Shown: in pieces, positions 1-64,000 of the stretch
Layout of the letters: each line of letters starts with the position of its first letter
Numbering within the stretch: the first letter of the stretch is position 1
Notes under the pieces: model-generated
The model's database searches: none
Told to the model about the DNA's origin: nothing
What the model saw: only the letters and a program-made list of their open reading frames with translations
Made by a program: the position numbers and the translations under genes
From: Microbacteriaceae bacterium VKM Ac-2854
GTDB lineage: Bacteria > Actinomycetota > Actinomycetes > Actinomycetales > Microbacteriaceae
Assembly: GCA_013205085.1 (NCBI GenBank)
Contig: JABMLH010000007.1
Span: forward strand, 62,001 to 126,000
Reading direction: 5' to 3'
DNA: 64,000 bases

Positions 1-321
1 GTGCTCGAGCGTGAGGCGGCCCTGCGCTTCACCTTCACGCAGGACGGCCTGAACCTCGAGGCCATCGGCTCCGAGCAGGCTCAGGCCTCGGAGGCGATCG
101 ACGCGATCGTCACGGGTGGCGACATGGTGGTCTCACTGAAGCCGCAGTTCCTGCTCGACGGCCTCGCGGCGGTGCACTCGGAGTTCGTGCGCATCGCGTT
201 CACGAAGACCGACAACCCCAACAAGCCCGGCCCGGTGCTGATCACCGCGCAGACCTCGCGCGAGCAGCCGGGCAACGACTCCTACCGCTACCTGCTGCAG
301 CCCAACCTGCTGCTGCGCTAG
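1..321 (+). CDS. dnaN: DNA polymerase III sliding clamp, C-terminal part
   Basis: This is the 3' end (106 codons) of the beta clamp gene; the 5' part lies before the window. The clamp encircles DNA and tethers replicative polymerase. The C-terminal end reads YLLQPNLLLR, close to the usual beta-clamp ending in which hydrophobic residues border the partner-binding pocket, and an FLLDGLAAV helix precedes it as in third clamp domains. gnd, recF and gyrBA follow in the order typical of actinobacterial origin regions, which supports the call. The true start is not visible. Confidence 0.93.
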   Translation: MLEREAALRFTFTQDGLNLEAIGSEQAQASEAIDAIVTGGDMVVSLKPQFLLDGLAAVHSEFVRIAFTKTDNPNKPGPVLITAQTSREQPGNDSYRYLLQPNLLLR

Positions 322-438
322 CAACGTCCCCGACGGGGGCGCTGTCCCGCCCCTGCAACCATCCCGTTCGCAGCGCCGCGACTTCCCGCTCCCGACGAGC
401 GCTCGCCCGCCGGCCAATCCCTCCACGGAAGGTTCACC

Positions 439-1326
439 ATGCACATCGGACTCGTCGGACTCGGCAAGATGGGCGACAACATGCGCTCGCGGCTCCGGAG
501 CAAGGGAGTCGAGGTCACCGGTTACGACCGCAACCCCGACGTCTCTGACGCCGCCTCCATCGACGAGATGATCGCCGCTCTGCCCGCCCCCCGCATCGTC
601 TGGATCATGGTGCCGGCCGGCCCCATCACCGACAGCGTGGTGACCGAGCTCTCCGAGAAGCTCAGCGAGGGCGACCTCGTGATCGACGGCGGCAACTCCC
701 GCTTCACCGAGGACTTCAAGCACGACGCGCTGCTCAAGCCCAAGGGCATCCACTACATCGACGCCGGCGTCTCCGGCGGCGTCTGGGGCCTGCAGAACGG
801 CTACGGCCTGATGGTCGGCGGCCCGGCCGAGCTGGTCGAGTACGCCATGCCCGTCTTCGACGCGCTGCGCCCCGAGGGCGACCGCGCCGAGGGTTTTGTG
901 CACGTCGGCGAGGTCGGCGCGGGTCACTACGCGAAGATGGTGCACAACGGCATCGAGTACGCGCTGATGCAGGCGTACGCCGAGGGCTACGAGCTGCTCG
1001 ACACCCGTAAGGACATCATCAAGGACGTCACCGGCACCTTCAAGGCGTGGCAGAAGGGCACCGTCGTGCGCTCTTGGCTGCTCGATCTGCTGGTGCGCGC
1101 GCTGGAGCAGGACCCGGAGTTCGAGCACATCGAGGGCTACGTCCAGGACTCGGGCGAGGGCCGCTGGACCATCGAGGAGGCGATCGCGAACGCCGTGCCG
1201 GTGCCCACGATCTCGGCCTCGATCTTCGCCCGCTTCGTCTCCCGCCAGGAGGACTCCCCTGCCATGAAGGCCGTCGCCGCCCTGCGCAACCAGTTCGGTG
1301 GCCACAGCGTCAAGGCCGTCGACTGA
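439..1326 (+). CDS. gnd: 6-phosphogluconate dehydrogenase, decarboxylating, short type
   Basis: Oxidises and decarboxylates 6-phosphogluconate to ribulose 5-phosphate in the pentose phosphate pathway (cytosol). The Rossmann nucleotide-binding loop G7-L-G-K-M-G12 opens the protein, the substrate-binding stretch SGGVWGLQNGYG lies near residues 112-123, and the catalytic lysine is probably K166 in GHYAKMVHNGIEY. At 295 residues it belongs to the short family rather than the ~470-residue form of enterobacteria. Asp30 after the second strand could favour NAD, but I cannot settle cofactor choice from sequence. A GGAAGG ribosome site precedes the ATG. Its place between dnaN and recF is common in actinobacteria. 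Confidence 0.95.
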   Translation: MHIGLVGLGKMGDNMRSRLRSKGVEVTGYDRNPDVSDAASIDEMIAALPAPRIVWIMVPAGPITDSVVTELSEKLSEGDLVIDGGNSRFTEDFKHDALLKPKGIHYIDAGVSGGVWGLQNGYGLMVGGPAELVEYAMPVFDALRPEGDRAEGFVHVGEVGAGHYAKMVHNGIEYALMQAYAEGYELLDTRKDIIKDVTGTFKAWQKGTVVRSWLLDLLVRALEQDPEFEHIEGYVQDSGEGRWTIEEAIANAVPVPTISASIFARFVSRQEDSPAMKAVAALRNQFGGHSVKAVD

Positions 1327-1487
1327 GTCGATACGACTTTTCTCCTCCTTCGTCGTCGAAAAGCCCGCAGTCGGCTTCGCGACGGTGAAAGTCCTGTAGA
1401 GCGTCCTACGATCGCCTACGACGAAATGCTGCAACGCATTTCGCCGGTTACGCTCGCGCGGAGACAGTTGCGTTCGCGACGGAGTTC

Positions 1488-1544
1488 GCTGGTTGAGCTT
1501 GCCGAAACCACCCGAGGCCGGTGGTTTCGGCGAGCTCAACCAGC
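1488..1544. repeat. Palindromic interspersed repeat, family A, copy 1
   Basis: Two inverted copies of the half-site GGTTGAGCYTGCCGAAACC (with flanking GCT and CA) face each other around a short GC-rich loop in the gnd-recF gap. The transcript would fold into a long hairpin. The element ends about 6 bases before the recF ribosome site, so it could act as a terminator for gnd or an mRNA stability element. See the other family A copies. Confidence 0.9.
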
Positions 1545-1568
1545 ACGTTGGAGGAAGGAGGTCGCAGC

Positions 1569-2903
1569 ATGCACGTCACGCAGCTGGCGCTCACCGACTT
1601 CCGGAACTACGAGACCGCCGATATCGAACTCGTGCCGGGGCCGAACCTGTTCGTCGGGCGCAATGGGCAGGGTAAGACGAACCTCGTCGAGTCGCTCGGT
1701 TACCTCTCCACCCTCGGCTCGCATCGGGTCTCGAGCGATCAGGCGATGATCCGGGCCGGCCGCGACGCTGCCGTGATCCGGGCGCGACTGCGCAACGGCG
1801 ACCGCGAGCTGCTGGCCGAGGTGCAGATCAATCGCTCCTCCCCCAACCGCGCGCAGATCAACCGCGGCGGCATCAAGCCGCGCGAGTTGCCGCGCTACTT
1901 CTCCTCCGTGCTGTTCGCGCCGGAGGACCTGCTGCTCATCCGCGGCGATCCCTCGGCCCGACGTCGCTTCTTCGACCAGCTGATCGTGCTGCGCGCCCCG
2001 CGGATGAGCGCGGTGCAGTCGGACTACGAGCGGGCACTGCGCCAGCGCAACACGCTGCTGAAGTCGGCCAGGGCGACGGGGCTCAAGGATTCGTCGAAGC
2101 TCGGCACCCTGGACATCTGGGATGACCGGCTGGTCACTCTCGGCACCGAGATCATCCTCAGCCGCTCGCACCTGATCGCGGAGTTGAGCCCGCTGGTGCA
2201 AGCCGCGTACGAGGCCGTCGCCGGCGCGGATCAGCGGCCGGCGCTGGCGCCCCGGCTCAGCATCGAGGGGGCGGTGGACGAGGACGACGAGTACGGATCG
2301 GAGGTCGCGCCGGTTGCGGAGTCCGCTTCGACCCCGGAGACGGTCGCCGCCGAGTTCCGCGCAGCGCTCGCCTCCGTGCGCCGCAAGGAACTCGAACGCG
2401 GCGTCTCGCTCGTCGGGCCGCACCGCGACGACGTGCTGTTCGAACTGAACGGGTTGCCGGCCAAGGGCTACGCCAGTCACGGCGAGAGCTGGTCGTTCGC
2501 GCTGTCGCTGAAGATCGGCGCTGCCGAACTGCTGCGACGCGAGTCGTCGACGGGGGATCCGGTGCTGATCCTCGACGACGTCTTCGCCGAACTGGACGCG
2601 CGGCGGCGGGAGCGGCTCGCAACCACCGTCGCCGGTTACGAGCAGGTGCTGATCACGGCGGCGGTATTCGACGATGTGCCGTCGGCGCTGGCGGCGCACA
2701 CGGTGCGGATCGAGGCGGGACGCGTGATCGAGACGGATGCCGTCCCGGTGGTCGAGCCTGCGGCGGTTCCGGTGGTTGAGCCTGCCCTTTCGGTGGTTGA
2801 GCCTGCCGAAACCACCAGCGTCGATGAGGGAGTGGTTTCGGCAAGCTCAACCAGCGAGGGTGCGAGCTCGACCAGCGACACACAGGCCGACGATGGCCGA
2901 TAA
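1569..2903 (+). CDS. recF: RecF recombination and replication repair ATPase
   Basis: RecF is an SMC-like ATPase that helps load RecA at single-strand gaps. Visible motifs are the Walker A loop GRNGQGKTN near residue 30, the signature region VGPHRDD, and the Walker B/D-loop ILDDVFAELDARRR. The ATG at 1569 is chosen because a strong GGAGGAAGGAGG site lies at 1550-1561; an upstream GTG at 1521 falls inside repeat copy 1 and is rejected. The normal RecF ending lies near HTVRIEAGRV. About 55 further residues, rich in VVEPA and SASSTS, come from repeat family A copies translated in frame. The last 11 bases overlap the next gene. Confidence 0.95.
   Translation: MHVTQLALTDFRNYETADIELVPGPNLFVGRNGQGKTNLVESLGYLSTLGSHRVSSDQAMIRAGRDAAVIRARLRNGDRELLAEVQINRSSPNRAQINRGGIKPRELPRYFSSVLFAPEDLLLIRGDPSARRRFFDQLIVLRAPRMSAVQSDYERALRQRNTLLKSARATGLKDSSKLGTLDIWDDRLVTLGTEIILSRSHLIAELSPLVQAAYEAVAGADQRPALAPRLSIEGAVDEDDEYGSEVAPVAESASTPETVAAEFRAALASVRRKELERGVSLVGPHRDDVLFELNGLPAKGYASHGESWSFALSLKIGAAELLRRESSTGDPVLILDDVFAELDARRRERLATTVAGYEQVLITAAVFDDVPSALAAHTVRIEAGRVIETDAVPVVEPAAVPVVEPALSVVEPAETTSVDEGVVSASSTSEGASSTSDTQADDGR
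2747..2876. repeat. Family A repeat copies inside the recF 3' end, copy 2
   Basis: Several full and partial half-sites lie in the last 150 bases of recF: degenerate ones near 2747 and 2771, a full one at 2791-2815, an inverted one at 2831-2855, and a decayed one at 2861-2876. All remain in the recF reading frame, which keeps its stop at 2903. The pattern suggests repeated insertion or local duplication that pushed the recF stop downstream. Confidence 0.85.
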
Positions 2904-3396
2904 GGGGAAGCCGGCCCCCGACTCCGAGGCCGCGGCGGTCTACCGCCACCTCAAGGAGGTGTTCGGCGCAGACACGCCCCGGCGCAAGAAGGCCGCAGCG
3001 GCGAAGGAGGAGGCCGGGCAGAGCAGGGCGTTCGGCCGCGGCCGCGATCCGCACGATCTCGGTGACGTCCTCGACGGCCTCACCAACCGGCTCGGGTGGA
3101 CGGCGCCGCTCGCGCAATCGGATCTGATCGCATCGTGGACCGCGATCGCCGGTGAGGAGACCGCCAAGCACTCGCAACCGGTCGGTGTCGTCGACGGCGT
3201 GCTGACCGTCGCGTGCGAGTCGACGGCGTGGGCGACGCAGCTTCGTCTGATGCGGGTCGAGATCATGAACCACATCGCGGTGAACTACCCGCAAGCCGGA
3301 ATCGAGTCGATCCGTTTTCAAGGCCCCGACGTCCCGACCTGGAAACGGGGTCCCCGCTCGATTCCAGGGCGTGGTCCGCGCGACACCTACGGGTGA
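2893..3396 (+). CDS. DUF721/DciA family protein
   Basis: A 167-residue protein with a basic, low-complexity N-terminus (RRKKAAAAKEEAG) and a DUF721 domain in about residues 60-140 (LIASWTAIAGEETAKHSQPV, then a strand-rich ACESTAWATQLRLM). DUF721 members include DciA, which helps load replicative helicase in bacteria lacking DnaC; the actinobacterial versions sit between recF and gyrB as here. The ATG at 2893 overlaps the recF end by 11 bases, suggesting translational coupling. The C-terminus is short and basic (RGPRSIPGRGPRD). Helicase loading is a family inference. Confidence 0.88.
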   Translation: MADKGKPAPDSEAAAVYRHLKEVFGADTPRRKKAAAAKEEAGQSRAFGRGRDPHDLGDVLDGLTNRLGWTAPLAQSDLIASWTAIAGEETAKHSQPVGVVDGVLTVACESTAWATQLRLMRVEIMNHIAVNYPQAGIESIRFQGPDVPTWKRGPRSIPGRGPRDTYG

Positions 3397-3473
3397 CAAC
3401 GCATTTTCGGTCACCCTCGACAAAAAAGCTCGCCAGATCGCCGCGTAGCGCCTCGGGCCAGAGCCGTTCGCGG

Positions 3474-3479
3474 TAGAAT
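3474..3479 (+). promoter_or_regulatory. Possible -10 element for gyrB
   Basis: TAGAAT at 3474-3479 lies in the 178-base gap before gyrB, about 95 bases upstream of its start codon. It fits a sigma-70 type -10 box. I see no convincing -35 at the right distance, so support is weak. Confidence 0.3.
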
Positions 3480-3481
3480 GA

Positions 3482-5626
<2,145 letters not shown>

Positions 5627-5647
5627 GCCTGGATTCGGCACGTGCTC

Positions 5648-5718
5648 GCTGGTTGAGCCTGCCGAAACCATCCCCACCTCGGAGACCCGCTCGATTGATT
5701 TCGGCAAGCTCAATCAGC
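5648..5718. repeat. Family A repeat between gyrB and gyrA, copy 3
   Basis: A full half-site at 5648-5670 and a diverged inverted one at 5693-5718 (with GATTTCGG and TCAATCAGC) enclose about 22 bases. It fills most of the 126-base gyrB-gyrA gap. A hairpin here could uncouple the amounts of the two gyrase subunits. Confidence 0.88.
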
Positions 5719-5752
5719 GGACAGCGGCACGACGAAGCAGACGGAAAGACAC

Positions 5753-8353
5753 ATGGCAGACGAAACCGACAACACGACCGGCCCGGACGACTCCGAGGAC
5801 ATCGTCACCGAGACCGGCGTCGTGATCCACGGACACGACAAGATCGAGCCGGTCGACCTCCAGCTGGAGATGCAGCGCTCCTACCTCGACTACGCCATGA
5901 GCGTGATCGTCGGCCGAGCGCTGCCCGAGGTGCGCGACGGCCTCAAGCCCGTGCACCGCCGCGTGATCTACGCGATGTACGACGGCGGCTACCGCCCCGA
6001 CAAGGCGTTCTCGAAGTGCTCGCGCGTCGTCGGCGACGTGATGGGCCAGTTCCACCCGCACGGCGACACCGCGATCTACGACGCGCTCGTGCGTCTGGTG
6101 CAGCCGTGGTCGCTGCGTTACCCGCTCGCGCTCGGCCAGGGCAACTTCGGCTCCCCCGGCAACGACGGCGCGGCGGCTCCCCGCTACACCGAGACCAAGA
6201 TGGCGCCGCTCGCGCTCGAGATGGTCCGCGACATCGACAAGAACACCGTCGACTTCCAGGACAACTACGACGGCCGCACCCGCGAGCCGGCGATCCTGCC
6301 GGCCCGGTTCCCGAACCTGCTGGTGAACGGATCCGTCGGCATCGCGGTCGGTATGGCCACGAACATTCCCCCGCACAACCTGCGCGAGGTCGCCAGCGGC
6401 GCCAAGTGGGCGCTGGAGCACCCCGAGGCGACCCGCGAGGAGCTGCTCGAGGCGCTGATGCAGCGGATCAAGGGCCCGGACTTCCCGACCGGTGCGCAGA
6501 TCCTCGGTGTGCGCGGCATCCACGACGCCTACCGCACCGGCCGCGGCTCGATCACGATGCGCGCCGTCGTGTCGATCGAGGAGATCCAGGGCCGGGTCTG
6601 CCTCGTCGTCACCGAGCTGCCGTACCAGGTCAACCCCGACAACCTCGCGATCAAGATCGCCGAGCTGGTCAAGGACGGCAAGGTCTCGGGCATCGCGGAC
6701 ATCCGCGACGAGACCTCCGGGCGCACCGGCCAGCGCCTGGTGATCGTGCTCAAGCGCGACGCCGTCGCCAAGGTCGTGCTGAACAACCTGTACAAGCACA
6801 CGCAGCTGCAGGAGAACTTCGGCGCGAACATGCTCGCGATCGTCGACGGCGTGCCGCGCACGCTCTCGCTCGACGGCTTCATCCGGGCGTGGGTCGACCA
6901 CCAGGTCGACGTCATCGTCCGCCGCACCCAGTTCCTGCTGGACGAGGCCGAGGCGCGCATCCACATCCTGCGCGGCTACCTCAAGGCGCTGGATGCGCTG
7001 GACGAGGTGATCGCCCTGATCCGCCGCTCGCCGACGGTCGAGGACGCCCGCGACGGTCTGATCGAGCTGCTCACGATCGACGAGGTGCAGGCCCGCGCCA
7101 TCCTCGATATGCAGCTGCGCCGCCTGGCCGCGCTGGAGCGCCAGAAGATCCTCGAGGAGCACGACAAGATCCAGCTCGAGATCGACGACTACAAGTCGAT
7201 CCTCGCCAGCCCGGAGCGCCAGCGGATCATCATCGGTGAAGAGCTCGATGAGATCACGGCGAAGTTCGGCGACGACCGCCGCACCGAGATCATGTTCGGC
7301 TTCGACGGCGACATGTCGGTCGAAGACCTCATCCCCGAAGAGGAGATGGTGGTCACCGTCACCCGCGGCGGCTACCTCAAGCGCACCCGCAGCGACAACT
7401 ACCGTCAGCAGCACCGCGGCGGAAAGGGCGTCCGCGGGGCGACGCTGAAGGCCGACGACGTGGTGGAGCACTTCTTCGTCACCACGACGCACCACTGGCT
7501 GCTGTTCTTCACGAACACGGGCCGCGTCTACCGCGCGAAGACCTATGAGCTGCAGGAGGCCGGCCGCGACGCGAAGGGCCAGCACATCGCGAACCTGCTC
7601 GCGCTGGAGCCGGGCGAGCAGATCACCCAGATCCTCGATATCCGGGACTACGAGGCCGCGACCTACCTGGTGCTGGCGACCCGCGACGGCCTGGTCAAGA
7701 AGACGGCGCTGAGCGAGTACGACACCAACCGCTCCGGCGGCATCATCGCGATCAAGCTGCGCGAGGGCGACGCGCTCGTCTCCGCTCTGCTGGTGGATGA
7801 GGACAGCGAGGTGCTGCTCGTCTCCCGAAAGGGCATGTCGGTGCGCTTCGAGGCGTCCGACGAGGCGCTGCGTCCGATGGGTCGTTCGACCTCCGGCGTG
7901 ATCGGGATGAAGTTCCGCGAGGGCGACGAACTGCTCGACGCGAACGTCGTCACCGACGAGGGCTACGTGTTCATCGTCACCGAGGGTGGTTACGCCAAAC
8001 GCACCAACGTCGACCAGTACCGCAGCCAGAACCGCGGCGGCCTGGGCATCAAGGTGGCCAAGCTGGAGGAGAAGCGAGGAGACCTCGTCGGGGCGCTCAT
8101 CACGGACGAGGACGACGAGGTGCTCGTGGTTCTTGCCAGTGGCAAGGTGGTACGCTCTGCCGTGGCCGAGGTACCGGCCAAGGGACGCGACACGATGGGG
8201 GTCGTCTTCGCGAGATTCGCGGAGGATGACCGCATCATCGCCCTCGCCAAGAACACTGAACGCAATCTCGACGCCCAGGATGAGGCTCCCGACGCCGTAG
8301 AGGCCACGGACTCCGTTGAGGCGTCGGAGAAGGATGATTCCGTAGATGAGTAG
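5753..8353 (+). CDS. gyrA: DNA gyrase subunit A
   Basis: The DNA breakage-reunion subunit of gyrase, partner of GyrB. The catalytic tyrosine is Y145 in APRYTE. The quinolone-determining stretch reads [14 protein letters not shown] with T106 at the E. coli Ser83 position and D110 at the Asp87 position. The C-terminal beta-pinwheel holds a GyrA box ([10 protein letters not shown]) and a related QNRGGLG repeat. The acidic tail (EKDDSVDE) is common in actinobacteria. A GGAAAG site precedes the ATG. The end overlaps the next gene by 8 bases, pointing to one transcript with the DUF3566 gene. Confidence 0.98.
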
Positions 8354-8756
8354 CACCGTCGCCGAGAAACTCGCCAAGAAGTCCGCGAAGAGCCCGGCGG
8401 CCAAGCAGGTCCGTCTCAAGCTGGTCTACGTCGACTTCTGGTCGGCCGTGAAGCTGTCCTTCCTGGTCGGCTTGACGCTCGCGATCATCACGATCGTCGT
8501 CGTCTACCTGGTCTACACCGTGCTCGCGCAGACCGGCGTCTTCACGCAGGTCAACGGCCTGATGCAGGACATCGCGGGGGCCGAGGCCTTCGACCTGAAC
8601 AGCATCATCGCGCTGCCGCAGGTGATGGGCTTCGCAGTCGTGGTGGCCGTGCTGAACACCATCGTCACCACCGCGCTCGGCGCGATCGTGGCGTTGCTGT
8701 ACAACCTCAGCGTCAAGATCACCGGCGGTCTGCTGGTCGGCTTCACGAACCAGTAG
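8346..8756 (+). CDS. DUF3566 family membrane protein
   Basis: A 136-residue integral membrane protein with a basic N-terminus ([17 protein letters not shown]) and two membrane stretches, around residues 37-60 ([21 protein letters not shown]) and 95-120 ([22 protein letters not shown]). DUF3566 proteins are regularly encoded just after gyrA in actinobacteria. In mycobacteria the homologue CwsA interacts with division and wall-growth proteins; whether that applies here is inference. The start codon lies inside the gyrA end, so translation is probably coupled. Confidence 0.88.
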
Positions 8757-8833
8757 GCTGCGGTCCGGTCGGATTAGGAATGCGCCGGGATGTCCGGTAG
8801 AGTCTTCTTCGGCCCAACGGGGGCCAGTCCTCC

Positions 8834-8910
8834 GGGGGTATAGCTCAGGCGGTTAGAGCGCTTCACTGATAATGAAGAGGTCCCAGGTTCAAGTCCTGGT
8901 ACCCCCACCA
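8834..8910 (+). tRNA. tRNA-Ile (GAT)
   Basis: Full cloverleaf with acceptor arms GGGGGTA and TACCCCC, anticodon stem CTTCA/TGAAG around loop CTGATAA (anticodon GAT), and T-arm GGTTCAAGT. The 3' CCA is encoded (8908-8910). It reads isoleucine ATC/ATT codons. A possible -10 box TAGAGT lies at 8798-8803. Confidence 0.96.
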
Positions 8911-8915
8911 ACCAG

Positions 8916-8942
8916 AATCCCCGGGCGACCGGGGATTTTTGG
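8916..8942 (+). terminator. Rho-independent terminator after tRNA-Ile
   Basis: Stem AATCCCCGG / CCGGGGATT with loop GCGA at 8916-8937, followed directly by a T run. It ends the tRNA-Ile transcript. Confidence 0.85.
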
Positions 8943-8994
8943 TTCCGGCATCTTCGGGTGCCACCTCGGCCGCATCCTCGGGTGCACCCGGCCC

Positions 8995-9067
8995 GGGGCC
9001 TTAGCTCAGTTGGTAGAGCGCCTGCTTTGCAAGCAGGATGTCAGGAGTTCGAATCTCCTAGGCTCCA
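8995..9067 (+). tRNA. tRNA-Ala (TGC)
   Basis: Cloverleaf with acceptor arms GGGGCCT and AGGCTCC (one G-T pair), anticodon stem CCTGC/GCAGG around loop TTTGCAA (anticodon TGC), and T-arm GAGTTCGAATCTC. The discriminator base is A9067. The 3' CCA is not encoded, unlike the neighbouring tRNA-Ile. Confidence 0.96.
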
Positions 9068-9081
9068 CAGATCAGAACGAC

Positions 9082-9106
9082 GAAGCCCGCCCATCCGGCG
9101 GGCTTC
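9082..9106 (+). terminator. Terminator hairpin after tRNA-Ala
   Basis: Perfect 10-bp stem GAAGCCCGCC / GGCGGGCTTC with a 5-base loop, starting 14 bases after the tRNA. The T tract is poor, as is common in high-GC genomes. Confidence 0.75.
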
Positions 9107-9138
9107 TCGTGTCTGACGGGTCGATTCGAAGGAGAGCG

Positions 9139-9516
9139 ATGAGCGCGAACGTGGCCGTCGACCGCACCGACCACCACACCGTCGACCGGTGGCTGTGGGC
9201 CTTGGTCGGTGCCCAACTCGTCGGCGGCGCGATCACGGCCCTCGGTCCGAGCGGCTCGAGCTGGCTCGGTGTTGTGCCCGTGCTGTTCTCCGTCGCCGCA
9301 CTGTACCTCGCGCGGCGGGACTGGCGAGCGCTCGGCGCTGCGTTCGAGCGGTTCCACTGGCTGTGGGCGGTCTTCCCTCCGGTGTACGTGATCGGCCGCG
9401 GTGCCTACCTCTATCGGGCGACGGGTCGAGGGCTGGTGATCACGGTGGTCTCTGCGGCACTGCTGGCCACGGGATACGTCCTGCCCGCCTTCCTCCGGTT
9501 GGGAGCGATCGGATGA
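9139..9516 (+). CDS. Small multi-pass membrane protein, first of a tandem pair
   Basis: A 125-residue protein not assigned to a named family. Three or four hydrophobic segments are visible (LWALVGAQLVGGAITAL, WLGVVPVLFSVAALYLA, FPPVYVIGRGAYLY, LVITVVSAALLATGYVL). The ATG at 9139 is chosen for its AAGGAGAG site at 9129-9136. The next gene encodes a similar protein (shared pattern PVYVIGR versus PVYLIGR) and starts in an ATGA overlap, so the two are probably co-translated paralogues. Function unknown. Confidence 0.7.
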   Translation: MSANVAVDRTDHHTVDRWLWALVGAQLVGGAITALGPSGSSWLGVVPVLFSVAALYLARRDWRALGAAFERFHWLWAVFPPVYVIGRGAYLYRATGRGLVITVVSAALLATGYVLPAFLRLGAIG

Positions 9517-9875
9517 GCGGCACGACGAGCACGCGCGATGTCGCCGGCTCGCGTCTGATCTGGGTGATCGCGGCGCTGCAACTGGCTCCGTCGATCGCCG
9601 TCGCCGGCGGCACCATCGGCCTCGGCGCCTTCTTCGTCTTCCTGGCTTGGGCGGCGACGATCTTCCTGGCGGCGAAGGACCACGACATGGTCCGCGACGC
9701 CGGCGTCGTGCGCGCCTTCGCCTGGGCCTGGGCGTTCCTCGGACCGGTCTACCTGATCGGTCGCTGCGTCGCCGTGGAGCGCGAGCGCGGAACCGGGCTC
9801 GCACCAGCGCTGGCGTGGTTCGTCGCGACCACGGTCGCCGACGTCGTGGTCGTGCTCATCGCGTCGCTGAGCTGA
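9513..9875 (+). CDS. Small multi-pass membrane protein, second of a tandem pair
   Basis: A 120-residue membrane protein with hydrophobic stretches LIWVIAALQLAPSIAVAGG, GLGAFFVFLAWAATIFLAA, FAWAWAFLGPVYLIGR and WFVATTVADVVVVLIASL. It resembles the preceding gene product in size, topology and the PVY-IGR motif, and its start codon overlaps that gene's stop by 4 bases. The motif may mark a shared membrane domain, but I do not recognise the family. Confidence 0.7.
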   Translation: MSGTTSTRDVAGSRLIWVIAALQLAPSIAVAGGTIGLGAFFVFLAWAATIFLAAKDHDMVRDAGVVRAFAWAWAFLGPVYLIGRCVAVERERGTGLAPALAWFVATTVADVVVVLIASLS

Positions 9876-9999
9876 CCATCGCGCGCCGGCGGATCCGAGC
9901 GTAGGATCGGCCCTAGAACGGGTGGACACGATGAAGGCTCTCCTCGACGCGACGATGTCGTCGCGTGACCGATCAGCCGGACTGCGATCGTGAGTGATC

Positions 10000-10545
10000 A
10001 TGCGCAGGGCTGTGGCGTCGGGTGCGGGCTGTGCTCTGTGTGCCGCTCTCCTGGTCGGCTGCTCGGCGCACTCGGCTGATTCCGCCGTCGTCGGCATCGC
10101 TCGTAGCCAGGGCGGCGTGATGATCGCCGTCGTCCGGGTGTGCAGCGGTGAGACGGCGGGCATCGAGTTGCTCGCGGAGACGGGGACCTCGCCCGTCTTC
10201 GGCGCTCGGCAGGTACAGGTCACGACGTGGACGTCGCCCGAGCCGGTGCGGCTCATCGGCGAGACGGATCTGATCGGCGACACCTCGTGGGCGATGGGGT
10301 CGCCGGTGCGGGCGTTGGACGAGGGCGCGATCTACCTGATGTCGGCGGTCTCGACGTCGGGTGCGTCGGTGGGTCGGCCGTTGCGCTTCTCCCCCGAGGC
10401 GTTCGAGGGGATCGGCGTGGAGCAGGTGCTGACGGTGGACGGCAACGGCCCGGGTTCGCGCTACGTGTCCATGGTCGACTTCGTAACGACGGTGTGCGAC
10501 GCAGCGCGTCCGCCGGAGCGCATGCCCTCGACCCGCAGCGAATAA
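10000..10545 (+). CDS. Putative lipoprotein, paralogue of the gene at 12553
   Basis: About 181 residues with a basic N-terminus and the lipobox LLVGC within the first 25 residues, so probably a lipid-anchored exported protein. The body contains VRVCSGETAGIELL and TTWTSPEPVRLIG. These match the protein encoded 2 kb downstream (VRVCEGEAAGIQL, TTWTSPDPV), so the two are paralogues. No enzymatic motif is visible; a conserved Cys pair (VRVCSG near the start, TVCDAA near the end) could form a disulfide outside the cell. A GTG at 9994 in the same frame is an alternative start. Function unknown. Confidence 0.72.
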   Translation: MRRAVASGAGCALCAALLVGCSAHSADSAVVGIARSQGGVMIAVVRVCSGETAGIELLAETGTSPVFGARQVQVTTWTSPEPVRLIGETDLIGDTSWAMGSPVRALDEGAIYLMSAVSTSGASVGRPLRFSPEAFEGIGVEQVLTVDGNGPGSRYVSMVDFVTTVCDAARPPERMPSTRSE

Positions 10546-10573
10546 CGCACCTCGCCGGGTGGCGATGCGCTCC

Positions 10574-10607
10574 CTTACCCAAGGCTAGTCGTCTATCCTT
10601 GGATAAG
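10574..10607 (+). promoter_or_regulatory. Inverted repeat in front of fic, probable operator
   Basis: Arms CTTACCCAAGG (10574-10584) and CCTTGGATAAG (10597-10607) differ at one of 11 paired positions and flank 12 bases. The right arm runs into the AAGGAGG ribosome site of the Fic gene, so a bound protein would block expression. The Fic protein has a C-terminal DNA-binding-like domain and is the best candidate to bind here. Confidence 0.6.
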
Positions 10608-10615
10608 GAGGACGG

Positions 10616-11824
10616 ATGGAGAACGATCGCGCGGCGGTGGGGGTTCTGCCACCGACGAGCTATGAGCTTCGGCCATGGCAACGAAACGGGGACGAGGTCG
10701 CTTCACGCCGTCGCCTTCGCGCCGCATCCGGCCCGTACCAGGCGGCTGTGCCACCTCTGATTTCCGACCGTGTCATCGAACTGCCGACCGAACTCGTCGC
10801 CCTCAGTGAGGATGCCGGCCGCGAACTCACGCGCTTCGATGTCGAGGTCGGCATGCTCGCCGCTCCCTTCGCAGCCATCCTGTTGCGGACGGAGAGCGCG
10901 TCGAGCTCCGAAGTCGAGAACCTCACCTCGAGTGCGAAGCAGCTGGCCCTCGCTGAGATCGGCGACAGCAGCTCCGGAAACGCTCGGCTCGTGGTGAGCA
11001 ACGTCAACGCGATGCGGGCTGCGCTCGAGTTGGCGGATGATCTCGACACCGCGTCGATCCTGACTGTGCACCGCGCGTTGCTCCAGCCGTCGAATCCAAC
11101 GATCGTCGGTCGATGGCGCGAGGAGCAGGTGTGGATCGGTGGCGGCTCCGTCTCGCCGCACAACGCGACTTTTGTACCGCCGCATCACGACCGGGTTCCC
11201 GAGCTGATGACGGATGTGATGGCATTCGCTCGACGGCTTGATCTGCCCGTGATCGCGCACACCGCCATTGCGCACGCGCAGTTCGAGACCATCCACCCGT
11301 TCCCGGACGGAAACGGACGCACGGGCCGCGCGCTCGTGCAGGCGATGTTGCGCGCCGGAGGCGTGACGACGAACGTCACGGTGCCCGTCTCAGCCGGATT
11401 GCTGAGCGACACCGACGGCTACTTCCGGGCACTGACCGCCTTCCGCGCCGGCGATGCCGGGCCCATCGTCGAGGCTCTGTCGGAGGCATCGTTCGCCGCT
11501 GTGCGCAACGGTCGTGCGCTGGCGAAGGACATCACGGCGATCGCCTCCGCGTGGGACGTCGGCGTGCGTGTCCGCACCGACTCTTCCGTGCACGGCCTGA
11601 AACGACTGCTGCTGCGCCAACCCGTGGTGACCATCGGCATCGTCGCGCGCGAACTCGGCGTCAGCCAACCGGCAGCCGACGCATCCGTGCAGAAGCTGGT
11701 CGGCGCGGGCATCCTCACCCAGACGGGCGCCGGCCGACGCAATCGGCACTGGCAGGCGACCGAGGTTCTCTCCGCGTTGGATGCTTTCGCCGCCCGCGCC
11801 CGTCGGCAGCGCTCGGGCCGTTGA
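10616..11824 (+). CDS. Fic family AMP-transferase with N-terminal inhibitory motif
   Basis: Fic enzymes usually transfer AMP from ATP to hydroxyl side chains of target proteins. The active-site motif HPFPDGNGRTGR sits at residues 227-238 with catalytic His227. An inhibitory-helix motif of the (S/T)xxxE(G/N) type, S97-SEV-E101-N102, lies upstream in the Fic_N-like region, as in class II Fic proteins that keep themselves off. Residues ~330-395 (VVTIGIVARELGVSQPAADA, then HWQATEVL) look like a winged helix, suggesting DNA binding and self-control through the inverted repeat upstream. Length 402 is typical. Start chosen for its AAGGAGG site. No antitoxin gene is adjacent. Confidence 0.88.
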   Translation: MENDRAAVGVLPPTSYELRPWQRNGDEVASRRRLRAASGPYQAAVPPLISDRVIELPTELVALSEDAGRELTRFDVEVGMLAAPFAAILLRTESASSSEVENLTSSAKQLALAEIGDSSSGNARLVVSNVNAMRAALELADDLDTASILTVHRALLQPSNPTIVGRWREEQVWIGGGSVSPHNATFVPPHHDRVPELMTDVMAFARRLDLPVIAHTAIAHAQFETIHPFPDGNGRTGRALVQAMLRAGGVTTNVTVPVSAGLLSDTDGYFRALTAFRAGDAGPIVEALSEASFAAVRNGRALAKDITAIASAWDVGVRVRTDSSVHGLKRLLLRQPVVTIGIVARELGVSQPAADASVQKLVGAGILTQTGAGRRNRHWQATEVLSALDAFAARARRQRSGR

Positions 11825-11870
11825 CCGAAGTCCGGGGAATCGGACGCCGCGATCCAGTGTTGCACCGAGC

Positions 11871-12134
11871 GTGATCGTCGAGCTGTACACCTCCGCATTC
11901 TGCGCGCCCTGCCATGCGGCGCGCGCGACGCTCGCGGAGGCGGCACGGCTGGTGCCGGCGGCGGAGCTGATCGAGTACGACGTCGCCTCCTCGGCCGAGC
12001 GCGCCGAGCGGCTGGGCATCCGCTCGACGCCGACCGTGATCGTGCGAGGTGCCGACGGTGAGCCGGTGTTCCGCGCCGAGGGCGCGCCGAGCCTCGCGCA
12101 GGCGCTCGGCGCATTCGCTACCGCCCTGGGCTGA
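11871..12134 (+). CDS. Thioredoxin/glutaredoxin-like protein
   Basis: An 87-residue single-domain thioredoxin fold: strand VIVELYTS, active-site pair C-A-P-C at about residues 11-14, and the cis-proline segment RSTPTVIV. Such proteins reduce disulfides or carry electrons in the cytosol. The GTG at 11871 gives a domain-sized product starting just before the first strand; a longer in-frame reading from 11781 would overlap the fic gene and is rejected. The C-terminus ends in helix LAQALGAFATAL. Confidence 0.75.
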   Translation: MIVELYTSAFCAPCHAARATLAEAARLVPAAELIEYDVASSAERAERLGIRSTPTVIVRGADGEPVFRAEGAPSLAQALGAFATALG

Positions 12135-12154
12135 GCCGCTGACACAATCGGTGC

Positions 12155-12541
12155 ATGCGGATCAACCTGTGCAGCGTGTTCGTCGACGATCAGAAGGCCG
12201 CGCTCGCGTTCTACACCGAGGTGCTCGGTTTCGAGAAGAAGACCGAGATCGACCTCGGCGGCGCATTCTGGCTGACCGTGGTCTCGCCCGAGGATCCGGA
12301 CGGCGTGGAGCTGGTGCTCGAGCCACGCGACCACCACGCGGCGGTCGCTTTCACGGATGCGCTCGTCGCCGACGGCATCCCGTACACCTCGTTCGCGGTG
12401 ACGGACGTGCCGGCGGAGTACGAGCGGCTGAAAGCCCTCGGCGTGCGCTTCACCCAGGAGCCGCAGACCCACGGTCCGGTCACGATCGCGGTGTTCGACG
12501 ATACCTGCGGCAACCTGATCCAGATCGCGAGCACGCAGTAG
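12155..12541 (+). CDS. Glyoxalase/bleomycin-resistance (VOC) superfamily protein
   Basis: A 128-residue vicinal-oxygen-chelate fold with the paired beta-alpha-beta modules of the family: SVFVDDQKAALAFYTEVLGFEKK at the start, DGVELVLEP in the first module, and FDDTCGNLIQIAS near the end, where a Glu would usually be the metal ligand. In this protein the terminal position is Gln (LIQIA), a common variant in VOC proteins of unknown substrate. It could act on a small metabolite or bind a drug; substrate is not predictable. Confidence 0.85.
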   Translation: MRINLCSVFVDDQKAALAFYTEVLGFEKKTEIDLGGAFWLTVVSPEDPDGVELVLEPRDHHAAVAFTDALVADGIPYTSFAVTDVPAEYERLKALGVRFTQEPQTHGPVTIAVFDDTCGNLIQIASTQ

Positions 12542-12552
12542 CCGTAGCACTC

Positions 12553-13077
12553 GTGTCCGTCCGCTCAGGCCGACGCCCCGCCGCTGCCACGGTGCTGTTC
12601 GTCCTCTCCGCACTGCTGGCCGGCTGCACATCCCTTCCGTCGACCGTGGCCGCGCTCGGCATCACTCGGAGCGAACGCGGCGACGTGGTTGCGATCGTGC
12701 GGGTGTGCGAGGGCGAGGCCGCGGGGATCCAGCTCTCCACGGAGTCCGATCCTGGACTCGTGCTCGGTGCCCGGTCGAAGACCGTGACCACGTGGACCTC
12801 ACCGGACCCGGTCTCCGCCGTCGCTGCGACCGATCTCGTCGGGGCCACGTTCTGGCCGGCGGATCCCGAGATCGAGGGATTCGATGCCGGAACGACCTAC
12901 ACGATGACGGTCTTCAGCAGCGTCGGGATCACGGCCGCGACCCCGCTGACCTTCACGCCCTCGGCGTTCGACAGCCTCTCCGGCGACGAGGTGCTCACCG
13001 GCGACCCGGACACGGGGCTGCCGATCTACGTCGATGCGGGCGATTTCTTCGACGCGGCGTGCGATGTGGCTGCCTAG
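12553..13077 (+). CDS. Putative lipoprotein, paralogue of the gene at 10000
   Basis: A 174-residue protein with a lipobox (LLAGC near residue 24) after a hydrophobic signal segment (AATVLFVLSA). The conserved core (GITRSERGDVVAIVRVCEGEAAGIQL, then TTWTSPDPV) matches the lipoprotein encoded at 10000-10545, so one arose by duplication of the other; fic, a thioredoxin-like and a VOC gene now separate them. It begins with GTG 11 bases after the VOC stop. It ends in AACDVAA with a Cys that pairs in position with one in the paralogue. Function unknown. Confidence 0.72.
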   Translation: MSVRSGRRPAAATVLFVLSALLAGCTSLPSTVAALGITRSERGDVVAIVRVCEGEAAGIQLSTESDPGLVLGARSKTVTTWTSPDPVSAVAATDLVGATFWPADPEIEGFDAGTTYTMTVFSSVGITAATPLTFTPSAFDSLSGDEVLTGDPDTGLPIYVDAGDFFDAACDVAA

Positions 13078-13108
13078 AGCGCGGAGCAGGCGGGTTTAGG
13101 CTCGTCGG

Positions 13109-13543
13109 GTGGACATTCGAGTAGCCGCGTACGGCGTGATCATCGACGGTGACCGGATGCTGCTCGCGCACTGGAGCCAAGGACCGTGGTCGGCGTGGAC
13201 GCTGCCCGGCGGCGGCATCGACGAGGGCGAGTCGCCCGCTGACGCCGCGATCCGCGAGATCTTCGAGGAGACGGGCTTCCATGCCGAACTGGACGCCCTG
13301 ATCGGCGTCGACTCGCACGTCATCCCGGCGCACCGGCGCAGCAATCCGGAGGCGGGCCCGCTGCACGCGATCCGTGTCGTCTATCGAGCGCACGTCGTCG
13401 GAGGCGAACTCACCAACGAGCTCGACGGCTCGACCGACGCGGCGGCCTGGTTCCCGCTCGGCGACGTCGAGGGCCTCGAACGCGTCGAACTGATCGACGT
13501 CGCTCTGGGCATGAACGAGGCCTGGTCGCTGCCGCACTCCTGA
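13109..13543 (+). CDS. NUDIX hydrolase
   Basis: Hydrolyses nucleoside diphosphates linked to another moiety. The Nudix box GGGIDEGESPADAAIREIFEETGF (GX5EX7REUXEEXGU pattern) lies at about residues 32-54, with REIFEE providing the metal ligands. Length 144 is typical of a single-domain enzyme. The start is GTG at 13109. The gene ends 5 bases before the next start. The substrate (oxidised nucleotide, ADP-ribose or other) cannot be told from sequence. Confidence 0.9.
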   Translation: MDIRVAAYGVIIDGDRMLLAHWSQGPWSAWTLPGGGIDEGESPADAAIREIFEETGFHAELDALIGVDSHVIPAHRRSNPEAGPLHAIRVVYRAHVVGGELTNELDGSTDAAAWFPLGDVEGLERVELIDVALGMNEAWSLPHS

Positions 13544-13548
13544 ACGGC

Positions 13549-14469
13549 ATGGGGTGGGGGCGGATGTACTTCGCCGCGCAGGCCGTGGCCGGCGCGGCGT
13601 GGTGGCTCGCGATCTTCCTCGTACCGGACATCCGCGTCGCGACGCTCGGTTCGCTGGATCCGGTGCTGGTCGCGTTCGCGGACGTACCGTTGTTCGTGAT
13701 CGCCTCGGCGCTGGCGGCGGGCGGCGTCCGTTGGGCGGTGCTGCTGGCGACCGGATGGACGGCGTTCGTCACGGTGGCGCTGGCGCTGTACGCGACGGTC
13801 ACGATGCTCGCGGGCTGGGGCGTGATCCTGATGATCGCCGCGAGCATCGGCTCCGTGGTGGCCGCGTGCGTGACGCTGCTCGGCCGGATCCCGACGCGCT
13901 GGATCGCGATCGGGCCGTTCCGATTCCGACCGGCGGATCCGCGCCCGGCACGATCACGGATTCGTGCGGCGACAGCGGCCGAGATCGCGGTGTTCTGGAC
14001 GGTGTTCCTCGGGGTTCTGCCCGTCGCCGTCGTGGGGCTCGAGCGGCGCTGGCAGCTGGGTGTCGCGTTCGGCTCCGTGCCCGTGGGAGTCGTCCTGTTC
14101 GTCCTGGGCGGTGCGCTCGGCATCTGGTCGGCCGCCGTGATGTCGTCGCAGGGCGGCGGAACGCCACTGCCGTCGGCGATGCCGAATCGACTCGTGATCG
14201 CGGGCCCGTATCGCTTCGTGCGCAACCCGATGGCGGTCGGCAGCATCCTGCAGGGAGTCGCCGTCGGCGTCCTCTGGTCGTCCTGGCTGGTGGCGGCGTA
14301 CGCCATCGCCGGGGCCGTGCTCTGGCACGTTGTGGTGAGGCCGGAGGAGGAGGCCGACCTGGAGGAGCGCTTCGGCGACGCGTTCCGGCGCTACCGCGAC
14401 GGGGTGCGCTGCTGGTGGCCGCGGTGGCGGCCCTTCACGGTCATCGAGGCTGTCGGAACCGCTGGTTGA
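13549..14469 (+). CDS. Isoprenylcysteine methyltransferase-like membrane protein
   Basis: A 306-residue protein with about seven hydrophobic segments. The C-terminal third holds the ICMT/PEMT signature: GPYRFVRNPMAVG, then RPEEEADLEERFGDAFRRYRDGV and WWPRW. Members are SAM-dependent membrane methyltransferases; bacterial ones mostly lack a known substrate. The N-terminal half (residues 1-110) contains three to four more membrane spans not needed for the fold. The stop codon at 14467 is supplied by a family A repeat that begins at 14461, so the last residue or two are repeat-derived. Confidence 0.78.
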   Translation: MGWGRMYFAAQAVAGAAWWLAIFLVPDIRVATLGSLDPVLVAFADVPLFVIASALAAGGVRWAVLLATGWTAFVTVALALYATVTMLAGWGVILMIAASIGSVVAACVTLLGRIPTRWIAIGPFRFRPADPRPARSRIRAATAAEIAVFWTVFLGVLPVAVVGLERRWQLGVAFGSVPVGVVLFVLGGALGIWSAAVMSSQGGGTPLPSAMPNRLVIAGPYRFVRNPMAVGSILQGVAVGVLWSSWLVAAYAIAGAVLWHVVVRPEEEADLEERFGDAFRRYRDGVRCWWPRWRPFTVIEAVGTAG

Positions 14470-14524
14470 GCTTGCCGAAACCACCTCGCCTCTGCGTGAG
14501 ATGGCTTCGGCAAGCTCAACCAGC
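14461..14524. repeat. Family A repeat, copy 4
   Basis: Full half-site at 14461-14484 and an inverted one at 14501-14524 (one change, GGCTTCGG). It lies between convergent genes and supplies the stop codon of the upstream methyltransferase gene. It could serve as a two-way terminator. Confidence 0.9.
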
Positions 14525-14590
14525 GAAGAGCGGATCGCGAGCGCGACGAAGGGCCGGACCTCCGAGGAGATCCGGCCCTGACGTAAGACC

Positions 14591-15148
14591 CTAGGCGGCG
14601 GAGTCGCCGGGCGCGGCCGGCTCGTCCTCGGCGACCCACAGCTCGTCGTCGGCGCGGAAGGTCTGCCAGACGGCGTAGCCGACTCCGGCGACCGCGACCA
14701 CGGCGGCGCTGACGAGGAAGAACGTGCCGATGCCGGACTTCTTCTTCTGCGGCACGATCGGAGCGGTCAGCTCCTCCCAGCGTGCCTTCGAGATCTCGGC
14801 CAGCTTGGCGCGGTTCTTCGAGTCCTTCGCGGCCTCGAACACCGACGCGGCGGTGCCGGCGACGGCGGCGACGGACGGGACGACCTTGTGCAGCACGGTG
14901 TCACGCGCCGACGAGACGGAACCCTCGACGAACGATACGCCGCCTTCGTAGGCGGGGCGCACGCGGTGCTCGTACGCATCCTTGACGCGCGGAACGACTT
15001 CCTTCTCCGCGAGCTTGGTGGCCTGGCGCTTGCTCTCCGTGAGAACGGATGCAGCGTGGGAGAGAACCTCCTGCTGCTCGGACCAGACCGCTTCCGCGCT
15101 CTTCCGGAGGCGCTTCAGATCCTTCTTGTGCTTACGTGACAGACCCAC
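14591..15148 (-). CDS. Helical single-span membrane protein of unknown function
   Basis: About 185 residues on the minus strand. The N-terminus is basic (SRKHKKDLKRLRKS) and is followed by a long helix-rich region of charged repeats. A single membrane segment near residues 140-162 (GIGTFFLVSAAVVAVAGVGYAVW) precedes an acidic tail (ADDELWVAEDEPAAPGD). The GTG at 15148 is preferred because GGAGG lies 5 bases upstream; longer readings from 15160 or 15193 are possible. I do not recognise a family; the layout suggests an inner-membrane structural protein. Confidence 0.65.
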   Translation of the reverse strand: MGLSRKHKKDLKRLRKSAEAVWSEQQEVLSHAASVLTESKRQATKLAEKEVVPRVKDAYEHRVRPAYEGGVSFVEGSVSSARDTVLHKVVPSVAAVAGTAASVFEAAKDSKNRAKLAEISKARWEELTAPIVPQKKKSGIGTFFLVSAAVVAVAGVGYAVWQTFRADDELWVAEDEPAAPGDSAA

Positions 15149-15272
15149 TGGGACCTCCATCGATACGAGCAGCGAACGCTCCAATACTGCCACTCATCAT
15201 CCTGGACGTGCACCGCACGCCCAGGCTATTGACACGCAGCAGTCCTCAGGCGGTCATAAGTCCTATGCGAGA

Positions 15273-15821
15273 ATGAGCATCATGCCTCTGCACACCGCTG
15301 TCGCGACGTTCCACACCAACAAGGGCGAAATCGTCGTCAACCTCTACGGGCACCACGCCCCCAAGACGGTCCGCAACTTCATCGGACTCGCCACGGGTGA
15401 GATCGAGTGGACCCACCCCCAGACCAACGAGAAGACCAACGCCAAGCTCTACGACGGCACGGTCTTCCACCGCGTGATCCCCGACTTCATGCTCCAGGGC
15501 GGCGACCCGCTCGGCCAGGGCATCGGCGGCCCGGGTTACCAGTTCGACGACGAGATCAACCCCGAGCTCGACTTCACCGAGCCGTACATCCTCGCCATGG
15601 CCAACGCCGGCAAGCAGATGGGACGCGGCACCAACGGTTCGCAGTTCTTCATCACCGTGGCGCCGACCACCTGGCTGCAGGGTAAGCACACCATCTTCGG
15701 CGCCGTCGCCGACGACGAGTCCAAGAAGCTCGTTCAGGCGCTCTCCACCGTGAAGACGGATGCCCGCGACAAGCCGGCCGACCCGATCGTCATCGAGAGC
15801 GTCGAGATCGTCGAGGCGTAA
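15273..15821 (+). CDS. Cyclophilin-type peptidyl-prolyl cis-trans isomerase
   Basis: Catalyses proline isomerisation to help protein folding. The cyclophilin core is plain: TVFHRVIPDFMLQGGDP (catalytic Arg in FHRVIPDFM), GGPGYQFDDE, LAMANAG, GTNGSQFFIT and LQGKHTIFG. Length 182 and the absence of a signal peptide indicate a cytosolic enzyme, as for PpiA homologues encoded close to the origin in actinobacteria. ATG codons at 15273 and 15282 are both possible starts; the first is given. The insert EWTHPQTNEKTNAKLY is typical of actinobacterial forms. Confidence 0.94.
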   Translation: MSIMPLHTAVATFHTNKGEIVVNLYGHHAPKTVRNFIGLATGEIEWTHPQTNEKTNAKLYDGTVFHRVIPDFMLQGGDPLGQGIGGPGYQFDDEINPELDFTEPYILAMANAGKQMGRGTNGSQFFITVAPTTWLQGKHTIFGAVADDESKKLVQALSTVKTDARDKPADPIVIESVEIVEA

Positions 15822-15917
15822 TCCCCACATCCACCCGAGGCGCGAGCCTCATCGAGGGCCGGGAACCGATTCGGGTCCCGGCCCTCTTCTCTCCCCTCTT
15901 CCCCGAAAGGTCCATCC

Positions 15918-16793
15918 GTGAGTGAGGTCCCGCCCACCGCGGCGAACGTCTGCTACCGCCATCCCGATCGGCAGTCGTTCATCCGCTGCCAGCGCTGCGG
16001 GCGCACGATCTGCCCCGAATGTCAGACGCAGGCGGCCGTCGGGGTGGTCTGCCCGGAGGAGATGGCGCAGCAGCGCCAGCAGGCGCCGCGGACGCGCTCG
16101 CCGCTGCTCACCCGGGTGAAGGCGATGACGCAGCCGGGGCAACCCACGGTGACCTACGGCATCATCGCGTTGTGCGTCGTGATCTGGGTCCTGGAGATCC
16201 TGCCGGGCATCGGCTCGGCGATCGTGAACGACGGCGTCTACGCGGGCGTGTACACCCTCTCGTCGCAGACGCCGTTCTACGGTTTCGAGCCGTGGCGGAT
16301 GCTGACCTCGGTCTTCCTGCACAGCACAGCCTCGTTCCTGCCGTTCCACCTGCTGCTGAACATGTACACGCTGTGGATCTTCGGCGGTCAGCTCGAGGGG
16401 ATGCTCGGCCGCGGCCGCTTCGCCGCACTGTTCCTGATCAGCGGGTTCGCCGGGTCGGTCGGCGTGCTGCTCCTCGCCGCTCCCGGCCAGCCCGTGCTGG
16501 GCGCATCCGGGGCGATCTTCGGTCTGATGGGTGCGTTCTTCGCGATCCTGCGTCACTTGGGTAGCAGCCTGCGCGGCTTGCTGATCATCGTGGGCATCAA
16601 CCTCGTCGCCGGCTTCGTGCTGCCCGGGGTCGCATGGCAGGCGCACGTCGGCGGTCTCGTCGCCGGCGTGGCGGTGGGCTTCATCTTCACGCGCACCCGC
16701 AACCGCTCGCAGCGCGGTCTGCAGATCGGGCTCCTCGTCGCGCTCTGCGCCGTCCTCGTCGCCATCACCGCGGTGAAGTACGTGCTCGGCTGA
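15918..16793 (+). CDS. Rhomboid family intramembrane serine protease
   Basis: Cleaves membrane proteins within the bilayer. The N-terminus has a Cys/His zinc-ribbon-like segment (CYRHP, CQRCGRTICPEC, residues 12-35). The rhomboid core contains HLLLNMY (H144, N148), the catalytic Ser197 in GASGAIFG and catalytic His243 in WQAHVGG, with six to seven membrane spans. Length 291 is usual for the zinc-finger actinobacterial form. The GTG at 15918 has a GAAAGG site. A strong terminator follows at 16811. It lies next to the cyclophilin gene, a frequent actinobacterial arrangement. Confidence 0.93.
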   Translation: MSEVPPTAANVCYRHPDRQSFIRCQRCGRTICPECQTQAAVGVVCPEEMAQQRQQAPRTRSPLLTRVKAMTQPGQPTVTYGIIALCVVIWVLEILPGIGSAIVNDGVYAGVYTLSSQTPFYGFEPWRMLTSVFLHSTASFLPFHLLLNMYTLWIFGGQLEGMLGRGRFAALFLISGFAGSVGVLLLAAPGQPVLGASGAIFGLMGAFFAILRHLGSSLRGLLIIVGINLVAGFVLPGVAWQAHVGGLVAGVAVGFIFTRTRNRSQRGLQIGLLVALCAVLVAITAVKYVLG

Positions 16794-16810
16794 CTCCTTC
16801 CGGCATCCCG

Positions 16811-16845
16811 AAAGCCCGTGCTCCGACAGGAGCACGGGCTTTTGC
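16811..16845 (+). terminator. Rho-independent terminator after rhomboid gene
   Basis: Perfect 14-bp stem AAAGCCCGTGCTCC / GGAGCACGGGCTTT with loop GACA, ending in TTTT-like sequence. Confidence 0.88.
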
Positions 16846-16861
16846 GGTTCCGCGGCGCTGT

Positions 16862-17060
16862 CAACAGCTGGGGAGGAAGTTATCCACAGGGTTGTTAACA
16901 ATGGGGAGAACTACATCGGTGTCATTCAACTCGAGGTTGAGAGTTCGGCGCGGAACGGCGCGGATCCGGGCGGTTGCCACGTCGGGAGCGGCTGCGGATC
17001 CGCGCGGTTAAAGGGGTGTGGATGGCTGTCGGAGTTATCCACAGACCTATTAACAGCTGG
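16862..17060 (+). promoter_or_regulatory. DnaA-box pair in an intergenic region
   Basis: Two perfect TTATCCACA 9-mers lie at 16880-16888 and 17035-17043, each near an AACAGCTGGGGA-like and a TTAACA stretch, so the two halves look like diverged copies. A weaker TGTGGATGG lies at 17017. The 284-base gap has no gene. A third perfect 9-mer occurs at 47105-47113. They could titrate DnaA or control replication-linked expression; I do not call an origin here. Confidence 0.5.
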
Positions 17061-17077
17061 GGATAGTTACACGGTTG

Positions 17078-17860
17078 TCATTCCGTCGACGTGCGTCGAC
17101 CGATGACGACGGTGCCGCCGTTCTCCTCCGAATGCTCGATACGCGCGTCGAGGCCGACAGCGCGGAACAATGCGACGGTGGTCGGCGCCTGACGCTCGCT
17201 CGTCTCGATCAGGAGATGACCTCCCGGCCGGAGCCACGTCGGCGCGTCCGCCACGATCCGGCGTTGGAGCTCGAGGCCGTCGGCGCCGCCGTCGAGAGTG
17301 ACCAGCGGTTCGTAGAGGCGCGCCTCGGGCGGCATCAGCGCGATCTCGTCCGTCGGTACGTAGGGAGCGTTCACCGCGAGGACGTCGATGCGGCCGTGGA
17401 GTGCGGCGGGCAGCGGTTCGTAGAGGTCGCCCTGCAGCACGGTGCCGAGACCGACCAGATTGCGCCGGGCGCAGTGCACGGCGGCCGACTCGATGTCACT
17501 GGCGTAGAGCGTGATCCCGCGGCCCGCGGCGGCCATCGCCGCTCCGATCGCGCCCGCTCCGCAGCAGAGGTCGACCACAACGGCGGATTCCGGCGTGACT
17601 CGGAGTGCCTGTTCCACCAAGAACTCGGTGCGCACCCGCGGCACGAAGACGCCGGGCTCGACGACGATGCGCAGACCATAGAACGCGGCCCAGCCGAGCA
17701 GCGGTTCGAGGGGATAGCCCTCGACCCGGCGGGCGATCATCCGCTCGAGTGCCGGATCCGAATCCGCGGCTTCCATCAGCAGGGCGGCCTCCTCCTCCGC
17801 GAAGACGCAGCCCGCCGCCCGCAGCCGGGCGACCACGTCGTTGAAAGCGAGTGTTGCCAC
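17078..17860 (-). CDS. PrmC/HemK-like protein N5-glutamine methyltransferase
   Basis: A 260-residue SAM-dependent methyltransferase of the HemK/PrmC family, which methylates the glutamine of GGQ motifs in release factors or other proteins. The SAM loop is DLCCGAGAIG (residues 97-106). The catalytic motif, normally NPPY, is N164-A-P-Y167, a form seen in actinobacterial paralogues called putative N5-glutamine methyltransferases. The N-terminal helical domain (residues 1-70) matches PrmC but is short. The classical prmC is usually encoded near prfA, so this is probably a second paralogue. It is transcribed alone on the minus strand. Confidence 0.85.
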   Translation of the reverse strand: MATLAFNDVVARLRAAGCVFAEEEAALLMEAADSDPALERMIARRVEGYPLEPLLGWAAFYGLRIVVEPGVFVPRVRTEFLVEQALRVTPESAVVVDLCCGAGAIGAAMAAAGRGITLYASDIESAAVHCARRNLVGLGTVLQGDLYEPLPAALHGRIDVLAVNAPYVPTDEIALMPPEARLYEPLVTLDGGADGLELQRRIVADAPTWLRPGGHLLIETSERQAPTTVALFRAVGLDARIEHSEENGGTVVIGRRTSTE

Positions 17861-17889
17861 CAGTGGATCCTTCCCGCGCGGGATGCAGA

Positions 17890-17919
17890 ACGCCCCGCCG
17901 GGCGAACCGGGCGGGGCGT
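17890..17919 (-). terminator. Terminator hairpin after crgA
   Basis: Inverted arms ACGCCCCGCC (17890-17899) and GGCGGGGCGT (17910-17919) around a 10-base loop, located 15 bases after the crgA stop and before the methyltransferase start on the same strand. Confidence 0.65.
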
Positions 17920-17933
17920 CGACGTGGCCGGCG

Positions 17934-18176
17934 TCAGCGCCAGCGCGTGGTCATCAGGAAGCCGATGAAAGCGATGCCGAAGCCGACCAGGATGTTCCAG
18001 TTCGCCAGATCGGGGATAGGCAGCGCGCCCTGGCTGACGTAGAAGACGATGATCCAGGCAAGACCGATCAGCATAAAACCGAACATCACCGGCTTGAACC
18101 ACACCGGATTCGGGACGTCTTCGCCCGACGGGCGTTCCTCGCGCGCGGGCTTGCTGGTCTTGTCGGTTCTCGCCAT
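17934..18176 (-). CDS. crgA: Cell division protein CrgA
   Basis: An 80-residue membrane protein that in actinobacteria joins the divisome and interacts with FtsZ, FtsI/PBPs and FtsQ homologues. The two-span CrgA layout is clear: cytosolic basic N-terminus, PNPVWFKPVMFGFMLIGLAWIIVFYVS as the first span, a short outer loop QGALPIPDLANWN, and NILVGFGIAFIGFLMTTRWR as the second. The ATG at 18176 gives the usual length; a longer reading to 18269 is rejected. It lies divergent to the sortase gene and close to the cell wall kinase operon, as expected. Confidence 0.95.
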   Translation of the reverse strand: MARTDKTSKPAREERPSGEDVPNPVWFKPVMFGFMLIGLAWIIVFYVSQGALPIPDLANWNILVGFGIAFIGFLMTTRWR

Positions 18177-18214
18177 GACGTCGAGTGTACAAGGAGCGTC
18201 TATAGAATCAGGGC

Positions 18215-19015
18215 ATGGTCGACCCGGAGCAGCAGGAGACACCCGCGCCGGTGTTGGCGAAGCGCCCACGCAAGCCGGTGCGCCGGGTGTCGATCTTCGG
18301 AATCCTCGGCGAGCTGCTGATCACGGCCGGCGTGGTCGTCCTGCTCTATCTCGGCTGGCAGCTGTGGTGGAACGACGCCGTCGTGGCGAACAAGCAGACC
18401 ACGCAGGCGGGCGAGCTGCGCCAGTCGTGGGCCACCCCGACCGCCACCGCGGTGCCGACACCGGTCAGCACGGATCCGGCGGCGCCGGTCGACTACGGCG
18501 CCCCGGTCGTGGCTCCCGTCGCGGCCCTCGACTCCTCGTTCGCGAACCTGTACATCCCGCGCTACGGCGACGGGTGGGTGCGGACGATCGCCGAAGGCGT
18601 CGATGCGGCGAACGTGCTCGACGAGGGCAGCATCGGCCACTATCCGGGCACCGCGATGCCGGGCGAGGTCGGCAACTTCGCGGTCGCCGCGCACCGCAGC
18701 GCCTACGGCGGCGGGATGCACCTCATCGACGAGCTGCAGCTCGGCGATGCGATCTACATCGAAACCGCCGACGGCTGGTACACGTACCGCTTCCGCAACC
18801 TGGAGTACGTGCAACCCTCCGCCGTCGACGTGATCGATCCCGTGCCGTGGAGCACGGACGTCGCACCGACCGACCGGCTGATCACCCTCACCAGCTGCAA
18901 CCCTCTGCTCTCGACGGCGGAGCGGATCATCGCCTACGGCGTCTTCGAATCCTGGCAGCCGCGTTCCGCGGGGCCGCCCACCGAGATCGCGGCGTCCGTC
19001 GCAGAGGAGGGGTAG
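18215..19015 (+). CDS. srtE: Class E sortase
   Basis: A membrane-anchored transpeptidase that joins surface proteins to peptidoglycan. After a basic N-terminus, a single membrane span covers residues 30-50. A Pro/Thr-rich linker leads to the sortase fold with catalytic His160 (VAAHRS), Cys228 (TLTSCNP) and Arg237 (AERIIAYG). Length 266 is typical. Class E enzymes recognise LAXTG-type signals, but no such substrate is encoded in the window. The next two genes follow closely on the same strand. Confidence 0.93.
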   Translation: MVDPEQQETPAPVLAKRPRKPVRRVSIFGILGELLITAGVVVLLYLGWQLWWNDAVVANKQTTQAGELRQSWATPTATAVPTPVSTDPAAPVDYGAPVVAPVAALDSSFANLYIPRYGDGWVRTIAEGVDAANVLDEGSIGHYPGTAMPGEVGNFAVAAHRSAYGGGMHLIDELQLGDAIYIETADGWYTYRFRNLEYVQPSAVDVIDPVPWSTDVAPTDRLITLTSCNPLLSTAERIIAYGVFESWQPRSAGPPTEIAASVAEEG

Positions 19016-19017
19016 TC

Positions 19018-19176
19018 GTGTACGCGGCCCTCTGGCGAGTTCTTCCCGGCCCCTGGTGGCTGCGGCTGCTTATGGTCCTCGTGCTCGCGGCCGCCGTGCT
19101 CTTCGCGCTCGCCGAGTGGGTGTTCCCCTGGGTGCAGTCGCTCGTCCTCGATCAGAACGTCACCGTCCAGCAGTGA
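19018..19176 (+). CDS. Small single-span membrane protein between sortase and amidotransferase
   Basis: A 52-residue product starting with GTG 2 bases after the sortase stop and overlapping the next start by 4 bases (GTGA), so it sits in a tight operon. One hydrophobic stretch, LLMVLVLAAAVLFALAEWVF, fills residues 18-37; the rest is WRVLPGPWW before it and a short tail VQSLVLDQNVTVQQ after it. Small proteins of this kind are found at this place in related genomes, but I know no function. The close coupling makes it likely to be real. Confidence 0.7.
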   Translation: MYAALWRVLPGPWWLRLLMVLVLAAAVLFALAEWVFPWVQSLVLDQNVTVQQ

Positions 19177-19796
19177 CCTCGGTGCTGGTCGTGGACAACT
19201 ACGACAGTTTTGTGCACACGCTCGACGGGTACCTGCGTCAGCTCGGCGCGCAGACGGAGATGGTCGAGAACGACGACTTCTCGACCGGCGATGCTCATAT
19301 GCGTGTTCAGGAATACGACGCGGTCCTGGTGTCCCCCGGGCCCGGCACACCAGCGGATGCCGGCGTGTCGATCGCTGTCGTTCGTGCCGCCGTGGAGTCG
19401 CGCATCCCTTTCCTCGGCGTGTGCCTCGGGCACCAGGCGCTGGCCGAGGCCCTCGGCGCACGGGTCGCGGGCGCTGCGGAACTGAGGCACGGCCAGACCT
19501 CGCGGGTCCGGCACAACGGTGACCCGTTGTTCGCGGGGCTGCCGGATCCGTTCACCGCGACGCGGTACCACTCGCTCGCCGTCGTCGACGGCACGGTGCC
19601 ACCGGAGCTGCACGTGACGGCGCGCACCGAGGCCGGCACGATCATGGGGCTGAGACACACCAGCGCGCCCGCGTGGGGCGTGCAGTTCCATCCCGAATCC
19701 GTGCTGACGGAGGGTGGCCACCGGCTCCTGGGCAACTGGCTGGAGTCCGCGGGCCTCCACGGCGCCGCCGCACGCGGCGCGACGCTGCGCCCCTAG
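19173..19796 (+). CDS. Class I glutamine amidotransferase, anthranilate/aminodeoxychorismate synthase component II
   Basis: Releases ammonia from glutamine for the partner subunit that aminates chorismate (folate or tryptophan pathway). The catalytic triad is visible as Cys84 in GVCLGHQ, His173 and Glu175 in QFHPES. The start NYDSFVHTLDGYL is the classic N-terminal pattern. Length 207 is typical. In actinobacteria this copy, next to the PASTA kinase genes, is generally the PabA-like subunit; TrpG cannot be excluded. It ends one base before repeat B1. Confidence 0.9.
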   Translation: MTSVLVVDNYDSFVHTLDGYLRQLGAQTEMVENDDFSTGDAHMRVQEYDAVLVSPGPGTPADAGVSIAVVRAAVESRIPFLGVCLGHQALAEALGARVAGAAELRHGQTSRVRHNGDPLFAGLPDPFTATRYHSLAVVDGTVPPELHVTARTEAGTIMGLRHTSAPAWGVQFHPESVLTEGGHRLLGNWLESAGLHGAAARGATLRP

Positions 19797-19873
19797 CCTG
19801 CGAGGCACCCGCCCAGCGCGCGAGGGACCCGCCGCCGACGGGTCCGTCGCGCGCTGGCGGGGTCCCTCGCAGG
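19797..19873. repeat. Palindromic repeat, family B, copy 1
   Basis: Inverted outer arms CCTGCGAGGCACCCGCC and GGCGGGGTCCCTCGCAGG with an inner palindrome (CAGCGCGCGAGGGACCC against GGGTCCGTCGCGCGCTG) form a long hairpin between convergent genes. It starts directly after the upstream stop codon and ends just before the pknB stop, so it probably terminates both transcripts. Confidence 0.88.
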
Positions 19874-19878
19874 TGGGG

Positions 19879-21585
19879 TCAGCCGGTGCAGTAGGTGAGG
19901 GTGGCGGTGCTTTTTTGGGGGACGTCGCCGGGGGCGAGTGATTGCGTGGCGACGACCGGCGCGCCGGGCGGGTCGTCGCAGTTCGGGTCGGCCTGCGAGA
20001 CCACCGTCAGCTGGAGCGCGTCCGCCTCCAGGGTCTCGGTGGCGACGGCGATCGACTGGCCGACGACGTCCGGCATCGTCACGTTGCCGGAGGAGACCAC
20101 GAGGTTCACCATGGTGCCGCCGGCGACCTCGGCCGCTCCGGCCGGATCGGTGGAGATCACCGTGTCGGCCGGCACGGACGGCGAGTTCTGCCGAGTCTGC
20201 GAGCCCTCCGTCAGGCCCGCCCCGGTCAGCGCGGCGACGGCCTCCGCGACCGGCTTCCCGTTCACATCCGGTACGGCGACAGGCTGAGCGCCGAGCGAGA
20301 CGTAGACGCGGATGACCGTCTGCGGCGAGACGATGGTGCCGGCGGACGGATCCGTGCGGATCACCTGGTCCTTGTCGACGTCATCCGAGTACTCCGTGAG
20401 CTGGCTCGGTACCAGCTCGAGCAGTCCGAGCGTCTCCGTGGCGCTGTCGTAACTCGTGCCTGTCAGCGTCGGCACCTCACGCGATTCCGCGGGCAGCTGG
20501 TTGGTCGGTGTGAGCGTGAGCACCCAGATCACCAACGCGGCGACGATGACGCCGAGCACAACGATGGACGACCAGATCCACAACACGGGTGGGCGGCGCT
20601 GGGTGCGCACGATCGAGTTATCCTCGGCGAGCTGGCGCAGCGCCAGCTCCGAGTCGTTGACGCCGGCGCTGCGGGCCCCGAACAGCGTGCTGCTGAAGTC
20701 GTCGGCGACCTTGCGCTCGGGCAAGGTGCCGGCCATGGCCTGCTCGAGATCCTCGCGGAACTCGGCCGCGCCCTGGAAGCGCTCGAAGCGGTCCTTCGAC
20801 AACGCGTGCGCGACGATGTAGTCGAGCGCGGGAGTGACCTCCGGATTGATCGAGCTCGGCGCGGGCGGCACTTCGCTGACGTGCTGGTAAGCGACGGCGA
20901 CGGGGGTGTTGCCGCGGAACGGCGCCCGGCCCGTGAGCAGCTCGAACAGGATCACGCCGGCCGAGTAGAGATCGGTGCGGGCATCGACCTGCTCGCCCTT
21001 GGCCTGCTCGGGCGAGAAGTACGCCGCGGTGCCCAGGATGGCGGTGGTCTGCGCCACGGTGGCGGCTGAGTCGGAGACGGCTCGCGCGATGCCGAAGTCC
21101 ATCACCTTCACCTGACCCGACGGGGTCAGCATGATGTTGCCGGGCTTGATGTCGCGGTGCACCACGCCGGCGCGGTGCGAGTACTCCAGCGCCGTGAGGA
21201 TGCCCTCGGTGATCCGGGCGGCCTCGTCGATGTCGACCGGGCCCTCGGAGATGATGTCCTTGAGCAGCCGACCCTCGATGTGCTCCATCACGATGTACGG
21301 ACGGCGCACCTCCTCACCACGGTCGTCCGTGGAGACCTCCTCGCCCGCATCGAAGACGCGGACGATGGTCGGGTGCGACATCCGCGACGCGGCCTGCGCC
21401 TCCTGACGGAAACGGAGCCGGAACGAGGAGTCCGCCGCGAGGGCGAGTTTCAGTTCCTTGATCGCGACCGTGCGCCCGAGGCGGGTGTCGGTGCCGAGGT
21501 ACACATCGGCCATGCCGCCACGCCCGAGAAGGGGGCCGACCTGATATCTCCCCGCTATCAGGCGTCCGTCTTCTGTCACTGGCAC
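19879..21585 (-). CDS. pknB: PASTA-domain Ser/Thr protein kinase PknB
   Basis: A membrane-anchored kinase that senses peptidoglycan fragments and controls wall growth and division. The kinase domain has the glycine loop GRGGMADVY, Lys43, HRD at 142-144 and DFG at 162-164. Two threonines in the activation loop (T179/T180) match the PknB autophosphorylation sites. A single membrane span lies near residues 340-362. Three PASTA repeats follow (VPTLTG, VPDVNG, MPDVVG starts). The GTG at 21585 is preferred because an AGGAAAG site lies upstream; a second GTG at 21579 is possible. It is the last gene of the fhaA-to-pknB operon and ends against repeat B1. Confidence 0.95.
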   Translation of the reverse strand: MPVTEDGRLIAGRYQVGPLLGRGGMADVYLGTDTRLGRTVAIKELKLALAADSSFRLRFRQEAQAASRMSHPTIVRVFDAGEEVSTDDRGEEVRRPYIVMEHIEGRLLKDIISEGPVDIDEAARITEGILTALEYSHRAGVVHRDIKPGNIMLTPSGQVKVMDFGIARAVSDSAATVAQTTAILGTAAYFSPEQAKGEQVDARTDLYSAGVILFELLTGRAPFRGNTPVAVAYQHVSEVPPAPSSINPEVTPALDYIVAHALSKDRFERFQGAAEFREDLEQAMAGTLPERKVADDFSSTLFGARSAGVNDSELALRQLAEDNSIVRTQRRPPVLWIWSSIVVLGVIVAALVIWVLTLTPTNQLPAESREVPTLTGTSYDSATETLGLLELVPSQLTEYSDDVDKDQVIRTDPSAGTIVSPQTVIRVYVSLGAQPVAVPDVNGKPVAEAVAALTGAGLTEGSQTRQNSPSVPADTVISTDPAGAAEVAGGTMVNLVVSSGNVTMPDVVGQSIAVATETLEADALQLTVVSQADPNCDDPPGAPVVATQSLAPGDVPQKSTATLTYCTG

Positions 21586-21731
21586 AATCCCGCTTTCCTC
21601 TTGCTCGAAACCACCGACAGTGTAGCCGGGAGTCCGGGCGCATTCCTGGGATGGCGGAGGCCACGGGAGCGCGTCGTCGCGCGCCCCCGTGGCCGGCCGT
21701 GCTGCGTCCCCCGTCGCATCCGGCTCGTCGT

Positions 21732-23495
21732 TCAGTCGTCCGGAGTGGATGTGGCCGACGGCGTGGGCGTCGACGCCGCGGCGACCGTGACCTTCAGTGT
21801 CGGCGACGCGGCCGACTCGGTGGAACCGCACGTCACCGTGTAGGTGACGTCGATCTCACCGGGGGTGGTGCCGGCCTGGATCGTGGCGGTGGTCGAGTTC
21901 GACGGGTTGGTGCTGGTGACGGAGGCACCCTCGCCGGTCGCGGTGACCGTGTATCCGGTCACGCTGTTTCCGCTCGGGCACTGGTTGTAGTTCGTCCAGG
22001 TCACGATGAAGGTGGCGCCGGGAGCGACGCTCGAGACGGCCGGCGTGACGGCGGGAACGGCGGTCGGAGCCGGGGGCGTCGCGACCGCGGAGTACACGAA
22101 GACGTCGATCGTGGCGCCCTCGCGGAGGTTGCCGGTGGGGTTGACCGACTTGACGCGGTCGACCTCGTCCTCCGACGGCGCGGAGCCCGCATCCTGACGG
22201 TTCACGATGAAGCCGAGGTCGGTCAGCTGCGCGCTGGCCTCGTCGAACGTGAGCCCTTCGTAGGTGGCCGAGTCGACCACGATCACACCGGAATCGGTGG
22301 GCGTCGGGGTCGGCGTCGGCGTGTTCGACGGCGTCGGCGTCGCCGAGGGCGTGCTCGCGGTCGGCGTCGGGTTCGCGCTGTTGTTGCCGTTCAGTGCGAA
22401 GATCGTGCCCGCGATCACCACCGCGAGGATGACGATCAGGGCGATCAGCGGCCAGGTCCACGGCGAACGCTTCTTCTTGACCGGCTGGTCGACCTCATCC
22501 GAAGCCTCGGCTGCGGGGGTGGCCGCGAAGGCCGTGGTCGCCGCTCCGGACGGCAGGAGGGTGGTCGCCTGGGTGCCCGTCGCGTTCGCGGCGCCGGGCA
22601 TGACCGTGGTCGCGACGGTGGCGACCTCGATTCCGGAGCCGATGATCGTGGGAACGGCGAGGGCGGCGGCGCGCACGTCGCCGATCCGCAACGCCTGGGC
22701 GGCGCGGGCGAGGTGCGCCGCCGTGGCGGGACGGTCGGCCGGCTTCTTCGCGATGCAGGAGTAGACCAGGTTGCGCACCGGCTCGGCCACGGTGACGGGC
22801 AACTCGGGCGGCGTCTCGTTGATCTGGGCCATCGCGATCGCGACCTGCGACTCGCCCGTGAACGGGCGGCGTCCGGCCAGGCACTCGTACGCGACGATGC
22901 CGAGCGAGTAGATGTCGGTCGCGGGCGAGGCGGGCTGACCGCTCGCCTGCTCGGGAGAGAGGTACTGCACCGTGCCCATGACCTGACCGGTCGCGGTCAG
23001 CGGCACCTGGTCGGCGATCCGGGCGATGCCGAAGTCGGTGATCTTGACGCGGCCGTCGGGTGTGATCAGCAGGTTGCCCGGCTTCACATCGCGGTGCACG
23101 AGGCCCGCGGCGTGCGCGGCGTGCAGGGCGAGGGCGGTCTGCGCGACGATGTCGAGCACCTTGTCGGTCGACAGCACCCGCTCGCGCTCGAGGATGGTGG
23201 ACAGCGCCTCGCCGGGCACCAGTTCCATTACCAGGTAGGCGGAGCCGTCCTCCTCGCCGTAGTCGTACACGTTGGCGATGCCCTCGTGGTTGACCAGCGC
23301 CGCGTGCCGGGCCTCGGCGCGGAAACGCTCGAGGAACCCGGGGTCGCCGAGGTACTCGTCTTTCAAGATCTTGATCGCGATGGTGCGGCCGATGACCAGG
23401 TCAGTGGCCTGCCACACCTCGCCCATACCGCCGATCGCGATCCGAGACTGCAGCTCGTATCGTCCCCCGAAGGTGAGCCCTGTGGTAGGTCTCAT
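21732..23495 (-). CDS. pknA: Ser/Thr protein kinase, PknA-type
   Basis: Paralogous membrane kinase working beside PknB in division control. It shows the glycine loop GGMGEVW, Lys42, HRDVKPGN (H134, R135, D136), DFGIAR and SPEQ in the activation segment. A membrane span ([21 protein letters not shown]) follows a basic stretch KKKRSPW. Outside the cell comes a Thr/Pro-rich linker, one PASTA-like module ([13 protein letters not shown]), and an Ig/fibronectin-like strand-rich tail. Extracellular modules on a PknA are an actinobacterial variation; mycobacterial PknA lacks PASTA. The ATG overlaps the pbpA stop by 4 bases, so translation is coupled. Confidence 0.93.
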
Positions 23496-24946
23496 TTATT
23501 CAGCACCGCCTCTAGTACCTGTTTCGCGATGGGAGCGGCAAGCAAGTTGCCGTACCCCGTTTGGCCGAGCCCCCCGCCGTCCTCGATGAGGACGGTGATT
23601 GCGAACTGTGGATCGTCCGCTGGGGCAAAACCGGTGAACCAGAGGGTGTACGGATCGTCGGATCCGTTCTCGGCCGTGCCAGTCTTACCGGCCACGCTGA
23701 CGCCCTCTATTGTTGCATTCGTCGCAGCGCCGCTCTGCACGCTGTTGACCATCATGGCCTTGATCGCCGCCGCCGTCTGCTTGCTCACCGCGGTGTTCAG
23801 GACCTTGCTCCGGAACTGCTGGAGCACGCTCAGATCCTGGGATCGGATGGTGTCCACCAGGCTCGGCTGCATCACCTCGCCGCCGTTGGCGATCGCGGCC
23901 GAGACCATGGCGATCTGCAGCGGGGTGGCGCGCACGTCGTATTGGCCGAACGCGGTGAGAGCGGTCTGCGCGTCATCGGTGACCGTCGGGTAGGTGCTCG
24001 CCTCGACGTCGACGGGGATGCTCAGTTCGGTATCGAATCCGTACTTCTCGGCCATGCTGCGGATCGCAGCGGCGCCCAGTTGCACGCCCATCTCGGCCAT
24101 CGGTACGTTGCACGAGAGCGCGACGGCGGTGGCGAGGGTGACCGTGTCGCCGGAGCCGCAGGTGCCGCCGCCGGAGTTGATCACCTGCGAGCTGGAGCCG
24201 GGCAGCGTGTACGCGGCGACGTTCGGGAAGGTGGACTCCGCGGTGAACTTCCCCGACTCGATCGCCGCAGAGGCGACGACGAGCTTGAACACGGAGCCGG
24301 GCGGGTTCATCGAGCCGCCGATCGCGCGGTTCACCAGCGGGTCGCCGTCCGCGTCGTTCAGCGCGTCGTACGCGGCGAGCACCTGGTCGGTGTCGTGCGA
24401 GGCCAATGCGTTGGGATCGAAGTCGGGCTTGGACACCATGGCCAGTATGCGCCCGGTGCTCGGTTCGGTGACGACGACGGCACCGGTGTAGTCGCCCAGA
24501 GCGTCGTACGCGGCCTGCTGGGCCACGGGGTTGATCGAGAGCTCGACGGACGCGCCCTTCGGGTCCTGCCCCGAGACGAGGTTGTTGATGGAGTCGAAGA
24601 ACTGCGAGTTGGAGGTGCCGGAGAGATAGTCGTTCAGCGCGTTCTCGATGCCGGTGGTGCCCTGGTTCAGGGTGAAGTATCCCGTGACGGAGGAGTAGAG
24701 CGGCCCGCTGGCGTACTGACGCTGGAACTTGTAGAGATCATCCGTCGGCGTGGATGTGGCGATCGGCTGGCCGCCGACGAGGATCGCCCCGCGCTCGGTG
24801 GAGAAGCTCTCGTAGAGGGTGCGGGTGTTCCGCGGATCGTCGGTGAGGTTGTCGCTCTGGAACACCTGGATGGTCGTCGCCGAGACGAAGAGGGCGACGA
24901 ACATGGCGAGGACGACGAAGCTGACGCGCTTGAGCTCGCGGTTCAT
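23492..24946 (-). CDS. pbpA: Class B penicillin-binding protein (PbpA)
   Basis: A transpeptidase that cross-links peptidoglycan with the RodA/FtsW glycosyltransferase. It has a short cytosolic N-terminus, one membrane span ([16 protein letters not shown], residues 10-25) and the three penicillin-binding motifs: S218-V-F-K221, S278-C-N280 and K421-T-G. Length 484 matches mycobacterial PbpA. Its stop overlaps the kinase start. A gap of 175 bases holding family A repeats separates it from rodA, unlike the tight spacing elsewhere in the operon. Confidence 0.95.
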
Positions 24947-24970
24947 CGGATCACCTCATGCCCGGAGTCC

Positions 24971-25083
24971 GTTGGTTGAGCTTGCCGAAACCGTCCGTCC
25001 ATCGGGGTGGGTTTCGGCTTCGCTGGTTGAGCTTGCCGAAACCACTCACTTATGAGGGTTGGTTTCGGCAGGCTCAACCAGCG
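24971..25083. repeat. Family A repeats between rodA and pbpA, copy 5
   Basis: Three or four half-sites in mixed orientation: 24971-24993, an inverted partial near 25009, 25022-25044, and an inverted full one at 25060-25083. It nearly fills the rodA-pbpA gap on the plus-strand map and splits an otherwise compact operon. It reads as a cluster of two palindromic units. Confidence 0.88.
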
Positions 25084-25121
25084 GTGGGTCAGGCTGAGCC
25101 GGCGGGTGACAGTGTTGTCCA

Positions 25122-26495
25122 CTAGACCACCAGCCTGGGCTGATTGCGGACCGTGTCCGAGAGTCGCAGCAGCACGGCGACGATCATCCAGTTCGCCACC
25201 AGCGACGATCCGCCGGCGGCGAGGAAGGGCGTGGTCAGGCCGGTCAGCGGGATGACGCGGGTCACGCCGCCGATGACGATGAAGCACTGCAGCGCGATCA
25301 CGAACGAGAGGCCGACGCCGAGCAGCTTGCCGAAGTCGTCCTGACCCGCGAATCCGATCCGGAAGCCGCGCGAGACCAGCAGCAGGTACAGCCCGAAGAT
25401 CGCGAACAGACCGGCGAGGCCGAGCTCCTCGCCCAGGCTGGCGATGATGTAGTCCGATTGCGGAACCGGGGTGATGTCGGGCATCCCCTGACCGAGGCCG
25501 GTGCCGATCAGGCCGCCGTGCGCGAGGCCGAACAAGCCTTGCACCAACTGGTAGCTGCCGCCCGGATCCGCCTCGAACCGGGTCTGACTGAACGCGTCGA
25601 GCCAGTTCGCGAAGCGGTTGTGCACGTAGTCGAGGGTCTGGCTGGCCACGATCGCGCCGCCGATGAAGAGCCCGACGCCGAGCAGGATCCAGCTGGTGCG
25701 GCCCGTGGCCACGTAGAGCATCACCAGGAACAGGCCGAAGTAGAGCAGTGCAGTGCCGAGGTCGCGCTGGAACACGATGACCGACATCGAGAGCAGCCAG
25801 ACCACGATCAGCGGTCCGAGATCGCGCAGCCGCGGGAAACGCATGCCCAGGAACTTCTTGCCCACCATCGACAGCGAGTCGCGATTGCGCACGAGGTAGC
25901 CGGCGAAGAACACTCCGAGGGCGATCTTGGCGATCTCGCCGGGCTGGAAGCTGGCGAAGTCGCCGATGCCGATCCAGACCCGCGCGCCGCTGACCTCCCG
26001 GCCGATGAACGGCAGCAGCGGCAGCAGCAGCAGCACGATCGCCGCGAAGCCGGCCACGTAGGTGTAGCGGAAGAGCACGCGGTGGTTGCGGATGAACACG
26101 ATCACGGCGATCGCCGCGATGATCGCCAGACCCGACCAGACGATCTGGCGCACTGCGACCGAATCCCACCCCGTGAATCCGTCGGCGATGTCGATCCGGT
26201 AGATCTCGGCGATACCCAGGCCGTTCAGCACGGTGGCGATCGGCAGCACGAACGGATCGGCGTCCGGCGCGAGGAACCGCAGCACCACGTGCAGCGCGAT
26301 CACCAGTACCGACAGGCCGGCGCCGAGCGAGACCAGCGTGGTGTCGATGGCACCGAGGGCGCCCAGCTGCACCAGCACGATGGCTCCGCTGTTGATCACG
26401 CACGCGGCGATCAGCAGCACGAGTTCGAGGTTGCGGAACTTCTGCGGAACGAAGCGGGTGTGGCCGGCGCGCGGCTTGGTGGCGGTGTCGCTCAT
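25122..26495 (-). CDS. rodA: RodA/FtsW/SpoVE family peptidoglycan glycosyltransferase
   Basis: A multi-pass SEDS protein that polymerises lipid II into glycan strands, paired with the PBP encoded next. About ten membrane spans are visible. Family signatures include the central RFGPRDQ-like segment WIGIGDFASFQPGEIAKIALGVFFAGYL and the C-terminal GLTTPFLAAGGSSLVANWM. Length 457 is normal. It begins 4 bases after the phosphatase stop. Of the RodA/FtsW pair, position in the fhaA-pknB operon suggests RodA rather than FtsW. Confidence 0.93.
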   Translation of the reverse strand: MSDTATKPRAGHTRFVPQKFRNLELVLLIAACVINSGAIVLVQLGALGAIDTTLVSLGAGLSVLVIALHVVLRFLAPDADPFVLPIATVLNGLGIAEIYRIDIADGFTGWDSVAVRQIVWSGLAIIAAIAVIVFIRNHRVLFRYTYVAGFAAIVLLLLPLLPFIGREVSGARVWIGIGDFASFQPGEIAKIALGVFFAGYLVRNRDSLSMVGKKFLGMRFPRLRDLGPLIVVWLLSMSVIVFQRDLGTALLYFGLFLVMLYVATGRTSWILLGVGLFIGGAIVASQTLDYVHNRFANWLDAFSQTRFEADPGGSYQLVQGLFGLAHGGLIGTGLGQGMPDITPVPQSDYIIASLGEELGLAGLFAIFGLYLLLVSRGFRIGFAGQDDFGKLLGVGLSFVIALQCFIVIGGVTRVIPLTGLTTPFLAAGGSSLVANWMIVAVLLRLSDTVRNQPRLVV

Positions 26496-26499
26496 TCGA

Positions 26500-27747
26500 T
26501 CACTGCCCGCCCGCGTCGCTCAGCCGCTCGACGATCTCGTAGGCGCTGGCGTAGGAGTCGGCGCTGATGGTCTGTTCGAGCTGCTCCACGTCGTAGCTGC
26601 GCAGCGAATCCAGCGGGATGCCGGTGTCCTCGTAGGGACTGGAGAGCGAGAAGGGGCCCAGCTGCTGCTGAATGCCCTGGTAGATCACCACGGAGTCGCC
26701 GTCGGTGCCGACGTAGAAGCGCGACTGGGTCCAGTCGTAGGCGAGCAGGATGCCGAGGAAGGCAGCGATGATCACGAGGGCCAGTCCGACCAGCCAGGTG
26801 ACCCGGCGACGGCGGTGCCGACGGCGATCCTCCTCGATCAGCTCGTCGAGGTAGTCCTCCGAGGCGGGCTCGAAGTGGGTCGGGCCCTGCGAGGCGGGGG
26901 CGCGGGTGTGCAGGCGCAGGCCCGGGATGCGCAACCGGCTCTGCGAATCCTCCGGCGTGAGCGGAGAGGGATTCGCGGCCGAGCCGACGATCATCGGCTC
27001 GCGCTCGTCCGCCGTGCCGTGCGCCTCGTCGATGTCGAGGATGACGACCGTGACGTTGTCGGGGGCGCCGTGGTTGAGGCTGTCCTTGATCAGGCGCTCG
27101 GCCACGACCTCGGCGGAGTCGGCCTTGGCCATCTCCTTCTGGATCTCGTCGTGCGGCACCACACCCGAGAGGCCGTCGGAGCAGATCAGCCAGCGGTCCC
27201 CCGGCTCGGTCTCCAGCGTGAGGGTGTCGATCTCGGGATTGGTGTGCACGTCGCCGAGCACCCGCATCAGCACGGAGCGGCGCGGGTGCGTCATCGCCTC
27301 CTCCTCCGTGATCCGGCCGGAGTCGACGAGGCGCTGCACGAAGGTGTGGTCGGTGGTGACCTGTTCGAGCTTGCCATGGCGGTACACGTAGATGCGGGAG
27401 TCGCCGATGTGCGCGATCGCGACCGCCTCGCCGACGCGGACGATGGCGCTGACGGTGGTGCCCATGCCGGTGAGTTCGGGATGGTCGTAGACCGTCTCGG
27501 CGAGCAGCGAGTTCGCGGCGAGCAGGCTGGTCTGCAGCGCCGCCTCCGCCTCGAAGGTCGAGGCGTACGGCCGGTCGGCCTCGGCGATGCGCTTGATCGC
27601 GATGGAGGATGCGACGTCGCCACCGGCATGGCCGCCCATCCCGTCGGCCACGACGAACAGCTGGCGCCCGGCATAGCCGGAGTCCTGGTTGTTCGAGCGG
27701 ATCTTGCCGACGTGCGAGAGCGCCGTGCTGTCCTGAGCAGTCGCCAC
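26500..27747 (-). CDS. pstP: PP2C-family Ser/Thr protein phosphatase PstP
   Basis: Dephosphorylates PknA/PknB targets. The metal-binding PP2C motifs are VVADGMGGHAGGD (residues ~32-44), GDSRIYVYRHG, SDGLSG and APDNVTVVI. After a variable linker, a basic run RRRHRRRRVTW precedes a single membrane span (WLVGLALVIIAAFLGILLAYDW) and an extracytoplasmic domain. The GTG at 27747 is used because it directly precedes the first conserved residues and lies 5 bases after the fhaB stop; the ribosome site is weak, so coupling is likely. Length 415 is typical of PstP. Confidence 0.93.
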   Translation of the reverse strand: MATAQDSTALSHVGKIRSNNQDSGYAGRQLFVVADGMGGHAGGDVASSIAIKRIAEADRPYASTFEAEAALQTSLLAANSLLAETVYDHPELTGMGTTVSAIVRVGEAVAIAHIGDSRIYVYRHGKLEQVTTDHTFVQRLVDSGRITEEEAMTHPRRSVLMRVLGDVHTNPEIDTLTLETEPGDRWLICSDGLSGVVPHDEIQKEMAKADSAEVVAERLIKDSLNHGAPDNVTVVILDIDEAHGTADEREPMIVGSAANPSPLTPEDSQSRLRIPGLRLHTRAPASQGPTHFEPASEDYLDELIEEDRRRHRRRRVTWLVGLALVIIAAFLGILLAYDWTQSRFYVGTDGDSVVIYQGIQQQLGPFSLSSPYEDTGIPLDSLRSYDVEQLEQTISADSYASAYEIVERLSDAGGQ

Positions 27748-27752
27748 GCCGG

Positions 27753-28334
27753 CTACCGTCGCAGCTCGAAGGTCGTGGTGCCGACCTTGATCGGGGCGCC
27801 GAGTGGCACCTTGGTCGGAACGCTGACTCGGCGACCCTCGAGGAACGTGCCGTTGGTGGAGTCGAGATCCTGGATCATCCACTCGTCGTTCCAGATCAGC
27901 AGTCGCGCGTGGTGCGTGGAGGTGTAGTCGTCGCGGATGACGAGGCCGGACTCGCCCGAGCGGCCGATCGTGAGCGGCTCACCGCCCAGCTGGATCTCGG
28001 TGCCGCGGCGCGGGCCCGAGGTGATCACGAGGCGCTGCGCGGTGTGCACCGTCGCGGTGCCGCCCGGCGTCGTCGCGGGGACGGGGGTCTGCGGTTCGGT
28101 GCGGGCGCGCGGGGCCTGGACCGGCGGCTTCTGGGCGGCGGTCGGCGCGGGCGCGACGACGGGCTGAGCCGCGGTGACGAACGGCGCCGCCTCCGGCTGC
28201 GTCGCACCGGCCGGGAGCTTACGCACGCGCTGGCCGAAGAGGTCGGAGCGCAGGGCGTAGACGATGCCGAACACGAAGAACCACAGCAGCGCCAGGAAGG
28301 CGATGCGCAGGACGAGCAGGGTGAGTTCGCTCAT
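27753..28334 (-). CDS. fhaB: FHA domain protein FhaB/FipA
   Basis: Forkhead-associated adaptor that binds phosphothreonine and links kinases to division proteins. A single N-terminal membrane span (LTLLVLRIAFLALLWFFVFGIV) is followed by a Pro/Ala-rich linker and a C-terminal FHA domain: LTIGRSGESGLVIRDD, STHHARL, DLDSTNGTFLEGRRV. The Arg and Ser-His of the phosphopeptide pocket are kept. The length of 193 is slightly above mycobacterial FipA (~155). The start codon overlaps the fhaA stop. Confidence 0.93.
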   Translation of the reverse strand: MSELTLLVLRIAFLALLWFFVFGIVYALRSDLFGQRVRKLPAGATQPEAAPFVTAAQPVVAPAPTAAQKPPVQAPRARTEPQTPVPATTPGGTATVHTAQRLVITSGPRRGTEIQLGGEPLTIGRSGESGLVIRDDYTSTHHARLLIWNDEWMIQDLDSTNGTFLEGRRVSVPTKVPLGAPIKVGTTTFELRR

Positions 28335-29095
28335 AGGCGGTCGTCCCAGAATCCGCCGTAGTCGCCGCGCGCCTTCTCGCTGGAGCGGGGCTGCTGGGGG
28401 GAGCGGGGCTCCTGCGAGGCTCGTGCGGATCCGCTGGTCGTGACGACGTGGAAGGTGATGCGGGTGCGGCCGATCGTGATCGTCTGCTCCGGCTTCAGCT
28501 CGGCCTGACTGACGCGCTGGCCGTCGAGCTTCGAGCCGTTGGTGGAGCCGAGATCGTGCACCTGGGCTCGTGCGCCGTCCCAGCGGATCTCGACGTGCTT
28601 GCGCGAGATGCCGGCGTCGTCGACGGTGATGTCGGCCTCGCTGCCGCGGCCGATCACGGTGCGCGACTTCGTCAGGGTGTGTCGGGTGCCGTCGATATCG
28701 AGCACCGGAGTGAGCGCGATGGTGCCCTTCACGCTGCGGGAATCGACCTCCACCATGCCGTCCGAGAGGGTGGTATCGACGGTGAAGCCGATCACGATGG
28801 CGCCGGAGAAGCGGTAGTTCTGCTTCTTCGCGTGCTCCGTGACGATGGTGGTCAGCTCGTCGATGAGCGTGGGGCCGAGCTTCTGCATCCGCGCGTGGTC
28901 GCTCGCGGACATCCGCATCGAGAACTCGTTCGGCACCAGGATGCGGTCGCGGCTCACGATCGCCGCTGTTGTATCCATCTCGCGGCGGAGCGCTGCGGCG
29001 AGCTCGACCGGCTGCAGCCCCGACTTGAAGGTGCGCGCGAACGCGCCGTTGACGACGCGCTCGAGACCCTTCTCGAAGTTGTCCAGTAAGCCCAC
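28331..29095 (-). CDS. fhaA: FHA domain protein FhaA
   Basis: First gene of the wall-control operon. The N-terminal DUF3662 domain (GLLDNFEKGLERVVNGAFARTF to about residue 120) is joined by a linker to a C-terminal FHA domain with TVIGRGSEADITVDD, GISRKHVEI and DLGSTNGSKLDG. FhaA binds phosphorylated MviN and regulates peptidoglycan synthesis in mycobacteria. The GTG at 29095 (GLLDNFEKG start) with a GGAAG site is chosen; the longer reading to 29560 runs through a tRNA gene and is rejected. The length of 254 is shorter than mycobacterial FhaA, whose linker is long. Confidence 0.92.
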   Translation of the reverse strand: MGLLDNFEKGLERVVNGAFARTFKSGLQPVELAAALRREMDTTAAIVSRDRILVPNEFSMRMSASDHARMQKLGPTLIDELTTIVTEHAKKQNYRFSGAIVIGFTVDTTLSDGMVEVDSRSVKGTIALTPVLDIDGTRHTLTKSRTVIGRGSEADITVDDAGISRKHVEIRWDGARAQVHDLGSTNGSKLDGQRVSQAELKPEQTITIGRTRITFHVVTTSGSARASQEPRSPQQPRSSEKARGDYGGFWDDRL

Positions 29096-29376
29096 AGTCT
29101 TCCGATCTTTCCGGTACGGCGGTCGCCGTTCTGCTGGCGCGCGGATCGTTCTGATCGCACGACGGAAGCGGGTCGACCGCCGAGCGACTACGTGCATGTT
29201 ACTGGGATGCCCTGTGCAGACGTGCCTCCGGGGCGATCTCCCGGGTTCGAGCGAGGTGGCTTGACGCGCGAACCCGATGCGTTCTCGGAATCCTCGATCG
29301 TGCGGGATCGGCGCCGATTCGGCATTCCGGCGTGTGGATGCTAACGTTTCTCCTCGGTACGAAAGTGCCGTGGTGA

Positions 29377-29463
29377 GCGCGAGTGGCGGAATAGGCAGAC
29401 GCGCACGGTTCAGGTCCGTGTGCCCGAAAGGGCGTGGGGGTTCAACTCCCCCCTCGCGCACCA
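29377..29463 (+). tRNA. tRNA-Leu (CAG)
   Basis: Long-variable-arm tRNA with acceptor arms GCGCGAG and CTCGCGC, anticodon stem CACGG/CCGTG around loop TTCAGGT (anticodon CAG), variable arm TGCCCGAAAGGGCG and T-arm GGGGGTTCAACTCCCC. The 3' CCA is encoded. It reads CUG leucine codons, the main one in high-GC genomes. Confidence 0.96.
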
Positions 29464-29465
29464 GC

Positions 29466-29505
29466 ACGACGAAGGCCCCGACGGAAGCGTCGGGGCCTTC
29501 GTCGT
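29466..29505 (+). terminator. Rho-independent terminator after tRNA-Leu
   Basis: A stem of about 18 bp (core GAAGGCCCCGACG / CGTCGGGGCCTTC) with a GAAG loop directly after the tRNA, followed by a short T run. Confidence 0.88.
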
Positions 29506-29606
29506 TTCTCCTGCGGCCCGGTGAAACGCCTCCGATCAGGAGGAATGGGCGTCTTCTCACCTCATCCGCTCGGTTCTTCCTGGCCCGCGGAGGAACGGCC
29601 TCCGAT

Positions 29607-29852
29607 TCAGAAGTCGCCGCGACGCTCGCGGATACGCAGCCGGCGCGCCTGGAAGCCGAACACGGCGCCGAAGACCAGGCAGCCGACGGCGATCGCCACG
29701 GCGACCTGCCAGAAGGCGTTGCCCGAGACGAGGTTCAGGATGAGCACCAGCAGGCAGGAGCCGTTCGCGGCGAGGCCGGCGTAGGCGTACTGCGTGCTGG
29801 TCCACTTGGGTCTGCTGGCGATGATGGTGCCTCTCGGTGCGGGTGCATCCAT
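29607..29852 (-). CDS. Small two-span membrane protein
   Basis: An 81-residue protein with two hydrophobic stretches (YAGLAANGSCLLVLILNLVSG and FWQVAVAIAVGCLVFGAVFGF) and a basic C-terminus (QARRLRIRERRGDF). No known domain is recognised. The ATG at 29852 is the first sensible start. It is probably a single-gene unit between the tRNA-Leu terminator and the reductase gene. A similar small protein occurs at 39101-39271 in the window, but similarity does not go beyond topology. Confidence 0.6.
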   Translation of the reverse strand: MDAPAPRGTIIASRPKWTSTQYAYAGLAANGSCLLVLILNLVSGNAFWQVAVAIAVGCLVFGAVFGFQARRLRIRERRGDF

Positions 29853-29887
29853 TCTGCCGCCCCGCACCGAGAAGGCCCGTGCCCCCG

Positions 29888-30439
29888 TCAGCGCACCACG
29901 TCGTAGACGGCCTTCTGCACGCCGTTCGAGTACGTCTCGTTCTCGACCAGGGCGAGCTTCACCTTGTCGCTCGCGCCGAACAGGCGCTTGCCGGAGCCGA
30001 GCAGCACCGGGAAAACCAGCAGGTGGAAGCGGTCCACCAGGTCGGCCGCGATCAGGGCCTGCACGAGCGTGGCACTGCCGTGCACCAGGATGTTGCCCTC
30101 CGTCGAGGCCTTCAGCGCAGCGACCTCATCGATCGAGCCGAGCACGGAGGTGTTGTTCCACTCCGGGTTCTGCAGCGTGGTCGAGACGACGTACTTGGGC
30201 ATCGCGTTGTACTCCGCGAACTCGGCCATCGTCGGCCACACCGGCGCGAACTCGTCGTAGCTGACCCGACCGATCAGCATCGCGGCCGCCTCGAGCTGCT
30301 CGCGGCCCTTGATCTCGTAGGCCTCCGGCACGAACTCGATGTCTTTGTACGTCCAGCCGGTGTGCGGATGCGTGCCGCCACCGGGCGAGTCGATGACGCC
30401 GTCGAGGGTGATGAATTCGGTGACGATGAGCGTGGCCAT
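29888..30439 (-). CDS. Dihydrofolate reductase/RibD C-terminal family protein
   Basis: A 183-residue DHFR-fold oxidoreductase: the start ATLIVTEFITLDGVID, the module LIGRVSYDEFAPVW, and the nucleotide-binding stretch VHGSATLVQALI, followed by LVFPVLLGSGKRLF. These YyaP/YwjB-type proteins are NADPH-dependent reductases of mostly unknown substrate; it is not the essential FolA. The ATG at 30439 is fixed by a strong AGGAGG site. It is divergent from the alcohol dehydrogenase gene across 169 bases, so the two could share control. Confidence 0.88.
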   Translation of the reverse strand: MATLIVTEFITLDGVIDSPGGGTHPHTGWTYKDIEFVPEAYEIKGREQLEAAAMLIGRVSYDEFAPVWPTMAEFAEYNAMPKYVVSTTLQNPEWNNTSVLGSIDEVAALKASTEGNILVHGSATLVQALIAADLVDRFHLLVFPVLLGSGKRLFGASDKVKLALVENETYSNGVQKAVYDVVR

Positions 30440-30608
30440 GAGGTCCTCCTGTTGGGGTGTTGTACTGAAGCGTCGAACGGGAAGCGGCCGGATCGACAAG
30501 CGCAGGAAGATTCTTTCGCGAAGGGTGCCCCGGTAGTGCCTGGCTCGCGGTCAGGCGCACCCCGTAGCGTGGAGCGAACCCCCATCGAATCCCCATCTGA
30601 GGAGAGCC

Positions 30609-31649
30609 TTGCTCACTGTCAGTGCCTACGCGGCCCCGTCCGCGACCGAACCCCTCATCAAGACCACCATCGAGCGCCGCGATCTCGGCCCGCGCGACGT
30701 GCTCATCGACATCGCCTACGCCGGCATCTGCCACTCCGACATCCACACCGTCCGCGGCGAGTGGGGCCCCATCGCGTACCCGCAGGTCGTCGGTCACGAG
30801 ATCGTCGGCACGGTCAGCGCCGTCGGCTCCGCGGTCAGCCTGCACGCTGTGGGCGACCGCGTCGGCGTCGGCTGCATGGTGAACTCCTGTCGCGAGTGCG
30901 AGAACTGCCTCGCCGGCGAGGAGCAGTACTGCCTCAAGGGCAACACCGGCACCTACGCGTCGACGGATGCCGACGGCACGATCACCCAGGGCGGCTACTC
31001 CACCCACGTGGTCGTCGTCGAGGACTTCGTGCTGAAGGTTCCGGAGGCGATCCCGTACGAGGCCGCCGCTCCGCTTCTCTGCGCCGGCATCACCACCTAC
31101 TCGCCGCTCTCGCACTGGAACGCGGGCCCCGGTAAGAAGGTCGCCGTCGTCGGCATGGGTGGCCTAGGCCACATGGCCGTCAAGATCGCCGTCGCCATGG
31201 GCGCCGAGGTCACCGTGCTCTCGCAGTCGCTGAGCAAGCAGGAGGACGGCCTGCGCTTCGGCGCGGAGCACTACTACGCCACCAGCGACCCCGAGACGTT
31301 CACGAAGCTGGCGAACACCTTCGACCTGATCATCAATTCGGTCAGCGCCGTGATCGACATGGACGCCTACCTCGGCCTGCTCCGTCTGAACGGCACCCTC
31401 GTCAGTGTCGGCGCCCCGCCCGAGGCGCTGCCGGTGCACGCGTTCACGCTGTTCGGCAACCGCCGCTCCTTCGCGGGCAGCGGCATCGGCAGCATCCGCG
31501 AGACTCAGGAGATGCTCGACTTCTGCGCCGAGCACGGCATCGCGCCCGAGATCGAGCTGATCGATGCGACGGCCATCAACGACGCGTACGAGCGGGTCCT
31601 GAAGTCGGACGTGCGGTACCGCTTCGTGATCGACACCGCGACGATCTAA
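30609..31649 (+). CDS. Zinc-dependent NAD(P)-linked alcohol dehydrogenase, CAD/YahK type
   Basis: A 346-residue medium-chain dehydrogenase that interconverts aldehydes and alcohols. Catalytic zinc ligands are C41 and H63-E64 ([14 protein letters not shown]). The structural zinc loop is [15 protein letters not shown]. The coenzyme loop is [13 protein letters not shown]. It resembles YahK/cinnamyl alcohol dehydrogenases, which favour NADPH. The TTG at 30609 is used because an AGGAGAG site lies just upstream and the protein starts in the family register. A degenerate repeat array follows the stop. Confidence 0.92.
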
Positions 31650-31661
31650 GGAGTCGTCCGG

Positions 31662-31772
31662 GCTGGCTGAGCCCGCCGCTTTCGCTGCTCGAGCCCGCCG
31701 TTCTCCGCTGGTTGAGCCCGCCGTCTTCGCTGGTTCAGCCTGCCGTCTTCGCTGGTTCAGCCTGCGTCTTTG
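31662..31772. repeat. Tandem decayed family A half-sites, copy 6
   Basis: Five head-to-tail units of 22-23 bases (31662, 31684, 31707, 31729, 31751), each beginning GCTGSYYSAGCC and losing the AAACC end. They resemble half-sites of family A but are in direct order rather than inverted. They occupy the gap between the dehydrogenase and GNAT genes. Confidence 0.8.
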
Positions 31773-31826
31773 GGCGGTTCGACCGGGGAAGAAGCGACGG
31801 GCGGTTCGAACCGGGAAGATGGCGTC
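31772..31826. repeat. 28-base direct repeat before the GNAT gene
   Basis: GGGCGGTTCGACCGGGGAAG and its near copy GGGCGGTTCGAACCGGGAAG occur about 28 bases apart. The second ends just before the acetyltransferase start codon. Their GAAG ends may give a weak ribosome site. Confidence 0.55.
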
Positions 31827-32276
31827 ATGGAACCCGTGCTCGAGGAGACGACCGCCGCCGACCCGGAGGTGGCCGCGCTCGCGGCCGAGCAGGAGGCCGA
31901 GGTGATGGCCCGCTACGGCGAGGACGACGCCGGCCCCGGCGCCACTCCGACGAGTCCGGCGGTGCTGGTGCGGATCGACGGTCGCGCCGTCGGCTGCGTC
32001 GCGGTTGAGCCGCACGGCGATGGCCCCGGCGAGATCAAGCGGATGTACGTACATCCGGATGCGCGCGGCCGCGGCCTCTCGCGGCTGTTGCTGGAACGCG
32101 CCGAGCAGCTCGCGCGCGCGGCCGGCATCCGCACTCTTCGGCTCGAGACGGGCACGGAGCAGCCCGAGGCGATCGCGCTCTACCGTCGAGCGGGTTACGG
32201 GCCGATCCCTTGCTACCGCTACTGGAAGGACGACCCGAGCACGCGGTGCTTCGAAAAGGTGCTCGCGGGGCGATGA
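31827..32276 (+). CDS. GNAT family N-acetyltransferase
   Basis: A 149-residue acetyl-CoA-dependent acetyltransferase. The acetyl-CoA loop reads RMYVHPDARGRGLSRLLL (Q/RxxGxG/A type), with strand RTLRLETGTEQPEAIALYRRAGY completing the fold. The start lies after the decayed direct repeats; a longer reading from 31770 would be translated from repeat sequence and is rejected. Substrate unknown; it may modify a small molecule or a protein amino group. It precedes a perfect 14-bp palindrome in front of the two-component genes. Confidence 0.86.
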   Translation: MEPVLEETTAADPEVAALAAEQEAEVMARYGEDDAGPGATPTSPAVLVRIDGRAVGCVAVEPHGDGPGEIKRMYVHPDARGRGLSRLLLERAEQLARAAGIRTLRLETGTEQPEAIALYRRAGYGPIPCYRYWKDDPSTRCFEKVLAGR

Positions 32277-32277
32277 C

Positions 32278-32291
32278 GGTACCGCGGTACC
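32278..32291 (+). promoter_or_regulatory. Perfect 14-bp palindrome before the two-component genes
   Basis: GGTACCGCGGTACC at 32278-32291 reads the same on both strands, 88 bases ahead of the histidine kinase start. It could be a binding site for the NarL-type response regulator encoded downstream. Confidence 0.45.
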
Positions 32292-32378
32292 ACGGTGGCG
32301 AACCCGCGGGCCGATGTGGCGGATCCGTTGCCCTGAATACCGTCGGAGGCGTTCACTGAAGCCGACGAAAGACGCACC

Positions 32379-33539
32379 ATGACCAGACCGCTCACTCACC
32401 GCTTGCTCGACATCGGGCTCGTCGTCCTGTACGTCGTTGTGCAGCTCGGCGCCTCGATCCCGGGCCTCTTCGCCCCGGAGTTCGTGCTCTCCTCCGCGCT
32501 CAGCCTCGTGACGGGCGTTCCCGTGGCGGTCCTGCTCGCCCGGCACCGGACGCGGTCGAAGGGCCTGGCGATCGCGCTCGGCGTGCAGCTCGTGCTGGCC
32601 CTGCCGGTCTTCGGCGGTGTCGCTCCGGTGGTCGCCGCGGTGGCCGCGTACGGCGCGGTGCGTTCTCGGGGCGAGCGCGCCGGTTGGCTCACCGCGACGT
32701 GGCTCACGATCGCCGCGGTGGCGGGACTCGGCTTCGGCGCCCTCGTCGCCGCGTGGCCCGCAGCGTCCATCACGATCACGCAGCAGCCGCTTGCCGCGGT
32801 GGTGTCGACCGCGGTGTTCACCGTGCTGGCGGTTCTGGTCGCCTCCCTCGTGGCGGCCCGCGCGGAGCGGACCGCGGCGCTGCGGGAGGGTGTGCGCCGC
32901 GCCGAGGCCGAGCGCGACCGGCAGGCCGAGCTGGCCACGGTGTCCGAGCGCGGCCGGATCGCGGGCGAGCTGCACGACATCGTCGCGCACAGCCTGAGCG
33001 TGATGGTGCTGCTGGCGGAGGGGGCCGCCACCACGGCGGACCCGGAGCGGGCGCGCGAGGTGATGCGCCGCGTCGCCGAAACGGGTCGCACGGCTCTCGA
33101 CGACAGCCGCCGGGCGCTGGCCGTGCTCGGGTCTGAGGCCGAGACGGCGCCGCTGCCCGGGATCGACGGATTGCCGGCTCTGGTGGAGACGGTGCGCGCG
33201 GCCGGCCTACCGGCGACGCTCAACATCGCCGGCGAGTCGATCGCGGACGAGGCGCTGCAGCTGACCGTCTACCGGATCGTGCAGGAGGCGCTGACGAACG
33301 CCCTCCGGCACGCGACGGATCCGAGTGCCGTAACGGTGCGGATTCGCAACGGCTCCGGGGCGGTGGCTGTCGACGTGCGCGATGACGGATCCGGCACGCC
33401 GGGGCCGAGCCGGGCCGACGCGCGCGGCGTGGTCGGAATGCGCGAGCGCGTGATCGCCCGCGGCGGGACGTTCTCGGCAGGACCGGTCGAACCGCGCGGT
33501 TGGTGCGTCTCGGCGACGATTCCGGCGGTGCCGCGGTGA
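32379..33539 (+). CDS. Sensor histidine kinase, HisKA_3 type
   Basis: A 386-residue membrane kinase partner of the following regulator. Five or so spans fill residues 8-160. The dimerisation box holds phospho-acceptor His199 in GELHDIVAHSL. The ATPase part has the N box QEALTNALRHA and the G box DVRDDGSG. The signal is unknown; DesK/NarX-like kinases sense membrane or small-molecule cues. The stop overlaps the regulator start (GTGA). Confidence 0.92.
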   Translation: MTRPLTHRLLDIGLVVLYVVVQLGASIPGLFAPEFVLSSALSLVTGVPVAVLLARHRTRSKGLAIALGVQLVLALPVFGGVAPVVAAVAAYGAVRSRGERAGWLTATWLTIAAVAGLGFGALVAAWPAASITITQQPLAAVVSTAVFTVLAVLVASLVAARAERTAALREGVRRAEAERDRQAELATVSERGRIAGELHDIVAHSLSVMVLLAEGAATTADPERAREVMRRVAETGRTALDDSRRALAVLGSEAETAPLPGIDGLPALVETVRAAGLPATLNIAGESIADEALQLTVYRIVQEALTNALRHATDPSAVTVRIRNGSGAVAVDVRDDGSGTPGPSRADARGVVGMRERVIARGGTFSAGPVEPRGWCVSATIPAVPR

Positions 33540-34174
33540 TCCGGGTGCTGCTGGTCGACGATCAGCCGCTGATCCGGATGGGCCTGCGGATGCTGCTCGA
33601 TGCCGAGCCCGATCTCGAGGTGGTCGGCGAGGCGGGCGACGGCTTCGACGGTGTCGCCGCCGCGCTGCGGTTCCGGCCGGACGTGGTGCTGATGGACGTG
33701 CGGATGCCCACCGTCGACGGCATCGAGGCCACGGCACGGCTCGGACGGGAGCTGCCCGAAGCGCGGGTGATCGTGTTGACCACCTTCGATCTCGACGAGT
33801 ACGCCTACGGCGCCCTGGCCGCCGGCGCGAGCGGATTCCTGCTCAAGGATGCGCGGCCGGCCGAGCTCGCCGCCGCCGTGCGCACGGTGGCGGCGGGTGA
33901 GGCGGTGCTCTCGGGGCGGGTGACGCGACAGCTGGTGGAGCGATTCGGGCGGCGACTCCCCCGATCCGGCGACGCCCTGGCCGCGCTCACCGAACGGGAG
34001 GCGGAGGTGTTCCGGGCGATGGCCGAGGGACTCAGCAACGGCGAGATCGCGGCGCGATACTTCCTCTCCGAGTCCACGGTGAAGACGCACGTGGGCCGCG
34101 TGCTCGCGAAACTCGAGCTTCGCGACCGGGTGCACGCGGTGATCCGCGCTTACGAGCTGGGCATTGTGGACTGA
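33536..34174 (+). CDS. NarL/LuxR-type response regulator
   Basis: A 212-residue DNA-binding regulator. The receiver has D8-D9 and phospho-acceptor D54 (VLMDVRMP), with the conserved Thr and Lys in VLTTFD and LLKDARP. A LuxR-type helix-turn-helix follows (LTEREAEVFRAMAEGLSNGEIA, FLSESTVKTHVGRVLAK). The GTG at 33536 overlaps the kinase stop, showing a coupled operon. Its last 25 bases overlap the convergent MOSC gene, so transcripts of the two could interfere. Confidence 0.93.
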   Translation: MIRVLLVDDQPLIRMGLRMLLDAEPDLEVVGEAGDGFDGVAAALRFRPDVVLMDVRMPTVDGIEATARLGRELPEARVIVLTTFDLDEYAYGALAAGASGFLLKDARPAELAAAVRTVAAGEAVLSGRVTRQLVERFGRRLPRSGDALAALTEREAEVFRAMAEGLSNGEIAARYFLSESTVKTHVGRVLAKLELRDRVHAVIRAYELGIVD

Positions 34175-34902
34175 ACCGGGTCGCCGGTGCGGATCCGGCC
34201 GGGCTCGATCACCTCGGCCTGGACGCCGAAGCGGATGCCGTCGGGGCCGAGCCGGTACCGCGCCAACTCGCGCAGCAGCCGGGAGCGCTCGGATCCGCCG
34301 CTCGGGTCGATGTCGATCACGGCGCAGCGGATCAGCGGCGCCGTCACGCGGACCCGTGCGGACCCGAGCTGGAGTTCGCCGCCGATCCAGGCCTCCTCTT
34401 CCTGCTCGGTGTCGATCACCGCGGTGCAGCGGAACCGCTCGGCGGCGACCGGGGCGCCGATCCGCTCGGCGAGGGTGCGCAGCTCAGCCGTGGTGATCAG
34501 GCTGACCCCGGCGCCGTAGACGAAGCCGCCGCGGCGCTCGGTGCGGGCGAGGGCGACCTCGGCACCGAGGGCGCGCGAGAACGCGGCGGCCCACGGGCCG
34601 CTCTGGAGGCGGACGCCGACGGTGCGGCCCCAGTAGTCGACGTCGACGGGCTCGCCGCGGGGCTCTGGCGCACCACGGTGCTGCTCGCCGTCGAGGTCGA
34701 CCGTGAGGACGCCGTCGGCCCACCGCGAGCGGGCGCGGATCAGGGCGGAGGTCTCGACCGTGCGCAGGACGCGGCGGCGTCCGAGGTCGATCAGGGCGAA
34801 GACCCGGTCGCCGACGGGGCCGTGCGCGTCGACTTCGAGCTCGGAGTGAGTGGTGTGCGCACCGCCCTTGATGGGCGTGAGTCCGAGTCGGGCGACGTGC
34901 AT
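34150..34902 (-). CDS. MOSC domain protein
   Basis: A 250-residue MOSC-fold protein, a family that includes molybdenum-cofactor sulfurtransferases and YiiM/mARC-like reductases. The N-terminal beta-barrel (MHVARLGLTPIKGGAHTT) and the C-terminal MOSC core with CTAVIDTEQEEEAWIG and PLIRCAVIDIDPSGG are visible. The conserved cysteine in the core is at CAVIDID. Cofactor or substrate is not clear from sequence. It overlaps the response regulator gene at its 3' end and is otherwise isolated. Confidence 0.85.
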   Translation of the reverse strand: MHVARLGLTPIKGGAHTTHSELEVDAHGPVGDRVFALIDLGRRRVLRTVETSALIRARSRWADGVLTVDLDGEQHRGAPEPRGEPVDVDYWGRTVGVRLQSGPWAAAFSRALGAEVALARTERRGGFVYGAGVSLITTAELRTLAERIGAPVAAERFRCTAVIDTEQEEEAWIGGELQLGSARVRVTAPLIRCAVIDIDPSGGSERSRLLRELARYRLGPDGIRFGVQAEVIEPGRIRTGDPVQSTMPSS

Positions 34903-34944
34903 GGGGTCAGAGTACGGGGTGCGGGCGCCCCGGCATCCGCAGAC

Positions 34945-35424
34945 TCAATCAGCCGCGGCGTCCGCCGAGCGCTGCAGCAGCGGGCGCAGTCGCGGCGGCA
35001 TCGCCTCCACCAGGGAGATCGCGGTGTTCGTTCGTTGCACCCCCTCGATCGTGAGCATCGCGTTGGTCACGCGGTGCAGATCCTCCGTGCCGCGTGCAAC
35101 GACCTTGACCAGGAAGTCCGCCTCGCCCGTCGTCGCGTGGATCTCGACGACCTCCGGCACGGCGCTCAGGCCGGCCAGCGCCGAGTCGCCGTTGGATTGA
35201 CTGATCTCGATCGACACGAAGGCGGTGAGCGGGTAGCCGAGCGCGGCCGGATCGACGCGGCGGTCGAAGTCGAGCAGGGCGCCGGAGCGGGTGAGCCGCG
35301 ACAGCCGCGCGTGCACCGTGTTCCGGGCGACGCCGAGCGTGCGGGCGAGGGAGAGCACCGTTGCATCCGGTTCGTCGTCGAGGGCCAGGATGAGGCGGGC
35401 GTCGAGGGGGTCGATGCGATCCAT
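34945..35424 (-). CDS. Lrp/AsnC family transcriptional regulator
   Basis: A 159-residue regulator with an N-terminal helix-turn-helix (LSLARTLGVARNTVHARLSRLTRSGAL) and a C-terminal ligand-sensing RAM domain (YPLTAFVSIEI, TGEADFLVKVVA). Members respond to amino acids and often act on divergent genes. The ATG at 35424 gives the family-standard N-terminus. It is divergent from the YitT-like gene across 99 bases containing an inverted repeat, so it probably controls that gene. Confidence 0.93.
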   Translation of the reverse strand: MDRIDPLDARLILALDDEPDATVLSLARTLGVARNTVHARLSRLTRSGALLDFDRRVDPAALGYPLTAFVSIEISQSNGDSALAGLSAVPEVVEIHATTGEADFLVKVVARGTEDLHRVTNAMLTIEGVQRTNTAISLVEAMPPRLRPLLQRSADAAAD

Positions 35425-35465
35425 GTGAGCAGGATGCCACCATCGGCCTGCCATGAACAGCAGAG

Positions 35466-35494
35466 TGCGCAACGACGGCTGAGGGTGTTGCGCA
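35466..35494 (+). promoter_or_regulatory. Inverted repeat in the lrp-yitT intergenic region
   Basis: Perfect arms TGCGCAAC (35466-35473) and GTTGCGCA (35487-35494) with a 13-base spacer lie in the short gap between divergent lrp and yitT-like genes. This is a good operator candidate for the Lrp-type regulator. Confidence 0.5.
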
Positions 35495-35523
35495 TCCGCC
35501 CGACCCAGCGCACACTTCGACAC

Positions 35524-36180
35524 ATGACGAACATCCTGACGGCGCCGGACGCAGCCGCGGCCCGACCGAGCACCACTCCCGCTCCGATCGTGCCGCGCCA
35601 CTCCCCCGCCGAGGATGTTCTCGGGCTGCTCACCGGTGCCCTCGTCGCCTCGCTCGGGCTCTTCCTACTCAAGTCGGCCGCCGCGGTCACCGGCGGCACG
35701 GCGGGGCTCGCCCTCCTGGTCAGCTACGCCGCCCCTGTGCCGTTCGGCGTGCTCTTCTTCGCCGTCAATGTGCCGTTCTTCGCTCTGGCGGTCTGGAAGA
35801 AGGGCTGGAACTTCACTCTGCGCACCGCCTTCGCGGTCGCCATCGTCTCGGTGATGTCCGGGCTGTACCCGTCCCTGCTGGACATCCGCTCGCTCGACCC
35901 GATCTTCGGGGTGATCGCGGGCAACCTGCTGGCCGGCGTGGGTCTGCTCATCCTGTTCCGGCACCGCGCGAGCCTGGGCGGCTTCAACATCCTCGCGCTG
36001 GTGCTGCAGGAGCGCTTCGGCTGGCGCGCCGGCTACGTGCAGATGGTGATGGATGTGACCATCGTGCTCGTGGCGCTCGCCGTGGTGCCGCCGCTGAACG
36101 TGCTGCTCTCGGCGCTGGGCGCCGTGGTGATGAACCTCGTGCTCGCGCTCAACCACCGCCCGGGCCGCTACACCGCCTGA
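35524..36180 (+). CDS. YitT/DUF161 family membrane protein
   Basis: A 218-residue protein with five or more membrane spans after a Pro/Thr-rich cytosolic leader. The YitT-type features are LKSAAAVTGGTAGLALLVSY, FFAVNVPFFALAVWK and LGGFNILALVLQERFGWRAGYVQMVMD. The family is poorly known and may carry small molecules. The ATG at 35524 is selected; a long reading from 34678 is rejected. Divergence from the lrp gene suggests Lrp control. Confidence 0.85.
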   Translation: MTNILTAPDAAAARPSTTPAPIVPRHSPAEDVLGLLTGALVASLGLFLLKSAAAVTGGTAGLALLVSYAAPVPFGVLFFAVNVPFFALAVWKKGWNFTLRTAFAVAIVSVMSGLYPSLLDIRSLDPIFGVIAGNLLAGVGLLILFRHRASLGGFNILALVLQERFGWRAGYVQMVMDVTIVLVALAVVPPLNVLLSALGAVVMNLVLALNHRPGRYTA

Positions 36181-36202
36181 GCCGTCGCCCTAGGCTGAGG
36201 GC

Positions 36203-36787
36203 ATGTTCGACGAGTCCACCCTGACCCTTCCGCCGCGCCGCAACGTCAAGGCGATGACCGAGACGCTGGGCGGGCTCGCCGACGGCGACGAGGTCACGCT
36301 GACCGTGCTGACCCCGCGGTACGGGCCGGTCGCCTACTCCGGCCGGGTCACGCTGTCGCCGAGCGCGAAATCGTACTTCCTCGCCGGGCTCACCATCGAG
36401 AACAACCTCAAGCCCGACAAGTCCCTGCAGAGCCTGGAGATCACTCGCCGCGCCGCCGACCACTGGGATCCGGACTCGGCGGACACGCCTTCGCCCGCCG
36501 TCGCGGTGCGGGCCGATGACCTCGAGCAGACCATCTCAACGCTCGAGCACGGTGCGCTGGTCGAGGCGGTGCTGAGCCATGCGCTGTACGGCGAGATCAC
36601 GATCGCCGGACCGGCCGTGCTTTCGGTGCTCAGCGGCGGCTTCCGACTCGGCAGCTGGATGCTCGGCGCGTCCGGCGCCGTCGCTCCGGCTCTGCGCACC
36701 CTGCGCGTGATCGCCCCGGCGGGTGCCCACGCCGTGCCCGTGCCGCCGCGGATCACCACCGTCGACGAGGATCCGCTGCCGGCCTGA
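36203..36787 (+). CDS. Hypothetical protein
   Basis: A 194-residue soluble protein I do not recognise. The first third is strand-rich (GDEVTLTVLTPRYGPVAYSGRVTLS), suggesting a small beta-barrel, followed by helical parts (DDLEQTISTLEHGALVEAVLSHAL) and a basic-hydrophobic stretch. There is no signal peptide or clear membrane span. It follows the YitT-like gene by 22 bases, so the two may be cotranscribed. Codon use matches its neighbours, supporting a real gene. Confidence 0.65.
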   Translation: MFDESTLTLPPRRNVKAMTETLGGLADGDEVTLTVLTPRYGPVAYSGRVTLSPSAKSYFLAGLTIENNLKPDKSLQSLEITRRAADHWDPDSADTPSPAVAVRADDLEQTISTLEHGALVEAVLSHALYGEITIAGPAVLSVLSGGFRLGSWMLGASGAVAPALRTLRVIAPAGAHAVPVPPRITTVDEDPLPA

Positions 36788-37203
36788 CCGACGGCGCGCC
36801 TCGGCGTCCCTCGTGGGTGACCCGGGTCGCCACGCTCCGTCCTCGTGGGACCGCAAGGACGCCGCTGCCGTGGTGATGGCGTGGTGGTGGCGTGGTGATG
36901 GCGAACACGAATGACGCTGGATCGGCCTGAACGGAGCATTTCAGCCGGGTTCGACCCGGATCAGCGTCATTTCCGGTCAGCGTCGACCGGCCTTGGCCTT
37001 CTGCGATGCGTTGACGCGCTTGACCAGGAAGGGCACGTCCGCTGGTTGAGCTTGCCGAAACCGTCTCGACGTCCGTTGTGGTTTCGGCGGGCTCAACCGG
37101 CGAGGGGGTGCCTAGCGGCTCGACGGAGTCGTTGCCAGCGGCCACCGCATCCGTGATCGCTCCGACCGTCACGCCGTTGCGCGGTGACAACCCGGGCCGC
37201 GGG
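36788..37203. other. Intergenic region without complete gene
   Basis: A stretch of about 415 bases without a complete gene. It holds repeat copy 7 (37041-37101) and, on the minus strand, a short coding-like remnant at 36977-37040 (reads PFLVKRVNASQKAKAGRR to a stop at 36977). An AACGGAGCATTTCAGCCGGG region around 36930 precedes no gene. I see nothing else. Confidence 0.6.
37041..37101. repeat. Family A repeat, copy 7
   Basis: Full half-site at 37041-37063 and inverted half-site at 37079-37101 (GGTTTCGGCGGGCTCAACC), forming a hairpin with about 16 bases between. It lies between two fragments that may once have belonged to one RND transporter gene. Confidence 0.9.
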
Positions 37204-37338
37204 TCACGCGGGCTGGATCGACGGAAGCAGTTCCTGCCGGAGGGTTGAGGCCGAGAACACGCCACCGATCACGATGAAGATCGAGAGCAGGGCGACGATG
37301 AGGCGGTTGGCGAGGCTGAGCCTCGTCAGCGATGACAC
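37204..37338 (-). pseudogene. Probable N-terminal remnant of an RND-type efflux permease
   Basis: The minus-strand reading from GTG 37338 to a stop at 37204 gives 44 residues, LTRLSLANRLIVALLSIFIV then GGVFSASTLRQELLPSIQ, which matches the usual N-terminus of actinobacterial RND exporters (first span then LKQELIPS-type motif). A GAGGGG site lies upstream. The rest is missing: a stop follows, then repeat copy 7, then a possible last-20-residue fragment at 36977-37040. A divergent MarR gene, the common regulator of such exporters, is still next to it. Recognition is from memory and needs a search. Confidence 0.5.
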
Positions 37339-37473
37339 GGATGCGATCCCCTCGTGAACGGGACAGCGAGAACCGGCGCCCCCTCGACGCGGCGGTGCGT
37401 GACCCCCGAAACCGAGGCTAGCTCACCGGTTTGGTGGGCCTGGTGGGGGTAACCCCCGGATGCCCGACACGTG

Positions 37474-37492
37474 TTGCTAGACCGGCTAGTAA
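37474..37492 (+). promoter_or_regulatory. MarR-type operator 1, in front of marR
   Basis: Near-perfect palindrome TTGCTAGACCGGCTAGTAA at 37474-37492, 15-24 bases before the marR starts. The core GCTAG-N5-CTAGTAA recurs at 38043-38059 before the next gene. Confidence 0.6.
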
Positions 37493-37506
37493 CGTCGCAG
37501 TCTAGG

Positions 37507-38043
37507 ATGGTCGGCGTGAGTGAAACGGTCGCCGGTCAGGGCGCGGGGTACTGGTACCCCGACGAGGAGTCGAGCCGGCGCGGTGTCGAGGTGCTGGGCG
37601 CGATGCGGGCGTACCGCAACGCCGAGATGGCGATGCGTCGCCGCACTCGCGGCGCGATGGGGATGGGCGAGACCGACCTGATCGCGGTGCAGTTCTTGCT
37701 CCGGGAGCAGCGGGCCGGGCGCACGGTCACTGCGAAGGATCTGGCCACTCACCTGGCGATCTCCTCCGCATCGACGACGGTGCTGATCGACCGCCTGGTG
37801 CGCAGTGACCACGTCGAGCGCCGGCCGCACCCCACCGATCGCCGCGGCGTGGTCGTGGTGGCGACCGAGGCCAGTGACCGTGAAGTGCGCGCGACCCTGG
37901 CGTCGATGCACCGCCGGATGCTCGATGTCGCCGAACGGGTCGAGCCCGACGAGGCGAAGGCGATCATCGGCTTTTTGACGCGGATGCGTACCGCGGTGGA
38001 TGAGGTGGATGCGCATCTGCCCGATCCCGGAGAAGAAAAGTAG
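37507..38043 (+). CDS. MarR family transcriptional regulator
   Basis: A 178-residue winged-helix regulator. The DNA-recognition part reads TAKDLATHLAISSASTTVLIDRLVRS, with the wing VERRPHPTDRRGVVVVAT. Flanking helices form the dimer. Two in-frame starts exist (ATG 37507, GTG 37516); the ATG is given. It is flanked by matching palindromes and divergent from an RND remnant, so it probably represses itself, the next gene, and formerly the exporter. Ligand unknown. Confidence 0.88.
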   Translation: MVGVSETVAGQGAGYWYPDEESSRRGVEVLGAMRAYRNAEMAMRRRTRGAMGMGETDLIAVQFLLREQRAGRTVTAKDLATHLAISSASTTVLIDRLVRSDHVERRPHPTDRRGVVVVATEASDREVRATLASMHRRMLDVAERVEPDEAKAIIGFLTRMRTAVDEVDAHLPDPGEEK

Positions 38044-38059
38044 CTAGGGAGTCTAGTAA
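38043..38059 (+). promoter_or_regulatory. MarR-type operator 2, before the DUF7882-like gene
   Basis: GCTAG-GGAGT-CTAGTAA at 38043-38059 keeps the same half-sites and 5-base spacing as operator 1 and overlaps the marR stop codon. It is well placed to control the next gene. Confidence 0.6.
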
Positions 38060-38116
38060 TTAGATGATCTCGACATAAGCTGTGGTGTGCACTCGCACCG
38101 CAGGAATGGACGGATC

Positions 38117-38461
38117 ATGGGACAGCTTCTCTACGGCACACCGCCGACCAGTGTCGAGATCGACGATCGCACCTTGGCGCACCTGCAGGTGGTCATCGTG
38201 AACAAGTTCCGGCGCGACGAGCGCTTCAGCTTCACGATCGACCCGAGCCCGGAGCACGGGCGCGGTCGGCACGCTCTCTGGCTGAACCCGTCGATCCCGC
38301 TGCAGTTCCAGTTCGCCGGGAGTCGACAGCCCACCCTGAACGGTGCTTGGGTGGAGGCGTTGATGGACTGCGCGAACAGCGGCACCGGTCTGCGCATCAC
38401 GCCCGAGGTGCGCGAGATGCGCGAGGCGAGCGCGCAGCTGCGGGCGGAACCCGCCGCCTGA
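38117..38461 (+). CDS. DUF7882-like small protein
   Basis: A 114-residue cytosolic protein of the kind often misnamed ATP-dependent DNA ligase in Microbacteriaceae. The start GQLLYGTPPTSVEIDDRTLAHL and the patches VNKFRRDERFSF, HALWLNPSIPLQF and LNGAWVEALMDCAN are the recurring pattern I associate with that group. There is no ligase motif. The ATG at 38117 is used. The MarR operator motif upstream suggests it responds to the same signal as marR. Function unknown. Confidence 0.7.
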   Translation: MGQLLYGTPPTSVEIDDRTLAHLQVVIVNKFRRDERFSFTIDPSPEHGRGRHALWLNPSIPLQFQFAGSRQPTLNGAWVEALMDCANSGTGLRITPEVREMREASAQLRAEPAA

Positions 38462-38536
38462 TCCGGAGCGTGGTCGTCTTCCGGTTACAGTGAGATCCGG
38501 CGCGTCGGGGCGCGCTGAGAATCCGGGGGATCCGAC

Positions 38537-39004
38537 ATGACTCGACAGCGCTCACTCGCGGTGGCTTGTGCGCTCACAGCGCTGGCTCTAGCCGGATGCG
38601 CGCCCGCGCCGGCGCCCGCGCCCACCGTGACGGTCACCGTGTTCGCTTCAGCCACCCCGGAGCCCGTACCCACCGTGGTACTGCCGAGTCCGACGGTGAC
38701 CATCTACGCGGATGCGCCGGCGCCGACGGTCACGATCACCCCCAACGACGAGCCGGTCATCCCGGATGTCTCCTTCGCGCAGGACAACGGCTCGGCCCCC
38801 GGTGCGACGGGGACGCCCGAGCTGGACGACAACGGGAACCCGGTCTCGTACACGGTCGTGAAGGGCGACAGCTTCTTCGACATCGCGCAGCGCTTCAACA
38901 TCCCGCAGCAGCAGCTCCTGCGGATGAATCCGAAGGTGACGGGAGCCGGCAACGCCGTCTACATCGACATGGTCATCAACCTGGACGCCAGCGGCCTGCA
39001 GTAA
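38537..39004 (+). CDS. LysM-domain lipoprotein
   Basis: A 155-residue exported protein. The signal segment ends in the lipobox LAGC (near residue 21), so it is anchored in the outer leaflet of the cell membrane. A Pro/Val/Thr-rich spacer follows. The C-terminal LysM domain (SYTVVKGDSFFDIAQRFNIPQQQLLRMN) binds glycan strands. It may tether the wall to the membrane. It is alone in its orientation, with a short gap to the next gene on the other strand. Confidence 0.85.
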   Translation: MTRQRSLAVACALTALALAGCAPAPAPAPTVTVTVFASATPEPVPTVVLPSPTVTIYADAPAPTVTITPNDEPVIPDVSFAQDNGSAPGATGTPELDDNGNPVSYTVVKGDSFFDIAQRFNIPQQQLLRMNPKVTGAGNAVYIDMVINLDASGLQ

Positions 39005-39100
39005 GGCGCTCGCGGCGCGCCCTCCGTGGGACGTCTTTTCGTCGACGAGATCAGAGAGACGTCATCCCGCTGATCGAACGCGCCCTCCTGCGTGCGGGGA

Positions 39101-39271
39101 CTACTCCGACTTCGGCAGCAGGTGGAAGCCGACCGCGAGCGAGGCCGAGATGGCGAGGATGCCGCCGAAGAAGATCACGCCGCCCCACTCGGGCACGAGG
39201 AAGGCGTTGCCCATGAGCAGGATGCCGCCGAGGAAGAGCACAAAAGAGGCGATCACGCCGAATCCAGTCAT
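39101..39271 (-). CDS. Small two-span membrane protein
   Basis: A 56-residue product with two hydrophobic segments (VIASFVLFLGGILLMGNAF and WGGVIFFGGILAISASLAVGF) ending LLPKSE. It starts at ATG 39271; a longer reading to 39538 has no support. Such small membrane proteins are common in actinobacteria and have no known role. Confidence 0.55.
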   Translation of the reverse strand: MTGFGVIASFVLFLGGILLMGNAFLVPEWGGVIFFGGILAISASLAVGFHLLPKSE

Positions 39272-39416
39272 GCCCCTAGCGTAACGACCGTTCAGGAGGA
39301 TCGGAGCCTCTCCCCGACCGACGCGAGTAGCGTAGACGCGAACACGAGCACTCCTCACTCGTTCGCCCGGTATCCCCCGCCGGATCCGCAACGTCTCCCG
39401 CATCGAAGGATCAGGC

Positions 39417-41018
39417 ATGACTTCAATCGCGTCCGTGCCGAGCGCGCGACCGTGGCCGGCACTGTGGGCGCTCTCGGTCGGCTTCTGCCTGATCCTCGTC
39501 GACTCGACGGTCGTGTACGTCGCCACTCCCGCGATCATGGCGAACCTCGACGCCGACCTGACCGCCGTGATCTGGGTGACCAGCGGCTATCTGCTGGCGT
39601 ACGCCGTTCCCTTGCTGGTCGCGGCCCGCTTGGGCGATCGTTTCGGTCAACGCGGCCTGTACGTCGGTGGCCTCGCGGTGTTCACCATCGCCTCCGCCGG
39701 GTGCGGATGGGCCGACACGATCGGGATGCTCGTGCTCGCCCGGGTCGTCCAGGGGCTGGGCGCCGCGCTGATGGCGCCGCAGACGGTGGGCATCATCACG
39801 AGGATCTTCCCGCTCGAGCGACGCGGCGCTGCACTGGGGGTGTGGGGCGCTACGGCGGGCGTCGCCACGCTGGTCGGGCCGATCCTCGGCGGCATCCTCG
39901 TCGACGCCGTCGGCTGGCGGTGGATCTTCTTCGTCAACGTGCCGATCGGCGTGGTCGGCATCGTGCTCGCGGCGCGGTGGGTGCCCGCCGTGAGCCGGCG
40001 GCCGCATCGCTTGGATCCGTTGGGCGTCGCGCTGAGCGCCGTCGGCCTGTTCTGCGTCGTGTTCGGGGTGCAGGAGGGGCCGCGCTACGACTGGGGCGTC
40101 ATCGAGGCCGGCCCGTTCACGGTGTGGTCGGTCGTCGCCGTCGGCGTCATCTTCCTGCTCGGTTTTGTGCTCTGGCAGATCGTCAACGGGAGCGAGCCGC
40201 TGCTCCCGCTCGCGCTCTTCGGCGACCGGAACTTCGCCTTCGCGAACGTCGCGATCATCACGATCGGATTCGCGGCGACGGCGACCGCGCTGCCACTGAT
40301 GCTGTATCTGCAGAACGGGCGCGACCTCTCCCCCACCGCGTCGGCGCTGCTTCTGGCTCCGATGGCCGTGATCGCCGCCGCGCTGTCGCCCGTGGTCGGT
40401 CGGCTGACGAGCCGCGTCGATCCGAAGTGGCTCGCGGCGTGCGGCGTGCTCTGCTTCGCCGCCGGGATCGGCTGGTTGAGCGCGATCCTCCCCGCGCGGG
40501 GCCCGATCTGGCAGCTGGAGCCGCCGATCGCCCTGCTGGGCGTCGCCATCGCGTTCGCGGGGTCGCCGCTATCGGTATCGGCGACCCGGAATCTGCCGCC
40601 GCGACTCGTCGGCGTGGGCGCGGTCGTCGTCGACACGCTGCGCCCGATCGGCGCCGTGCTGGGGGCCGCGGCGATCGCGGCCGTGATGCAATCGCGACTC
40701 GTCGCCGAGCTGGGAGCGTCCGGCGCGGCCTCGCACGGTCCGGTTCCGGCCGTGGCGGCCGCGGGGTTCAGTGCGGCGATGGGTCAGTCGCTCGTGCTGC
40801 CGGCGGTCGTGCTCGCATCGGGTCTGCTCGCGGTGCTCGCTCTCGCGTCGGCCCGCCCGCCCGTCGTCGACCGTCCACCGGCACCCCGGCCGGCTCCCCC
40901 GCTGCCGAGCGCGTATCCGCCGCCGCCGAGTTCGCCCTCTCCGGCGCCGGGTCCACCCGTGCCGCCCGCGGACCCGCCGCGCTGGAACCCGCCGTCAGGC
41001 CGCCGCGCCGCGAGATGA
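39417..41018 (+). CDS. MFS transporter, DHA2-type drug exporter
   Basis: A 533-residue transporter with 14 predicted spans, typical of the DHA2 family of proton-driven drug exporters. Motif A appears as ARLGDRFGQRGLY, and a motif-C-like stretch GATAGVATLVGPILGGILVDAVGWRWIFFVN lies in the fifth span region. The C-terminus is an unusual Pro-rich tail (PPAPRPAPPLPSAYPPPPSS) of about 50 residues, possibly cytosolic and flexible. No regulator gene is adjacent. Substrate unknown. Confidence 0.9.
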   Translation: MTSIASVPSARPWPALWALSVGFCLILVDSTVVYVATPAIMANLDADLTAVIWVTSGYLLAYAVPLLVAARLGDRFGQRGLYVGGLAVFTIASAGCGWADTIGMLVLARVVQGLGAALMAPQTVGIITRIFPLERRGAALGVWGATAGVATLVGPILGGILVDAVGWRWIFFVNVPIGVVGIVLAARWVPAVSRRPHRLDPLGVALSAVGLFCVVFGVQEGPRYDWGVIEAGPFTVWSVVAVGVIFLLGFVLWQIVNGSEPLLPLALFGDRNFAFANVAIITIGFAATATALPLMLYLQNGRDLSPTASALLLAPMAVIAAALSPVVGRLTSRVDPKWLAACGVLCFAAGIGWLSAILPARGPIWQLEPPIALLGVAIAFAGSPLSVSATRNLPPRLVGVGAVVVDTLRPIGAVLGAAAIAAVMQSRLVAELGASGAASHGPVPAVAAAGFSAAMGQSLVLPAVVLASGLLAVLALASARPPVVDRPPAPRPAPPLPSAYPPPPSSPSPAPGPPVPPADPPRWNPPSGRRAAR

Positions 41019-41039
41019 GGCGCGGCGGCTCCGACGGGC

Positions 41040-41744
41040 TCAGCCCGCCGAGCCGAGGAGCAGTCGCTGCAGCTCGGATGCGGTGCGGACGAGAGCGATC
41101 GTGCCGACGGCCTCCAGGGGCGAGCCGTAGCCCCACTCGACCATGATCGTGGGCACGCCGTGCGCGCCGGCGCCCTGCACGTCGTGCTCGCGATCGCCGA
41201 CCATCACGGGGGTGGCGAGGTCGATGCCCAGCGCCGTGAGGCGGCGCAACGCCTCCTCGACCACGTCCGCCTTGGCGCTGCGGACCTCGTCCTCCGAGGC
41301 ACCGCAGATCACGGTGAAGTACTGCGCGAGTCCGTAGTGCTCGAGGATGCGCGTCGCGGCCGATTCGGGCTTCGACGTCGCGAGCGAGAGCGGAACACCG
41401 GAGGCGGCGATCCGCGCGAGCACGTCGGCGACGCCGGGATACAGCGAGGAATCGAAGAGCCCGACCTGGTTGTAGTGGCCGCGGTACACCTCCAAGGCCT
41501 CCTGGGCCTGCGCCACCGTCATTCCACCGAGTTCGCGGAAGGCGTCCAGCAGTGGCGGGCCCACGTAGGCGAGCAACTCGGCCGGGGTGGGCACGGGGTG
41601 ACCGAGCTCGGCGAAGGTCTGCGCGAGGGTCGAGGTGATGCCGGGTGCGGAATCAGTGATCGTGCCGTCGAGGTCGAAGAGGATGCACGACCACGTTCCG
41701 GCGATCTTCTCGTGCGCGACGGGGGCGATGATGGTGTCGGTCAT
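41040..41744 (-). CDS. HAD superfamily phosphatase, phosphoglycolate phosphatase-like
   Basis: A 234-residue HAD enzyme with the catalytic motif DLDGT (D24 and D26), motif II (SLATSKPES), and motif III-IV (MVGDREHDVQGAGAHG). The helical cap sits between residues 40 and 100. It resembles Gph/pyrophosphatase PpaX enzymes that act on 2-phosphoglycolate or similar small phosphates. The ATG at 41744 has an AGGAG site, so the upstream TTG reading is rejected. Confidence 0.9.
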   Translation of the reverse strand: MTDTIIAPVAHEKIAGTWSCILFDLDGTITDSAPGITSTLAQTFAELGHPVPTPAELLAYVGPPLLDAFRELGGMTVAQAQEALEVYRGHYNQVGLFDSSLYPGVADVLARIAASGVPLSLATSKPESAATRILEHYGLAQYFTVICGASEDEVRSAKADVVEEALRRLTALGIDLATPVMVGDREHDVQGAGAHGVPTIMVEWGYGSPLEAVGTIALVRTASELQRLLLGSAG

Positions 41745-41806
41745 GGCCGAACTCCTGACGTCGAACAACAGATGACGCCGACGCTGCCCCGTCGGGGCTG
41801 TTCACT

Positions 41807-42241
41807 CTACGACGGATCGGCGCCGAGTGCGTTCTCGATGAATGAACGGGCGATGACCTGTGCGATCGAGCCCGGGTCGAGCTGGACGGCGATGAATTCG
41901 GCCGATCGGATCAACTCGAAGGCATCCCGCCCCGGGAGGACCAGCGACTGGACCCGCGCATGCTGAGCACGCGGCACGGCGAGACGCACCTCGTCGGTGG
42001 AGGTGAACAGCGGCAGCACGAGTTGGCCGTTCGTCGAGGTGACGGTGCGCACCCGCGGCTCGGCCTCCGGCGTCGAACCCGTCACGTCGACCACCAGCGA
42101 GCCCGCAAGACACGCCGCGAGAAGCGCATCCACGAGGTCGACGGTGGGAGCCGCGACCAGCGCCTCCAGAGCGGAGCGGGCCTGGGCGTTAGCGTACGAC
42201 GCCGGTCGTTGTGGGATGCGTGCTCGACCATTCCGTGCCAT
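41807..42241 (-). CDS. SseB-family N-terminal domain protein
   Basis: A 144-residue protein with the SseB N-terminal pattern (VTSTNGQLVLPLFTSTDEV then GRDAFELIRSAEFIAVQLDPG). It has no signal or membrane segment. The family is of unknown function and common in actinobacteria. The ATG at 42241 follows from the family register. It is divergent from lsr2 across 202 bases with no other gene; the gap may carry both promoters. Confidence 0.78.
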   Translation of the reverse strand: MARNGRARIPQRPASYANAQARSALEALVAAPTVDLVDALLAACLAGSLVVDVTGSTPEAEPRVRTVTSTNGQLVLPLFTSTDEVRLAVPRAQHARVQSLVLPGRDAFELIRSAEFIAVQLDPGSIAQVIARSFIENALGADPS

Positions 42242-42443
42242 ACGGACACGATATCCGCTCGATCTCCCCACGACGAATGTGGGTCTAAGTCGACCACGAG
42301 TTATGGTCATGCTCCCGGTCGTGTCATTTCGGCGACCCATTCCGACCGATCTGCTACGACTTCTCCGAGAAACGCGCAGAATGGTGATCCATAAGCGGTA
42401 TTCGCGGTAACCTATCCACGCTCACCCACTCAAGGAGGAAAAC

Positions 42444-42779
42444 GTGGCACAGAGAATCACCCTTGTCGACGATATCGACGGATCCCCGATCGACTCGGGC
42501 AACGGCGGTACGGTTCGCTTCAGCGTGGACGGCTCCAGCTACGAGATCGATCTCGGTTCGGCTAACATCGCCAAGCTGCACGCTGCGCTGGAGGAATTCA
42601 TCAGCAATGGCCGCAAGGTCGGCGCGCGCGCTGTCAGCGTCGCCCCTACCGCGTCCAAGAGCGACCCCAAGCAGCTGAAGGCCATTCGCGAATGGGCGAA
42701 TGCCAACGGGCACCCGGTCTCCGACCGCGGCCGCATCCCGTCGGACGTGCAGACCGCTTACTGGGCGGCCAACAAGTAG
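42444..42779 (+). CDS. lsr2: Nucleoid-associated protein Lsr2
   Basis: A 111-residue xenogeneic silencer that bridges AT-rich DNA, functionally like H-NS. The N-terminal dimerisation part begins [15 protein letters not shown], and the C-terminal DNA-binding part reads [22 protein letters not shown] with the R-G-R hook that enters the minor groove. The GTG start has a strong AAGGAGG site at 42432. A strong terminator follows. In the window it may limit expression of acquired genes. Confidence 0.96.
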
Positions 42780-42828
42780 CATCCCGTCGGGTTCCGGTGC
42801 CGTGTGCGGGCGCCGGGAACCCACGAAG

Positions 42829-42865
42829 AAGGCCCCGCCGGCGCAATCGCCGGGCGGGGCCTTCG
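42829..42865. terminator. Terminator after lsr2
   Basis: Stem AAGGCCCCGCC-GGCG against CGCC-GGGCGGGGCCTT with a CAAT loop, between convergent lsr2 and nucS, so it may serve both directions. Confidence 0.82.
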
Positions 42866-42919
42866 TGCTGTCGCCGTCTTGTCGAGCGAGTCGAACGACG
42901 GGCCTGGCGACACGGTGGA

Positions 42920-43615
42920 TCAGAAGAGCCGGGTATGTGAGTCGTCGAGTCCGCGCATCTCGTCGTAATCGAGGACGACACAACGAATGCCGCGATCCTC
43001 TGCCAGAGTCCGCGCCTGCGGCTTGATCGATTGTGCGGCGAATACGCCCTGCACGGGTGCGAGGTGAGGGTCGCGGTTCATCAGTTCGAGATAACGCGTC
43101 AATTGCTCGACGCCGTCGATCTCACCGCGTCGCTTGATCTCGACGGCGACGGCGCCACCGTTCGAATCGCGGGCGAGGATGTCGACCGGCCCGATCGCGG
43201 TCATGTATTCCCGACGGACGAGGGTGTGACCGTCGCCGAGAATGCCGATCTGCTCCGCGAGAAGCTTCTGCAAGTGGGCCTCGACGCCGTCTTTGATCAG
43301 CCCGGGATCGACGCCGAGTTCGTGCGCGCTGTCATGCAGGATCTCGTGGATCGAGACGATCAGTTGATCCGCCGTCTTCTTATGCGTCACCGTCCACTGC
43401 TCGATCACGCCGAGTGCGGCCGCATCGTCATCGGGGGCTCCGGTGCTCAGCACGCACGGCGGACTCATCCAGTTCAACGGTTTGTAGGATCCTCCGTCGG
43501 AGTGCACGAGCACACTGCCGTCGGCCTTGACCAGGAGCAGGCGGGTCGCGAGCGGCAGGTGGGCACTCAACCGGCCCGCGTAGTCGACCGAGCAGTTCGC
43601 AATGACAAGACGCAC
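42920..43615 (-). CDS. nucS: Endonuclease NucS
   Basis: A 231-residue mismatch-specific endonuclease that replaces MutS/MutL in many actinobacteria. The N-terminal half starts [20 protein letters not shown]. The nuclease core has GPVDILARD and [20 protein letters not shown], with the PD-(D/E)xK residues Asp, Glu and Lys. The C-terminus ends [10 protein letters not shown]; this tail often carries a beta-clamp-binding peptide. The GTG at 43615 gives the usual start. A hydrolase gene is encoded 16 bases upstream on the same strand. Confidence 0.95.
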
Positions 43616-43631
43616 CAGAAGAGAGTAGCCC

Positions 43632-44495
43632 TCAGCCGCGTCGTCCGCGCGGTTCGGGCGCGTGGCCATGGGTGAGGAAGGACCGCATCGCGACCGCGAA
43701 CTCCGCCGGTCGCTCGACCCACGGGTAGTGCCCGCAGGCTTCGATCGTTGCCACCGCGGCGTTCGGGATCATCTCCGCCAGGGCGAGAGCGGGTTCGAGC
43801 CCGCTCAGGCCGTCCTCCTCCCCCGCGACCACCAGCGCGCTGCCGGTGAACCGGGCGAGACCCGCGATGACCGCGTCGGTGTCAACGGGTCCGTAGAAGG
43901 CGGCCTGAGCGGCGGGGTACCACGCGCCGATCCGTTCGTGGCGACGTGCGGTTTCATCCCACTCGGCCCAGCTCGCGGGAGCGATCAGTGGGAACAGTTC
44001 GTCGCGCTCCTCCCACGTTGTGGCTCGCGCGTAGGCGGAGAGGGCGGCCCGGTACTGCGCGTACCACGGCGCGCCGGCGTGCCGCGCCGCGATCTGCGCG
44101 GTGTCGTCGGCGCCGGGAACGAGCCAGGTGGCGGCCGGTGTGATCAGGGCCAGCCGATCGACCCGACCCGGGTGGGCGGCGGCGTGCACCAGGGCGATCC
44201 GACAGCCCGCGGAGTGCGCGAAGACGTCGACGGAGTCGAGACCGAGGTGTTCGCGCAGCGCCTCGACGTCGTCGGCCATCTCGGCGAACGAGGCGCCGCG
44301 GGAGTCGATGGACTCCCCCACGCCGCGCTGATGCAGCACGATCAGCCGCCGCCGCGCCGCCAGGGGCTGCAGGGAGCCGAGATAGAGCGGGTGGCGTCCC
44401 GGCCCGCCGGAGAGGACGATCAGCGGGGCGAGCGCGGCGTCGCCGATGGCGTCGTAGTACAGCGACTCGCCGTCGTAGGCACGGAAGCGTGGCAA
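43632..44495 (-). CDS. Alpha/beta hydrolase, proline iminopeptidase-like
   Basis: A 287-residue alpha/beta hydrolase. The oxyanion region is SGGPGRHP (residues 29-36), the nucleophile is Ser95 in AHSAGC, and the acid and base are likely Asp in GEEDGLSG and His in [12 protein letters not shown] near the N-terminus is characteristic of proline iminopeptidases and related esterases. It is placed just upstream of nucS on the same strand and may share its promoter. Substrate unknown. Confidence 0.88.
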
Positions 44496-44592
44496 CGAAT
44501 TCCCCCCTGGATGCGTGGGGTCAGCCTAGACCCCGCGCACCCCTCGAACGGTGGACACCGGTGGCGCCACCGCCCGTCGTCAGGGCATGCCG

Positions 44593-45828
44593 CTAATTCT
44601 GGCGCGAGATGTCTTGCCGCGGTCGTGCGGCGGGGGAGGCGACTCCCGCGAGAACCACGAGGGCGAGCACCAGGAACAGCGCGTTCAAGATGCCGAAGGA
44701 TTCGCCGAGGAAGCCGAGGACCGGCGGCCCCACCAGGAAGGCCACGTAGCCGATGGTCGCGACCGCACTGACTCGGGCCGTGGCGTTCGCGCCGTCGGCG
44801 GCGGCCGACATCCCGACCGGGAAGCCGAGCGAGCTGCCCAGGCCCCACAACACGGCGCCGATCACGGCCACCGCATCGACCGGAGCGAGGATGAACAGCA
44901 GGATGCCGATCACCGCGAGCGCGGCCGACGCCTGCAGCACCGGCACGCGACCGAAGCGGTCCAGAACCGGACCGCCGAGCACACGCCCGACCGTCATCGA
45001 GACCACGAACACGCCGAAGACCACGGCCGCGGTGGTCTTGTCGACGTGGTGACCGTCGACCATGGCCAACGTGAGCCAATCGTTCGCGGAGCCCTCGGCG
45101 AAGGCCATCCCGAGCATGATCAAGCCGATGAGGATCAGTCGCGGGTCGCGCCACACCGTCAGCTGCGAGCGCACGCGCGTGATGAACCCGCCCCGAGCCT
45201 CTTCGGAGTGCTCGACGTGCACATCGAGGTCGTCCCGCACCGGAACGAAACGGACCGCGACGACCGCGGCCACCACGACCAGGCCCGCGATGATCGCCAG
45301 GTGCACCGCGACGGGGAGCCCGATCGCGGAGGCCGCGGCCCCGAGGCCGGCACCGGCGACGGTGCCGAAGCTGAAGAACGCGTGGAACAGCGGCATCAGC
45401 GTCTTGCCGATCGCGGTCTCGTTCGCCGCGCCCTCGATGTTCATCATCACGTCGACGGCACCGTTACCCAGGCCCAGCATGGCCATGCCGACGAAGGCGA
45501 CGGGAACCGCGCCGAGCACGTCGGCCCCCACGCCCAGAACAGCCAGGCCGGCCGCGCCGACGATGAGAGAGACGAGCATGCCGCGCCGCGCGCCCAGCCG
45601 CGCCATCACGCCGGCGGAGAGCGTGAGGCCCACGATGGAGCCGATCGACATCGTGAGGATGAGCACTCCGACGCCGGCCGTCGTCAGCTCGAGCTCGTCG
45701 CGCACCGTCGGGGTACGCGATACCCAGCTGGCGATGCTGATGCCGCTGAGCACGAAGATGGCGAAGATCGCGTTGCGCCAGGCGATCAGGCGAACGGGGG
45801 CGAGCGTGGGGGACACGGCGGAGGTCAT
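44593..45828 (-). CDS. MFS transporter, YbjJ-like
   Basis: A 411-residue transporter with 12 spans. It has the YbjJ/FucP-like start (RNAIFAIFVLSGISIASWVSRTPTVRD) with the loop GVMARLGARRGML as motif A. The second half has VGRVLGGPVLDRFGR. Members are putative sugar or drug permeases. It is divergent from a LacI-type gene over 188 bases holding a perfect palindrome, which suggests LacI control and a sugar-like signal. Confidence 0.88.
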   Translation of the reverse strand: MTSAVSPTLAPVRLIAWRNAIFAIFVLSGISIASWVSRTPTVRDELELTTAGVGVLILTMSIGSIVGLTLSAGVMARLGARRGMLVSLIVGAAGLAVLGVGADVLGAVPVAFVGMAMLGLGNGAVDVMMNIEGAANETAIGKTLMPLFHAFFSFGTVAGAGLGAAASAIGLPVAVHLAIIAGLVVVAAVVAVRFVPVRDDLDVHVEHSEEARGGFITRVRSQLTVWRDPRLILIGLIMLGMAFAEGSANDWLTLAMVDGHHVDKTTAAVVFGVFVVSMTVGRVLGGPVLDRFGRVPVLQASAALAVIGILLFILAPVDAVAVIGAVLWGLGSSLGFPVGMSAAADGANATARVSAVATIGYVAFLVGPPVLGFLGESFGILNALFLVLALVVLAGVASPAARPRQDISRQN

Positions 45829-45919
45829 GGCGATCCGAGACAGACGGGAGTGGGTGGGGGAGTGGGCCGTTGCGTTGCGGACGACGGTGTCGAGCGGTTC
45901 CGATTCGCGGCGCCGAAGG

Positions 45920-45933
45920 TCGAATCGATTCGA
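45920..45933 (+). promoter_or_regulatory. LacI-type operator candidate
   Basis: TCGAATCGATTCGA at 45920-45933 is a perfect 14-bp palindrome with central CG, in the gap between divergent MFS and lacI genes. LacI-family operators commonly have a central CG. Confidence 0.5.
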
Positions 45934-46016
45934 TCCCGGTGTTCGACTAAGCTACCCAACGCCGATCGAGTGGTCAAGGCGCGCCCGCGCCGCCTCGTCG
46001 CGATTCAGGAGGGCCC

Positions 46017-47084
46017 GTGTCGCAGCCGCCTCGTGTCGCGCGCCCCACCCTGGCGAAGGTGGCCGCGCGCGCCGGCGTCTCCGCCTCCACCGCATCCCTG
46101 GTGTTCAGCGGATCCGGGCCGGTGTCGGAGGCGACGAAGGAGCGGGTCCTCGCGGCGGCGGAGGAACTCGACTACGCCGGGCCCGATCCGCGGGCGCAGT
46201 CGCTGCGTCGCGGCCGCTCGGGGATCGTCGGGGTCGTGCTGGACGAGCGTGTGCTCTACGCGTTCCGGGATCCGATCAAGATCGCGATGCTCGACGGCAT
46301 CGCCGACGTGCTCGGCACGATCGGCGCGGGCATCCTGCTCCTTCCGGACACGGGCGACGCGCCCGCGCTGGACACCGCTCCGGTCGACGCGATGATCCTG
46401 GTCGGCTGCAGCCCGAAGTTGTACGACGCGATGGCCGTTCTGCAACGGCGCGGCGTACCCGTTGTGGTGATCGAGGGCGCCGCGCAGGACGGTGTGCCCG
46501 TGATCACCCTCGACAACCGGCCCGCGACCGCGATGATCGCGCGGCACCTGCAGGAACTCGGCCATGAGCGAGTCGAGGTGGTCACGCTGCCGTTCGAGGT
46601 CGGGCGCGTCCGTGGCGCGATCCCCGCGGATTGGCAGCACAGTTCGACGATCACCACGGTCGAACGGCTCGAAGGCGCCCGCGACGTGTATCCGGGCATC
46701 GGTGGGGTCGTCAGCGGGGCGAGCTTCGTCGAGGAGGGCGTCATCGCCGGTCGGGCGCTGCTGGCGGACCGCGCGCCGGGGGAGCGGCCGACCGCCGTCA
46801 TCGCCCAGAGCGACCTGCTCGCGGCGGGTGTCATCCTCGCCGCGGAGGAGCTCGGCCTCTCCGTTCCCGAGGACCTGAGCGTTGTGGGATTCGATGGGGT
46901 GCGCGTTCCGGGCTTGGCGGCGGACTACGACCTGACCACGATGGTGCAGCCGGCCGTGGAGAAGGGGCGTGCGGGTGGTCGCGCCGTGATCGATCTCCTC
47001 GAGGGGCATGACGCGGTCGCCGCGTCGTTCGAGGCCGCATTCCACCGCGGGAATACCACGGCGGCGCCGCGCGACGCGGTCTGA
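46017..47084 (+). CDS. LacI family transcriptional regulator
   Basis: A 355-residue repressor. The helix-turn-helix reads LAKVAARAGVSASTASLVFSG (residues 12-32), and the hinge helix is RAQSLRRGRSG. The sugar-binding fold follows, with SPKLYDAMAVLQRRGVPVVVIEG and the C-terminal LSVVGFDGV that typically contacts ligand. The GTG has an AGGAGGG site. It is divergent from an MFS transporter gene and probably controls it. Confidence 0.92.
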   Translation: MSQPPRVARPTLAKVAARAGVSASTASLVFSGSGPVSEATKERVLAAAEELDYAGPDPRAQSLRRGRSGIVGVVLDERVLYAFRDPIKIAMLDGIADVLGTIGAGILLLPDTGDAPALDTAPVDAMILVGCSPKLYDAMAVLQRRGVPVVVIEGAAQDGVPVITLDNRPATAMIARHLQELGHERVEVVTLPFEVGRVRGAIPADWQHSSTITTVERLEGARDVYPGIGGVVSGASFVEEGVIAGRALLADRAPGERPTAVIAQSDLLAAGVILAAEELGLSVPEDLSVVGFDGVRVPGLAADYDLTTMVQPAVEKGRAGGRAVIDLLEGHDAVAASFEAAFHRGNTTAAPRDAV

Positions 47085-47104
47085 GCTCACCGGCTCACCG
47101 AAAG

Positions 47105-47113
47105 TTATCCACA
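47105..47113 (+). promoter_or_regulatory. Isolated DnaA box
   Basis: A perfect TTATCCACA lies in the 71-base gap between convergent lacI and MATE genes. It is the third perfect copy in the window. A single box has little predictive value. Confidence 0.3.
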
Positions 47114-47155
47114 GAGTTCTGCATACCCTGTTCGAAACTCCCTTCGAGGCGATGT

Positions 47156-48454
47156 TCAGTGCAACCAGACATCGCTTCGAGCACGCAGGCCGAGCGTGAG
47201 CGCGCGCGCCCCGAGATAGCCCAGCGCGAAGGCCAGCCAGAGCCCGAGCAGCCCCCATCCCGCCGGCGCCGTGCCGGCCAGGAGCGCGAGGGGCGCGAAC
47301 ACGGCGAGGTTCAGGAGCCCGGAGAGCGCGAGGTACTTGCCGTCACCGGCGCCGATCAACACGCCGTCGAGCACGAAGACGAAGCCGCCGAGCGGAGCCG
47401 TCAACCCGACGATCGCGATCAGTGCGGGCAATTGATTCCGCACGCCCGGGTCACCCGTGAAGACGAACGGCAGGAAACCACTGGTGGCGGTTACAACGAG
47501 ACCGAGCCCGCCACCGGCGAGGATCCCCCAGAACACGCAGCGATTCGTGACCCGCCGCGCCTCGGCAGGGTCCCCCGCGCCGAGCAGCTTTCCCAGCAGA
47601 GCCTGCGCCGCGATCGCGACGGCGTCCAAGGCGAAGGCGACGGTGGAGAAGATCGTCATCGCGATCTGGAACGCCCCGAGTTCTTCGGCGCCGAGCGAGG
47701 TCGCCACGGCGACGGCGATCAGGATGGCGGCGCGCAGGCTCGCCGTCCGCAGCAGGAGCCAGCCTCCTGAGCTCGCCGAGCCGAGCACGCCGCGACGATG
47801 CGGGCGGAGCGTCGCTCCTTCACGGCGCGCGAGACGTATAGCCAACGCGGCATACGCGGCGAACATCGCCCACTGGGCTGTCACGGTGCCGAGCGCCGAG
47901 CCTGCGATTCCGAGGCCCGTCGGGTAGATCAGCACAGCGTTCAGCAGTGCGTTCGCGATGAAGCCGAAGCCGGAGACGAGCAGGGGAGTGCGGGTGTCCT
48001 GCATTCCGCGCAGCAGGCCGGTGAGCGCGAAGATGCCGAGCATGGCGGGGATTCCCGCCATCGAGATCGCGAGATACGTCACCGCGGCGGCCGCGACAGC
48101 GGGCTCCGGATCGAAGAGCGCGACGACGGGACCGGCGAGCACCGCGCCGACGACGGCGAGCACCGAGCCGATCCCCAACGCGAGCCAGCCACCGTCGATG
48201 CCCGCGGCCACGGCGGCTCGCGTGTCGCCGGCGCCCAATGCTCGGGCGACCAGGGGAGTGGTGCTGTAGGCGAGGAACACCATCAGGCCGACGACGGTCT
48301 GGATGACGGCGGCCCCGATCGCGAGTCCGGCCAGCGGAACGGTACCGAGGTGTCCGATCAGCGCGGAGTCCGTCAGCAGGAACAGCGGCTCCGCGACGAG
48401 CGCCCCGAGGGCGGGAATCGCCAGTCGCGCGATCTCCCGGTCCACCGCCTGCAC
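47156..48454 (-). CDS. MATE family efflux transporter, DinF-like
   Basis: A 432-residue, 12-span exporter of the MATE family. The start VDREIARLAIPALGALVAEPLFLLTDSALIGHLG is the DinF subfamily pattern, with matching repeats in each half (GAGDTRAAVAAG and GAGDPAEARRV). Such proteins export cationic drugs or metabolites using Na+ or H+. The GTG at 48454 starts at the family register. Repeat B2 lies between this gene and the divergent ABC operon. Confidence 0.9.
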   Translation of the reverse strand: MQAVDREIARLAIPALGALVAEPLFLLTDSALIGHLGTVPLAGLAIGAAVIQTVVGLMVFLAYSTTPLVARALGAGDTRAAVAAGIDGGWLALGIGSVLAVVGAVLAGPVVALFDPEPAVAAAAVTYLAISMAGIPAMLGIFALTGLLRGMQDTRTPLLVSGFGFIANALLNAVLIYPTGLGIAGSALGTVTAQWAMFAAYAALAIRLARREGATLRPHRRGVLGSASSGGWLLLRTASLRAAILIAVAVATSLGAEELGAFQIAMTIFSTVAFALDAVAIAAQALLGKLLGAGDPAEARRVTNRCVFWGILAGGGLGLVVTATSGFLPFVFTGDPGVRNQLPALIAIVGLTAPLGGFVFVLDGVLIGAGDGKYLALSGLLNLAVFAPLALLAGTAPAGWGLLGLWLAFALGYLGARALTLGLRARSDVWLH

Positions 48455-48471
48455 CCGTCCAGCGTAGGTCG

Positions 48472-48548
48472 TCTGCGAGGGACCCCCGCAGCGCGCGAGG
48501 GCGCCCCTCCCGCGGGGTCCGCCGCGTGCTGGCGGGGTCCCTCGCAGA
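48472..48548. repeat. Palindromic repeat, family B, copy 2
   Basis: Outer arms TCTGCGAGGGACCCCCGC and GCGGGGTCCCTCGCAGA with the inner inverted stretch CAGCGCGCGAGG. It is in the divergent gap between the MATE and ABC genes, so it could influence both promoters rather than act as a terminator. Confidence 0.88.
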
Positions 48549-48600
48549 GAGCGTGGTGTTCGGGATTCACAAAGTTGTGAAGTGGGCGTAGCTTGCGGTT

Positions 48601-49491
48601 ATGGCTGCGGTGATCGAGACAGTGGGTTTGCGCAAGAGCTTCGGCCGAGCGGTCGCGCTCGACGGACTCGACCTGACGGTTCAGGCGGGGGAGGTGCACG
48701 GCTTCCTCGGGCCGAACGGTGCCGGCAAGTCGACGACCATCCGGATCCTGCTGGGGCTGATCCGCTCCGGGGGCGGATCCGCGACGCTCTGGGGGCGGGA
48801 TCCGTGGCATGACGCGTCGGATGTGCATCGACGGATCGCGACGGTGCCGGGAGACGTGGCGCTCTGGCCGAACCTCACCGGCGGCGAGGCCATCGACGTG
48901 CTCACGCGACTGCGTCGGGGCGAGCCGGCGGCGGGGGAGCGGGAGCGACTGCTGCAGCTCTTCCAACTCGATCCACGCAAGAAGGTGCGCGCCTACTCGA
49001 AGGGCAACCGGCAGAAGGTGGCGCTGATCGCCGCCTTCGCCACGCCGGCCGAGCTGTACCTGCTCGACGAGCCGACGTCGGGTCTGGATCCGCTGATGGA
49101 GCAGGTGTTCCGCGACGAGGTCCGGCGCGTGGCGGATCGGGGGGCGGCGGTGCTGCTGTCGAGCCACATCCTCGCGGAGGTCGAGCAACTCTGTCGCCGC
49201 GTCACGATCATCCGCGACGGCGTGACCGTCGAGACCGGCACTCTCGAGCAGATGCGGCACCTGACCCGCACGGAATTCGCCTTCGTCGGCTCCGCGGCGG
49301 GACTGCCGCCGGTGCTGCACGATGTGAGTCGCGATGGGGAGCGCACCCGATTCACCGTCGACAGCGACGACGTACCGGCGGTGCTGGCGGCGCTCGCTCA
49401 GCGCTCGGTGACGGGGCTGACCGTCGCGCCGCCGTCGTTGGAGGAGCTGTTCCTGCGGCACTACGGTGCGCGGGAGCAGCAGAGCGCATGA
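48601..49491 (+). CDS. ABC transporter ATP-binding protein
   Basis: A 296-residue ATPase of an export complex. Walker A is GPNGAGKST (residues 37-45), the signature is YSKGNRQKV, Walker B is LYLLDEP, and the H-loop is SSHI. The C-terminal 70 residues form an extra regulatory domain. It overlaps the permease gene by 4 bases (ATGA). The three-gene set with a MarR/GbsR-type regulator is the polyketide-antibiotic-exporter type. Confidence 0.94.
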   Translation: MAAVIETVGLRKSFGRAVALDGLDLTVQAGEVHGFLGPNGAGKSTTIRILLGLIRSGGGSATLWGRDPWHDASDVHRRIATVPGDVALWPNLTGGEAIDVLTRLRRGEPAAGERERLLQLFQLDPRKKVRAYSKGNRQKVALIAAFATPAELYLLDEPTSGLDPLMEQVFRDEVRRVADRGAAVLLSSHILAEVEQLCRRVTIIRDGVTVETGTLEQMRHLTRTEFAFVGSAAGLPPVLHDVSRDGERTRFTVDSDDVPAVLAALAQRSVTGLTVAPPSLEELFLRHYGAREQQSA

Positions 49492-51110
49492 CCGGGTTCT
49501 GGACGCTGCTGCGGCTGCGACTGCGCCGCGATCGATGGCAACTGGTGGTCTGGGCGCTGGGGTGCGGGTTGCTCGCGGTGGTCACGGTCGTCGCCGTCGC
49601 CCGCGAGTACGGCGACGGCGCGGCGCGGGCGGCGCTGCTGCAGCTCGCGACCGGCGATCAGGCCCTGCTGGTGCTGCGCGGAACGGCGCGGGGCGCCGAG
49701 CTCGGCCCGCTGATCTTCTTCCAGATCGGCGCGTTCCTCGCCGCCATGACCGGCCTGATGAGCACCTTCCTCGCCGTGCGGCATTCGCGGGCGGACGAGG
49801 AGTCGGGGATCGCGGAGCTGGTGGGCTCGACGGCGGCGGGGCGGGCGGCCCCGTACGCCGCGACGCTGCTGCACGGCGCGTTCGTGAACGTGGTCGTCGG
49901 CGCGGCGATCGCCATCGCGTTCATCGGCGGTGGACTCGACCCGGCGGGCTCCGTCGTCGCGGGTGCCGCCTGCGCCGGAGCGGGCATCGTCTTCGTCGCG
50001 ATCGGGCTGTGCTGCGCCCAACTCGTGCGCACGTCCCGGGCCGCGAACGGCCTCGCCGCCGCGCTCGTGGGGGTGGCGTACCTGCTGCGTGGGCTGGGCG
50101 ACGCGACCGGCAGCGTCGCGGCGGATCACCTCTCCCTCGTTCCGGCATGGCCGAGCCTGCTCTCGCCGATCGGCTGGGCTCAAGCGACGAATCCGTACAG
50201 CGGAGACGATCTGCTGCCTCTCGCCGGCTGCCTGCTCGGGGCCGCCGCGTTCGGGGCGCTGGGCGTGGCGTTGATGCTGCGTCGGGACGCCGGGTCCGCG
50301 ATCCTTCCCGAGCGCCCGGGACGCGCATCCGCTCGACGATCGCTGAACGGTACCGTCGCGCTGACGCTGCGGCTGCAGCGCGGCTCGATCGTCGGCTGGT
50401 GCGTGGCCGGCGGGCTGCTCGGTGTGCTGATGGGCACGCTGTCGAAGACCGCGATCGAGGCTGTGCAGGCGAATCCGGCGTTCGGTGCGGCGATCGCGAG
50501 TATCGCGCCGGGATCGGATGCTGGCGCACTGCGCGACCACTTCATCGCGGCGCTGATGGGGATCGTGGGGATCACGGCGGCCGGATGCGCGACGCAGCTG
50601 ATGATGCGGGCGCGGCAGGAGGAGGCGAACGGCACCGCCGAGGTCATCCTGTCGACCGGTACCTCGCGACTGCGGTGGTTCGGTGGCTACCTGGCGGCGG
50701 GCGCCCTGACGATCGTGCTGGTTCTGCTCGTCGCCGGGCTGCTCGCGTCCGCCGCGTTCCTTGCGAACGGAGAGGATGCCTCCGTCGTTGCGGCGTGTCT
50801 CGCTGCGGCCGCCGCTCAAGTGCCGGCCGCCCTGATCTACCTCGGGCTCACCGGAGCGATCGTCGCGATCCTGCCGCGGGCGACGATCCCGGCGGGCTGG
50901 TCGCTGCTGACCGTCGGGCTGTTCCTGGGCCAACTGGGCGGCCTGATCGGGGCGCCCGACTGGCTGCGCGACGTCTCACCGTTCGTGCACACGCCGGCCC
51001 TGCCCGGCCCCGACCCGAACTGGTCCGGCGGTATCGTGATGCTTCTCGTGGCCGTGGCACTCGCCGGGCTCGGCGCGGTCGCGCTGCGCAGAAGGGACCT
51101 GACGACGTGA
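49488..51110 (+). CDS. ABC transporter permease, polyketide-antibiotic exporter-like
   Basis: A 540-residue membrane subunit with about 12 spans. It resembles the exporters of polyketide antibiotics (TnrB3-like family): an N-terminal LRLRLRRDRWQLVVWALG, an extended central loop, and two halves with similar folds (ARHSRADEESGIAELV-like in one, ARQEEANGTAEVILSTG in the other). It pairs with the preceding ATPase. It is followed by the regulator with a GTGA overlap. Transported compound unknown. Confidence 0.88.
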   Translation: MTGFWTLLRLRLRRDRWQLVVWALGCGLLAVVTVVAVAREYGDGAARAALLQLATGDQALLVLRGTARGAELGPLIFFQIGAFLAAMTGLMSTFLAVRHSRADEESGIAELVGSTAAGRAAPYAATLLHGAFVNVVVGAAIAIAFIGGGLDPAGSVVAGAACAGAGIVFVAIGLCCAQLVRTSRAANGLAAALVGVAYLLRGLGDATGSVAADHLSLVPAWPSLLSPIGWAQATNPYSGDDLLPLAGCLLGAAAFGALGVALMLRRDAGSAILPERPGRASARRSLNGTVALTLRLQRGSIVGWCVAGGLLGVLMGTLSKTAIEAVQANPAFGAAIASIAPGSDAGALRDHFIAALMGIVGITAAGCATQLMMRARQEEANGTAEVILSTGTSRLRWFGGYLAAGALTIVLVLLVAGLLASAAFLANGEDASVVAACLAAAAAQVPAALIYLGLTGAIVAILPRATIPAGWSLLTVGLFLGQLGGLIGAPDWLRDVSPFVHTPALPGPDPNWSGGIVMLLVAVALAGLGAVALRRRDLTT

Positions 51111-51574
51111 GCGACGACGCCCGGATCGAGACCGCCGTGACGGCGTTCGCCGAGGAGGCGGCCGCCGCCCTGGCCGCCGCCGGATTCCCGCGGATGCCCG
51201 CGCGGGTTCTGATGGCGCTCACGGTGACCGAGTCGGCGCGGCTGACGTCGGAGCAGCTCGCGGCCACGCTGTCGGCGAGCCCGGCGGCGATCTCCGGGGC
51301 GGTGCGCTACCTCGAGACCGTCGGGATGCTGCATCGGCACAGCATCCCGGGATCGCGTCGCCACCTCTACGGCCTGCCGGAGCACGCCTGGTACGCCGCA
51401 TCGTCCGGTCGCGACGGCCTGTATCTGCACCTCGAGTCGCTGTCGGAACGCGGATCCGCCGCGCTGCCGGCGGGCTCCGCCGCCGCCGCCCGCGTCGACG
51501 AGATGCGCGACTTCTACCGCTTTATGCGCGAACGGATGCCGGCCCTCCTGGAGGAGTGGCGCTCCGGCCGCTGA
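51107..51574 (+). CDS. MarR/GbsR family transcriptional regulator
   Basis: A 155-residue winged-helix protein: FPRMPARVLMALTVTESARLTSEQL, then TLSASPAAISGAVRYLETVGMLHR as recognition helix and wing. GbsR-like regulators often lie next to ABC exporter genes and repress them. The start codon overlaps the permease stop, so it is co-translated with its targets. The stop is directly followed by repeat B3. Confidence 0.88.
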   Translation: MSDDARIETAVTAFAEEAAAALAAAGFPRMPARVLMALTVTESARLTSEQLAATLSASPAAISGAVRYLETVGMLHRHSIPGSRRHLYGLPEHAWYAASSGRDGLYLHLESLSERGSAALPAGSAAAARVDEMRDFYRFMRERMPALLEEWRSGR

Positions 51575-51579
51575 CCCCC

Positions 51580-51655
51580 CTGCGAGGGACCCCGGCAGCG
51601 CGCGAGGGCGCCTCAGCCCGCGGCGCCCTCGCGCGCTGAAGGGGTCCCTCGCAGG
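51580..51655. repeat. Palindromic repeat, family B, copy 3
   Basis: Arms CTGCGAGGGACCCC and GGGGTCCCTCGCAG with an inner inverted region around CGCGCGAGGGCGCC. It lies between convergent genes, and the ltrA stop codon falls inside it. Confidence 0.9.
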
Positions 51656-52842
51656 TTGTTGAGGAGGGTGAGGGTCACGAGGGCGGCGACGAGCATGGCC
51701 ATCGTCGCGACGGTGACGGTGAGGCCGAGAGGGCCGGCGACGAGGGGGAGCGCGAGCAGGACCAGGTCGATCACGATCATCGGCGCGAGCGAGGGGCGGC
51801 GACCCGCGACGAGACGCGCGTGCAGCAGGCGGATCAGGGTGAACGCGAGCACGAGCGGGATGGCGACGGCGAAGGCGACGACGGTGTCCGAAGCCTCACC
51901 GTGTCCTTCGGTGGCCGCGACGACGACCTCGATCGCGGCACCCAGCGCGGCGATCGCGGCGAAGATCACGCCGTGCCCGTACCCCCAGATGTAGCTGAAC
52001 CGGAACCGGAAGCTGCCGGAGGCGTGCGCCTCCAGGCCGGATTCGAGCCCTTGGCCGGCGGGGACGAGGAAGTACAGCCACCAGATGCCGAACAGCATCA
52101 CGATCGCCGCGACGGCGACGATGATCAGCTGCTGGTCGACGTGGCCCTCGGCGAAGGCGGCGGTGAACGCGCGACCGGCCGAGACGACGGACTCGCCGAG
52201 CACGATGATCGTGAAGAGTCCGTAGCGCTCCGCGATGTGATCGGGATGCCAGCTGGCCTCGCCGAAGCGGACGGCGAGGACCGGCAGCGCGAGCTCCAAC
52301 GCGACGAGCACGATCCACGACACGAGGCCGAACTCGGGTGGCAGCAGCAGTCGCAGCGCCCAGAGCGAGGTGATCGCGACGAGGCCGGTCGCCTCGGCGA
52401 TGGCGTAGCCTCGCGCGGTCGGATCCTGCACCGCGGCGCGGATCCACTGCCCGACGAGCCCGGCGCGCATGATCGCGTAGCCGACGACGATGAGTCCGAA
52501 GTCGCCGTCGAACGCGGTGGGGATGCCGGCGGCGAGCACGAGCACCCCGACCATCTGCAGCATGGTCAACAAGCGGTACGGCACGTCGTCGGTGTCGAAG
52601 GCGCTGGCGAACCAGCTGAAGTTCAGCCAGGCCCACCAGATCGCGAAGAAGACGCCGCCGTAGCCGACGATGCCGGCGCCGACCGCGCCGACCTCGATCG
52701 CTCCGGCGAGTTCGAGGCCGGCGATCGCGATCGCGGCGACGAAGGTGAGGTCGAACAGAAGCTCCAGCGGAGTGGAGGCGCGGTGCTTCTCGTGCGGATC
52801 GCGTTGCGTCATGCGCCGCAGCAGGGTGATCTCGGGGGCCAA
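51613..52842 (-). CDS. ltrA: Low temperature requirement protein A family membrane protein
   Basis: A 409-residue protein with about 12 hydrophobic spans. The LtrA signature is RDPHEKHRASTPLELLFDLTFVAAIA, followed by AERYGLFTIIVLGESVV. Function is unclear; the name comes from a Listeria cold-growth mutant. The TTG at 52842 with an AAAGGCGA site fits the family N-terminus; ATG 52812 is the alternative. The last dozen residues (RGTPSAREGAAG) are encoded by repeat B3, which supplies the stop. Confidence 0.85.
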   Translation of the reverse strand: MAPEITLLRRMTQRDPHEKHRASTPLELLFDLTFVAAIAIAGLELAGAIEVGAVGAGIVGYGGVFFAIWWAWLNFSWFASAFDTDDVPYRLLTMLQMVGVLVLAAGIPTAFDGDFGLIVVGYAIMRAGLVGQWIRAAVQDPTARGYAIAEATGLVAITSLWALRLLLPPEFGLVSWIVLVALELALPVLAVRFGEASWHPDHIAERYGLFTIIVLGESVVSAGRAFTAAFAEGHVDQQLIIVAVAAIVMLFGIWWLYFLVPAGQGLESGLEAHASGSFRFRFSYIWGYGHGVIFAAIAALGAAIEVVVAATEGHGEASDTVVAFAVAIPLVLAFTLIRLLHARLVAGRRPSLAPMIVIDLVLLALPLVAGPLGLTVTVATMAMLVAALVTLTLLNNLRGTPSAREGAAG

Positions 52843-52928
52843 TGCTCGCCTTTCGTCGGCTGCGAGTATGGCACGGAGGTGTGACGGGGGCTCAACTCCC
52901 GGGGTCGTCGCGCGCGAGAGCTGTTCGC

Positions 52929-54212
52929 CTACGTGGTCTTCACCGCGTTGTCGCCGTGATTGCCGATGACCTCGTACGCGGTCGAGCCGACGGCTCGGAC
53001 GGGCTTGGCGTTCATGTGGCCGGTCGCCCACTGATTGCCCACAACGGCGAGGGCCGTCACATTCGTGGCCTGCACGCAGTGGGTCCAGCCGGCGCCCGCA
53101 TCCTCGCACGCGAAGATGTTGCCCGTGACGTTGAATCCGGTCGTGCGCGCGGTGGTCGAGACGCCGGTGATCTGGATGGCGGGGTAGGTGTTCGCGGCCG
53201 CCTTGCCGCCGTTCGAGATCGCGTTGCCCACGATCTGGATCTCGGCCAGGTCGCTGGTCAGCCAGGCGGGCATCGTGTAGACGAGAGACTGCTTGCGCGC
53301 GCCCTCCATGATGTTGTTGGCGATCGTGATCCGCCGGTTGCCGCGCAGCTCGATGTTCGTCTGCGGGGATCCGTCGAGGTGGTTCGCGAGGATCCGCAGC
53401 GGCCCGCCCTCGACCGAGATGTTGGTCTCGCTGGAGCCGATGTTGTTCTCCACGATCCAGGAGTCGATCAGTCGGTAGCTCGCCCAGATGCCGATCCCGG
53501 TGCACTGGTCGATGTTGCAGCGCTGGATGCGGTTCAGCAGGCCCAGATCGCCGAAGGTGCCGTCGTTGAGTCGGATGCCGTATCCGGTCCAGCCGTACAG
53601 CTGCAGTCCCTCGAAGGTCGTTTTGTCGATGTGCGCCGAGATGCACGGCGAGCCGAGGTAGGCGCCGTCGAGGATGAGGTTCTCCAGGCGGCAGGTGTCC
53701 CAGGCTCCGGTGATGATCGGCGCGTTCGTCGTCGCCCGGATGCGCGTGGCGAGTTCGCCGGCGCCGCGGATCGCGATCGCCGCGAGTCCGCCGGCCCGCC
53801 CGATCGATCCCGAGACCTGGTAGATGCCACGCGGGAACCAGATCGTGCCGCCGTAGCTGGCCACCGCCGCATCGATGGCGGCGTTGATCGCGGCGAGGTC
53901 GTCCGTCACGCCGTCGCCGACTGCGCCGAAGTCCTGCACGTTGTACACCAGCTCACCCTGGCCCACCGGGGGAGTGCCGCCGGCCGTCTTCACCTCGTCG
54001 GGCAACTGATCCAGCGGCACCACGGCATCCGTGTCGAGCGCTGCGACGCCGCCGGCCTCGCCGACCTCGGAGTGCAGCACCGGATCCGTGGGGGCGGCGA
54101 GGGCCGCGGGGGCGGTGCGGGCCGGGACGAGACCGGGGGCCGCGCCCGCGAGAGGGGAGGCGAGCAGTCCGCGGCGGCTGAGCTCGCCGGCGACGAAGAG
54201 GGGGGATGACAT
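52929..54212 (-). CDS. Tat-exported right-handed beta-helix protein, pectate-lyase-like
   Basis: A 427-residue protein with a Tat signal [12 protein letters not shown] at residues ~12-23, so likely exported folded. The mature part starts with the Pectate_lyase_3/GH28-like motif VQDFGAVGDGVTDDLAAINAAID, then repeating strand turns (RLENLILDG, NIDQCTGIG, RITIANNIMEG, EIQIVGNAISNG) that make a parallel beta-helix. Such folds cleave or bind acidic or other polysaccharides. It lies divergent to the polysaccharide synthesis genes and may trim or modify their product. The ATG at 54212 is preferred to 54290. A catalytic triad cannot be assigned from sequence. Confidence 0.82.
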   Translation of the reverse strand: MSSPLFVAGELSRRGLLASPLAGAAPGLVPARTAPAALAAPTDPVLHSEVGEAGGVAALDTDAVVPLDQLPDEVKTAGGTPPVGQGELVYNVQDFGAVGDGVTDDLAAINAAIDAAVASYGGTIWFPRGIYQVSGSIGRAGGLAAIAIRGAGELATRIRATTNAPIITGAWDTCRLENLILDGAYLGSPCISAHIDKTTFEGLQLYGWTGYGIRLNDGTFGDLGLLNRIQRCNIDQCTGIGIWASYRLIDSWIVENNIGSSETNISVEGGPLRILANHLDGSPQTNIELRGNRRITIANNIMEGARKQSLVYTMPAWLTSDLAEIQIVGNAISNGGKAAANTYPAIQITGVSTTARTTGFNVTGNIFACEDAGAGWTHCVQATNVTALAVVGNQWATGHMNAKPVRAVGSTAYEVIGNHGDNAVKTT

Positions 54213-54342
54213 GAGGGTGACGTTCCGGCACGCCGAGGGCCGCGTCAAGCTCCCGTCTCCGGGGCAACGGATGAAGCGACCAAGACTCATTCACCGAATG
54301 GGGGCTGTCGCTGGCCGACGGATGCCGGTTGACTCGGCCCCC

Positions 54343-56667
54343 ATGGCGCGCGATCCGGGACTCAAGACGTTCGACCTCGTCGTGGCCGGTGTGCTGGCGC
54401 TGATCGCCCTCGGCATCGTCGGCTACTCCACGTTCCTGCTCATCCGCACCCCGCCGTTGAGCTGGGCCTTCGTCGTCGCGTTCGGCCTGGCGGTCATCCT
54501 CTGCGCCGCCTACCGGATCGACCTCGGCCGCCGATCGGGCATGCCGATGATGGGCATCGTGGTGCCGCTGCTGCTGATCGCGCAGCCGGGCGCCGATCCG
54601 TTCCGCCTGGTCGGCATCTGGACGGCCGCGCTCTTCGTCGCGCAGATGCTGCATACCCGCAACGTCATCGTCGCCGGCTACATCAGCGGGCTCGGCGCCC
54701 TCGCGGCCCTCGCCTACGTCGAGGTCTTCGACCTCATGCGCGACTCCGGGGTGCCCTTTCCGATCGACCTGCTGGTGGCCACCGCGGTGTATCTCCTCGT
54801 CATTCTCGGCATCGACTTCATCCGCCAACGCGGGCGGTGGGGGCTGAATCACGAGCTCGGCTTCGGCGGGCTGATCCCGCGCCGGATCGCACAGGTCTTC
54901 GCTCTGCTGTGGGGGCTCGGCTCGGTGCTGTACTTCCTCGACCGCACCGTGGTGCCGGCGATGGCGAACGACCCGGCGATCGAGCAGAGCCCGATGCTCG
55001 TGCTCGTCGTCTCGGCGATCATCTTCGCGGTCGCGATGTCGGCGCAGGTGGGCGAGGTGCAGCGCCGGCTCTCCGCGGTGGTGTCCGCCGCCACGTCGCT
55101 GCCGTGGCGCACCCTCGCGGAGGCCGAGGAGCGGGTCACCGACGCGACCCGGCACTCCATCCAAGCGGATGCCGTGGCCATGAGCCCGGACCCGGCGACG
55201 GGCACCGACATCGGCGCCGCCGTCGAGCTGCCGGGCGGCGGACTGCGCTACCTGGTCGCGACGCGGGGGCTGAGCTCCTCGCCGTTCACGGACGACGATG
55301 AGCGGGTGCTCGGCGCCCTGGCGCACCTGGCCACCGACACTCTGCGCGCCCGCGCCGACGTCGAGACCCTGCAGCGCTCCGTCGACACGGACGCGCTCAC
55401 CGGCCTGCCCAACTACCGCGCGTTCCAGGCGGCGCTCGCCGAATCCAACGCGGTGCGGGCGGGTGACGACGCGATCGCCGTGCTCTTCATCGACCTCGAC
55501 GACTTCAAGAACCTCAACGACGGCCGCGGGCACCACGTGGGCGACAAGATGTTGAAGCTGGTGGGCACCCGGCTCGCCGAGACGGTCGGCGACACCGGGT
55601 TCGCGGCTCGGGTGGGTGGCGACGAATTCGTGGTCATCCTGCAGGAGCTCTCCTCGCTGGACGAGGCGCGAGAGCGCACGGACGCCTTGGTCGAGGCGGT
55701 CAGCCGCGTCGAGACGGTGGACGGCGACACCCTCGCCCCGGTGGTCAGCATCGGCGTCGCCTACTCGCCGAGCAAGGAGCGCGACCCGGCGCAACTGGTG
55801 ATCGACGCCGACCAGAGCATGCTGGCGCTGAAACGCTCGCGGCACGGTGAGCGCCATCGCACCAGCGGCTTCGACGTCGCCGCTTCGCGGAGCAACCCGG
55901 TGACGGATGCGGTGATCGCCGCGGTGCAGGATGGCGCACTGGAGGTGGCGTATCAGCCCATCGTCGAGGTGGCCACCGGCACGATCTGGGCCTTCGAGGC
56001 CCTGGTGCGTCTGACGGATCCCGTTCTCGGCCCGATCCCGCCGATCACGATCATCCGCAAGGTGAAGACCCTCGGCCTGCTCGACGAGCTCACCGTGCAG
56101 GTGACCGAGAAGGCGATGCAGGCGGCGATGCAGTTCCGCGCGACGAACGCCGGCGTCACCTGCATGACGGTGAACGTCGACCTGCCGCAGATCGCCGAGA
56201 ACCGCCTCGGAGCGTTCCTTCGCGGGCTGCCCGACCGTTTTCCGGAGCTGCGGATCTGCATCGAGCTGAACGAGCGCTCGCTGCGACTGGCCAGCGACGC
56301 GCTACGCAGGCAGGCGCAGGTGCTGCGGGATTCCGGTGTCCTGATCGCCCTGGATGATTACGGCTCGGAGAGTTCCTCGGTGGCCGCGATCGCCACCTTC
56401 CCACTGGACATCATCAAGATCGATCGCAATCTCATCCTCGATCTGAGCGATATCCGACAACGCGAGATCGTGCGATCTATTCAGGCCTATTCGGATGCGG
56501 TGGGCTTTCGAGTAGTGGTGGAAGGAGTGGAGGATAAGGGCTCACTGACGATTCTTCGAGAACTCGGCGTGACCGATGTGCAGGGCTTCCTCTACGGCCG
56601 TCCTGACACACTAACGGGGTTGGAAAAGCGGCTTCTGGCGACAGGATCGATTGCCGTCGTCCTTTAG
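54343..56667 (+). CDS. Membrane GGDEF-EAL protein, c-di-GMP turnover
   Basis: A 774-residue protein with six or so spans in residues 10-230, then a GAF-like linker, a GGDEF domain and an EAL domain. The GGDEF motif (G425-F429 in RVGGDEFVVIL) is intact, so it may synthesise c-di-GMP. An inhibitory RxxD site is not seen at its usual position. The EAL domain begins FEALVRL (E552) and keeps VNVDLPQ, ELNERSL, DDYGSE, KIDRNLI and VVEGVED, so it could also degrade c-di-GMP. First gene of the polysaccharide set. The start is uncertain: in-frame ATGs occur at 54298 and 54322, none with a good ribosome site. Confidence 0.9.
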   Translation: MARDPGLKTFDLVVAGVLALIALGIVGYSTFLLIRTPPLSWAFVVAFGLAVILCAAYRIDLGRRSGMPMMGIVVPLLLIAQPGADPFRLVGIWTAALFVAQMLHTRNVIVAGYISGLGALAALAYVEVFDLMRDSGVPFPIDLLVATAVYLLVILGIDFIRQRGRWGLNHELGFGGLIPRRIAQVFALLWGLGSVLYFLDRTVVPAMANDPAIEQSPMLVLVVSAIIFAVAMSAQVGEVQRRLSAVVSAATSLPWRTLAEAEERVTDATRHSIQADAVAMSPDPATGTDIGAAVELPGGGLRYLVATRGLSSSPFTDDDERVLGALAHLATDTLRARADVETLQRSVDTDALTGLPNYRAFQAALAESNAVRAGDDAIAVLFIDLDDFKNLNDGRGHHVGDKMLKLVGTRLAETVGDTGFAARVGGDEFVVILQELSSLDEARERTDALVEAVSRVETVDGDTLAPVVSIGVAYSPSKERDPAQLVIDADQSMLALKRSRHGERHRTSGFDVAASRSNPVTDAVIAAVQDGALEVAYQPIVEVATGTIWAFEALVRLTDPVLGPIPPITIIRKVKTLGLLDELTVQVTEKAMQAAMQFRATNAGVTCMTVNVDLPQIAENRLGAFLRGLPDRFPELRICIELNERSLRLASDALRRQAQVLRDSGVLIALDDYGSESSSVAAIATFPLDIIKIDRNLILDLSDIRQREIVRSIQAYSDAVGFRVVVEGVEDKGSLTILRELGVTDVQGFLYGRPDTLTGLEKRLLATGSIAVVL

Positions 56668-56775
56668 GATTGCGACAGAACGGGCCTGCCAGACCCCCAG
56701 CCGTTCGGTTCTCTGCCCTCTGTGTCGAAACCCGAAATCGACATGTTCCAGTCTGCCGATCGGAAAAGGACACCG

Positions 56776-58761
56776 GTGCTTCGCACGTTCTCCACCCCCG
56801 CCATTGCTCTCGCGCTCGCCGCGGCATTCGTGATCACCCCGCTCACCCCGGCCTTCGCGGATGACGTGATCGACCCCGCGACGGGGGCGGTCATCGACGC
56901 CCTCGCCCAGCCCGGCTCGATCTCGATCGCCGCCGGTTCTCAGGTGCAGTACCTCACTCTGCCGATCGCGGCCGGGGTGACCCCGAACCGCCTGATCGCG
57001 ACCGTGACGGACACCGCGCCCACGACCGGGACGTTGAGCGTGATCGTCTCGGGTCGGATCGTGCAGACCCTGGACGCTGCGACGCTGACTGCGCTCGATG
57101 TGCCGCTGGAAGCCGGAGACGTGGTCGACGGGGTGCTCGCCGTGGGCTTCCAACTGGACAGCGCCGACGCGACCGGTGGGGTGCTCTGCGGCGCGGCGAC
57201 CGGCCGCGACCTGACCATCGACGACGTCTCCCTGGTGGCCGACACCATCGCCGCCCCGCCGTCGACCTTGGCCGAGTTCTTCTCGCCGGCGATCACCACG
57301 ATCGACGTGGTGATCCCCGATGGCTCCGACGACGACCTGCGTGCAGCGGGCCTCTCGGCGGTCGGTTCGCTGGCCGACCGCTACGACTCCGGAACCGCGA
57401 TCACCCTGCGCGAGGCGGGATCCGCCGCTCCGGCCCTGAACCCGGCGCAGAGCCGCGTCGTCGAGTTCACGGCAGGCAGCGGCGACGTGACCACCACGAT
57501 CGACCCGACCGATGTCGCGACGGTGCAGATCTCCGGTGACGAGGCGAAGCTCGCCGCCGCCGGAGCGGCCCTCGGTAGCGCATACGCCGGGCTGGCCGCG
57601 AGCGTCACAACGAGTGGCCTGAGCCAGACGGTGACCCCCTCCAGCTCGCTGGAGCACAGCCTGGCCGACTTCGGTGCCGAGCGCATCGTGCTCGGCTCGG
57701 CCGCACAGGCCGCGAGCTACACCACCGTGTCGCAGGCGGCCTTCGGCGGCCCGGTCTCCTCCGTCGAACTCGGCCTGGTCGGCACGCACTCCGCGATTCC
57801 GAGCGGCATCACCGCCACCATGAACGTCTACTGGAACGACTTCCTGATCGGCTCCTCGGTGCTGGGCGCCGAGACCGCGATCGACGAGAAGCTCACGGTG
57901 CCGACGAGTGTGCTCACCGCGTCGAACGGGCTGAGTGTCCGGCTCTCGGCCGCGACCACTGACGGCGGGCTCTGCATCGGCTCCGGCTCGGTGCCGATCG
58001 AGCTCTTCCTCGACGGCGGCGCGAGTACTGTGACCGGGGTGCGCGGCGAATCCGTCTCGCCCGGCTTCGAGCGCTTCCCGCAGGCCTTCGGCGGCGCGCT
58101 CACCGTCGCCTTCGGCGATGAAGCGGGCGGAGCGGATGCGGCGGCCGCGGCGGGTGCGATCGTCGCGTCCCTGCAGCGCATCGCTCCGGATCCGTTCGCC
58201 GTGACCGTCGTGCCGGCCGACGACTTCGTCTCCTCCGATCTCTCGGGTGTGCTGGTCGGTGCCTCCGCCGACGACGCCGAGGCGCTGAAGACGCCGCTTC
58301 GTCTGTCGGCGTTCACCGCCATCGCGGGCACCGGCGTGGACTTCGGCGTCGACACGGGCGCCGCCTACGCGGCGCTGCAGGCGTTCAGCACCGACGGCCG
58401 CGACGTCGTGCTGCTGGGCGGATTCGCGCCGGAGGGTACCGATCCGGCATCGGCATCGCCGCTGCAGTCGGGCATCGGCGCGTACCTCGACGCGCTGCCC
58501 GGCGGTTGGTCCGCGCTCTCGGGCAACCTGCTGGTGAACCTGGCCGGCGCGGATGAGCCGGTGCAGCTGGACAGCAACGAGATCACGCCGCAGGCGGAGG
58601 TGAAGGACGACTTCTCGGGCTACGCGATCTGGTTGGTGCTCGCGATCGTGGTGATCGCGGCGCTGATCCTCGCGGGCTGGCTCGTGCGCCGCCGCCGAAA
58701 GCGCAAGGTCGCGGAGTACGTCGACGCGCAGGAGCGCGCCGCCGATACTCCCACGGACTGA
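56776..58761 (+). CDS. BcsB-like secreted, membrane-anchored protein
   Basis: A 661-residue extracytoplasmic protein. The signal peptide (LRTFSTPAIALALAAAFVIT, cleavage near AFA-DD) is followed by alternating beta-sandwich and alpha/beta modules: LPIAAGVTPNRLIATVTDT, then LAEFFSPAITTIDVVIPDG, then a second pair (VELGLVGTHSAIPSGITATM, FGGALTVAFGDEAGG). A C-terminal membrane span (YAIWLVLAIVVIAALILAGW) ends in a basic tail RRRRKRK. This order, carbohydrate-binding and flavodoxin-like pairs plus C-terminal anchor, is that of BcsB, the partner of cellulose synthase. The GTG at 56776 has an AAGGA site; a GTG at 56722 is the longer option. Confidence 0.82.
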   Translation: MLRTFSTPAIALALAAAFVITPLTPAFADDVIDPATGAVIDALAQPGSISIAAGSQVQYLTLPIAAGVTPNRLIATVTDTAPTTGTLSVIVSGRIVQTLDAATLTALDVPLEAGDVVDGVLAVGFQLDSADATGGVLCGAATGRDLTIDDVSLVADTIAAPPSTLAEFFSPAITTIDVVIPDGSDDDLRAAGLSAVGSLADRYDSGTAITLREAGSAAPALNPAQSRVVEFTAGSGDVTTTIDPTDVATVQISGDEAKLAAAGAALGSAYAGLAASVTTSGLSQTVTPSSSLEHSLADFGAERIVLGSAAQAASYTTVSQAAFGGPVSSVELGLVGTHSAIPSGITATMNVYWNDFLIGSSVLGAETAIDEKLTVPTSVLTASNGLSVRLSAATTDGGLCIGSGSVPIELFLDGGASTVTGVRGESVSPGFERFPQAFGGALTVAFGDEAGGADAAAAAGAIVASLQRIAPDPFAVTVVPADDFVSSDLSGVLVGASADDAEALKTPLRLSAFTAIAGTGVDFGVDTGAAYAALQAFSTDGRDVVLLGGFAPEGTDPASASPLQSGIGAYLDALPGGWSALSGNLLVNLAGADEPVQLDSNEITPQAEVKDDFSGYAIWLVLAIVVIAALILAGWLVRRRRKRKVAEYVDAQERAADTPTD

Positions 58762-58763
58762 TC

Positions 58764-60455
58764 GTGACCACGGTGCTCGCTCCGGTGCGGCGGCATGCCG
58801 AGCCGACGCCCGAGCGGCGCGAGGCCTGGCTGGCGACCGCCTGGCGGGTGCTCGGCGAGCCGGTCACCGGCCGGAAGGTGCCCGGCACCGTGGTGGTGCT
58901 GGTGGTCTCGTTGATCGTGGGCTTCATCGCCTGCCTGGTGACGACCTCCTCGGGCATCAACCTCGCCTACGCGGATACGCAGAGCCACCTCGCGATCTCG
59001 CGGCGCATCTTCGACTCGAAGGCGCCCGGATTCACGCAGCTGGGCACGGTGTGGCTGCCGATCCCGAGCCTGATCCTGATCCCGTTCGTGCAGTCGCTCT
59101 GGCTCTGGCACACCGGCTGGGCGGCCGGCCTGCTGGGCATGGTGTGTCTGGCCGGCACGGCCTGCGGCGTGTACCGGATCTCGGCGCGGGTCGGGCACCT
59201 GCGCGCCGGACGGATCACCGCGGTGCTGCTGGTGCTGGCGAATCCGAGCGTGCTCTACGCGTTCTCGACCGCGATGACCGAGCCCGTGCTGATCCTCACC
59301 ATGGTCGGCTGCTTCGCCGGGCTCGCGCACTGGGTGACCAGCAGGCGCAACCTCAGCGCCGGCGAGATGATGGTGTTCTCGGGGCTGCCCGCCGCGGCTG
59401 CGACGCTCTCCCGCTACGAGGGCTGGGTGCTCGTGGTCGGCGGCACCTTCGTGGTGCTGCTGGTGGCGTGGCGACGCACCGCCTCCTTCCGCTACGGCTT
59501 CAAGATGGCGTGCGCATTCGGCATCCTGCCGCTGGTCGCGATCCTCTGGTGGTTGACGTACAACTTCACGATCTACGGCAACGCGCTGGAGTTCGCGACG
59601 GGGGAGTACTCCGCGTCAGCGTTGCAGAAGGCGACGGCCGACGCGGGTCTGCTCGCCTACCAGGGCAATGTGGGCCTCACGCTCTGGAGCTACAACTGGG
59701 CCGTGCTGGAGACCTCCGGGCTGATCACCGTCGCGCTGGGAATCGCCGGCGCGCTGGTGCTGGCCTGGAAGCGCGGTATCTCGGACGACGCGCTGGTGAT
59801 CTGGCTGATGATCGTCTCCTACGCCTTCTCGCTGCTGAGCCTGTACCTCGGCCAGACGCACATGAACAACGACCACACGCTGCCGACGAACTGGTGGAAC
59901 AACCGCTACGCGCTCTCGGTGCTGCCCTTCCTGGCCGTGCTGGCGGCGGTGGGGGTGGACGCGTTCCGGCGGCTGCCCCGGATCGGCGTCGGCGCGCTCG
60001 GGCTGGTGGTGCTGCTGCTCGGCGGGCAGACGGTGTGGTGGGCGCAGGATCTGAACCGCTCGGCCGTGATCGCCGAGGCGACCGGGTACATGGGGCTGAT
60101 GGATCGCTCCGGCGCTTTCGCGGCGTCGGCCTACCTGCGGGAGAACTACGACGGCGGCGGTGTGCTGATCGACGAGTCCGCGGCCGGCAACGCCCTGTTG
60201 CCGCTGATCGGCATCCCGCTGAGCGACTACTACAACCGCTCGACGGGTGAGCTCTTCGACGAGGCCCTCGCGCAGCCGTACACGCACGCGAAGTGGGTGT
60301 TCGTGACGACGGCGGATGCGCCGGGCCTGAGCGAGACCGGCGTGGCGGATCTGGTCTACGCGTCGATCACGAAGGACCACTCGTTCGACACCCGCTACCG
60401 GGTCGCCTTCGCCCAGGGGAACTACGTGATCTACGAACGGTTGGGAGAGTCGTGA
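58764..60455 (+). CDS. Multi-spanning GT-C-type glycosyltransferase
   Basis: A 563-residue membrane enzyme with roughly ten to twelve spans. The first loop has LAYADTQSHLAISRRIFDS, whose acidic residue is the probable catalytic Asp of GT-C enzymes (PMT/ArnT type, GT39-like). A C-terminal soluble part (residues ~450-560) lies outside. These enzymes use polyprenyl-linked sugars. It begins 2 bases after the BcsB-like gene and overlaps the synthase gene by 4 bases, so all three are one unit. Its sugar and acceptor are not predictable. Confidence 0.8.
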   Translation: MTTVLAPVRRHAEPTPERREAWLATAWRVLGEPVTGRKVPGTVVVLVVSLIVGFIACLVTTSSGINLAYADTQSHLAISRRIFDSKAPGFTQLGTVWLPIPSLILIPFVQSLWLWHTGWAAGLLGMVCLAGTACGVYRISARVGHLRAGRITAVLLVLANPSVLYAFSTAMTEPVLILTMVGCFAGLAHWVTSRRNLSAGEMMVFSGLPAAAATLSRYEGWVLVVGGTFVVLLVAWRRTASFRYGFKMACAFGILPLVAILWWLTYNFTIYGNALEFATGEYSASALQKATADAGLLAYQGNVGLTLWSYNWAVLETSGLITVALGIAGALVLAWKRGISDDALVIWLMIVSYAFSLLSLYLGQTHMNNDHTLPTNWWNNRYALSVLPFLAVLAAVGVDAFRRLPRIGVGALGLVVLLLGGQTVWWAQDLNRSAVIAEATGYMGLMDRSGAFAASAYLRENYDGGGVLIDESAAGNALLPLIGIPLSDYYNRSTGELFDEALAQPYTHAKWVFVTTADAPGLSETGVADLVYASITKDHSFDTRYRVAFAQGNYVIYERLGES

Positions 60456-62383
60456 CCGGGACGCGCACCAAGCGGGTCGGTGAGATCCTGCTCGACGCCG
60501 GGCTGATCTCGACGGAGCAGCTCGACGCCGCGCTGGCCGCCCAGGCGCGCGAAGGCGGCCTGATCGGCCGACACCTCATCCTGGACGGGGCCGTCTCGCG
60601 CCGCGAGATGTACCAGGCGCTCGCCCAGCAGTGGGATGCGCCACTGGTCGATCTGGTCGAGGAGCCACCGGACCCGGCTCCCCTGGCCCGGATCGGCGCC
60701 GAGACCTTGGTCGAGGCGGGGTGGGTGCCGTGGCGGCAGGAGGCCGACGGCGCGATCGTGATCGCCACGTCGGTGCCGCCGACGGATGAGGTGCTCGATC
60801 GGGCGAGGAGCGTGCTCGGCACCGCCGAGATCCGCGTGCGCACCACCACCGACTGGGACATCTACCAGGCGGTCGAGAACGCCTGCCGCGCCGCGCTGCT
60901 GTTCGGCGCCTCCGACTCCCTCGCCGTGAACAGCGGCGACGAGTCCGCGAAGTCGGGCCTGCGCAAGTGGCAGGTGATCACGCCCATCGTCTTCGCCGCC
61001 CTGGTGGTCGTCGGAGCGTTCTTCTCGCCGAGCCTCGCCTTCGTGGTGCTGCTCTCGGCCGCGAACCTGCTGTTCCTGATGAACATCGCGTTCAAGGCCC
61101 TGGCCGGCATCCGCGCGCCGCTGAACAAGAACGAGAAGGTGGCGTGGCAGGAGGAGGTCGCGCTGGAGCGCGGCCGACGCGGGCTGCCGATCGCGACGCG
61201 CCGGCTGCCGGACGACGAGCTGCCGATCTACACGATCCTCGTGCCGGCGTACAAAGAGGCGAACATCATCAGCAAGCTGCTGGTGAACCTCGGCGCGCTC
61301 GACTACCCCAAGTCGAAGCTCGAGGTCATGGTGCTGCTCGAGGCGGATGACGACGAGACGATCGCCGCCGTGCGACGTATGCGTCCGCCGGAATACGTCC
61401 GGATGGTGATCGTGCCGCCGGGTGGCCCGCAGACCAAACCGCGCGCCTGCAACTACGGACTGAGCTTCGCGCGCGGCGAGTTCGTGGTGATCTACGACGC
61501 AGAGGACCGCCCGGATCCGGATCAGCTGCGCAAGTGCGTCGACCTGTTCCGTCAGGACGCCTTCGAGCGCGAGTTCGTGGACCCGACGCAGAAGCAGCTG
61601 GTCTGCCTGCAGGGTGCGCTGAGCTATTTCAACGCCGACTACAACGTGCTCACGCGGATGTTCGCGGTGGAGTACGCGCACTGGTTCGGCGCGATGCTGC
61701 CGGGTCTTGACCAGTCACACCTGCCCATCCCGCTCGGCGGCACCTCGAACCACTTCGAGACGAACGTGCTGCGCCGGCTCGGCGCGTGGGATCCGTACAA
61801 CGTCACGGAGGACGCCGACCTCGGCCTGCGGGTCGCCGCGCACGGCTACCGCGTCGGCGTCGTCGACTCCAACACCTGGGAAGAGGCGTGTGCCGAGGTG
61901 GGCGCCTGGATCAAGCAGCGCACCCGCTGGATCAAGGGCTACATGATGACCGCGGGGGTGAACACCCGGCACCCCATCCGCTGGTTCCGGGTCAACGGCT
62001 TCCTCGGCGCGCTGAGTCTCGTGGCGCTGATCATGGGCACACCGGTCGCCTTCCTGCTGTATCCACTGGTGCTGGGCTTCACGCTGGTGACCTACATCGG
62101 CGTGCAGTTCTTAGGCCTGAATCTGCCGGAGTGGCTGATCATCGCGGGCACTACGAACATGCTGTTCTCGAACGGGCTGATGATCGTGGTCTCCGGCATC
62201 GCGGCCTGGAAGCGCTACAACTGGCGGGTCGCGATGTTCGCGCTGCTGAACCCGGTGTACTGGGTACTGCACTCCATCTCGGCGTGGCGCGCCGCCTGGC
62301 AGATCGTGTTCAGCCCGCACCGCTGGGAGAAGACCCCGCACGGCCTCACGGAGGAGTACGAGGACTCGTCGGTCACGACGTAG
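60452..62383 (+). CDS. GT2 processive glycan synthase with N-terminal MshEN c-di-GMP-binding domain
   Basis: A 643-residue synthase. Residues 8-31 and 37-60 form the two 24-residue MshEN motifs, five residues apart: R8-V-G10, G17 and Q31 in the first, L37-I-G39, G46 and Q60 in the second. MshEN domains bind c-di-GMP tightly. Two spans follow (near 172-220), then the GT2 domain with Y348-D349-A-E-D352, T452-E-D454 and the processive Q489-R-T-R-W493, then four or more C-terminal spans. This is the cellulose-synthase-like order without a PilZ domain. The GTG overlaps the previous stop. E. coli NfrB couples a GT2 to an MshEN domain similarly, but at the other end. Confidence 0.9.
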   Translation: MTGTRTKRVGEILLDAGLISTEQLDAALAAQAREGGLIGRHLILDGAVSRREMYQALAQQWDAPLVDLVEEPPDPAPLARIGAETLVEAGWVPWRQEADGAIVIATSVPPTDEVLDRARSVLGTAEIRVRTTTDWDIYQAVENACRAALLFGASDSLAVNSGDESAKSGLRKWQVITPIVFAALVVVGAFFSPSLAFVVLLSAANLLFLMNIAFKALAGIRAPLNKNEKVAWQEEVALERGRRGLPIATRRLPDDELPIYTILVPAYKEANIISKLLVNLGALDYPKSKLEVMVLLEADDDETIAAVRRMRPPEYVRMVIVPPGGPQTKPRACNYGLSFARGEFVVIYDAEDRPDPDQLRKCVDLFRQDAFEREFVDPTQKQLVCLQGALSYFNADYNVLTRMFAVEYAHWFGAMLPGLDQSHLPIPLGGTSNHFETNVLRRLGAWDPYNVTEDADLGLRVAAHGYRVGVVDSNTWEEACAEVGAWIKQRTRWIKGYMMTAGVNTRHPIRWFRVNGFLGALSLVALIMGTPVAFLLYPLVLGFTLVTYIGVQFLGLNLPEWLIIAGTTNMLFSNGLMIVVSGIAAWKRYNWRVAMFALLNPVYWVLHSISAWRAAWQIVFSPHRWEKTPHGLTEEYEDSSVTT

Positions 62384-62388
62384 GGGGC

Positions 62389-62470
62389 GGTGGTTTCGGC
62401 AGGCTCTACCACCGGGTGCTTGTCTTTCCGGTGGGCGGCTTTTCCGGTGGTTGAGCCTGCCGAAACCACG
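62389..62470. repeat. Family A repeat, copy 8
   Basis: Half-sites at 62390-62414 and 62444-62470 in the order opposite to copy 1 (the AAACC ends face outward), with about 30 bases between. It lies between the convergent synthase and SDR genes and probably ends both transcripts. Confidence 0.88.
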
Positions 62471-62476
62471 ACCGCG

Positions 62477-63223
62477 TCAGATGTTGAGACGGTTGAAGAT
62501 CGGCGCCGGTAGCAGGCGGATGACCGTCATGATGACCAGCCACTTGCTCGGCAGGTAGGCGACCGGACGTCCGGCGGCGATCGCGGCGGCGACGCCCTGC
62601 GCGACCGACTCGACGCTCGCGAGCGAGCCGCCCTTCGCCTTGAGCTGCGCCGTCATCGGGGTGTCCGTCGGGCCCGGCTTGATCAGCACGATCCGCAGCC
62701 GGCTGCCCGCGAAGCGGTGCTGCAGACCCTGCGCGTAGCGTTCGACCAGGCCCTTCGCCGCGCCGTACACGTAGTTCGTCTTGCGGCCGCGGTCGCCCGC
62801 GACGGATCCGATCACGCCGATCGTGCCGGCCGCCATCGCGTCCGCGAACGCCTCCATCCATAGTGCGACCGAGACCGCGGTGACCTGCAACGTCTCGTTC
62901 GCGACCGCGAGGTCGGCCTGAGCATCCGCCTGCTCGGCCATGGATCCGTGCGCGATCAGCACCGTGTCGGGAGCGCCGCCGTCGAAGCTCGCCGAGACGG
63001 CGCTCCGGATGGCGTCGACCCCGGTCAGTTCGGTCGCGATGACCGAGACGGTGGCGGCCGGGAAGCGCACCCGCAGGTCCGTCGCCAGCGATTCGAGTTT
63101 CGCCTCGTTGCGACCGATCAGCACGGCCGCGCGGGTGCCGCCGCCCAGCCAGATCCGCAACGTGTGCTCGGCGATCGCGCTCGTGGCGCCCACGAGCACC
63201 GCTTTCGACGGTTGTCCGGCCAT
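62477..63223 (-). CDS. Short-chain dehydrogenase, DprE2-like
   Basis: A 248-residue SDR: the coenzyme loop GATSAIAE, the catalytic YGAAK (Tyr and Lys), the Ser in GSVAGDRG, and PGPTDTP. It resembles DprE2, the reductase of the decaprenylphosphoryl-ribose to arabinose conversion. Its start is two bases from the stop of the DprE1-like gene on the same strand, as for dprE1-dprE2. In Microbacteriaceae these enzymes may make other sugar lipids. Confidence 0.85.
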   Translation of the reverse strand: MAGQPSKAVLVGATSAIAEHTLRIWLGGGTRAAVLIGRNEAKLESLATDLRVRFPAATVSVIATELTGVDAIRSAVSASFDGGAPDTVLIAHGSMAEQADAQADLAVANETLQVTAVSVALWMEAFADAMAAGTIGVIGSVAGDRGRKTNYVYGAAKGLVERYAQGLQHRFAGSRLRIVLIKPGPTDTPMTAQLKAKGGSLASVESVAQGVAAAIAAGRPVAYLPSKWLVIMTVIRLLPAPIFNRLNI

Positions 63224-63224
63224 G

Positions 63225-64000
63225 TCAGCTCCCCAGGATTCGGCGGGAGAACTCCGAGCTGATGCCCGGGTCTCGGTACTGCAGGAATTCGTCCAGCCGC
63301 GGGTAACCAGCGGCGAAGAGTTCGGGCGTCATTCGCGCATCCTTCGCCGGATACAGTCGCCCACCCGCTGTCGACACGATCGCGTCGAGTCGCGCGAAGA
63401 GCGGGTCGATGCGTTCGGTGTTGGGGAAGTCGAGGGCGAAGCAGATGCCCTCCTCCGGAAAGCTCAGCAGGCCGGGCGACTCCAGCGGCCCGAAGGTCTT
63501 CAGGACGCCGAGGAACGAACCGGTGCCGGAGCCGGCGATGACCGCGAGCATCTCGCGGGTCGCTTCGGCGCCGCCGGCCCACGGGATCACACTCTGGTAC
63601 TGGTAGAAGCCGCGCGGACCGTACATGGTGTTCCAGCCGGCGATCGCGTCGAGCGGATAGTAGAAGCTCTCGTAGTGCTGCACGCTGCGCCGGGCCCGGA
63701 GCGTCTTCATCCGGTAGTAGGCGCGGTTCAGCAGCGGCAGGCTGGCGCGGTTGACGACCGACAGCGGGAACTCGAACGGCACCGTGACGGTTCGGGCGCG
63801 GCCGGTGCCGCGCGCGGGGGCCGACGTGGCATCGCCGCGGGTGTATACCCCGCGTCGGCCGCCGTCGGTGGTGACGTCGATCCAGCCGACCGTGTGCTCG
63901 AAGACCTCGGTCGATTCGTGCACCAGGGCGAGGTACTCGTCGAGGGTCTGGAACGGGATGTCCTCCGCCAGCAGCCACGGCCCGGGAACGCGCTTCAGCC
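63225..64000 (-). CDS. FAD-dependent oxidoreductase, DprE1-like, 5' part beyond window
   Basis: The C-terminal 258 residues of an FAD-linked oxidase; the FAD-binding half lies past position 64000. It begins in frame at the window edge with LKRVPGPWLLAED and contains HTVGWIDVTTDG, YYPLDAIAGWNTMYGPRGFYQYQ and the C-terminal FPNTERIDPLFARLDAIV. This matches DprE1-type oxidases, which oxidise the 2-OH of decaprenylphosphoryl ribose. With the following SDR it forms an epimerase pair. It is not truncated biologically. Confidence 0.82.
   Translation of the reverse strand, partial: LKRVPGPWLLAEDIPFQTLDEYLALVHESTEVFEHTVGWIDVTTDGGRRGVYTRGDATSAPARGTGRARTVTVPFEFPLSVVNRASLPLLNRAYYRMKTLRARRSVQHYESFYYPLDAIAGWNTMYGPRGFYQYQSVIPWAGGAEATREMLAVIAGSGTGSFLGVLKTFGPLESPGLLSFPEEGICFALDFPNTERIDPLFARLDAIVSTAGGRLYPAKDARMTPELFAAGYPRLDEFLQYRDPGISSEFSRRILGS

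Follow-up and report, generated by a model that had tools for sequence, protein, structure and literature searches.

A putative c-di-GMP-gated polysaccharide synthase locus of the bcsB-xagBC (sfz) type in Microbacteriaceae bacterium VKM Ac-2854

Analysis of a 64,000-nucleotide stretch of contig JABMLH010000007.1 (the window) has revealed a locus that probably specifies a machine of the bcsB-xagBC (sfz) type for synthase-dependent, c-di-GMP-gated polysaccharide production, its catalysis, gating, substrates and polymer being deduced from the proteins encoded. It looks like the actinobacterial version of a widespread, barely studied family rather than a wholly new system. Four plus-strand genes, predicted originally at 54343-62383 and confirmed from the open reading frames, encode in this order a GGDEF-EAL protein, a BcsB-like protein, a GT-C-type protein and a GT2 synthase with an N-terminal MshEN. 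The features of the locus and its flanks are the following:

54343..56667, plus strand: GGDEF-EAL membrane protein (Pfam matches and motifs; start codon uncertain, frame open from 54031)
56776..58761, plus strand: BcsB-like protein (profile comparisons and hydropathy; longest ORF from 56722)
58764..60455, plus strand: GT-C-type polytopic glycosyltransferase, XagC-like (invariant D71/H75, PMT_2 match of a relative, hhalign)
60452..62383, plus strand: MshEN-GT2 synthase, XagB-like (NCBIfam, Pfam and motifs)
60473..60631, plus strand: MshEN_N c-di-GMP motif pair, synthase residues 8-60 (24-5-24 residues)
60635..60886, plus strand: rest of MshEN (Pfam PF05157 match)
61229..61939, plus strand: GT2 catalytic domain, residues 260-496, with DAED/TED/QRTRW (Pfam and motifs)
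52929..54290, minus strand: right-handed beta-helix protein, pectate-lyase/rhamnogalacturonase-like, its gene divergent from that of the GGDEF-EAL protein (PF12708 54.4 bits and PF13229 27.7 bits, both above cut-off)
62477..63223, minus strand: DprE2-like short-chain reductase, convergent with the synthase (120.7 bits against the NCBIfam DprE2 equivalog, whose cut-off is 250; a generic SDR model scores highest, 202.5 bits, cut-off 267)
63225..64000, minus strand: DprE1-like FAD oxidase, C-terminal part (NF053785 351.1 bits, below its cut-off of 500); the gene extends to about 64499, beyond the window
L183:3077-3952, plus strand: UbiA-type decaprenyl-phosphate phosphoribosyltransferase, just beyond the window and next after the DprE1-like gene (NF008978 327.7 bits, above its cut-off of 207; PDB 8j8j, E 1.2e-64)

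The predicted spacings of 108 bases, 2 bases and a 4-base overlap also held, the 108-base gap presuming translation of the BcsB-like protein from GTG 56776 and not from 56722, where its longest reading frame begins. A scan of the locus for promoters and terminators found none. The membrane topology of the locus proteins was taken from hydropathy alone.

The first protein scored above the Pfam cut-offs for EAL (158.8 bits) and GGDEF (124.4 bits), in agreement with the earlier assignment as a GGDEF-EAL membrane protein; its GGDEF and EALVR motifs are kept, its N-terminus is hydrophobic, and a motif scan found no I-site pattern (RxxDxxxRxGG) in it. A domain search of the genome returned one GGDEF, one EAL and one MshEN domain and no PilZ match, in an inventory confined to these four domains. 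The only GGDEF, EAL and MshEN domains detected in this genome thus sit in one locus. Across the eight genomes of the family that carry the BcsB-GT-C-GT2 module, 8 of 13 GGDEF domains lay within 10 kb of the synthase, against 0.13 expected. Among the module loci a GGDEF gene is often nearby in a variable position, and three of the eight genomes have no GGDEF near one locus or none at all (G065, G027 and, for its C2 locus, G146). No GGDEF or EAL match was found in G027, and the synthase of this relative has lost MshEN motif I.

The MshEN domain proposed at the N-terminus of the GT2 synthase was recovered with two models, the NCBIfam c-di-GMP motif model NF053729 (56.1 bits, cut-off 38, residues 8-60) and Pfam PF05157 (42.5 bits, cut-off 23.1, residues 62-145). 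It contains two 24-residue motifs with a 5-residue linker, the motif text being taken from an excerpt of PMC5013675. The synthase also exceeded the cut-offs of three GT2 models and carries DAED, TED and QRTRW motifs. A precedent for the gating reading is NfrB, a GT2 described as being under MshEN control by a local cyclase (PMC8669469).

That the synthase works as proposed while its MshEN is a structural or assembly domain which no longer senses c-di-GMP, the GGDEF-EAL neighbour acting elsewhere, is considered unlikely, yet several substitutions speak for it. In a 13-row motif table the window MshEN keeps R9, G11, G18, Q32, G40, G47 and Q61 and has Leu in place of R38, where Arg is kept in 3 rows only. 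Losses affect Q32 in G426, Q61 in G503 and both in G313, and Ala replaces Q32 in six Arthrobacter/Paenarthrobacter loci, five of which have GGDEF/EAL genes after the GT2. In a wider table of 125 GT2s, which missed the first three motif positions and was therefore counted for Q32, G40 and Q61 only, all three were kept, among the loci covered, in 4 of 23 with the order BCS-GT2-GTC and in 4 of 32 with GTC only; since these contacts are seldom all kept, c-di-GMP gating cannot be general in this family. Against sensor loss in the window itself, R9, G11, Q32, G40, Q61 and the 24-5-24 spacing are kept there and in L036, L037, L038, L040 and L041, Q32, G40 and Q61 are kept in L103, L104 and L113, and the curated motif model is matched above its cut-off. 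Moreover, NfrB, a proven binder whose MshEN is called fully conserved by its authors (PMC8669469, excerpt), holds other residues at the R9 and Q32 positions in the alignment made here, and the genome offers no other GGDEF, MshEN or PilZ match.

The second protein has a signal-like N-terminal segment, a large, presumably extracytoplasmic part and a single C-terminal hydrophobic segment. Its predicted likeness to BcsB was supported by profile comparison, at the level of sequence, the window protein alone having no match: neither it nor the relatives L103, L104 and L109 gave a direct BcsB (PF03170) match above cut-off, whereas the Arthrobacter relative L106 did (24.6 against 21) and 16 of the 21 members of alignment A4 matched PF03170 at E up to 0.1. 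The actinomycete profile A2 aligned with a BcsB profile including E. coli BcsB with an hhalign probability of 99.1 over 588 columns. When A2 was compared with E. coli BcsB alone no likeness appeared (probability 1.4), a value that rose to 64.5 with non-actinomycete relatives in the query. A PDB profile search with the BCS profile gave chance-level matches only and no BcsB structure.

The third protein is polytopic with a soluble C-terminal part, and D71 and H75 (DTQSH) are invariant in the 18 rows of alignment A5. As to the predicted GT-C-type transferase, relative L106 exceeded the PMT_2 cut-off (31.0 against 26.1), and a Pfam search of the window protein returned no match. The comparison of A5 with E. 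coli ArnT alone showed no likeness (hhalign probability 4.5), and a PDB profile search with the GT-C profile reached chance level only, with no GT-C structure. When the GT-C family was compared with ten XagC-like neighbours of such GT2s, including those of Xanthomonas (L142) and Thiobacillus (L158), hhalign gave a probability of 98.9 over 460 columns, in a set that did not include Sfz3 itself or other sfz sequences. XagC-like proteins, judged from these profiles, belong to the family of the GT-C partner.

The BcsB-like protein was found at 10 loci in 8 of 150 family genomes, always with GT-C and GT2, one of the ten sets being split across two contig ends. Of the predicted four-gene co-occurrence, therefore, the core trio is conserved (10/10 loci), but the GGDEF gene, though often near, varies in position. 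The 125 GT2s, from loci picked by likeness to the window, comprised 26 BCS-GTC-GT2, 35 BCS-GT2-GTC, 49 GTC-only (a few cut by contig ends) and 15 other arrangements. GTC-profile matches lay no more than 300 bases from a GT2 match in 111 of 119 cases (a zone of 14% of the DNA searched) and BCS-profile matches within 2.2 kb in 63 of 68 (36%). A 5-kb measure (65/68 and 117/119) was dropped because 65% of the searched DNA lies that close to a GT2. The core trio recurs across several phyla, and an actinobacterium-specific gene set was discarded for this reason.

UbiA, DprE1 and DprE2 form the mycobacterial decaprenylphosphoryl-arabinose pathway. The window's DprE1-like protein matched DprE1 in the PDB at E 1.6e-73, all nine entries listed at E up to 1e-10 being DprE1. 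Genes of the Dpr/UbiA type adjoin the GT2 in four stretches, that of the window and L037, L104 and L113, Subtercola being among these settings, which suggests a lipid-linked arabinose-type donor. DprE1-like genes occur in 5 of 150 family genomes, three of them module-bearing (Fisher p 0.001, kinship uncorrected), and also in R. iranicus, S. boreus and a Subtercola MAG; those of R. iranicus and G116 are not adjacent to the module. As no such gene was present in 13 of the 17 module genomes chosen, including all six Arthrobacter/Paenarthrobacter, Pseudoclavibacter, G083 and G146, an arabinose step would be at most a branch feature. Homologues of the beta-helix protein, a candidate polymer-cleaving or -modifying enzyme that may be secreted, were found in the locus stretches L103, L036, L037 and L104. 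The flanking Dpr-like and beta-helix genes, like the sole occurrence of GGDEF, EAL and MshEN in the genome, had no place in the original prediction.

These lipid-linked sugar genes at the flank, and the GT2/GT-C-like pairs that occur even where no BcsB-like gene was found (the 49 GTC-only cases, a few cut by contig ends), would also fit a GT2 that is no polymerase and makes a polyprenyl-phosphate sugar for the GT-C, the product being a wall polymer or glycolipid decoration. We hold this to be quite improbable, given the TED and QxxRW motifs and the C-terminal hydrophobic segments, which resemble those of processive synthases, the BcsB-like partner, and cellulose synthase among the solved-structure sequence relatives of the GT2 (E 2.7e-6); a lipid-linked donor, besides, would already come from the flanking genes.

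According to the favoured reading of a gated polysaccharide machine, the GT2 would build the chain from a nucleotide-sugar on the inner face of the membrane and extrude it, the BcsB-like protein would guide it outside, and the GT-C would add a sugar outside the membrane from a polyprenyl-phosphate donor. The GGDEF-EAL protein would set local c-di-GMP and the MshEN of the GT2 would read it, in a direction of regulation that can be proposed only provisionally. For the Rathayibacter/Subtercola branch, the UbiA/DprE1/DprE2-like genes at the flank may supply this donor as polyprenyl-phosphate arabinose or a similar pentose, and trimming or release of the polymer may fall to the beta-helix protein. 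A more speculative version, which we put forward tentatively, is a self-contained circuit: the organism's whole c-di-GMP system, its only cyclase/phosphodiesterase and only recognised receptor, would serve one synthase, and the chain made by this synthase would receive arabinose outside the cell from a GT-C that draws on a polyprenyl-phosphate-arabinose pathway of mycobacterial type, occurring here outside the mycolic-acid bacteria. The locus would provide a natural c-di-GMP circuit in minimal form, with a single enzyme and a single receptor, so that local signalling could be studied free of the numerous paralogues that complicate work in E. coli. Should the Dpr link hold, lipid donors of the arabinose type would be used for secreted polymers in organisms not known for arabinogalactan. 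The profile comparisons also suggest that XagC-like proteins, and with them Sfz3, whose function is listed as unknown, act as GT-C enzymes; this would offer a mechanism for the clusters linked to iron-oxidiser stalks and Xanthomonas biofilm.

A search of titles and abstract openings, with subscription papers mostly outside it, found no published account of this locus, and a literature search on DprE1 in Microbacteriaceae found no paper. Published systems are compared below from excerpts of the papers cited. MshEN-glycosyltransferase fusions were already noted in 2016 (PMC5013675), and in Leptospira MshEN is reported only in GspE (PMC12943098). The NfrB/NfrA/YbcH system of E. coli (PMC8669469, PMC8669472) resembles the proposed one in its MshEN-controlled GT2 and dedicated local cyclase, but its MshEN is C-terminal instead of N-terminal, it has the outer membrane NfrA, and nfrBA-ybcH has no annotated GT-C; the window synthase scored 32.0 with the NfrB equivalog (cut-off 1170) and lacks the GT2-then-C-terminal-MshEN layout. 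BcsAB cellulose synthase likewise combines a processive GT2, a BcsB-type partner and c-di-GMP control, the latter through PilZ and not MshEN, and the K-12 bcs stretch has no annotated GT-C. That the locus is a divergent cellulose synthase is highly improbable despite the BcsB-like partner and the relationship of the GT2 to CelA, as TIGR03030 gave 40.1 bits where the cut-off for CelA is as high as 699.1, no PilZ was found in the GT2 or the genome, a GT-C partner is present, and Xanthomonas cucurbitae has a full-length BcsB (725.6 bits) and an XagB-like gene (L142), so that the two kinds coexist. The three homologues of the mycobacterial arabinose pathway stand side by side at the locus, with DprE1 and DprE2 models below cut-off, and the GT-C that they would supply in the window belongs to another family.

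In the XagABCD cluster of Xanthomonas, to which L142 was assigned by gene order and not annotation, an XagB-like MshEN-GT2 (39% identity to the window) has an XagC-like neighbour; no BcsB-like gene was found adjoining, and the next genes encode a 340-residue protein and a GH113 protein. In sfz-type GT2s, the region covered by IPR007831 is presumably the MshEN region. XagB is a biofilm gene of Xanthomonas, and an rpfG mutant needs xagB for its increased biofilm (PMC3609779). The claim that this is not a described system was too strong, since a like trio in another gene order, bcsB-xagB-xagC, was described in Fe oxidisers (Kato 2015, PMC4643136), with sfz1-3 clusters in PMC8250860, and such clusters have been tied to biofilm and iron-oxidiser stalks. 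The bcsB-xagB-xagC-xagD/sfz1-4 clusters of Ferriphaselus and Mariprofundus (PMC4643136, PMC8250860) order their genes as BCS-GT2-GTC, against BCS-GTC-GT2 in the window, and the excerpts give Sfz3 no function, do not name the N-terminal domain MshEN and mention no Dpr/UbiA or private GGDEF-EAL gene. They share with the window, however, a BcsB-like protein, a GT2 with an N-terminal EpsE-like T2SS domain (IPR007831) and, as third member, a protein of some 500 residues (sfz3 gene 1,499-1,535 bp), and XagC-like neighbours of such GT2s align nearly full length with the window GT-C. The window accordingly has the three marks of the sfz/bcsB-xagBC type: an MshEN N-terminal to a GT2, an adjacent protein that is BcsB-like by profile, and an adjacent XagC/Sfz3-like protein.

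The original prediction placed four plus-strand genes at 54343..62383, encoding a GGDEF-EAL membrane protein (protein 1), a BcsB-like protein (protein 2), a GT-C-type protein (protein 3) and an MshEN-GT2 synthase (protein 4), and its coordinates, spacings and domain calls were confirmed by ORF, spacing and domain-model checks. Domain content and linkage are established for the locus. The window corresponds to contig C16:62001-126000 of a 4.75 Mb genome in 18 contigs. Among the matches listed, from which the window's own species is possibly absent, the nearest named relative of the synthase was that of Rathayibacter iranicus (85% identical), and the R. iranicus locus showed 82% DNA identity with the window over 3.6 kb, so that the genus is probably Rathayibacter, a genus with a listed plant pathogen among its members.

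A survey of 150 Microbacteriaceae genomes (G numbers) revealed GT2 relatives in 22 genomes (E up to 1e-40) and BcsB-like proteins in 8 genomes, at 10 loci (E up to 1e-5). Genes for GT-C and GT2 proteins accompany the BcsB-like gene at all 10 loci, the set being split by contig ends in G065 and the GT2 gene facing the other two in G027. The class survey gave GT2 relatives in 34 of 394, and at least 587 were detected in a wider contig scan, the 80 best being retained; among these 80 are, by record title, Chloroflexota, Thermomicrobiota, Bacteroidota, Acidobacteriota, Gemmatimonadota, Pseudomonadota, Synergistota and Bacillota. Gene order was classified for 125 GT2 matches in 123 fetched stretches (L numbers) as BCS-GTC-GT2 (26), BCS-GT2-GTC (35), GTC only (49) or other (15), shares that are not natural frequencies because similarity to the window guided the choice of loci and the profiles were iterated on the same loci. 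Both partners lie on the opposite strand in L043 and L110 (class other), and the BCS gene of L041 (GTC only) sits on another contig. Of 119 matches to the GTC profile, 111 were no further than 300 bases from a GT2 match (a zone covering 14% of the DNA), and of 68 matches to the BCS profile, 63 were no further than 2.2 kb from one (36% of the DNA). In a quick tree the window, G116 and R. iranicus formed a group (SH-aLRT 99), and an 8-row clade with the window, Subtercola and others (SH-aLRT 98) was entirely BCS-GTC-GT2.

Two further arrangements were observed. The actinomycete stretches L095, L097 and L099 carry BcsB-like, GT-C-like and GT2 genes, the GT2 profile match beginning only at position 129, and are apparently trios without the MshEN sensor. 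A second GT2 branch (L046, L047, L049, L054 and similar Microbacteriaceae loci) has a GTC-like neighbour, no BcsB-like gene being found there, and has lost contact residues (Q32 to K, G40 to D).

A direct BcsB match was absent in the family-model search for protein 2 and for L103, L104 and L109. The relative in L106 scored above the BcsB cut-off, and 16 of 21 members of a BcsB-like alignment matched the model at E up to 0.1. Profile alignment of 15 actinomycete rows with a 9-row set, in which E. coli BcsB is joined by relatives from Bacteroidota, Ignavibacteriota and Thiobacillus, extended over 588 columns with probability 99.1 and an E of 5e-19 for that single comparison; the same rows gave no alignment with E. 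coli BcsB alone. Hydropathy of protein 2 revealed a signal-like N-terminus and a single C-terminal segment.

No family model matched protein 3 itself. Its relative in L106 was above the PMT_2 cut-off, and in the 18-row alignment PMT_2 was matched by 3 members and PMT by 2 at E up to 0.1; the invariant columns include D71 and H75. The GT-C label is a putative one, based on the polytopic layout and on the PMT-type matches of some members. Profile comparison with ArnT alone failed. The 18 rows were aligned over 460 columns, with probability 98.9, to 10 XagC-like neighbours including Xanthomonas (L142) and Thiobacillus (L158); on this profile evidence the XagC-like proteins and protein 3 are one family.

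The synthase contains DAED, TED and QxxRW. Its residues 8-60 matched the curated c-di-GMP motif model above cut-off and residues 62-145 the Pfam MshEN model. In MshE numbering (from the available text of PMC5013675), R9, G11, G18, Q32, G40, G47 and Q61 are kept with 24-5-24 spacing, and L10, R38, L39 and L54 are replaced by V, L, I and M, respectively. NfrB, which in the accessible part of PMC8669469 is a c-di-GMP binder with a domain termed fully conserved by its authors, has other residues at the R9 and Q32 positions in the alignment made here. By analogy, since NfrB binds although these positions differ, one altered half-site would not exclude binding. The reverse of the window pattern, P or Q at R9 with R38 kept, was observed in L039, L044 and L045. 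Two module copies (BCS, GTC and GT2) per genome are present in G083 (L038/L039) and G146 (L044/L045). A GT2 remnant at L036:7532-7906 (G116:C20:175640-175897), located some 1.4 kb downstream from the complete synthase gene, has a 125-residue frame 91% identical to window synthase residues 548-633, a partial duplication.

Profile matches in the window's genome comprise one GGDEF, one EAL, one MshEN and no PilZ. The 13 GGDEFs of the eight module genomes (G000 1, G116 2, G007 2, G070 1, G083 4, G146 2, G065 1, G027 0) include 8 that lie no more than 10 kb from a module GT2 (1, 1, 1, 1, 3, 1, 0 and 0 in the same order, G065 being too fragmented for judging proximity), with 0.13 expected. The second locus of G146 (contig C2) has no GGDEF within 10 kb, and G045, from the same genus as the window, lacks GGDEF, MshEN and EAL matches as well as any GT2 relative at the cut-off. 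MshEN (PF05157) was matched in 84 of the 150 genomes; most strong matches (60-87 bits) came from frames some 550-650 residues long, a size that would fit PilB-type ATPases, and none of these were found in the window's genome in this survey.

No GGDEF or EAL match was found in profile searches of G027; its synthase lacks motif I, the first of the two 24-residue motifs, and carries F, A and S at Q32, G40 and Q61, PF05157 still being matched, and a second, PilB-sized MshEN frame is present. This genome (L043 8068-9945; L110) measures 1.4 Mb and has retained the module, with a synthase altered at key positions of motif II. Q32 is replaced by A in six Arthrobacter/Paenarthrobacter loci, five of which nevertheless have GGDEF/EAL genes after GT2, evidence against a gating link. 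All three of Q32, G40 and Q61 were retained in 12 of the 24 BCS-GTC-GT2 loci covered; the figure was 4 of 23 for BCS-GT2-GTC, 4 of 32 for loci with GTC only and 2 of 14 for the class other. On these results, c-di-GMP gating is plausible in the clade that holds the window but not across the whole family. A GGDEF/EAL-type match of at least 40 bits occurred in 17 of 80 named-set loci, within the stretch examined.

Three genes flank the synthase:

DprE2-like gene, convergent with the synthase gene
DprE1-like gene, convergent with the synthase gene
Decaprenyl-phosphate phosphoribosyltransferase gene (UbiA-type), plus strand, beyond the window after the DprE1-like gene

Only the phosphoribosyltransferase passed its curated cut-off; the DprE1-like protein scored 351.1 against 500, and the DprE2-like protein 120.7 against 250, behind a generic SDR model. 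Homologues of all three lie near GT2 in L037, L104 and L113, and the DprE1-like gene is about 25 kb away on the same contig in G116 and on another contig in R. iranicus. DprE1-like genes were found in 5 of the 150 genomes, three that have the module (G000, G116 and G007) and two that lack the BcsB-like gene (G064 and G066). Of 17 chosen genomes, a set overlapping the family survey (G083, G146, and L109 and L110 as the G070 and G027 matches), 4 had a DprE1-like gene. Divergent from the GGDEF-EAL gene runs a gene for a beta-helix protein (PF12708), which has homologues in L103, L036, L037 and L104.

In the proposed mechanism, GT2 would polymerise the chain on the cytoplasmic side and export it, the BcsB-like anchor would guide it outside, the GT-C protein would decorate it externally from a lipid donor, and local c-di-GMP would control the synthase via MshEN. 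Activity, sugars, regulation and polymer are predicted here by analogy with BcsAB, NfrB and GT-C enzymes.

In a literature search, mostly at the level of titles and abstract beginnings, neither this locus in Actinobacteria, nor a GT-C assignment for XagC/Sfz3, nor a Dpr link to such a synthase locus was found. In the accessible parts of the sources, MshEN-glycosyltransferase fusions are on record since 2016 (PMC5013675), NfrB homologues are reported in Eggerthella (PMC8669469), in A. xylosoxidans nfrA and nfrB form a cluster with a BcsB homologue (PMC8669472), and XagB contributes to biofilm in an X. oryzae pv. oryzicola rpfG mutant (PMC3609779). A Xanthomonas cucurbitae xag-like operon (L142:7953-12113) includes a GH113 protein (111.2 bits), and the genome has a full-length BcsB, some 7 kb away from the XagB-like gene provided that L142 belongs to contig C4. 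As far as the accessible text of both papers describes them, the systems that the window trio resembles are bcsB-xagBC (Kato 2015, PMC4643136) and sfz1-3 (PMC8250860), whose stalk link comes from comparative genomics.
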